A stretch of 25,022 nucleotides of DNA from a virus. Shown here piece after piece: positions 1 to 25,022 of this stretch. Numbering within the stretch: position 1 is the stretch's first letter; every line of letters begins with the position of its first letter. The position numbers and the translations under genes were made by a program. The notes beneath the pieces are model-generated. The model did no database searches, was not told where the DNA came from, and saw nothing but the letters and a program-made list of their open reading frames with translations. Location of the stretch: IMG/VR virus record IMGVR_UViG_3300002518_000086, positions 1-25,022 of that record; one strand, 5' to 3'.

Positions 1-1009
1 CCGCCATCATCGACTGCTTGACACGAGCCATAGCGAAGGAAAGAGTTTTGGACATCTTCTTGTAAGCAGCATCCGTCATCCCCGCTCGTGCCGTGAGCAA
101 TCCAATATCCTTCGAGAAACCCTTCATGCTCTTCAACGCAGGAAGGAGACCCCGCAACGCTCGAATGTTTGGAAACAGCTTCGCAATAGCGTCAGGAGGC
201 AAATGCGCTATCCGCTTGAAAACCTTCTCCAATCCTTCCGCCTTGAGCGTTGCCACGCCCAGAGAAAATCCGAGTTTGTCTTTGGCGTATGCTGCTGCTT
301 GCTTCGTTGGTTTCATAAACCCCATAATAATAGCATTGGTGGCCGTTACCGCATTGGCCGTGCGCACACCGTTACGGGTCAACGTAGCAATCGAGGCACC
401 CAACTCCTCTACGGAAACCCCTGCTGATGCTGCTGATGACGCAACCAACCCTATGGTGGGAGCCAATTCTGCGAAAGTGGTCTTGCCTCGTTTGACGATC
501 CCAAAGAGAAGATCCGACATGCTGGCCGCATGTTCAGCTCCGAGGCCGTAGGAACTCAACAATGTAGTAATCGCATCAGCCGCAACGCCTGTATCGGTCA
601 CGCCTGCAATCGCTGCTCGAGCAGATACAGAAAGAACGCCCAACGCCTTCTCCGCTGGAATAGTGGCCGACAGAATATCATACAAACCTTTTGATATAGT
701 TTCGGTTCCCTGACCGAACTCCATTGACATCGCCGTTACACCCTGCGTCAGCCTCCCCATATGCTTTTCCGTATCGTCAACCATAGTGGAGACGTTGGCC
801 ATCTGCTGCTCGAAAGAAGCAAATGATTTGGACGCAATCGCCAACGGTGCAGCAAAGGCCAGACCGATACCCAGAGTCAAAAGACCTTTGCTGCGAAGCG
901 TTGATTGCATGGTTTGCAACTTCCGCATAGTGAGAGCTGCCCCCGTATCGACACCAGCTGTATCGAGCGAGATCATTGCCGACATATTGCCAAGTGATTT
1001 GGGAATCAT
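1..1009 (-). CDS. Tail tape measure protein, N-terminal part (cut by window edge)
   Basis: The frame stays open from an ATG at 1009 to base 1, giving 336 residues of a longer protein. The segment from about residue 45 (KSFASFEQQMANVSTMVDD) through GLYDILSATIPAEKALGVLS to ADAITTLLSSYG has the layout of the PhageMin_Tail/TP901-type tape measure core. A hydrophobic Gly/Ala-rich stretch (LLTLGIGLAFAAPLAI) precedes it. Tape measure proteins set tail length and lie inside the tail tube. The start codon overlaps the stop of the upstream chaperone frame as ATGA, so translation is probably coupled. The position right after tail tube and chaperone genes is the usual one. The rest of the gene lies left of the window. 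Confidence 0.9.
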   Translation of the reverse strand, partial: MIPKSLGNMSAMISLDTAGVDTGAALTMRKLQTMQSTLRSKGLLTLGIGLAFAAPLAIASKSFASFEQQMANVSTMVDDTEKHMGRLTQGVTAMSMEFGQGTETISKGLYDILSATIPAEKALGVLSVSARAAIAGVTDTGVAADAITTLLSSYGLGAEHAASMSDLLFGIVKRGKTTFAELAPTIGLVASSAASAGVSVEELGASIATLTRNGVRTANAVTATNAIIMGFMKPTKQAAAYAKDKLGFSLGVATLKAEGLEKVFKRIAHLPPDAIAKLFPNIRALRGLLPALKSMKGFSKDIGLLTARAGMTDAAYKKMSKTLSFAMARVKQSMMA

Positions 1010-1347
1010 TTTGTTTTCTTCTTTCCAGCAGCGATCAAAGACCGAACCCAATGCATCATCTTGCCTTGATCCTCTTTCTCACCCGCAAAAGACGCATCAG
1101 GATTATAAAATGTCAGCAAGAAATCTTTCACCTTGAACCTTCGACCTTTCTCTGCTATGGTCTGATGAATCTTCATAGCTATCTGAGCCATGTACCAATC
1201 AGACCGTTCCAACCGCTGATACTCCGTTTTGAAAAACGCTTCCCACAAACGGACTTCTGAAAGGGAGAGCGTTTGCTGCGCTGCTTCTATCGACATGCCC
1301 GTTGCTTGGGCAATTTTACACCACAACAAACCTCCCCCCTCATTCAG
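1006..1347 (-). CDS. Tail assembly chaperone, downstream (T-type) part, made by -1 frameshift
   Basis: This frame lacks a convincing start of its own: the only early candidates are TTG codons near 1329 with no good ribosome binding site. It is entered in frame by a -1 slip at the A_AAA_AAC heptamer (1347-1353) at the end of the upstream chaperone gene. After the slip the reading runs LNEGGGLLWCKIAQATG and then an alpha-helical domain. A Gly-rich junction followed by a W-x-K-I-A-x-A-T-G type sequence is the pattern seen in many phage G-T chaperone fusions. The full fusion would be about 245 residues (132 + 113). Such products bind the tape measure protein while the tube polymerises and are not in the mature tail. 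Its stop overlaps the tape measure ATG. Confidence 0.82.
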   Translation of the reverse strand: MNEGGGLLWCKIAQATGMSIEAAQQTLSLSEVRLWEAFFKTEYQRLERSDWYMAQIAMKIHQTIAEKGRRFKVKDFLLTFYNPDASFAGEKEDQGKMMHWVRSLIAAGKKKTK

Positions 1348-1742
1348 TTTTTTTCAGCGTCTGCTTCCAGAAGAGCCTCAGCCACTTCCAATCCATTCAG
1401 CTTCGAGGACACAGCTGCGATTTTCTCAACCATTCCTGCTGGCCAATTCTTGAGAGTTGACTTCTCAATCTTTTTTTGCTCTCCTTCGTCATCAACAATT
1501 TTCATTGTCGCTGCCAAAAGCGTAACCTGACTGCCCGTCAAATCCAACATGTCAACTTCTCTTCGCATCACATCTTTCCCTTGAGCGTCCTTCTCACCCG
1601 TGCTTATCATACGCACTTTCAAAGTGGAAGAAAGTTCTTTGAGATATATGTCACGAGAAGCCTGAGTCAATTCATGGATCACGTACAACTGATCGTCAAC
1701 TCGGATCTCTTCTGTTTTTGCTGCACTTGAAAACTCTCTCAT
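1344..1742 (-). CDS. Tail assembly chaperone, upstream (G-type) part
   Basis: 132 residues, starting at an ATG with a strong AAGGAG site seven bases upstream. The protein starts MREFSSAAKTEEIRVDD and is mostly helical with charged residues; no enzymatic motif is visible. Identity comes from position (between the tail tube and tape measure genes) and from the slippery heptamer at its 3' end leading to a second frame, the standard lambda G/GT-like arrangement. Most ribosomes would stop at the TGA and give this short form in excess over the fusion. The sequence itself is not one I recognise at family level. Confidence 0.8.
   Translation of the reverse strand: MREFSSAAKTEEIRVDDQLYVIHELTQASRDIYLKELSSTLKVRMISTGEKDAQGKDVMRREVDMLDLTGSQVTLLAATMKIVDDEGEQKKIEKSTLKNWPAGMVEKIAAVSSKLNGLEVAEALLEADAEKN
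1347..1353 (-). promoter_or_regulatory. Programmed -1 ribosomal frameshift site A AAA AAC
   Basis: On the minus strand the last sense codons of the upstream chaperone read GAA AAA AAC followed at once by TGA. The heptamer A AAA AAC is a classical X XXY YYZ slippery sequence in the correct zero-frame phase. A one-base backward slip bypasses the TGA (1344-1346) and continues into the 113-codon T-type frame. Seven A residues run from 1354 to 1348. Confidence 0.85.
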
Positions 1743-1778
1743 GATGGTCTCCTTCTCTTTTCAATTATCAAAAATAAA

Positions 1779-2222
1779 TTACGCCGAGCCAGCTTCCCAA
1801 TCTGGGGCTGTTTCAACGCTCGATGCATTCTCAAGTGTGATAACAATCTCACACTCCGCCGTAGGTTGTTCACCCACTACCACTTCGCCAGGCGTGAAGG
1901 TTTTGAGATAACCCCAAACCGCAACCGCCATCCCGTCAGGGAAGGTGAAAGTGATAAGGTTGTTGTCATTGATAGCGGCATACGCATCTTCCATCGCATC
2001 AGGATCGTAGGCAGCCGTGAAACTACCATTGGTCATTTCCATCAATGACTGCGGGTACTTCGTCCGATACGAAGTGTTGGACAGCGATGTCGTGTCAATT
2101 GGATCACCGCCTTCCATGCCTGGAGGTGTGATACTTGTGGGATCAATCCGCAAAAATAAATTCGCGTGATCCGCAAAAGTGATCGTGGTTCCTTTTCCGT
2201 CTTTCAGTGTGTCAGCTTTCAT
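1779..2222 (-). CDS. Major tail (tube) protein
   Basis: 147 residues with an AAGGAG site before the ATG. The sequence is beta-rich, with a statement-like N-terminus (MKADTLKDGKGTTITFADHA), a central SYRTKYPQSLMEMTNGSFTA segment and a C-terminal part with alternating hydrophobic residues (AECEIVITLEN), as expected of short siphovirus tube proteins that stack as hexamer rings. It lies directly between the neck genes and the tail chaperone genes, the usual tube slot. No sheath gene is next to it, which argues for a non-contractile tail. Assignment rests on context and fold impression more than on a signature motif. Confidence 0.75.
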   Translation of the reverse strand: MKADTLKDGKGTTITFADHANLFLRIDPTSITPPGMEGGDPIDTTSLSNTSYRTKYPQSLMEMTNGSFTAAYDPDAMEDAYAAINDNNLITFTFPDGMAVAVWGYLKTFTPGEVVVGEQPTAECEIVITLENASSVETAPDWEAGSA

Positions 2223-2235
2223 TTGTGACTCCTTC

Positions 2236-2745
2236 TTATGTTATATTTCTAATCACCAATGAGTATTCCATATTGAATGCCCATAAATTGTTTTCATCAC
2301 GACCCAAGGGAAACACTCCCCGTTGACGCTCCGATGAATTCACTACTATTGCTTGATCAAACGTACCGTCACCGACTCCCGCCCATGACCATCCGCTTAT
2401 CTTATCGAGAACGTGTTGGATGCGTTTTGCTTTGTACACGCCCACGTCTTGTAAAATAGATCGCACGTGGATCGAAATCACGGGATCATTTTGATTCCCG
2501 CTGGCCAACGAACGAGAACGAATGTTGCTGGCCTCATCATAAATGGTTATCAGATTTTCAGGAAGATCCAATTGCTCCGCCGTACAGATCGACCAGTCAG
2601 TGCCTGAATCATAAGCAACTCCAACCGTCTGTTCGATGAGATACGCTCGGACGATACGGCATACAGGATACCATACCAGCTTATCCGCTTCCACTGGAGC
2701 AGCGTAGTCCACAGGCCAAGTTGTATCATTCCAATTGCTTACCAT
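2236..2745 (-). CDS. Tail terminator / tail completion-like protein
   Basis: Start chosen at the ATG at 2745, whose first base overlaps the upstream TAA (TAATG), giving 169 residues beginning MVSNWNDTTWPVDYAAPVEA; an upstream GTG at 2760 would add five residues. The size, mixed alpha/beta character (RIVRAYLIEQ, VISIHVRSIL, FNMEYSLVIRN) and position between the HK97-gp10-like neck gene and the tube gene match the tail terminator that caps the tube and docks it to the head. No catalytic motif is seen. The family name is not certain; a minor structural protein of another kind is possible. Confidence 0.55.
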   Translation of the reverse strand: MVSNWNDTTWPVDYAAPVEADKLVWYPVCRIVRAYLIEQTVGVAYDSGTDWSICTAEQLDLPENLITIYDEASNIRSRSLASGNQNDPVISIHVRSILQDVGVYKAKRIQHVLDKISGWSWAGVGDGTFDQAIVVNSSERQRGVFPLGRDENNLWAFNMEYSLVIRNIT

Positions 2746-3122
2746 TATACTTTCACCCACTTCAAAATGTTTGCTTTGATCATCGTCAAATTGTCAGTGA
2801 TGGCGCGCTCTAAATACTTGCGGCCACGAGGCCATTTGGATTTGAAGACAGTGCTCGGAGGAGCCTCATGAACAAACAACGCATAATTGGCCAACACGTA
2901 GATGATGCCCCAAACCTTCTTCCCGTGCCCACCGACTTTCGTGCGATGACCGCCCATCAAATTTCCCGTATCCACGGGAGTTCTTCTCATCGACTCACGT
3001 TGAATTGTTGCCACGGTCTCTACCATCGCGGCACGAGCGTTGCCGTGTATATGCATAGTGACTTTTCGCAGGTTCGCTCGAACCTCGTTGAGTCCTTTGA
3101 TTTTGACTGTTGTTTTTGCCAT
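2745..3122 (-). CDS. HK97 gp10-like neck / tail completion protein
   Basis: 125 residues from the ATG at 3122, which overlaps the previous stop as TGATG. The sequence VKIKGLNEVRANLRKV at the N-terminus, followed by IQRESMRRTPVDTGNLMGG and later YALFVHE and RKYLERAI, is typical of the HK97 gp10 / phage neck family, where the R-x-P-V-D-T-G-x-L segment is the hallmark. These proteins act at the head-tail interface during tail completion. It is translationally coupled to both neighbours. Confidence 0.82.
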   Translation of the reverse strand: MAKTTVKIKGLNEVRANLRKVTMHIHGNARAAMVETVATIQRESMRRTPVDTGNLMGGHRTKVGGHGKKVWGIIYVLANYALFVHEAPPSTVFKSKWPRGRKYLERAITDNLTMIKANILKWVKV

Positions 3123-3469
3123 CACACACTGACCCCCCGTAGAAATTCGGTGGCCTTGAAGTTGGGCATCTTGCGGAAACCTTTGATCATAATCGCTCCC
3201 GCCGTAGTGAGAGGACTATCAGCCCCGTCATCCACGTCAGCAATATCTCCCAAGTACAGATAACCACCAATGGCAACGTCCTGACTGACATAGATCTTAT
3301 GCGAAGACATCTCAGAGAGATCCCGAGAATCAGGAACATCACCATCCACATTCGTCCATCGACAAGTGATAGCAACTCCCGTGGGGAAGGTTTGACCGCC
3401 GTCTCCGTCATTGACCGCTGCTCCCCAATAGACAGCGTCCTGCTTCAACATTTTAGTGATGATGCTCAT
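3122..3469 (-). CDS. Head closure (stopper)-like protein
   Basis: 115 residues beginning MSIITKMLKQDAVYWGAAVN. The predicted content is beta-rich (ITCRWTNVDGDV, HKIYVSQDVAIGGYLYLGD), as in small SPP1 gp16-type stoppers that seal the portal channel. It sits between the adaptor-like gene and the gp10-like neck gene, where the stopper normally lies. Its start overlaps the end of the upstream gene by four bases and its end overlaps the next start. Function is assigned mainly from gene order. Confidence 0.6.
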   Translation of the reverse strand: MSIITKMLKQDAVYWGAAVNDGDGGQTFPTGVAITCRWTNVDGDVPDSRDLSEMSSHKIYVSQDVAIGGYLYLGDIADVDDGADSPLTTAGAIMIKGFRKMPNFKATEFLRGVSV

Positions 3470-3879
3470 GTGTTATTGTTTTCGTCCCAATCTTCCGTTC
3501 CCAGCCAACTGGCAGAAAGAGTGACCTTGGCTCTGCCTTTCGTTGCTCTGTTATTCAACGCAGCCAAATCTCCGTCAGTGTCCAAAATCAAAACCATCTG
3601 ACCGTACCGAGTATGCTGCAAGCCCAAATCAACCTTTCCGAAAAACTTCTGACCGACTTCTCCTGCCTTCTCGTTTTCAGCCAGAGGATCCCGCATCGCA
3701 TAAAAGTGAGCACTCAACCATCGTTCTATCAACTCCAGCTTTGCTGCAGTATAATCTGTTGTATTGCATACGTCTGTCACCAGAGCGTTTGCCACTTCGA
3801 TAAACGGTGCGAGATCCGTGCTGATGTTTGCGTCAACCTCAATGATCAACGCTACGGCTGAATATGTAGTTCTTGCCAT
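3466..3879 (-). CDS. Head-tail adaptor (connector)-like protein
   Basis: 137 residues with a good AAAGGA site before the ATG. The N-terminal half is helical (IEVANALVTDVCNTT then YTAAKLELIERWLSAHFYAMRDP), which resembles the helical SPP1 gp15/HK97 gp6-type adaptors that bind the portal. The WLSAHFYAMRDP segment followed by a basic/acidic linker is common in this group. It is the first of four consecutive, overlapping connector genes. No enzymatic motif is present. Confidence 0.62.
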   Translation of the reverse strand: MARTTYSAVALIIEVDANISTDLAPFIEVANALVTDVCNTTDYTAAKLELIERWLSAHFYAMRDPLAENEKAGEVGQKFFGKVDLGLQHTRYGQMVLILDTDGDLAALNNRATKGRAKVTLSASWLGTEDWDENNNT

Positions 3880-3885
3880 TTTTCA

Positions 3886-4104
3886 TTATCCTTTTGGCGG
3901 AGGTGTTGACAAGAGTTTCTTTCTTCCTTTGATGCTGGTATAAATCGAAACTCCTGCCAGCACCAAACCAATAACGCTATCGGTGATCATCGTGGAAGTT
4001 TCATTGGATGCGGTTGCAGACATACCGAACCACGCTGCCAATGCCCACGCCACGCCTCGGATAACCGAAGCTGACAACCATTTTATCGTCTGTGCTTTAT
4101 CCAT
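3886..4104 (-). CDS. Small two-span membrane protein, holin-like
   Basis: Start set at the ATG at 4104, nine bases after AAGG; a longer frame reaches 4164 but would run into the upstream gene. The 72-residue product begins MDKAQTIKWLSASVIRGVAW. It shows two hydrophobic helices, about residues 12-29 (VIRGVAWALAAWFGMSA) and 38-56 (ITDSVIGLVLAGVSIYTSI), with a basic tail (KGRKK). This layout, with S-V-I-R in the first helix and a Ser-rich second helix, recalls the Pam3-gp28 group of putative phage holins. Holins permeabilise the inner membrane at lysis. Neighbours with a C-terminal membrane helix and a lipoprotein support a lysis or membrane cassette, but no endolysin is adjacent. Confidence 0.5.
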   Translation of the reverse strand: MDKAQTIKWLSASVIRGVAWALAAWFGMSATASNETSTMITDSVIGLVLAGVSIYTSIKGRKKLLSTPPPKG

Positions 4105-4144
4105 GATCCACATCCTTACTACTATCTTCCAAGCAGCGTAAAAG

Positions 4145-4474
4145 TTAAAGACCCACCAATGCAAGCGATATTATCAGGCATCCTTTTAACAACGCCGTAA
4201 TCGCTTCCTTTTGGAGAGCCAGTGATGACGCATTCTTTTGATTCTCAGCATTCCATGCGGCAGTAATCGTTACGAACTCAGCCAAAGCGTCATCACCAGA
4301 TTTCTTTTCCAGAACCAACGCCCATGCTTCCAGTTCTTTTCCATTCGCCAAAAGCTCAATCAGGTTCAACGCCTCTTGCGAAGACATTGCGATGACGGCT
4401 GGACCATAAGTGTCGATGAACTCTTCCGAGAGTCCCAAACCTCTGGCCTTCAATTCTTCCATTGTCAAACTCAT
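4145..4474 (-). CDS. Unknown small protein with C-terminal membrane helix
   Basis: 109 residues after an AAGGAG site. The body is helical and acidic (ALNLIELLANGKELEAWALV), and the last 20 residues (AITALLKGCLIISLALVGL) form a hydrophobic segment ending at the very C-terminus, as in tail-anchored proteins. It lies between a lipoprotein gene and a holin-like gene, so a role at the cell envelope during lysis is possible, but no family is recognised. Confidence 0.6.
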   Translation of the reverse strand: MSLTMEELKARGLGLSEEFIDTYGPAVIAMSSQEALNLIELLANGKELEAWALVLEKKSGDDALAEFVTITAAWNAENQKNASSLALQKEAITALLKGCLIISLALVGL

Positions 4475-4513
4475 AAGTGTCTCCTTATCAGTGCGACTTC
4501 CTCGGGCAAAATA

Positions 4514-4948
4514 CTACCTTTGGATGTCAGTTCCTTTTAGGCCGTCATTGACTTGCTGCAACCATTTGTTTTCTTCAATATAGAGAGCTTTGATGGTTGG
4601 CTCATCATACTTATCATCGGCCTTAGTATTCTTGTCAATGGTTTCACTCGCCACCTTCGTCTTTTTGATCAACGTATAGTAAGTTGCGTTGCACCAAATC
4701 TGTTTCCGAGCGTCAAACCAATACGCAAAAACATTCACTGTAGCATTGTCATAATAATTGGCGAACACTTTTGCGTTGGTAGCAATGCCTGCGGTGGCTG
4801 ACTCCTTCGTCTGCTCAGTAGCGAGGCGTGCGGTTGCTTCCGCTGCGTTGGTTGCGATCTGAGCTTCCATCTTCGGAGTGGCTTGAATGCCGCTACATCC
4901 CGCCAACGCTACAAGCGCCAGCACCAATAGTATTGTTATGCGTTTCAT
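4514..4948 (-). CDS. Phage-encoded lipoprotein
   Basis: 144 residues with an AGGAG site. The N-terminus is a textbook lipoprotein signal: basic MKR, a hydrophobic core, and the lipobox L-A-G-C with the lipidated Cys at residue 18. The mature part is Ala/Thr-rich and helical (IATNAAEATARLATEQ), with later Tyr/Trp-rich stretches. The gene starts inside the 3' end of the upstream DUF115-like gene (56-base overlap). Phage lipoproteins include outer-membrane spanins and superinfection-exclusion factors; this one is longer than usual o-spanins, so neither role can be chosen. Localisation to a membrane surface is well supported. Confidence 0.8.
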   Translation of the reverse strand: MKRITILLVLALVALAGCSGIQATPKMEAQIATNAAEATARLATEQTKESATAGIATNAKVFANYYDNATVNVFAYWFDARKQIWCNATYYTLIKKTKVASETIDKNTKADDKYDEPTIKALYIEENKWLQQVNDGLKGTDIQR

Positions 4949-5558
4949 TTGCGTCTCCTAAGTAAGTGTCCAAATCCCGAAAAGGAAACAGATCCAAATC
5001 GGAGTCTGGACCAAGGTTGATAATTTCTCGGTCAGGGAATTTCTCATTCAGTTCTTTTGCGATGATTCGGAATCCTTTTTCAAACCTCATGAAAGTTTGC
5101 TCGGTGACTCGAGCCTCCGAAGGATGCCAGTTGAGTTTCTTGTCAGATCCGACTTTCATGTCAAAACCCAATAACATAACCCGCCGTGCTCCGAGAAGGA
5201 GTGCGAGGTTGACCGCTACGCAACCCGTGTTGTTGCCCCAGTACAAACCGCCATGGCTGAGTCCGTTCTTCTCTCTCCGCATAGTACGCAGCCAAATTGG
5301 GGATCCTACGTGCAGAGAAGGCTGATTGGAAAACACGGGATTCTTGAAATGCTGGAGATATTGCTGACGTGCTGTGTACCACTTCAAATCTCCGAACACT
5401 ACAGCATCGCAAATCTCTTCTCCTAACTGATAAGCGTCATTGATCCCAATGACCCGATGGTCTCGGAGCCTTTCCCAATCGAATCCACGAAGGGAACTGC
5501 CACCACCGATCAAGATGATATCTTCTCCCTTCCACCATTGTTCTGGATTCCATTGCAT
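4893..5558 (-). CDS. DUF115 / Maf-like protein, possible glycosyl-transfer accessory
   Basis: 221 residues. The N-terminus WWKGEDIILIGGGSSLRGFD followed by VIGINDAYQLG and DAVVFGDLKWY is characteristic of phage proteins related to DUF115 (6-hydroxymethylpterin pyrophosphokinase MptE-like/motility accessory factor) that share a Rossmann-type G-G-G-x-S-L loop. A second segment (NNTGCVAVNLALLLGARRVM, then LLGFDM) fits the same fold. Maf proteins take part in flagellin glycosylation; phage versions have no proven substrate. A clear ribosome binding site is lacking and the ATG is only two bases past the previous stop, so translation is probably coupled. It adds a sixth sugar-related gene to the virion operon. 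Confidence 0.68.
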   Translation of the reverse strand: MQWNPEQWWKGEDIILIGGGSSLRGFDWERLRDHRVIGINDAYQLGEEICDAVVFGDLKWYTARQQYLQHFKNPVFSNQPSLHVGSPIWLRTMRREKNGLSHGGLYWGNNTGCVAVNLALLLGARRVMLLGFDMKVGSDKKLNWHPSEARVTEQTFMRFEKGFRIIAKELNEKFPDREIINLGPDSDLDLFPFRDLDTYLGDANETHNNTIGAGACSVGGM

Positions 5559-5562
5559 ATGA

Positions 5563-6006
5563 TTATCCGAGTGTTGCCAGAAAAGTTTCCAGCTCTGTTT
5601 TCTTCATCGATTTATCCGTCAAAGGCACATCAGGACTATCTTCACCCACAACGATGTATCTTGTTTTTGCGGCCTTGCCGACTTTCAAAACAAGCACATG
5701 CGCGTCCGATGCTTCTTTGTATCGGCTGGTGATATCCACGCCCAACCGATTCACTACGGGTTCCACTTCTTCAACGACCTCGGGCACAGGTTCTTCCGCT
5801 TTCTCTTCCTCTTTGGAGTTCAAATGAGTGAGTGGCCCAGTGGCTTCTTTTGAAGATGCTTCTTCAAACTTGAACGGGAAGGAAGAGGCAAGATCTTTTG
5901 TACTGGGAACCCTGTCACCAGGCCTGTACACTTTGTCGTCCTCTACGTGAGAACCGTTCTTGGGATCCTTGAATACAAAGTAACGTATCTTTTTTTCATC
6001 GGTCAT
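5563..6006 (-). CDS. Unknown capsid-adjacent protein
   Basis: Start chosen at the ATG at 6006, nine bases after GGAG; the open frame extends to 6135 but would run back into the capsid gene. The 147-residue protein begins MTDEKKIRYFVFKDPKNGSH and has a PGDRVPSTKDLASSFPFKFE segment like that of small proteins often found next to the major capsid gene. The middle is acidic and Glu/Pro/Val-rich (EEEKAEEPVPEVVEEVEPV) and probably disordered; the C-terminus is a compact alpha/beta piece. It may be a head structural or head completion component; no specific family is recognised. Confidence 0.6.
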   Translation of the reverse strand: MTDEKKIRYFVFKDPKNGSHVEDDKVYRPGDRVPSTKDLASSFPFKFEEASSKEATGPLTHLNSKEEEKAEEPVPEVVEEVEPVVNRLGVDITSRYKEASDAHVLVLKVGKAAKTRYIVVGEDSPDVPLTDKSMKKTELETFLATLG

Positions 6007-6115
6007 GATTATAGTCTCCATTGGCCGTTTGTAAAATCCAAGACGGACTGGCTGGCCAATGCCAGTCCGTCTTGTGGCGATACACCAACATCCTAACAAA
6101 GATGATCCACGAAAC

Positions 6116-7165
6116 CTAGATGGATCCGTAGACAATTCCCGTATTGCTATTTTGGTCAGCTCGGAACTGCGGAACCATGATGGTCATGACCTTGAAGTTC
6201 TGCTGAAGTCCACCGCTGGACTCCCACTGAACCGTAGTCATTTCCATTCCAATGACTTCACGGACAACGTCCGAGGTCATCTGAACTAACGCCAGATCGT
6301 AGTTCTGGAGATAGTCAACTGTCTGGACACCGAGGATGTCGGGAATTTTTCCCAGACGTTCACGCACGGTGATGTCTGAGTTGGCTTTGAAATCATCATC
6401 CAAATACTGATCCCAGTTCGGAGCGTGATAGATCATCCATGGCCCATAATGGTAAACAGCTCGAGCCTGTTCACGCATCGCCAGAACTTCGGCCAACAAC
6501 GTGGTTCCCACGTCTGACGCAGCCACGGGAGTGGTGAGTGTCTTGGTGAGGTTGTTGGTGTAGTTCGACAGGCCATAGATCGTTCCGCCACCATACGCAT
6601 ACGTGCTGGAACGTCCCAGAGCGAGTTTCTCAACTTGCTCAGCGACTTTTCGTGCCGCCAATTCTGCCGTGGTTGTATCCAACGGACTTCCGCCATTCCT
6701 GCTCGCAGCGATCTGCCTTGAGGAGTAGTGGAAATCCTTATGGATAATCGGCAGGGGCAAGTTCGTCAGCTCGAACACTGGACGATCACCCTGAGACTGC
6801 CTGAGACCGTCCATCGAGATGATCGCATCATCAATGTCGCTCATGGTCTCGGTTTCCAGAACCGTCTTGCCCATCCCATTCGGGATACTGTAAGTCAGTC
6901 CTCGGGAGCGGAGATCACCGACAAACTTGAGACGAGGCTGTGCCACACGGACAATCGCCTCATCCAAAATCTTCCAGTCATCTTTCCGAAGCGTTGCGGT
7001 GGCGTTTGCCACACGAACAGCTTTGGGTTCGCCACCTTCGTTTCTTGTGATGTAGGTTTGTCCATCATCACCGATGTACGGACGCAGTACATCTGTGTCG
7101 AAATCGTTGGAGAGAAGCGTTTGAGCTACCTGACCAACCGCTGATCCATTCATGAAAAAGTCCAT
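6116..7165 (-). CDS. Major capsid protein, encapsulin-like HK97 fold
   Basis: 349 residues with a GAAAGGA site before the ATG. The segment WKILDEAIVRVAQPRLKFVG followed by SDIDDAIISMDG and FELTNLPLPIIHKDFHYSSR, then a Leu-Asp-Thr-rich helix ending AARKVAEQVEKLALG, matches the encapsulin/linocin-type branch of the HK97 fold used by some phage capsids and often labelled bacteriocin-family protein. The C-terminal part (VVREVIGMEMTTVQWES) fits the terminal strand region. It assembles the shell with the protease/scaffold fusion upstream. Its stop is close to the next gene in the same operon. Confidence 0.88.
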   Translation of the reverse strand: MDFFMNGSAVGQVAQTLLSNDFDTDVLRPYIGDDGQTYITRNEGGEPKAVRVANATATLRKDDWKILDEAIVRVAQPRLKFVGDLRSRGLTYSIPNGMGKTVLETETMSDIDDAIISMDGLRQSQGDRPVFELTNLPLPIIHKDFHYSSRQIAASRNGGSPLDTTTAELAARKVAEQVEKLALGRSSTYAYGGGTIYGLSNYTNNLTKTLTTPVAASDVGTTLLAEVLAMREQARAVYHYGPWMIYHAPNWDQYLDDDFKANSDITVRERLGKIPDILGVQTVDYLQNYDLALVQMTSDVVREVIGMEMTTVQWESSGGLQQNFKVMTIMVPQFRADQNSNTGIVYGSI

Positions 7166-7202
7166 TTTGTATTCCTTTCTTTTTCTGGTTCTTATGAAAA
7201 CA

Positions 7203-7221
7203 CATAGACAACTGGTCTATG
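7203..7221 (-). other. Seven-base-pair hairpin at the stop codon before the capsid gene
   Basis: CATAGAC and GTCTATG pair perfectly around a five-base loop, and the stem includes the TAG of the upstream decoration-like gene. On the minus strand only a short run (TGTTTTC) follows, so it would be a weak terminator at best. It may slow ribosomes, protect mRNA ends or mark a processing point. Confidence 0.4.
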
Positions 7222-7645
7222 CAGCTCGTACATCGGTCAGCGTATCGGTTGCCGCAGTCACGGCCTCTTCCGCATACGCAATGACTTGATTGGCATTGTT
7301 ACCCGAGGTCAAAGTGCTAAAGCTGATGAGTGTTCCATCTCCAGCTGAGTACAAGGCTTGACCCTTGACGATTGTTTCACCTGACTTCACGATGCCTTGG
7401 AACCGAGTTCCACGCATCTGAATGTGATAGGTCACCAGCTCTGCAGCTTCATAAGCGTGAGTGGTGATCTGACCTTGCAGAGCATCTTCCACCGCTACAC
7501 CGAGTTGTGAATGACCGCCTTCTTGCGAGTGCTTTCGGATCTTTCCTGTACTCATCAGCTCGACCAAATGGCCAGGACTCAGAGCAGCATTGGCAAGTGC
7601 TTCTTCTTTTTTGTAATCACCGTCTAATTGAATCGTGTTTGGCAT
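7217..7645 (-). CDS. Capsid decoration / head stabilising-like protein
   Basis: 142 residues with AAGGA eight bases before the ATG. The sequence MPNTIQLDGDYKKEEALANA, then LSPGHLVELMSTGKIRKHSQ and later GTRFQGIVKSGETIVKGQAL, is a small beta-rich protein with a barrel-like GxxVxxGQxL segment, as in many head decoration or DUF2190-like proteins. It lies between the protease/scaffold gene and the major capsid gene, the standard location. Just upstream (7643-7670) the 11-base word CATTTTATCAT occurs twice, bracketing the ribosome binding site. Binding to the outside of the capsid is inferred. Confidence 0.65.
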   Translation of the reverse strand: MPNTIQLDGDYKKEEALANAALSPGHLVELMSTGKIRKHSQEGGHSQLGVAVEDALQGQITTHAYEAAELVTYHIQMRGTRFQGIVKSGETIVKGQALYSAGDGTLISFSTLTSGNNANQVIAYAEEAVTAATDTLTDVRAA

Positions 7646-7705
7646 TTTATCATTCCTTTCATTTTATCATTTGATAATAATCAAGCACCAACGAGGACAT
7701 CCCCG

Positions 7706-9112
7706 TTATTTGTCTTTGCTCTTGTCGAAGTTCATGGTCACCGCCACAAGCGGTTCTTCCACATGCTCATCTTCTTCGTTCTTCGTGACAGGAGCCTGTC
7801 CTGAGAAATCTGCCTTGGGCAGTTCCTCTTCGCTATTCACCGCCAGCTTCGCAATCGCTTCCAAGTCCTCGATGGATTTGGATTTCAATTGATCTTCGGT
7901 GAATGTGTTCTTCTTGTTCGCTCGGATCTTTTCAATCAAAGCATTGCGAACACCTTGGAGCTGTTTCTGTCCTTGCTCGAGGACTTCTTTGATTTCTGGC
8001 GGAGCGTTGCTGATGAACTTCTCTGCCGTAATTGGAGCGGGTTGCTCCACGTTGCCCGTGGGGGCTTCTTCCTCTCCACCTTCTTCGGCAGGAGGATCTT
8101 CTGCTGGGGGATCCTCTTCAGCTGGCGGATCCTCTTCCTCATTCTCCACAGGTTTTCTTTCCTGTAGGTGCTTGAGACCTTCTTCATTTTGACTCAGGAG
8201 GAATTCACGATCCTCTTCAGTCCACTTTCCATTGTCAATCAATTCCTGAACGATTTTCTCAATATCCATTTCATACTCCTTCTCATAAATGAGGTTCTGT
8301 ATTTTCTTGTTACCGTTCACTACCACGTACTCATATCGGCGTACCACTCTTTGCGGTGAACCTTCTAATGATACAACATCTCCGTTGACCTTGTATCCCA
8401 TCTGATAAAGCAAATTGTTTTCCTCGAAAATAAAGAAGCCATCATCAAACGTATCCATCACCCAGATATAATTGAGCTGATCTTTTCCGTTCGGGTTTCT
8501 GTTCTTGGTTATGAGCGATTGGAGATCATCCCGAAGAGCCTGATGAGAGACTTGGTTGCGAAGAAATCCCCCGCCGTCAGCAATCGAACACGCTCCAACT
8601 TTATCGGGGAGCAATGCGAGGTGGTCTGGTTTGTAGTTTCGGAGAACAGCGTCATATGGTTCGTCATTGAAGGATCCCGCTGTTGGATCCACGTCAGCAT
8701 ATAACCCTGTAGACAATTCCATCATGGCGTTGTTTTGGATCGCATCGGTGATTCGGTCATCGACCTTTCCAATGCGATCCTTTTCCAACCACGCCTCCGC
8801 TTTGAGTTTGTTCTCCTCGAAGCGAGTGTTCATGATCATACCAACCTTGCGGTTGTCGAGGATCTCTGGCCGACACGCTGTAACAGGCTGGCCATCTATC
8901 TCGGGATGATACACCACGATGGGTTTGTGATCCCAAACGCCAGGAAATTTCCTCAGCTCATCTTCGGGATACATCAGTGGGCCATCGGATCCGTTCAAAA
9001 CGCCTTCAACAATCATCACCATCGGCGCAACCAAATAGTCTCGATCCTCCAAACGAGCATGACGCACTTTTCCTGAAAGATTGGCAGTCACGGTATTGAA
9101 TATGTTTTTCAT
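7706..9112 (-). CDS. Prohead protease (DUF2213-type) fused to scaffold region
   Basis: Start set at the ATG at 9112, six bases after GGAG; 468 residues. Residues 1-185 look like the DUF2213/prohead protease domain: VVYHPE near residue 69, MELSTG near 134 and PDHLALLP near 164 are candidate His-Ser-His catalytic positions. Residues about 215-262 (YIWVMDTFDDGFFIFEENNL onward) form a separate small beta domain often seen in such proteins. A low-complexity Glu/Asp/Pro stretch follows near 325-355, then a helical C-terminus typical of a scaffold. The protein would build the procapsid core and then cleave scaffold and itself. It opens the capsid block and lies 17 bases after a terminator hairpin. 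Confidence 0.85.
   Translation of the reverse strand: MKNIFNTVTANLSGKVRHARLEDRDYLVAPMVMIVEGVLNGSDGPLMYPEDELRKFPGVWDHKPIVVYHPEIDGQPVTACRPEILDNRKVGMIMNTRFEENKLKAEAWLEKDRIGKVDDRITDAIQNNAMMELSTGLYADVDPTAGSFNDEPYDAVLRNYKPDHLALLPDKVGACSIADGGGFLRNQVSHQALRDDLQSLITKNRNPNGKDQLNYIWVMDTFDDGFFIFEENNLLYQMGYKVNGDVVSLEGSPQRVVRRYEYVVVNGNKKIQNLIYEKEYEMDIEKIVQELIDNGKWTEEDREFLLSQNEEGLKHLQERKPVENEEEDPPAEEDPPAEDPPAEEGGEEEAPTGNVEQPAPITAEKFISNAPPEIKEVLEQGQKQLQGVRNALIEKIRANKKNTFTEDQLKSKSIEDLEAIAKLAVNSEEELPKADFSGQAPVTKNEEDEHVEEPLVAVTMNFDKSKDK
8087..8140 (-). repeat. Short degenerate in-frame repeat coding EEDPPAE units
   Basis: About three copies of a unit containing GGATCCTCTTC on the plus strand encode successive DPPAEE-like blocks in the linker between protease and scaffold. 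Slippage at such repeats can change linker length without breaking the frame. Confidence 0.65.
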
Positions 9113-9128
9113 AAGTTTCTCCAGCCAC

Positions 9129-9167
9129 AAAAAAAAGCACGGAACCTTTTGTAGGAGGCTCCGTGCT
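9129..9167 (-). terminator. Intrinsic terminator between the transferase block and the capsid block
   Basis: On the minus strand AGCACGGA (9167-9160) pairs with TCCGTGCT (9143-9136); three more pairs extend the stem after one mismatch. Eight T residues follow directly (9136-9129). The ribosome binding site of the protease gene begins only about eight bases later, so transcripts from the transferase genes should end, or be attenuated, just before the capsid block. Confidence 0.85.
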
Positions 9168-9180
9168 CGGATGCTTCTAT

Positions 9181-9226
9181 GCTTTTGATATTCACTTTCT
9201 ACCTTTTATCATAAAAGATCAAAAGC
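9181..9226. promoter_or_regulatory. Nested inverted repeats over the candidate capsid promoter
   Basis: GCTTTTGAT (9181-9189) and ATCAAAAGC (9218-9226) are perfect nine-base arms. Inside them CTTTTAT (9203-9209) and ATAAAAG (9211-9217) form a second palindrome with a one-base centre that covers the -10 box. This is operator-like, but no cognate regulator is identified. Confidence 0.45.
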
Positions 9227-9235
9227 GTTTCTCAA
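9208..9235 (-). promoter_or_regulatory. Candidate sigma70-type promoter for the capsid block
   Basis: On the minus strand TTGAGA (9235-9230) and TATGAT (9213-9208) are 16 bases apart, close to the -35/-10 consensus. Transcription would start near 9200, some 35 bases before the terminator hairpin, so this promoter would need read-through to reach the protease gene. The region is AT-rich, which raises the chance of a fortuitous match. Confidence 0.45.
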
Positions 9236-9262
9236 AAAGAAAAAAGCAAAAATTTTTTGATT

Positions 9263-9445
9263 TTATTTTTGGGCGTTTTTTCGAGTTGGAGGCAGATGTT
9301 TTTCGTGATCAGTTACGTGCATGACTCGACCTGCGTGAAAGGTCACGTGAATTTCTCCGTAGAAATCTTCCTTCATCTTCTTTTCAAGATGCTCCGTCAA
9401 CCATTTCTGCTCTTTGAGTTTCTCGATAGGATTGCCACTGCTCAA
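9263..9445 (-). CDS. Small protein, DUF2292-like C-terminus
   Basis: 60 residues from a TTG start that overlaps the stop of a 21-codon upstream frame (TTGA). The N-terminal half is a charged helix (IEKLKEQKWLTEHLEKKMKE); the C-terminal half FYGEIHVTFHAGRVMHV has the two-strand G-x-I-x-V-x-x-x-x-G-R-V pattern of the very small DUF2292-type proteins. The helix appears to continue from the upstream 21-codon frame, so the two may be one gene split by a -1 shift. It is the last gene before the terminator. Function unknown. Confidence 0.5.
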   Translation of the reverse strand: MSSGNPIEKLKEQKWLTEHLEKKMKEDFYGEIHVTFHAGRVMHVTDHEKHLPPTRKNAQK

Positions 9446-9507
9446 ACTAGATTCTCCAATTCAGAAAGATCCTCGGTCATCGAAACTATCGTTGCGTATG
9501 GATCCAT
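9442..9507 (-). CDS. 21-codon frame coupled to neighbours, possible N-terminal part of the next gene
   Basis: An ATG at 9507 overlaps the stop of the large transferase gene as TGATG. It reads MDPYATIVSMTEDLSELENL plus Val and ends at a TGA at 9444-9442 that overlaps the next TTG start. An alpha-helical, acidic peptide whose pattern carries on into the following frame. It is either a tiny coupled gene or the true start of the DUF2292-like gene disrupted by an indel. Confidence 0.45.
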   Translation of the reverse strand: MDPYATIVSMTEDLSELENLV

Positions 9508-11129
9508 CAGAAATTCTCCTTCATAAAAGTTTCATAATACTCATCACACCAAGCCATTCGGTGCGGTATGATTTTGCTCAACAACTCCCGTAACCGAGGC
9601 CAATTGGCTTCTGAATAACCTGGCCTGAGCAGATGAGCATCTATATCTCCTGCTTGAATTTCTCGCCAACAACTCCGATCTATGCGGTCAACTGGCGGTG
9701 CTCCCCGTCTCGCAATGATTTCTTTTTCTCCTTCCCATTCGTGAATCCGCTTGCCGAAGAATGATTCATCATAGCACCAAACCTTCATTCCATCAGCCTC
9801 ATCTCGAACGCCTTTCAACGCCTCTTCCAAAGCCATAGAAAGGATCTGCCGCCATGTTCTCACCTTCGCTCCGATGTACCCAATGGGATACTTCGGGTCA
9901 GGTTCGTGAGCGTACACATTTCCATAATACAAATGGACATGGTCATAGGGAGTTTCTCGATGAAAAGGAACTCCCGTCAAAGGCCAGAGATCCATATCAC
10001 TCGTCAACAGATACACTCGCTCATCTAATGGCTCCCCATAATATATCAAGTGCCACGCAAACAATCGACTCACCTGCGCAACGGTGGCATCATTGAAACC
10101 TTCGATCCTATCAATGAAATGAATCTCCGCTCCTGCCTCCCGAGACCAGTTCAAAACAGATCCCTGCCATTCTTCACAGGATCCTACAAGCATGATCGTG
10201 GGGATGTAATCCGTGAGCTCACTCCAAAGCATCGAAGTCAACGGAGCAAAAAAAGAATAATCTCTGTTGAGATTGCAAGACAACACCACACGTCTCATTG
10301 GTGGTGGGTTGCCGTCTTGGATTGTCGCTTGGTGCGTTCGTCTTTCGCATTCCTGAATCATAGACGTATCGCAATGAGAATCATACCACTTGACCGCTGG
10401 GGTGTGTTGGAAACCGTCTCCGAGGCAAGGACTCAAACTATCACCATCACGGACAACCGTCTCATTCAATGCGACATTCGGAGAGACTTCACTGCGCAAT
10501 CGCTTCTCCCCATATGATCTGGGATTGACGAACCGATGAGACATGGCTCTGTTGGCGAGATGTTTCCAAATATGTCGCTGCAAAAACATCTGATCCTTTC
10601 CGTGCTCATTTTCCATTTCCGCAGCTCCGCAAAAAGCCTCCCACGTTGGCCAGAGTTCCCGAATGGCTTCAGAACGAAACCCGCACAAGCCTCCCATGAT
10701 GGGAGATCCGTGAGCTTCATTATCCGTGATGCTATGAACATCCCAACCGCTCTCAATGAACTCTTCGCAAGCATACCGATCTCGAGGCATCGGAAGCGCA
10801 TCCACGTCTCGACAAAACACATACTCAGCATCTGACTCCCAGATCGGACGCAATCGCCAAAGCATTCCTTCGCATAAGGTTGGATTCTCTTTTCCGCTGT
10901 ATATCAATTTCAAAAAACTATTGGGCTGACGAGCGAATGAAAAGAGTGTGGATCCATAATATCCACGAAAGATATTTTCGTCATGGTACAAGTGCAATTC
11001 CCAGTCAGGAAAAACATTCGGAAACGCCCGAAGAACCGAAGACAAAAATTTCAAATAGAACCACCAACGATCTGGCCTTTGATTTTCTTCGTCTTGTATC
11101 ACAAAAAGACTCATACCAACTACATTCAT
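9507..11129 (-). CDS. Tandem two-domain glycosyltransferase-like protein
   Basis: 540 residues; the ATG overlaps the upstream stop as ATGA. It carries two GT-A-like halves. The first (about 1-245) has AEYVFCRDVDALPMPRD with a DxD motif at D108/D110; the second (about 278-540), starting RRVVLSCNLNRDYSFFAPLT, has RVYLLTSDMDLWPLTG with D378/D380. Between them lies a HTP/Cys-containing linker. DxD motifs bind the metal and nucleotide sugar in GT-A enzymes. The fusion would allow two successive sugar transfers by one protein. It belongs to a chain of five overlapping transferase genes; the acceptor is not known. Confidence 0.7.
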   Translation of the reverse strand: MNVVGMSLFVIQDEENQRPDRWWFYLKFLSSVLRAFPNVFPDWELHLYHDENIFRGYYGSTLFSFARQPNSFLKLIYSGKENPTLCEGMLWRLRPIWESDAEYVFCRDVDALPMPRDRYACEEFIESGWDVHSITDNEAHGSPIMGGLCGFRSEAIRELWPTWEAFCGAAEMENEHGKDQMFLQRHIWKHLANRAMSHRFVNPRSYGEKRLRSEVSPNVALNETVVRDGDSLSPCLGDGFQHTPAVKWYDSHCDTSMIQECERRTHQATIQDGNPPPMRRVVLSCNLNRDYSFFAPLTSMLWSELTDYIPTIMLVGSCEEWQGSVLNWSREAGAEIHFIDRIEGFNDATVAQVSRLFAWHLIYYGEPLDERVYLLTSDMDLWPLTGVPFHRETPYDHVHLYYGNVYAHEPDPKYPIGYIGAKVRTWRQILSMALEEALKGVRDEADGMKVWCYDESFFGKRIHEWEGEKEIIARRGAPPVDRIDRSCWREIQAGDIDAHLLRPGYSEANWPRLRELLSKIIPHRMAWCDEYYETFMKENF

Positions 11130-12007
11130 TTTATCACTCCAAAAAGATCCAACCCATCCAACAACGAACCATCATCATTTTGTATCATGTCTCGTGCTTC
11201 CTCTGCGTGCCAACTTTCTCCTTCTAGGGACAAGTGATCCAACCACTCCTCATACGGAGCTGTCCACTTGTTTTTCATCACTGAAGTTTTCATTCCTTCC
11301 TCGTTCAATGCTTGTCCATAAGTTTTGTTCAAAGCTGTAACCGAAGAACGAGACAAGTCAGGCCAACGGATCCGCTCTTGAATTTTATACCATGCGTGTT
11401 TTGCTTTCAAACGATCCCAATTGACCCACTGGAGGTGCATCACGCCTCCGCAACTCTTATCTGGCACGGGATTTCTTCGATGCTCCCACGCTCCGTGAGG
11501 AGGCCGATGATGATGGGCATATCCCGCCTCTCGATTATGCCAACACAAATCAGAATGATCTCGAAAGGCCACCGTGATTCGGGATCGGCTCCAAACGCTC
11601 TGATCATCTCGAAACACTTCCAATCCCCGCCAAGGAGCAATCATCGGAAGATCCAGCAATTGTTTCTCCGCCAATTGATCGAGGTAGCCACGCATATGTA
11701 CCAAAAGGTTTCCCGTCAGCACCTCGTCAGCATCTATGATGGCGATGTGGGTGGCTCCCGCTTCCCTCGCTGCTTCGAGAGTTCTTTGACGGTCAACCAT
11801 CTCATCCCAATAACCTTCGGCACTCGAATACAGGCACACGATCCGCTCAGGCTGTTCCAATTTGACCTCGTCAATAATCGCTTGCGAAGCATCCAAGGAT
11901 CCATTATTCAACACCACCATAACGTCCACCCACTTCAACGCAGCCCGAAGTGAAAGACCCAGCACCCATTCCTCATTGCGAACTACCATCACGCCTACGA
12001 TTTTCAT
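11126..12007 (-). CDS. Family 2-type glycosyltransferase
   Basis: 293 residues from the ATG at 12007, which overlaps the upstream stop (ATGA); an in-frame start at 12034 lies inside the upstream gene. The N-terminus MKIVGVMVVRNEEWVLGLSL is the classic start of a GT2 domain, followed by VVLNNGSLDASQAI (the N-x-S/D-x-D-x-T/S-like nucleotide loop) and IAIIDADEVLTG, which carries the DAD metal-binding motif near residue 97. The C-terminal region has several His/Trp residues (CWHNREAGYAHHHRPPHG). It should transfer a sugar from a nucleotide donor in the cytoplasm. No membrane segment is seen. Confidence 0.82.
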   Translation of the reverse strand: MKIVGVMVVRNEEWVLGLSLRAALKWVDVMVVLNNGSLDASQAIIDEVKLEQPERIVCLYSSAEGYWDEMVDRQRTLEAAREAGATHIAIIDADEVLTGNLLVHMRGYLDQLAEKQLLDLPMIAPWRGLEVFRDDQSVWSRSRITVAFRDHSDLCWHNREAGYAHHHRPPHGAWEHRRNPVPDKSCGGVMHLQWVNWDRLKAKHAWYKIQERIRWPDLSRSSVTALNKTYGQALNEEGMKTSVMKNKWTAPYEEWLDHLSLEGESWHAEEARDMIQNDDGSLLDGLDLFGVIK

Positions 12008-12816
12008 TTCAAACACCCTTCCGTGAATGGACAAGTGTCAATGAGATCCATTTGACGTTGTCCAATCCAATCGTCCTTGTATTCTGCTTCCCATCGCTTT
12101 TTGTATCTGTCAAGAAACTTCAAAGGAAGTTCCCGAGAGGTTCGACAATCGGAAGGCATAACAGGAGCGCGTCCGACACTCGCAAAATAATCCCAGAACT
12201 TTATACCATCACCCCCAATATCATCTCCCACATTCACTTGTCGATTCGGGATCCCATAAGCATCCGCCACGATCAATCCATGAAGAGCGGAAGAGAAAAT
12301 GAATTCACATTCTGTAATCTCTTTCACCACGGTTTCAATAGGCTGAAGGATGTTTATGATTTTGATCTCCTCTCGATCTTTCCAGTGCATCCAATACGCT
12401 CGTTGCTGATCCACGTAATGAGGAACAAATCCGATGGGATGCTGCTTTTGCGAAGAAGGCGGAATATATGCGGGCAAAAGCAATGCGGGATCCCCCTGCG
12501 GTGTTTTCTTCGCTGCTTTTTCATCTTCGCCAGCACAAACCGTTGCGGTGTATGGTCCACGAACGCATCGCACGCTGGCTCCTTCCGTCAACATCTCGCT
12601 TCGGGATCCGATCCCGCTTCCCCAAACAATCCCATCTTTGGTAACCCAATCCAAAATAGATCCGCACGCATATAATTTTATGCCCTCAACTGACGGTTCC
12701 GAATAGATCGGAAACCTTCCTGTCATCCGCTCGATCAAGAACGGCGTGACCTTATCTCCCAGATTCAAACTCTGACACCACGTGGCCGTGACTGGTTCTA
12801 AATTTTCTTTCATCAT
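12004..12816 (-). CDS. Polysaccharide pyruvyl transferase-like protein
   Basis: 270 residues from ATG at 12816 (a second ATG follows at once; both overlap the upstream TGA). The segments WCQSLNLGDKVTPFLIERMT, then KLYACGSILDWV, VRGPYTATV, GDPALLLP and ECEFIFSSALHGLIVADAYG correspond in order to the conserved blocks of the CsaB/PssM/WcaK family (polysaccharide pyruvyl transferase, GT-B-like fold). The S-S-x-L-H-G block with its His is the most diagnostic. Members add ketal pyruvate or a related group to surface polysaccharides. Its presence with four GT genes suggests that a short decorated glycan is built. Confidence 0.8.
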   Translation of the reverse strand: MMKENLEPVTATWCQSLNLGDKVTPFLIERMTGRFPIYSEPSVEGIKLYACGSILDWVTKDGIVWGSGIGSRSEMLTEGASVRCVRGPYTATVCAGEDEKAAKKTPQGDPALLLPAYIPPSSQKQHPIGFVPHYVDQQRAYWMHWKDREEIKIINILQPIETVVKEITECEFIFSSALHGLIVADAYGIPNRQVNVGDDIGGDGIKFWDYFASVGRAPVMPSDCRTSRELPLKFLDRYKKRWEAEYKDDWIGQRQMDLIDTCPFTEGCLK

Positions 12817-13481
12817 TTCACCTTTGGCTGGTGGTGCGGAAAACCCGCAGCCCTTCTTGTGTTGAACAACGCTTTGTCTATGTCCCAATGGTCTCGAGCC
12901 TTGTTGAGATAGACTGGACGCTGACGGCGTTGCCGTGACCAGTGATCGTGATAGTGATTAAGATCGGATCGTTGCCAGAGGATCCTCAACTTGGTGGTCA
13001 CCTCATATAATTCTTCATCAGCAAAAAAATGAAAATACTCAGGCCAAAAAACTCCTCTGCCCTCGTTCAATTCATCAATAACCTTCCGCCCCAACCACGG
13101 ACTTCCGCAGATCCTCGCTGCGGCAGGATGACCAAACTTGTCTTTCATCCAATCATCCCCCGTAGGTTGCATCACGCCAAACAAATCTGGATACGCATCT
13201 TGAAACTGCCAACCGATCTCCTCCGCTACCACGTATGGATCTGGAAACATATCATCCCCGCCCGTGACTACAATATCTGAATCGACTTCTCGACACAACT
13301 GACCCAACGCCTTCGGCCACCCTTGATAATCCTTCGTGTACAGGATCTTATCCGCTGCGGGCACTTCGGGCATCCCTTCATCGAGAAGCACCATTGTCCT
13401 GTAGCCCATCGCTTGCCAAGCCTGAAATGCCCGTTGACATTTCTCAGGATTCGCACTGGGAATCGCATACCAGACTTCCAT
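12813..13481 (-). CDS. Glycosyltransferase-like protein (GT-A fold)
   Basis: 222 residues; AAGGAG six bases before the ATG confirms the start although it lies 38 bases inside the upstream gene. The N-terminus MEVWYAIPSANPEKCQRAFQ followed by an alpha/beta segment and SDIVVTGGDDMFPDPYVV (GGDD as the metal site near residue 75) has the GT-A layout. Later, AARICGSPWLGRKVIDELN and YFHFFADEELYEV resemble the acceptor-side helices with an acidic pair. Such proteins occur in phages beside other sugar-transfer genes. The donor and acceptor cannot be told. Confidence 0.66.
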   Translation of the reverse strand: MEVWYAIPSANPEKCQRAFQAWQAMGYRTMVLLDEGMPEVPAADKILYTKDYQGWPKALGQLCREVDSDIVVTGGDDMFPDPYVVAEEIGWQFQDAYPDLFGVMQPTGDDWMKDKFGHPAAARICGSPWLGRKVIDELNEGRGVFWPEYFHFFADEELYEVTTKLRILWQRSDLNHYHDHWSRQRRQRPVYLNKARDHWDIDKALFNTRRAAGFPHHQPKVK

Positions 13482-14049
13482 CTCTTCTCCTTTGCTTTGC
13501 TTCTCTTGAGGCTTGCATGTGCTTGATTATCGGCGTGACGTTCGGAAACTCTTTTTGCATGAGATCGAAAATGAAACAATACTCGGGAGGAATGTTTTCA
13601 AATTTGATATCCTTGCTCTTCCGAATAGCTGCGTGAAGGTTTCTCTGCTCCCACAGCGTTCCGTGTGTCAAATTCTCATCCTCCCACACTTTGAATAGTT
13701 CAATGACCCGTTCGTTGGCTTGAAAATAGATTGTGCCTGAGAGTAGTTCCTGACGTGCCCTGCGGATATGACAACCCACATCCGCTTCGAGCGTTTCAAA
13801 GTAATCCAGAGAACCGAGGACAACCGCATCCACGTCCAGATACAAGCACCGCCTTCCCATATTGTTCAACGCAAATTCATAGAGGATCTCCGCCTTAGCT
13901 TGCGTATTGGCTTGCCAACTTCCTCGATCCGCTATCACGAATGCCTCGGACTCATAACCCAACTCTTGTAGACTATCCCGCCAGCGTTTGTAATACTGAG
14001 CATACACAAGATCGTCCGTGTAATATCCTACAACCAACAAATCACTCAT
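13444..14049 (-). CDS. Nucleotide-diphospho-sugar transferase-like protein
   Basis: 201 residues from the ATG at 14049 (14052 also possible), behind a GGAGGGG site. MSDLLVVGYYTDDLVYAQYY is followed by RRCLYLDVDAVVLGSLDYFE, with DVD as the DxD motif near residue 73, and by a segment LSGTIYFQANERVIELFKVW typical of GT8/nucleotide-diphospho-sugar transferases. It overlaps genes at both ends, is first in the transferase chain and is preceded by a coiled-coil gene. It probably adds a hexose to the acceptor built on by the next four proteins. Confidence 0.72.
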   Translation of the reverse strand: MSDLLVVGYYTDDLVYAQYYKRWRDSLQELGYESEAFVIADRGSWQANTQAKAEILYEFALNNMGRRCLYLDVDAVVLGSLDYFETLEADVGCHIRRARQELLSGTIYFQANERVIELFKVWEDENLTHGTLWEQRNLHAAIRKSKDIKFENIPPEYCFIFDLMQKEFPNVTPIIKHMQASREAKQRRRDGSLVCDSQCES

Positions 14050-14431
14050 CATCCATCCCCTCCTCTTCCGCTTCCAATGCATCTTTGAATATCTGAGCTT
14101 CGATGTTGCTCTGTATTCGGTACTGGAAGCTCACCAACAACGGCATCATCAGATCTTCGGGCATCCCGTTGTATTGAAGCTCTCTGGTGTAAACCGTAAC
14201 CGCTTGAGCGAGTTGCTTGGAAAGTTCTTCCGCTTCTTCCGCTCGTTTTTGAGCGTTGGACTTTTCCCGCTCTCCGAGAACCCGTTGGGCAATGGCTTGG
14301 TTAGTCTGCTGAAGAGAAAGCAAACACTCCTCCGCTTCTTTCCACCGCTTCGGCCAAACATCTCTCAAATCCGTTTTCAAATCTCCTGTCAACGGAATCT
14401 CTTCACATATTCTATGAATCAACTTTGACAT
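14042..14431 (-). CDS. Unknown coiled-coil protein
   Basis: 129 residues. Residues about 28-85 (RWKEAEECLLSLQQTNQAIA and KRAEEAEELSKQLAQAVTVY) form a long charged helix, probably coiled coil, and the C-terminus is acidic (EAEEEGMDDE). It overlaps the lysozyme-like gene upstream (20 bases) and the first transferase gene downstream (8 bases). No family is recognised; a scaffolding or minor structural role is possible. Confidence 0.6.
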   Translation of the reverse strand: MSKLIHRICEEIPLTGDLKTDLRDVWPKRWKEAEECLLSLQQTNQAIAQRVLGEREKSNAQKRAEEAEELSKQLAQAVTVYTRELQYNGMPEDLMMPLLVSFQYRIQSNIEAQIFKDALEAEEEGMDDE

Positions 14432-14948
14432 TGATAGTTCCTTTCCTTTTTACATCCCAGATCAAATTCATTCCTCGTTCGGCATACTCTCGGGCAGTCT
14501 CCCAATTCTGTCCTCGCTTCCCTTTGCGATAGACTCGGAACATCTGCTCAGTATTTTCCACGCCGTTCTTCACTCCATAATGATAATAGATCGCAATGAC
14601 GTGGTGACGATTGGTCAGGTCAACTCGATCCAGATTCATCCCCGCTGCAATCGCCCCCTCTCGAGCCGTATCTGGTTGAACGCAATATGGATTGTCTACT
14701 GGTCCACCTTCCAGCTGACCGACCGCCCATAAAAAGAGATCAGGTTCATCCTGCCACACCTGACTCAAGTCAAGTTCCAATTTGCTTTTCTTCATTGTAT
14801 TCTCCTTCTGGACGGGTTCAGGAACATCTTCCACATCAACAAACGAAGTCAGCAGGATCGTTACAAAAAGAGATACTACAAACCACCATCCCAGCGTGGT
14901 GAGTATCCTTCGGGTGAATCCTTCTCGATAGTTGTTACAGTATTTCAT
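14412..14948 (-). CDS. Lysozyme-like protein with membrane anchor; strong internal start at 14795
   Basis: The long form (178 residues) starts at the ATG at 14948, one base after the upstream stop and nine bases after GAAAGG. Its N-terminus is basic (MKYCNNYREGFTRRI), then a membrane helix (TTLGWWFVVSLFVTILLTSF), giving an N-in anchor with the rest outside the cytoplasm. A second ATG at 14795, in frame, sits behind AAGGAG and would give a 127-residue soluble form (MKKSKLELDLSQVW). The C-terminal domain LFLWAVGQLEGG, with a candidate catalytic Glu, then HHVIAIYYHYGV and TAREYAERGMNLI, resembles phage transglycosylase-like folds, but this reading is tentative. A signal-anchored cell wall hydrolase is the favoured idea. 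Confidence 0.6.
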   Translation of the reverse strand: MKYCNNYREGFTRRILTTLGWWFVVSLFVTILLTSFVDVEDVPEPVQKENTMKKSKLELDLSQVWQDEPDLFLWAVGQLEGGPVDNPYCVQPDTAREGAIAAGMNLDRVDLTNRHHVIAIYYHYGVKNGVENTEQMFRVYRKGKRGQNWETAREYAERGMNLIWDVKRKGTINVKVDS

Positions 14949-14949
14949 T

Positions 14950-15252
14950 TCAAGCATCCTTTCTTTTCCCAGCAGTTATCTTCACTCCCTTATTATCGGC
15001 CTTCTTGCTTTTTTTCTTTGCTCTTTTTTTCGGAAATCTTTTCTCCTCAATATCCAATCCCAATCGCTGACCCGCATCCACGAGGATCCTGCGACCTGTG
15101 ATGGCTTCTCTCAGATCCTCTTCTACCTTGACGAGTTCTTTTTGACAGTCCATCGCATTGATGTGCCCGTAGGTTCCGAGACGAAACTGGAACTCAATCC
15201 TGATCCACCTCTTGACGAGCTGCCGAAGATGTTTGTTTTTTTCTTCGCTCAT
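14950..15252 (-). CDS. Unknown small basic-tailed protein
   Basis: 100 residues. The N-terminal two thirds are helical (KHLRQLVKRWIRIEFQFRLG, then CQKELVKVEEDLREAI), and the C-terminus is a lysine/arginine tail (FPKKRAKKKSKKADNKG) suggesting nucleic acid binding. It begins inside the 3' end of the zinc-finger-like gene (59-base overlap) and ends one base before the lysozyme-like start. No family is recognised. Confidence 0.6.
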   Translation of the reverse strand: MSEEKNKHLRQLVKRWIRIEFQFRLGTYGHINAMDCQKELVKVEEDLREAITGRRILVDAGQRLGLDIEEKRFPKKRAKKKSKKADNKGVKITAGKRKDA

Positions 15253-15364
15253 ATATCATCTCTTCATAACACTTTTCAAAATCATGCGAACTGTGACGGG
15301 ATCTCTGCCCGTTGATCAGCAAAGAATCAATTTCTTTTCCGCAAATTTTACAATGACGAGTCAT
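15194..15364 (-). CDS. Small zinc-binding protein
   Basis: Start chosen at the ATG at 15364, five bases after GGAAGG; upstream in-frame ATGs lack a good site. The 56-residue product begins MTRHCKICGKEIDSLLINGQ. C-x2-C at residues 5-8, followed by His residues (RHSSHD) and a Cys in FEKCYEEM, forms a likely zinc site of the C2HC type. The C-terminal half is basic and helical (RRKKQTSSAARQEVDQD). DNA or RNA binding is plausible. Confidence 0.58.
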   Translation of the reverse strand: MTRHCKICGKEIDSLLINGQRSRHSSHDFEKCYEEMIYERRKKQTSSAARQEVDQD

Positions 15365-15369
15365 GCACA

Positions 15370-15388
15370 CCTTCCAAAAAAAGGAAGG
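15370..15388 (-). promoter_or_regulatory. Hairpin sequestering a ribosome binding site
   Basis: On the minus strand CCTTCC pairs perfectly with GGAAGG around a loop of seven T residues. The GGAAGG arm is the ribosome binding site of the zinc-binding protein that starts at 15364. The pairing would hide that site until a ribosome or protein opens it. The T7 is in the loop, so it is not a terminator. Confidence 0.45.
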
Positions 15389-15439
15389 AGAGACAGCGAA
15401 CAGCTCCATCATCCGCCACGCAGCAATCCATACCGTCTC

Positions 15440-15685
15440 TCAACTTCCATGACCCAGATCCGTCAACGGGCACGGAGGAAGCGGTGCGGGCTTGAGTGCT
15501 TCCTTTTTCTCCGCTTCGATCTTTTCCAGTGCGTGAGGATCTTCTGGCGGATCGTATCGTTTGACGGTGATGGGTTCGGATAGCTTTTTGTCGATGCTCC
15601 GAACCGCTACGGCAGTGATCACCACCGAAGAAGTAATCACGCCAATCATAAAAACAACTGCCCACGGTAGTCTGTAAATAGTCAT
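15440..15685 (-). CDS. Single-span membrane protein with charged Pro-rich tail
   Basis: 81 residues with AGGAG seven bases before the ATG. A membrane helix covers residues about 7-29 (PWAVVFMIGVITSSVVITAV), with a short Thr/Arg N-terminus, then a charged stretch (HALEKIEAEKKEALKP) and a Pro/Cys end (LPPCPLTDLGHGS). This resembles inner-membrane spanin subunits in outline, but the helix after the anchor is short for an i-spanin. It overlaps the preceding Cys-rich gene by four bases. Function is open. Confidence 0.62.
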   Translation of the reverse strand: MTIYRLPWAVVFMIGVITSSVVITAVAVRSIDKKLSEPITVKRYDPPEDPHALEKIEAEKKEALKPAPLPPCPLTDLGHGS

Positions 15686-15891
15686 AGTTGGTCTCCTATG
15701 TTGAATTGAATCCCGTGATCTCCTTTGACAGGCTTCAGATGTTTGTTGTCACCAAAAGCAATTTTCAACGGGATGCCATCTGGGAACGCTTCGCAATAGA
15801 CCACTTCAGTCAGCTCATTACCTTCTTCAAGATACCGAACACCCGAATAGTGAATACAGCCCCGTTTGGAACATGTACTTTCTTTCATCAT
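15682..15891 (-). CDS. Small Cys-containing protein of a recurrent phage/bacterial family
   Basis: 69 residues behind AAGGAG. The layout CSKRGCIHYSG, then VVYCEAFPDGIPLKIAFGDN and KHLKPVKGDHGIQF is one I have seen in many short bacterial and phage proteins: two N-terminal Cys, a C-x-A-F-P-x-G-I-P core and a G-D-x-G-I-x-F end. The three Cys may bind a metal. No molecular function is known to me. It is the first gene after the MuF gene and after one of the repeated TATAAT motifs, so it may begin a new transcript. Confidence 0.65.
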   Translation of the reverse strand: MMKESTCSKRGCIHYSGVRYLEEGNELTEVVYCEAFPDGIPLKIAFGDNKHLKPVKGDHGIQFNIGDQL

Positions 15892-15906
15892 AACAGTCTC
15901 CTTCTG

Positions 15907-15932
15907 CCTTATTATAGATCCTCGTTATAGAT
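15907..15932 (-). promoter_or_regulatory. Promoter-like motif with tandem duplication, after the MuF gene
   Basis: The minus strand carries ATCTATAATAAGGC with a perfect TATAAT (15916-15911). Fifteen bases upstream the related word ATCTATAACGAGG covers the MuF stop codon, so the element is imperfectly duplicated. No -35 match lies at the usual distance. The same 12-mer ATCTATAATAAG recurs at two sites in the control region near 23 kb. A start near 15,904 would give a leader with AAGGAG before the Cys-rich gene. Confidence 0.6.
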
Positions 15933-18225
15933 CAGAACCAAGTAAATCAAAAAAGAAATCATGAAGTTTTTTCGGCAGCAGCTTTCCACCAAGCCCATAA
16001 TCCTTATGAGTGTATGCAGCGAAACTCTCCGCAAACAGTTCCATATCATTAGTGTACGCGTATCTTCCTATGTTATCTTGAATCGTCAAATTGCCGCCTT
16101 TTGTATATGCTTTCCATATGGATTGAAACTCTGCTTTCTTTTCTGCGGCAAGTGAGAACTGCAAACCGTGACCCATCTCATGCCTGAAAATGCCAGTGGT
16201 TGACCCATCGACGCTGTATTGGAAGCCTCCTAGTTTGAATGGTTTTGTTTTGGTGGAGTTGTTCAAACCTAGAACAAGTTTGCCTCTGCTACTATCGAAC
16301 ACACCTACGGCATTGATATTCTCCTTTTTCAAAAGCCAACCATATTCTGAGTTGGTGATATTGAGTGTTTGCACTTGACTAAGTGCTTCATCAATAGCAT
16401 TCTTCCCTATGTACTTATTACCAGCACGCAATCGGTAGATTTCATCGGTGATCCCTTCTACTTGTTTGTGTAATTTACTCCACGGCACTTCAGCTCCTCC
16501 TCCTTTGAACATCCCTACAGAATCCTTACCTCCACCGATGTTCGGCCTCACCAGTGTCGGATGTCCTCTTGAGCTCTTGGTGGGGAAGGATGCTTCAAGT
16601 CTGCCCATTAGATCAGCGGTCTCATCATCGACATGACTGAACTTTTTGATGTAAGTGACCCGTTCGGGATCAGGTGCTTTTCTTACTGTGGTGTCAATCT
16701 TCGGTTTCTTCCCAGCATCTCGGGCACGGTCTTGTGCTGCCAACTTTTTGTCCAACTTTTTAACAACTGCCTTCTCCTGTGCGAGCTTTCTTTTCAACTC
16801 TGCAATTTCTTTGTTTCGTTTTTCAACTGCGGCAAGTTTCTTTTTGGTTTCTTTCAGTTCCTTTGTTTGAGTGGCAAGTTTCTTTTCAGCAGCAAGTCTT
16901 TTGGCAGTAGCAGCATCGAGATCCTTTTGCAACTTTATTGTTTTGGTTGCTATGGGCTTCTTCGTTGCTGCGGCCACGGCTTTATTGAATTCATCTTGTA
17001 GCCTAGCCCTCTCCGCTGCCCACTGCCCTTTTCCCCATGGACGGCTTGCATACAACGCATCCAATTGTTTTTCAAACGCTTCTCGGGTGGGTGGTGCTTT
17101 CGTGGGTGGTTTCTTGGCGGCTATCTCATCACGAAGCCGTTGTGTAGCTCCTCCACCACGAGGTTTGTGGAATGGTTGAACTTTCTTCACGGCCTTCTTC
17201 TTGGCGACTTTCTTGACGGCCTTCTTCTTAACAGGTGTTGGGAGTTTCGCTTTGAGCAATTCTTTCCCCGCCCATGAGCTTCTTTTCTTCTTGCTCAGGA
17301 GAGATCCTTTGACCCGTTCGGCGTCAATGCTCTCCGCTAATGATTTGTTGAGATCCGCTTGCGGTGTTTTCGGTCTATTCGGAACGGGAACCCAAGCACA
17401 TCGACAATTGGGATGCCTCGGGATCAATCCCCTCGCTTCTTCCAACTTCAGGATCTCTCCTTCCATCGGTTGACACATTCCGCATACTCGATCATCTCCC
17501 GCCGTCAACCATTCGGCCTGAATCGTCACTTCGTCAATCGCCAAATCCTCATAAGCGTCCAACTGGCCTTCGGCGTGAGCTGCGATAACCTCGGTGCGTG
17601 CTATCATCCGTGCTCTCGTCCGAGTGAGTCCAGTTATGTCTTTGGTCATCCTCCTCGCTATGACTCTGGGGTTGTCTCCTTGTGCGAGACCCAAAGAAAG
17701 ATGCCGAGAGAGCTTTTGCCCCATTGCCGCTGTAACGCCTGTTAGATCGTTCCAGGCACGGGTGTAAATGGCTTCTATTCGCTTCGTCTGCTCCGCTCCC
17801 TGAAAGCTGACGCCCAAAATGTTCCCGTTCGGCATCGTCCTCAACGCTTCGGGAGTTTCCAAAAGATCTCCGTACACTTGTTGGTAGGATTTGGTGAGAC
17901 CTTTTTTGTATGAGCTTTCGATATATGGAGCCAACCACGGTTTCCCTCCTACCGCATCCGAGATCAGAACTTTCTCGTTGATTTGTTCTTGTAACCACCT
18001 ACGAAAAGAGGTGACCTTTTGAGCGTCCGATTGAAAACGCCATACCTGTCTTTCAACTATATTGAATTGGAGAGTGGGAGCGGGTTTCAATCCAAACGCG
18101 TCATCGTCAATAAGTAATTCCCGAACCGCTCGAGAGATCAACGCAAACCGCTTGTTCATATCTCGAACGAAACGTGCCCGAAGCATCGTGGTTTGCGTAG
18201 GATCCTTTTTCAAAGTGGTAGGCAT
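15925..18225 (-). CDS. MuF-type minor head protein fused to a C-terminal zinc metallopeptidase-like domain
   Basis: 766 residues. Residues about 100-285 form a phage Mu gpF/SPP1 gp7 domain, with TRTRARMIARTEVIAAHAEG, C-G-M-C at 248-251 and HPNCRC at 271-276. A Lys-rich linker (KKKAVKKVAKKKAVKKV, about 333-349) and a coiled coil (about 430-505) follow. The C-terminal 240 residues end in a gluzincin-like site: HEMGH at 682-686 and, about 47 residues later, FAESFAAY with E733 as a likely third zinc ligand, as in ATLF-like peptidases. MuF proteins sit at the portal and can enter the cell with DNA; MuF-linked toxin domains are known in phages. The gene follows the portal gene, with only a 50-codon gene between. 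Confidence 0.85.
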   Translation of the reverse strand: MPTTLKKDPTQTTMLRARFVRDMNKRFALISRAVRELLIDDDAFGLKPAPTLQFNIVERQVWRFQSDAQKVTSFRRWLQEQINEKVLISDAVGGKPWLAPYIESSYKKGLTKSYQQVYGDLLETPEALRTMPNGNILGVSFQGAEQTKRIEAIYTRAWNDLTGVTAAMGQKLSRHLSLGLAQGDNPRVIARRMTKDITGLTRTRARMIARTEVIAAHAEGQLDAYEDLAIDEVTIQAEWLTAGDDRVCGMCQPMEGEILKLEEARGLIPRHPNCRCAWVPVPNRPKTPQADLNKSLAESIDAERVKGSLLSKKKRSSWAGKELLKAKLPTPVKKKAVKKVAKKKAVKKVQPFHKPRGGGATQRLRDEIAAKKPPTKAPPTREAFEKQLDALYASRPWGKGQWAAERARLQDEFNKAVAAATKKPIATKTIKLQKDLDAATAKRLAAEKKLATQTKELKETKKKLAAVEKRNKEIAELKRKLAQEKAVVKKLDKKLAAQDRARDAGKKPKIDTTVRKAPDPERVTYIKKFSHVDDETADLMGRLEASFPTKSSRGHPTLVRPNIGGGKDSVGMFKGGGAEVPWSKLHKQVEGITDEIYRLRAGNKYIGKNAIDEALSQVQTLNITNSEYGWLLKKENINAVGVFDSSRGKLVLGLNNSTKTKPFKLGGFQYSVDGSTTGIFRHEMGHGLQFSLAAEKKAEFQSIWKAYTKGGNLTIQDNIGRYAYTNDMELFAESFAAYTHKDYGLGGKLLPKKLHDFFFDLLGSDL

Positions 18226-18229
18226 CTAT

Positions 18230-18382
18230 TCAACCGCCTTTCATCGGACTGCATGTCATAAAAAACAACTCTCGAAATATCAAAACCCAAGCACACACAA
18301 CTCCTCCTCCCACCAATATAATAATCAACCAAAACCAGATTCTTGACCAATCTTCACCGTAGGGATCGTGCTGTTCAATCAT
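18230..18382 (-). CDS. Small single-span membrane protein between portal and MuF genes
   Basis: 50 residues from an ATG at 18382, eight bases after AAGGA. The product begins MIEQHDPYGEDWSRIW and has one strong membrane helix (FWLIIILVGGGVVCAWVLIF, residues 17-36), then ELFFMTCSPMKGG. It ends four bases before the MuF start and begins 26 bases after the portal stop, filling the gap exactly. No family is recognised. N-terminal acidic residues and the basic residue after the helix suggest an N-out/C-in orientation. Confidence 0.7.
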   Translation of the reverse strand: MIEQHDPYGEDWSRIWFWLIIILVGGGVVCAWVLIFRELFFMTCSPMKGG

Positions 18383-18408
18383 CACTCATATCCTTTTCTG
18401 ATCTCTAT

Positions 18409-19965
18409 TTATTTTTGAGGAGGAACTGGAGGAACTGGTGGCTCGTTTTCTTCTTCCTCTTCTTCGGGTTGAATTGGCGTACCATCAGGATTCAATCCCT
18501 GCTTTCGCAGATCCTCTTCGAGTGCGGCTTGATCTTTTTCTTCCTGCTCGATGATTGCTTCAATCTCCGCTTTCATTTCTTCAACTAGATCCGCATCCAG
18601 TCCAATAATGTTTATCAGATACTGGTCAGGCGGAATCAAGTGATCAACTCCGCCTTGTACATATGCTTTCATGGCGGCTGTTATTATGTTCGCCACTTCC
18701 GCCTTTTCCTTCTCGCTGACCTCTAGCATATTAGGCCAGTCAATTTTGAAATCTTCTACCTCAGGCAAAACACCTACGTTTATCAATTGCTGAATGAAAG
18801 GCCGTACCACATACGGCGTCAGATATTCTCTTTGCCGAGAGGCCATCCGCTTCGCCCACGCTTTTGCGTCCTGACCACCCGCCAGCTTTCCTTCTTCTGT
18901 ACCCATGAAGATCCTGAACGGGATCCCCTTGGCCAATGCGATGAGTTTCAACTGAACGATGATCTGCGGCGTGGGATCCACGACCTGCGGAGCCAATGAA
19001 TGGACTTTCACGCCAACCGTTTTCAACGCTCGTTGAAGGCCATTGGTATAGTCCAACATCTCGTTCTTCAATGCGTCCGTGTCGATAGCATCGGAACCCG
19101 CTTCAAGCAACGCTGGATCAACCTCGAAGTTGAAACCAGGAAACGCTCCTTGCCAGTACATCTCCGCCGATCCTCCCGCCACTTTGCGGATGTCCTGTAA
19201 TCGGTTATATACATTTCTCAATCGACTCACCCCCACCACATCACTCATCCTTCGGTTGTCTGCTAAGTGAACCACTCGAGACCAATGAACCTTCATGCCT
19301 TCGGAACTCTTGATGGATTTGGTATTGGTAATATCATCAAATTGAACGGTGTATAAAACAGGCAATCCATATCTCTCGTTTTGAGAATCCTTTTCGAGCT
19401 TAGCGACTTGCACCACGCTCTCATCGAACACCCGAAGGTACAGCAACTCCATTCCTTCTCTGGGCACAACTTCGTCCTTGAGCTTTGCGCCATCGTTCAA
19501 TCCCAACAGTATGATCCCGAACCGCCCCAGACCGCTTAGTACATCAGCACGTGCCATAATCGAATACAAATCTTTTTGTTCTTCGATCTCTTTCCACGCC
19601 TTCTCAAATTCGGTTTCGTCTGCTTCCTCGTTCTCCGTCACTATGGGATCCGATTGCCAGCACTCCTCGGGAATGATATGGACTACTCGAGCCGCATAAC
19701 CTTCCTTTTCGTAGATGTCATTGTAATCGGAGGCTGACGGGTTGACCTTGTACCCGCATTCGGTATCCAGATCCCTTCGAGGATCCAGCATCTTGCTCCA
19801 CGCTTCGCTTCGTGTAGACATCGTGTTGATGATTTGTTGCATAGTGGAGGTAGTATGATGGTTGAGAATCCTCGCACCGATCTTTTTTTTCTGCTGGGCC
19901 AGATTGATCGATGGCACGGGAGTTCCCATGTTCTTCAATTTCTTCACTGCTTTCTTCTTTGCCAT
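18409..19965 (-). CDS. Portal protein (DUF1073-type)
   Basis: 518 residues, with AGGAG 12 bases before the ATG. Segments TECGYKVNPSASDYNDIYEK, AARVVHIIPEECWQSDP, DVLSGLGRFGIILLGLND and, further on, RVVHLADNRRMSDVVGVSRL and IPFRIFMGTEEGKLAGGQDA occur in the order expected of the DUF1073 portal family. The C-terminus is acidic and Pro-rich (EEEEEENEPPVPPVPP), and the N-terminus is Lys-rich (MAKKKAVKKLK). Twelve copies normally form the DNA channel at one capsid vertex, to which terminase and connectors bind. It starts two bases after the TerL stop. Confidence 0.9.
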   Translation of the reverse strand: MAKKKAVKKLKNMGTPVPSINLAQQKKKIGARILNHHTTSTMQQIINTMSTRSEAWSKMLDPRRDLDTECGYKVNPSASDYNDIYEKEGYAARVVHIIPEECWQSDPIVTENEEADETEFEKAWKEIEEQKDLYSIMARADVLSGLGRFGIILLGLNDGAKLKDEVVPREGMELLYLRVFDESVVQVAKLEKDSQNERYGLPVLYTVQFDDITNTKSIKSSEGMKVHWSRVVHLADNRRMSDVVGVSRLRNVYNRLQDIRKVAGGSAEMYWQGAFPGFNFEVDPALLEAGSDAIDTDALKNEMLDYTNGLQRALKTVGVKVHSLAPQVVDPTPQIIVQLKLIALAKGIPFRIFMGTEEGKLAGGQDAKAWAKRMASRQREYLTPYVVRPFIQQLINVGVLPEVEDFKIDWPNMLEVSEKEKAEVANIITAAMKAYVQGGVDHLIPPDQYLINIIGLDADLVEEMKAEIEAIIEQEEKDQAALEEDLRKQGLNPDGTPIQPEEEEEENEPPVPPVPPQK

Positions 19966-19966
19966 G

Positions 19967-21448
19967 TTATCTCAATGCTCCTATGTATTTCTGTCTGCCC
20001 ACGAGGAGAGAAAAAGCTCCTGTGGATGCGTCTATTTGGTCTTTGTATTTGCTTTGTTCTCGGAAGGATCGCATCTCATCGAGATACGCACTGTTCCAAT
20101 CCGCTCTTCTCATCTTCACCGCTCCGCCATTGACTTGACTCGCCAGCGGATCCGCTCGTTGAACTTTGTTCCCGCTGCTAGCACCAACGAGATCCGCTGC
20201 GACTCGGAAGCCAGCGAGGTTTCGGATCGTGTTCTCAGCGGATTCTTTCCCGCCACTTCCAGGTTCTTGTTCTACTCGAACAATCACCCGCCTTCCATCC
20301 GCTTCCGCCGTTTGTCGGATTATCTTTTCACGAGTATACGCTTCCCACTGCCCTCTCACTACGTCTAATATCACAAACTCCTTCATGCGGTTCTTTCCTC
20401 TTGCTCCCATAAGCACTCCCGCCGTATATGCTCCGCCTTCTCGTGTACCCGCTTTGTCCCAATACCGAACGAGCTTGAACCCTTCAGGATACTTGTCCAT
20501 GGGTAGGATCTCGATGTTGTCCGTCTTGAACATTCCTCCTCCCCGTGGGATTGGGTTCTGAAGATATTGAGCCTCATAAGAATGCTCGGAAACTCTCCAT
20601 TGATTTTCCAATACCATTCTACTCAACCGAACGGGATCCAAAAGGCCATCCACGTAACGTGCAGCCAAAGAGACGGGTTTGATGAACTCGTTTACTTCCG
20701 CAGGGAGGCAGATATGCTTCACGTGCCTTCCTCTTTTCATTTGGTCTTGCCAAAGGGCACTCGGATCGTCTCGGTGAAGTCTTTGCATTATCATCACCGT
20801 GGGGGTTCTGGATTGGTCTACTTTTCTTTTTGGTATAACATCGGTCAGCCAGAGGCGTGCCGCTTCGTTCTCTGCCAAACTCTCCGCTCCCTGCGGATCC
20901 ACTGGATCATCTATGATTATCAAATGCCCGTGCCTTCCCGTAACCGCTCCGCCCGTGGACGTAGCGAACCGCCACCCTCCAGCGGTGGTCTGATAGAATT
21001 GTTTTGCGTTTTGAGTGCTACTCAATTTGACTTCGGGAAAACACGCTTTGTATTTCTCGCTTTCCACAATCGCTCTTCCCTTCGTAGAGAGATCCAATGC
21101 GAGGTCATGCCCGTAACTGCCGCAGATAATCTGAACCCACGGTGCTCGGATCCAACACCACGCAGGAAGCATAACCGAGGTGATGGTGCTTTTGCTAGTG
21201 CCTGGCGCGATGTTGATTAGAAGATCCTGCCGAAGAGGCAAACGCTTGAAAACCCGCTCCGCCAGCTTCTGAAGTTCTTCGCATAACAAGGGCATGTGCC
21301 AATTCTCAATGAGAGGTTCATCAATAATTTCTGCCCAGAACTCTTGAACGAAAAACCAAAAGCTATCACGGCAGATACTCGCTACCACGTCATGCTCTTC
21401 CAATAGAATATCTTCAGCAATCTCTTTTTCGAGTAATGCGGGTGTCAT
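19967..21448 (-). CDS. terL: Terminase large subunit
   Basis: 493 residues; its ATG overlaps the TerS stop as ATGA. ATPase half: Walker A-like APGTSKST at 81-88, Walker B HLIIIDDP with D180/D181, and a coupling motif TVMIMQRLHRDD near 217-228. Nuclease half: RYWDKAGTREGGAYTAGVL with D331, then VRVEQEPGSGGK with E393 and a late acidic residue near YKDQID, which form the RNase H-like metal site. It cuts concatemeric DNA and pumps it into the procapsid through the portal. Length is normal for the family. Confidence 0.95.
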   Translation of the reverse strand: MTPALLEKEIAEDILLEEHDVVASICRDSFWFFVQEFWAEIIDEPLIENWHMPLLCEELQKLAERVFKRLPLRQDLLINIAPGTSKSTITSVMLPAWCWIRAPWVQIICGSYGHDLALDLSTKGRAIVESEKYKACFPEVKLSSTQNAKQFYQTTAGGWRFATSTGGAVTGRHGHLIIIDDPVDPQGAESLAENEAARLWLTDVIPKRKVDQSRTPTVMIMQRLHRDDPSALWQDQMKRGRHVKHICLPAEVNEFIKPVSLAARYVDGLLDPVRLSRMVLENQWRVSEHSYEAQYLQNPIPRGGGMFKTDNIEILPMDKYPEGFKLVRYWDKAGTREGGAYTAGVLMGARGKNRMKEFVILDVVRGQWEAYTREKIIRQTAEADGRRVIVRVEQEPGSGGKESAENTIRNLAGFRVAADLVGASSGNKVQRADPLASQVNGGAVKMRRADWNSAYLDEMRSFREQSKYKDQIDASTGAFSLLVGRQKYIGALR

Positions 21449-22149
21449 TCTTCCTTCTCCTCCTTCTGGGCTTCTCGGATCCTCTCCAACAACTCTTTCT
21501 TCGCTTCCGTTCCCAACCCCAAATCTTCTACACGTACCGTATTCAATTTGGGCGTATCGTCCGAATGAGAATGACGAATGATAAGAAGTCCTTGGATTTT
21601 GTCGAGGGCATCGAGAGCTTTTTGTTTATCATGAAGAACGTATCGGAGTTCAGTGACTTCGGGAACTTCGGGAACTTCTGGACGGATCTCCTCACCATCC
21701 TTATCATACCGAGCTGGCTTGGCGGGTTTCCTTTTTTCCAACGTAACCATTCGAGCGGATTCCACCGCTGCGCAATCGTCTGTACTCAAACGGTTGAAAA
21801 AGTCTGCCACGCTCGAAGCATCGCTGGCTGCCTTCGCTATCTCATCGTGATTGGCAAAAGCAATTCGGGCATGTTCTCGAATAGTTCGGTCAGCGGTGAC
21901 TTGAGTTCGGATCTCCCGATCCTTATTGAGTTCAGCTATCCTCTTTTGGATATGCGTCTTTTGGAGAAGCTCATGAGCACGGACGTGATTATTGTTGCCG
22001 CCATAGCCAGCGTCACGATGGGATTTGGATCCGTTACCGTGTTTGATGTATTCTTTGCAAAAGCGTTCCTCTTTCACCGTGCACTTGGTGACGGTTGGGA
22101 TCGTTCTTGCCGCCTTCTTCGCTTTCTTCACAAGAGTTTTCTTGGCCAT
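21445..22149 (-). CDS. terS: Terminase small subunit
   Basis: 234 residues, with AAGGA eight bases before the ATG. After a Lys-rich leader (MAKKTLVKKAKKAARTIP), the segment KEERFCKEYIKHGNGSKSHR followed by DAGYGGNNNHVRAHELLQKT and IQKRIAELN is the usual Terminase_2 helix-turn-helix region (with the A-G-Y and I-x-x-R-I-x-x-L motifs). It recognises packaging sites and controls TerL. The C-terminal part is extended and acidic (EELLERIREAQKEEKEE-like). It is coupled to terL by a four-base overlap. Confidence 0.9.
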   Translation of the reverse strand: MAKKTLVKKAKKAARTIPTVTKCTVKEERFCKEYIKHGNGSKSHRDAGYGGNNNHVRAHELLQKTHIQKRIAELNKDREIRTQVTADRTIREHARIAFANHDEIAKAASDASSVADFFNRLSTDDCAAVESARMVTLEKRKPAKPARYDKDGEEIRPEVPEVPEVTELRYVLHDKQKALDALDKIQGLLIIRHSHSDDTPKLNTVRVEDLGLGTEAKKELLERIREAQKEEKEE

Positions 22150-22210
22150 ATTCGGTTTCCTTACTACTTCCTATCATATCGACCAAGTCCACTTCAACAA
22201 AAAGAATTAT

Positions 22211-22255
22211 TCAATTGTCGGAATCTTTTTCATCATCAGCTTTTGCCATCACCAT
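22211..22255 (-). CDS. 14-codon frame with near-perfect ribosome binding site
   Basis: The end of the upstream gene supplies AGGAGGTGA, and an ATG follows two bases after its TGA. It reads MVMAKADDEKDSDN and stops at TGA. After that stop the same frame stays open for another 47 or so codons into terS. A leader peptide coupled to the terminase genes is possible; a chance strong SD is also possible. Confidence 0.35.
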   Translation of the reverse strand: MVMAKADDEKDSDN

Positions 22256-22257
22256 AC

Positions 22258-22563
22258 TCACCTCCTGAGTTTCCTCAGAACATTGCTCAAAATTTCTTCC
22301 ATTTCCTGCTCGATGATTGCTCGGATCTTCTTGCTGACGGTTCGTTCGGCCTCTTCTCGGAGCTGGAGGAGGTTCACGTGCCACGGTGCTTTGATGTATG
22401 GACAGATGAACTGATCAAAGGTGGTTATGATTCCCGCCATCGCTCCTCCCCAGCTTTTACTTCCACGCACGTTTCTCACTATGTCCATCCACGCATTACA
22501 AACATCACACCTCATCTTCTCTACGGTTCCTGCCTCGGGAAAGAGCATGCCTTTGTTTTTCAT
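22258..22563 (-). CDS. Small zinc-finger-like protein
   Basis: 101 residues; its ATG overlaps the stop of a 26-codon gene as ATGA. KMRCDVCNAWMDIVRNVRGS has a C-x2-C pair, and FICPYIKAPWH supplies a second Cys and a His, a layout found in short phage proteins near terminase genes. The C-terminal third is a helix ending NVLRKLRR, encoded by a 20-base word also present in the gene at 22,637. The protein may bind nucleic acid or act with terminase; function is not established. Confidence 0.68.
   Translation of the reverse strand: MKNKGMLFPEAGTVEKMRCDVCNAWMDIVRNVRGSKSWGGAMAGIITTFDQFICPYIKAPWHVNLLQLREEAERTVSKKIRAIIEQEMEEILSNVLRKLRR
22265..22284 (-). repeat. 20-base direct repeat, copy A
   Basis: CTGAGTTTCCTCAGAACATT on the plus strand, identical to 22734-22753. 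On the minus strand it codes N-V-L-R-K-L-R and can fold as CTGAG-GAAA-CTCAG, a five-pair stem with a GAAA loop. Confidence 0.85.
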
Positions 22564-22640
22564 TTTTCTTTCTCCTCTTCTCCAAACGTCACTTGGACGT
22601 TCAACTCCACCGTGATGTATTCACCGTCATGCTGTATCAT
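22560..22640 (-). CDS. 26-codon gene locked between neighbours by ATGA overlaps
   Basis: It reads MIQHDGEYITVELNVQVTFG followed by EEEKEK. The ATG (22640) overlaps the upstream stop as ATGA, and its own TGA overlaps the next gene's ATG as ATGA. That exact fit on both sides is good support for a real gene despite its size. The peptide is amphipathic beta in the first part and acidic at the end. No family is recognised. Confidence 0.62.
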   Translation of the reverse strand: MIQHDGEYITVELNVQVTFGEEEKEK

Positions 22641-23122
22641 TTTACTTCAGGTGCTTTCGTCAGAATGTGTTCGGCGTTCAGGCCTCTTCCCTCATGACCT
22701 CCCACGGTCTGAAAATCCAAGGCTCCTCTCTTTCTGAGTTTCCTCAGAACATTCGGAATGTTCGCCAAGTGACAATCGTTCGTGACGTTGTACCCTTTGA
22801 AATTTTTCAGGATCCATTCCCGAATATCCAGCACGCTGAATAGCTCTCCTTCGTTAATCATCGTCATATACTCGGTGATGATGTCGTAGGAAGTTTTGCT
22901 GAGATACTTGCGGGTGTCTTTGGTTCCTCTTCTTCTTTTTCGTTTCTTCTTTTTCGTAGGATGAATGTTCATCACTACAGGAACCGCAAACACGGGTGAA
23001 CCGTACATCTCATCGAGAGCAATCAACGTCTCTTCGTACCACCGTTCAATTTTGTCGATGCGAGCATCACGGATTTTCGTGAGATCGTTTTTCATCGTTT
23101 CCAATTTGCTTTTCTTCGGCAT
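22637..23122 (-). CDS. Winged-helix-like DNA-binding protein
   Basis: Start set at the ATG at 23122 behind AAGGAG, giving 161 residues beginning MPKKSKLETMKNDLTKIRDA; the frame is open to 23191 but that part overlaps a promoter. A strongly basic patch (KKKKRKRRRGTK) precedes a C-terminal domain of about 85 residues: SYDIITEYMTMINEGELFSV, DIREWILKNFKGYNVTNDCH, then IPNVLRKLRKRGALDFQTVG. The helix-helix-helix-beta pattern with a basic recognition helix resembles a winged helix. As the first gene of the leftward unit it could be a regulator of late genes or a terminase partner. Confidence 0.6.
   Translation of the reverse strand: MPKKSKLETMKNDLTKIRDARIDKIERWYEETLIALDEMYGSPVFAVPVVMNIHPTKKKKRKRRRGTKDTRKYLSKTSYDIITEYMTMINEGELFSVLDIREWILKNFKGYNVTNDCHLANIPNVLRKLRKRGALDFQTVGGHEGRGLNAEHILTKAPEVK
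22734..22753 (-). repeat. 20-base direct repeat, copy B
   Basis: Identical to 22265-22284 and read in the same frame (N-V-L-R-K-L-R), here inside the probable recognition helix of the winged-helix-like protein. Confidence 0.85.
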
Positions 23123-23159
23123 TGTAGTCTCCTTCTGAATGTTAAAATCTTTTTGCTTC

Positions 23160-23175
23160 CGTCTTATTATAGATT
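23160..23175 (-). promoter_or_regulatory. TATAAT promoter motif for the leftward late unit
   Basis: The minus strand reads ATCTATAATAAGAC with TATAAT at 23171-23166. A start near 23,159 would give a leader of about 37 bases before the winged-helix-like gene, with CAGAAGGAGACTACA at its end. A good -35 box is missing (TTTTTG at 17 bases). The terminator of the upstream structured RNA ends only about 18 bases before this box, which separates the two transcripts. Confidence 0.65.
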
Positions 23176-23190
23176 GAAAAAACCAAAACA

Positions 23191-23235
23191 AAAAAGAACT
23201 CCTTCTTCAATCGCTATTGCTCTTGAAGGTTCTTT
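23191..23235 (-). terminator. Intrinsic terminator of the structured RNA
   Basis: On the minus strand AAAGAA and CCTTC (5' arm) pair with GAAGG and TTCTTT (3' arm), with a two-base bulge on the 3' side and a 19-base loop. The 3' arm runs into TTCTTTTTTG. It ends the leader transcript before the next promoter box at 23,166-23,171. Confidence 0.65.
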
Positions 23236-23527
23236 CTTCTCTACTCGTTGAGTAGGCAGAAAGTGCCCGAGCAATTCGGACACTTTCAAAAACTTCAATC
23301 AATTTTGAGTGAGGCTTTCAAGCGGAACTTCGTCAAACCATTTCGCTGGGATCGTCCAGCCACTCCTCGAAGTTCGCAGAGTGCAAAACAAAAATGTTTT
23401 GGAACGCAATAGGGCACGTTGCGTTTCGTTACGTCTCTTCACCTACTGACCCGTGAAGCGTTTGGTATCAGTTTTTGACCTCGGTCTTTCCTGAAACTGA
23501 CGGCAGGACTTTCTGCGGTTTTCTTCC
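23191..23527 (-). ncRNA. Candidate new structured RNA of about 340 nt
   Basis: No open frame with a usable start is present on the minus strand, yet nine hairpins tile the region end to end (arms, plus coordinates): 23504-23508/23525-23529; 23468-23474/23494-23500; 23437-23442/23453-23458; 23403-23408/23420-23425; 23384-23389/23396-23401; 23325-23332/23368-23375, with an inner 23345-23349/23356-23360; 23259-23270/23276-23287 (one mismatch); 23241-23246/23250-23255; and the terminator 23193-23205/23225-23235. All but two arm pairs are perfect. A TATAAT motif stands just before the 5' end and a T-run at the 3' end. I know no phage RNA family with this layout; it is not tRNA or tmRNA-like. Confidence 0.6.
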
Positions 23528-23543
23528 TGTCTTATTATAGATG
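23528..23543 (-). promoter_or_regulatory. TATAAT promoter motif for the structured RNA
   Basis: The minus strand reads ATCTATAATAAGAC with TATAAT at 23539-23534, the same 14 bases as the copy at 23,160. The upstream sequence is a T-rich tract (minus strand), with no TTGACA-like box at the usual distance. The first hairpin of the candidate RNA begins at the predicted start. Confidence 0.65.
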
Positions 23544-23602
23544 CGAAAAGAAAAACAAAAAATTTCAAAAAAACTTTTCAGGATCCAAAAAACAAAAGAG
23601 CC

Positions 23603-23625
23603 ATAACACTAACAAATAACACTAA
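23603..23625. repeat. Two direct copies of ATAACACTAA, 13-base spacing
   Basis: Copies at 23603-23612 and 23616-23625 lie in the AT-rich spacer (23,544-23,681) between the leftward and rightward promoters. Two in-phase copies on one face of the helix suggest a protein-binding site or remnants of iterons. The rest of that spacer holds A-tracts and no gene. Confidence 0.45.
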
Positions 23626-23681
23626 AAAGGAAGGGAAAAAGGAGCCCAAAAAAAAAGTGCATGTTTTTTCGGATTTTACGC

Positions 23682-23715
23682 TTGACGAATATCGAAACAG
23701 TCGATACTATATAGT
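23682..23715 (+). promoter_or_regulatory. Rightward sigma70-like promoter with operator-like palindromes
   Basis: TTGACG (23682-23687) and TACTAT (23705-23710) are exactly 17 bases apart. The inverted pair TATCG/CGATA (23690-23694/23702-23706) lies in the spacer, and the perfect palindrome ACTATATAGT (23706-23715) overlaps the -10 box and start. This is the best promoter in the window and should drive the small plus-strand genes; the palindromes could bind a repressor. Confidence 0.75.
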
Positions 23716-23751
23716 GTAGAAGTTAAGAGGTTATTAAAAGTGAATAGAGAA

Positions 23752-23874
23752 ATGCGGATGGCAGCGAAAGCAGGTTTCGAATCATGCGAAAGCCAAGGCC
23801 TCTCGGGAGAGAAGGTTGAGATGAGAAACGGTCAGACCCATGAGAAGTTTGAAATTGTAAGTGCGGATTTATAG
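23752..23874 (+). CDS. Possible 40-codon leader gene
   Basis: An ATG at 23752 opens a 40-residue frame, MRMAAKAGFESCESQGLSGE followed by KVEMRNGQTHEKFEIVSADL, ending in TAG. The preceding AATAGAGAA is a poor ribosome binding site, so expression is uncertain. It lies 35 bases after the predicted start of the rightward transcript. The segment contains two GCGAAAGC words that can form mini-hairpins, so it may act as RNA instead. Confidence 0.35.
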   Translation: MRMAAKAGFESCESQGLSGEKVEMRNGQTHEKFEIVSADL

Positions 23875-24020
23875 CGAGCCTCTGAGGATAGCAACTCACT
23901 AGCTGATCGGCGAAACAAGGTTACACTCTTCAGACTTCTCCAGCGTGCTGAAACGCTTTGACCGAGTGAAAGACTTTTATGAGGAAGCAACGCCTCACGG
24001 TCAAGTTTGAAATTGAAATG
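23875..24020 (+). other. Structured leader upstream of the first plus-strand gene
   Basis: No sizeable gene. Hairpins: AGCGT/ACGCT (about 23942-23956), TTGACCG/CGGTCAA (23958-23964/23998-24004) enclosing TGAGG/CCTCA (23980-23984/23993-23997). The word AAGTTTGAAATTG occurs at 23845-23857 and again at 24003-24015. A 19-codon frame (23979-24038, MRKQRLTVKFEIEMKTETT) ends inside the repeated cassette; it has no clear ribosome binding site. Confidence 0.4.
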
Positions 24021-24054
24021 AAAACTGAAACTACTTAGAAGGAGAATGAAAATG
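24021..24054 (+). repeat. Repeated leader cassette, copy 1
   Basis: AAAACTGAAACTACTTAGAA followed by GGAGAATGAAAATG; a variant of the cassette before each plus-strand gene. It supplies the ribosome binding site AAGGAG. Aligning it to the other copies places the gene start at the second ATG (24052). Confidence 0.8.
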
Positions 24055-24252
24055 AAACTGACGCAAGTGGAACAATCGTTATTGAACTTCGGAACTTTGG
24101 AATCACTCATCGAGAAAAAAGAAAAAGAACTGGCCAGCTGGCTTTCGGATACAACTTCTCGATGCTCGGACGAAACCAAAAAGCATCTTCAAGTTGTTAT
24201 TGAAGATTTGAAGAAAGTCATCAAGAGATTGAACGCAGTCAAAGAAGCATAA
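24052..24252 (+). CDS. Unknown small coiled-coil protein
   Basis: 66 residues from the ATG at 24052, seven bases after GGAG; an ATG at 24046 is too close to the site. MKLTQVEQSLLNFGTLESLI is followed by EKKEKELASWLSD and a second helix HLQVVIEDLKKVIKRLNAVK. Two helices with a short Ser/Thr/Cys linker suggest a helical hairpin or coiled coil. It is first in the rightward unit of small genes, which in phages often encode host-takeover factors. No family is recognised. Confidence 0.65.
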   Translation: MKLTQVEQSLLNFGTLESLIEKKEKELASWLSDTTSRCSDETKKHLQVVIEDLKKVIKRLNAVKEA

Positions 24253-24290
24253 CCAAAACTGAAACTACTTAGAAAGGAAAATCAAAATGA
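24250..24290 (+). repeat. Repeated leader cassette, copy 2
   Basis: 41 bases that begin with the TAA stop of one gene and end with the ATGA at the start of the next: TAACCAAAACTGAAACTACT, then TAGAAAGGAAAATCAAAATGA. It differs from copy 3 at one base. Confidence 0.88.
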
Positions 24291-24616
24291 CACAGCTAAC
24301 AAAAATCAAAAACGAAACTATCAAAGACATCGAAACTAAAAAAGAAAAGAAATTGATTGAGAGGAGAGTTGACACCGAACTCAAAGAGGACATCCAAAGC
24401 ATCATCGACCAAGCCATGGAAAAGTTCGGACACTACCCAAGTGTGACAAGTTTGGGTATCGGACTTCGTCACGAACTTCATCACGCTCGGATCCTTCCTG
24501 AGAGTGAAAGAAAATGGAGTGTGGGTGCTTCAGCGGATTTCGAGGACAGAATTGAAGAACTTGGATTCACTATTTTCAACGATCCAACCGCAATTTGTAT
24601 TCAACGAGTCAAATAA
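24287..24616 (+). CDS. Unknown small protein
   Basis: 109 residues with AGAAAGGA before the ATG. The N-terminal third is a highly charged helix (KNETIKDIETKKEKKLIERR), then DIQSIIDQAMEKFGHYPSVT, SLGIGLRHELHHARIL and a C-terminal segment FEDRIEELGFTIFNDPTAIC. The HELHH sequence looks like a HExxH start (H-E-L-H-H), but no third ligand context is evident, so a peptidase is not claimed. Second gene of the rightward unit. Confidence 0.65.
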   Translation: MTQLTKIKNETIKDIETKKEKKLIERRVDTELKEDIQSIIDQAMEKFGHYPSVTSLGIGLRHELHHARILPESERKWSVGASADFEDRIEELGFTIFNDPTAICIQRVK

Positions 24617-24654
24617 CCAAAACTGAAACTATTTAGAAAGGAAAATCAAAATGA
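24614..24654 (+). repeat. Repeated leader cassette, copy 3
   Basis: TAACCAAAACTGAAACTATT, then TAGAAAGGAAAATCAAAATGA; 40 of 41 bases match copy 2, again spanning exactly from stop codon to start codon. Confidence 0.88.
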
Positions 24655-24959
24655 ACAACTCATACGAAATGGACGTGATTGACGCTGCTGAAAAAAGAGC
24701 ATCAGAAAAAAGAGAAGCCAAGGCGGAAGCCAGACGGGAAAAGGAGCACACACATTACTGTATCAAAGGTGAAAGAGTTATCAACCGTGAAACCAAAACT
24801 TTCTACTGGTCAGGAAAAGTTTGGTACAACGAAGGCAACACCCACTTCTTTCCTCGCTATTGGAAGACACGACAAGCAGCGGAAAACAAAATGAATCGAA
24901 TGATTCAGAATGACGAGGAGTTTGGATATCAACTCAGCGTTGAAAAACAGTGGGTGTAA
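24651..24959 (+). CDS. Unknown small basic protein
   Basis: 102 residues. A charged helix (AAEKRASEKREAKAEARREK) precedes a compact aromatic-rich region: HYCIKGERVINRETKTFYWS, GKVWYNEGNTHFFPRYW and KTRQAAENKMNRMI. The aromatic/basic composition fits nucleic acid or protein binding. It is third in the rightward unit and is followed by a UUCG hairpin and the start of another cassette. No family is recognised. Confidence 0.65.
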   Translation: MNNSYEMDVIDAAEKRASEKREAKAEARREKEHTHYCIKGERVINRETKTFYWSGKVWYNEGNTHFFPRYWKTRQAAENKMNRMIQNDEEFGYQLSVEKQWV

Positions 24960-24973
24960 TTGATTCGCTGTTC

Positions 24974-24991
24974 GCTCCTCTTCGGAGGAGC
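24974..24991 (+). other. Perfect UUCG-capped hairpin
   Basis: GCTCCTC-TTCG-GAGGAGC: seven perfect pairs and the very stable UUCG loop. No T-run follows, so it is not a classic terminator; it could stabilise or delimit mRNA ends between small genes. Confidence 0.7.
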
Positions 24992-24999
24992 CTACACTG

Positions 25000-25022
25000 A
25001 ACCAAATTGAAAACTGAAACTA
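25000..25022 (+). repeat. Repeated leader cassette, copy 4 (cut by window edge)
   Basis: AACCAAATTGAAAACTGAAA followed by CTA repeats the start of the cassette, so another small plus-strand gene probably begins just beyond the window. Confidence 0.7.

Follow-up and report, generated by a model that had tools for sequence, protein, structure and literature searches.

We found a structured RNA in the genome of an uncultured tailed phage which is encoded on the minus strand and which, judged from sequence comparison, has kept its shape in a clearly different phage (L005, contig G004) while its sequence has changed. This RNA, here called RNA1, is predicted to be a non-coding transcript of about 338 nt. 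Its structure (by comparison), strand, conservation, position and end signals are established from the two genomes. We infer, further, that RNA1 is transcribed by the host enzyme, is stable and acts in trans, presumably on a protein rather than as an antisense RNA. The reading that we prefer, with a probability of about one half, is that of a discrete, stand-alone structured phage RNA acting in trans, and we class RNA1 as a new family among the orphan structured RNAs of phages.

The RNA1 unit and its promoter class

The window, i.e. the whole stretch of 25,022 nt that was analysed, is part of a 25221-base virus record, in which the genes for the small terminase, the large terminase (TerL) and the portal protein lie 3' of RNA1 on the minus strand. 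Read on this strand from 23540 to 23190, the region opens with CTATAATAAGAC, continues as a row of hairpins and closes with a last hairpin followed by U's. The TATAAT motif, the hairpins and the terminator were found at the positions that the first-pass annotation had named, and together they form a promoter-to-terminator unit on the minus strand:

23190-23527, minus strand: RNA1, predicted non-coding transcript of about 338 nt (fold energy, covariation, ORF checks, L005 relative)
23534-23539, minus strand: RNA1 promoter, -10 box TATAAT within the 12-mer ATCTATAATAAG (23542-23531) (sequence)
23190-23234, minus strand: intrinsic terminator, hairpin 23234-23194 plus U run (fold, -12.0 kcal/mol)
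23166-23171, minus strand: -10 box of the following promoter, likewise of this class, directly past the RNA1 terminator and before a 161-aa ORF and the terminase genes (sequence)

From the usual promoter spacing, transcription is predicted to start near 23527; no clear -35 hexamer was seen for this promoter. A coding function of the interval was considered and rejected: mechanical ORF calling gave no ORF of at least 60 aa inside it, none of the eight overlapping ORFs of 31 to 54 aa (mechanical calls of at least 30 aa) starts with ATG, and no reading frame common to the RNA1 members of the window and L005 was visible by eye. The stretch is thus without a sizeable reading frame, in line with its earlier description as gene-less.

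Relatives were sought by a TerL scan of the viral_contigs collection. The TerL of L005 is 77% identical to that of the window, and the L005 phage carries a relative of RNA1, 73% identical over 186 nt, at the corresponding site 5' of its terminase genes:

L005, about 3799-4140, plus strand: RNA1 relative (sequence alignment, fold)

A TATAAT box (3787-3792) and a U-tailed terminator hairpin (-15.9 kcal/mol) belong to this member as well; the hairpin differs from that of the window. A second TATAAT box lies 3' of the RNA1 terminator in both phages. The same scan returned the fragment L006 and three further contigs whose TerL is 100% identical to that of the window and in which 2722 bases over the region are at least 99.9% identical to the window.

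The 12-mer ATCTATAATAAG occurs at 7 sites in contig G001, which is near-identical to the window, and at 0 sites in each of 30 dinucleotide shuffles. In the window it stands at 23531-23542 and 23163-23174 (minus strand), on either side of RNA1, and the promoter regions before and after RNA1 are 84% alike over 45 nt. Four of the 7 sites are located 23 to 27 bases before a minus-strand ORF of G001, as called mechanically. While ATCTATAATAAG is absent from G004, the genome of the L005 phage contains GTATAATAA four times, compared to a mean of 0.1 and a maximum of 1 in shuffles, and these sites again include the start of RNA1 and the stretch past its terminator. Given these repeated sites, RNA1 seems to belong to the products of a promoter class in use across the genome. 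As a separate observation, ATCTATAATAAG stands several times directly before a likely ribosome-binding site.

Conserved structure of RNA1

For the covariation count, stems P1 to P8 were drawn by hand on the two-sequence alignment of the window and L005, giving 59 pairs and 118 cells. Standard pairs fill 117 of the 118 cells, and 20 of the 59 pairs have changed on both sides, which are the compensatory changes that the first-pass annotation had asked for as support. None of 500 shuffles, for which there were two sequences only to shuffle, reached 20 two-sided pairs (mean 10.0). When the partners were slid by 1 to 3 columns, 0 or 1 two-sided pairs were left and 34 to 43% of the cells paired; the structure was drawn and counted on the same two sequences and is therefore favoured by construction, but the effect is still far beyond that of the slid versions. 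Both members retain two G-U pairs (columns 1/35 and 224/238). These would fail on the other strand and thus favour an RNA of the minus strand, the strand that had been named beforehand.

Fold energies point in the same direction. The minimum free energy (MFE) of 23545-23180 is -112.4 kcal/mol compared to a shuffled mean of -94.1 kcal/mol (z -3.28), and 0 of 100 dinucleotide shuffles folded as low, so that the energy comparison proposed with the first-pass annotation came out in favour of a structured RNA. The L005 relative reaches a z of -4.13, likewise with 0 of 100 shuffles as low. The individual hairpins are as follows (window coordinates):

23503-23516, minus strand: P0, 4 bp, GCAG/CUGC (L005: GCUC/GAGC); hand reading, two pairs differ on both sides
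23467-23501, minus strand: P1, 8 bp, with a small inner P1a; two-sided changes in 4/8 pairs
23437-23458, minus strand: P2, 6 bp, 10-nt loop GGGUCAGUAG; two-sided changes in 5/6, in both MFE folds
23403-23425, minus strand: P3, 6-7 bp, loop end GCCCUA in both members; two-sided changes in 4/6, in both MFE folds
23384-23401, minus strand: P4, 7 bp; two-sided changes in 2/7, in both MFE folds
23325-23375, minus strand: P5, stem of 7-8 bp around P6 and the strand AAAUGGUUUGA; two-sided changes in 3/7 (3/8 with an extra closing pair)
23345-23360, minus strand: P6, 5 bp, GCUGG/CCAGC, invariant; in both MFE folds
23260-23286, minus strand: P7, 10 bp counted, one kept U-G pair; two-sided changes in 2/10
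23241-23255, minus strand: P8, 6 bp, CUACUC/GAGUAG, invariant; in both MFE folds

Counted at the outer level there are nine hairpins (P0 to P5, P7, P8 and the terminator hairpin), with P6 nested in P5. The outer stems of P1 to P5, P7 and P8 are free of mismatches in the window sequence. Nine hairpins and seven perfect outer arms are also the counts given in the first-pass annotation. P1 has 8 pairs, P5 has 8 with the extra closing pair, and P7 is longer with 10. The linker between P0 and P1 differs in length between the window and L005, and the inner P1a contains the sole unpaired cell of the structure and no two-sided change. As P6 does not vary, it contributes no covariation evidence.

P2, P3, P4, P6 and P8 are complete in the MFE folds of both the window and L005. 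P1 is formed with 8/8 pairs in L005 and 0/8 in the window, and P7 is complete in the window with 7/10 pairs in L005. P5 is missing from both folds (0/7 in each), a local hairpin taking its place, so that its two-sided changes in the comparison are what speaks for it.

Between unpaired stretches of RNA1, four helices of at least 5 bp can be drawn where 1.0 is expected, which is a weak excess (0.045 of permutations as high). The P2 loop has two possible partners: its 3' half, AGUAGG, can pair with the 5' arm of P8, CCUACU, or the loop can pair with that of P6. Two candidate contacts did not stand out from chance. A kissing pair between the loops of P2 and P6 has one two-sided change, and 0.52 of 2000 column permutations were as high; a pseudoknot that would join the bases preceding P5 to those following the P5 5' arm is possible in both sequences and pairs in 24/24 cells, but the helix is invariant and 81 of 500 shuffles were as high.

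RNA2 and the genome setting

A second conserved element, RNA2, lies divergent from RNA1 and precedes small rightward genes:

23715-24040, plus strand: RNA2, candidate leader of the rightward unit, ends approximate (conserved in L005, about 3350-3625, minus strand)
23842-23853/23929-23940, 23856-23860/23921-23925, 23959-23964/23998-24003 and 23980-23984/23993-23997, plus strand: RNA2 helices (covariation)

In the comparison with L005 its four helices comprise 28 pairs with 56/56 cells paired, and 9 pairs are changed on both sides (0/500 shuffles). The stretches AGUGCGGAUUUAUAGCG and ACAAGGUUACA are identical in both phages, and on its own RNA2 folds no better than shuffled sequences (z 0.19). 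No terminator was seen between RNA2 and the next gene, and RNA2 therefore looks like the leader of the divergent operon. A comparison of RNA2 with phage records gave no match, and its pattern occurs in 10 other contigs of viral_contigs, nine of which share one other sequence, while one is different again. We also noted an operator-like inverted repeat, TATCGA N5 TCGATA (window 23690-23706), which adjoins a TTGACG box upstream of RNA2 and has TATTGG N5 CCAATA in the aligned place of L005 (3634-3650). Further along, near-identical leaders (24249-24290 and 24613-24654; 97.6% over 42 nt) stand before successive small rightward genes, with a third copy at the window end (94.4% over 36 nt).

The window has a gene for a 161-aa protein directly downstream of RNA1. 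In L005 this place is taken by an ORF of 83 aa, and the two do not align at E 100 or better. As the downstream genes are unrelated, RNA1 is not tied to one gene. When 20 of the 30 listed ORFs of the G001 replication arm were compared to Pfam, the matches included a family A DNA polymerase and proteins of the RecA-like, gp32-like, exonuclease and helicase kinds, and no RNA polymerase is among these 20. The same arm carries genes for a radical SAM protein, an amidoligase-like protein and a PLP-dependent enzyme (L055, 13616-17360). In G004, genes for PTPS (QueD-like), a radical SAM protein and QueC are found (L058, 9337-11038), which suggests a 7-deazaguanine pathway in the L005 phage.

Relatives and possible roles of RNA1

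A covariance model of the RNA1 P2-P6 core, termed R1, matched 5 of 13 virus records, namely the window's own, the three near-identical contigs and that of L005. Members scored 187 and 198 bits, the best non-member 14.4 bits, all scores outside the members being at chance level, and the window contains one copy. Among four isolated phages and three genomes, R1 gave one weak match in the 7 (14.4 bits, E 0.53). Three sequence patterns of RNA1, applied to viral_contigs, found members in the known contigs only, besides 12 + 2 other loci without an R1 match. One RNA1 pattern gave 0 loci in genome_contigs, where the TerL scan gave 5 distant loci; a portal scan with poor query peptides returned one near-identical contig only. 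With blastn, RNA1 matched none of the phage records and, among plasmids, one 36-nt piece (E 0.09). In the sequences searched, RNA1 is thus known from these two lineages only.

No match at gathering score was obtained for the whole window with Rfam 15. Up to E 5, Rfam listed two microRNA matches near E 4, i.e. at chance level, for window positions 22600-25022 and five matches, all far below gathering scores, for L005 3300-4200; the ROOL and GOLLD models were absent from all of these matches, in the window at gathering score and in both intervals up to E 5. ARAGORN detected 0 tRNA or tmRNA genes in the window, and contigs G001 and G004 contain no tRNA. The earlier description of a probably undescribed structured RNA that is neither tRNA nor tmRNA is therefore upheld, with no Rfam family above chance and no phage record matching, and the accessible literature on structured phage RNAs, which largely excludes subscription journals, did not yield such an RNA either.

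ROOL and GOLLD are large structured non-coding RNAs of phages and prophages, recognized by covariance analysis and described as of unknown function in the accessible text of PMC12286853, which gives a ROOL example of 659 nt with multiple predicted pseudoknots, many GOLLD RNAs of more than 800 nt and a frequent location near tRNA islands. As far as that text allows a comparison, RNA1 resembles them in being phage-encoded, structured and non-coding, but it is shorter (about 338 nt), has no tRNA nearby (0 in the window, G001 and G004) and no supported pseudoknot. ROOL and GOLLD, as portrayed there, proved to be surprising objects, and RNA1 adds another structured phage RNA that is outside Rfam release 15. 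With its clear ends and small size, it readily lends itself to synthesis, probing and structure determination. With RNA1 between the replication and virion operons and RNA2 opposite, a role in host takeover or timing, which we put forward as a proposal, could be tested given a host.

How might such an RNA work? Under the stand-alone reading, host RNA polymerase would initiate RNA1 at a ATCTATAATAAG-class promoter of the phage and stop about 338 nt on, at the intrinsic terminator, and the virion operon would be read from its own promoter of the same class. RNA1 would fold as a row of hairpins round the P2-P6 core, with the conserved single strands (the GGGKCAGUAG loop, the GCCCUA loop, AAAUGGUUUGAC and UUGAAAGCCUCACUCAAAA) as its possible working surface, and may bind a partner in trans via its shape, as a scaffold or modulator of host machinery. 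Unrelated downstream genes with a promoter-like box of their own make a stand-alone RNA the simplest reading. Against it, a cis-acting leader, too, would fit the place that RNA1 takes before the terminase unit of either phage.

Such a leader is a possible alternative, which we consider less probable. Nascent RNA1 would act on RNA polymerase, or be sensed by a factor, so that transcription from the upstream promoter also runs through the terminator into the virion genes, in the manner of put-like antitermination or attenuation. The order of promoter, structured RNA, terminator and virion genes in both phages speaks for this model, and the lambda pR' leader offers a likeness. RNAs of the put type let RNA polymerase read through terminators in cis. 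In HK022, put RNAs lie downstream of both early promoters, and RNA2 leads a divergent operon in a comparable way; the accessible part of PMC9378689 describes them as RNAs of about 70 nt with two stem-loops, putL resembling putR. Measured against that description, the likeness is that structured RNAs are located close to where phage operons begin and that two elements lead divergent operons. The differences are that RNA1, at about 338 nt, is nearly five times longer than the put RNAs, consists of nine outer hairpins, ends in a terminator and is found by R1 in one copy in the window. Moreover, Q acts via DNA sites in the promoter, according to the accessible part of PMC6606751, and a conserved RNA fold would not be needed for this. 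The promoter-like box past the RNA1 terminator in both phages argues against the leader, too, and together with the unrelated downstream genes it speaks against the regulator of the late unit that the first-pass annotation had suggested, which we likewise regard as possible.

A more far-reaching view, which we consider doubtful, is that RNA1 founds a new class of phage RNAs and that, paired with RNA2, it opens the phage programme in both of its divergent halves. Loop or pseudoknot contacts could then turn RNA1 into a switch or into a particle that assembles as ROOL and GOLLD do, whose RNA forms homo-oligomers on its own, and it would set the pace at which the phage passes from its replication genes to its virion genes.

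It is unlikely that RNA1 works in trans as an antisense RNA, pairing with phage or host messages via its conserved single strands. These stretches do measure 10 to 19 nt, and both contigs contain complements of 9 to 11 nt: counting matches of at least 9 nt outside RNA1, AAAUGGUUUGAC has 1 in G001 and 2 in G004, and UUGAAAGCCUCACUCAAAA has 3 and 11, respectively. By rough arithmetic, however, each contig should contain about 4 to 5 nine-mer matches to the 19-nt strand, to be compared with the 3 and 11, and the complement sites have no demonstrated corresponding places in the two phages. The kept secondary structure also exceeds what a base-pairing RNA would need.

The phi29 pRNA is a phage RNA encoded beside packaging genes. 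A similar RNA for the DNA-packaging motor, as had also been proposed for this region, would be consistent with a structured RNA near the terminase genes in both phages, but we consider this very unlikely. Unlike phi29, the window phage encodes a TerS/TerL pair (Terminase_2, E 7.8e-24; Terminase_6C, E 1.1e-6; phrog_51 and phrog_38), and the packaging process of phi29-like phages is described as characteristic of their group. L011 and L012, two fragments with a TerL 49 and 45% identical, gave no significant R1 match either (best E 0.21).

CsrB and RsmZ are stand-alone RNAs built as a row of hairpins and carrying many GGA motifs, often within the hairpin loops, and CsrB is about as long as RNA1. 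The row of hairpins in RNA1 could accordingly be taken for a decoy that soaks up an RNA-binding protein of the CsrA type at repeated sites. This form of the decoy suggested in the first-pass annotation is highly improbable: the hairpin loops differ among themselves without any repeated loop, and GGA is not enriched, with 5 occurrences in the 338 nt of RNA1 (shuffled mean 5.5) and 5 in the 344 nt of the L005 member (shuffled mean 7.1).

Inverted repeats occur in DNA, too, and the locus lies between divergent operons, so that a DNA element such as a cruciform, a replication site or a packaging site could be envisaged in place of an RNA. We give this equally little credence, since the two kept G-U pairs favour a minus-strand RNA, in both phages the element has a promoter-like box on one side and a terminator on the other, both on the same strand, and conservation extends to the loops and joining strands. 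Finally, an intergenic region may contain inverted repeats by chance. This explanation has in its favour that hairpins are common and that P5 appears in neither MFE fold, but it is practically negligible in view of the energy z-scores of both members and the two-sided changes in 20 of 59 pairs.
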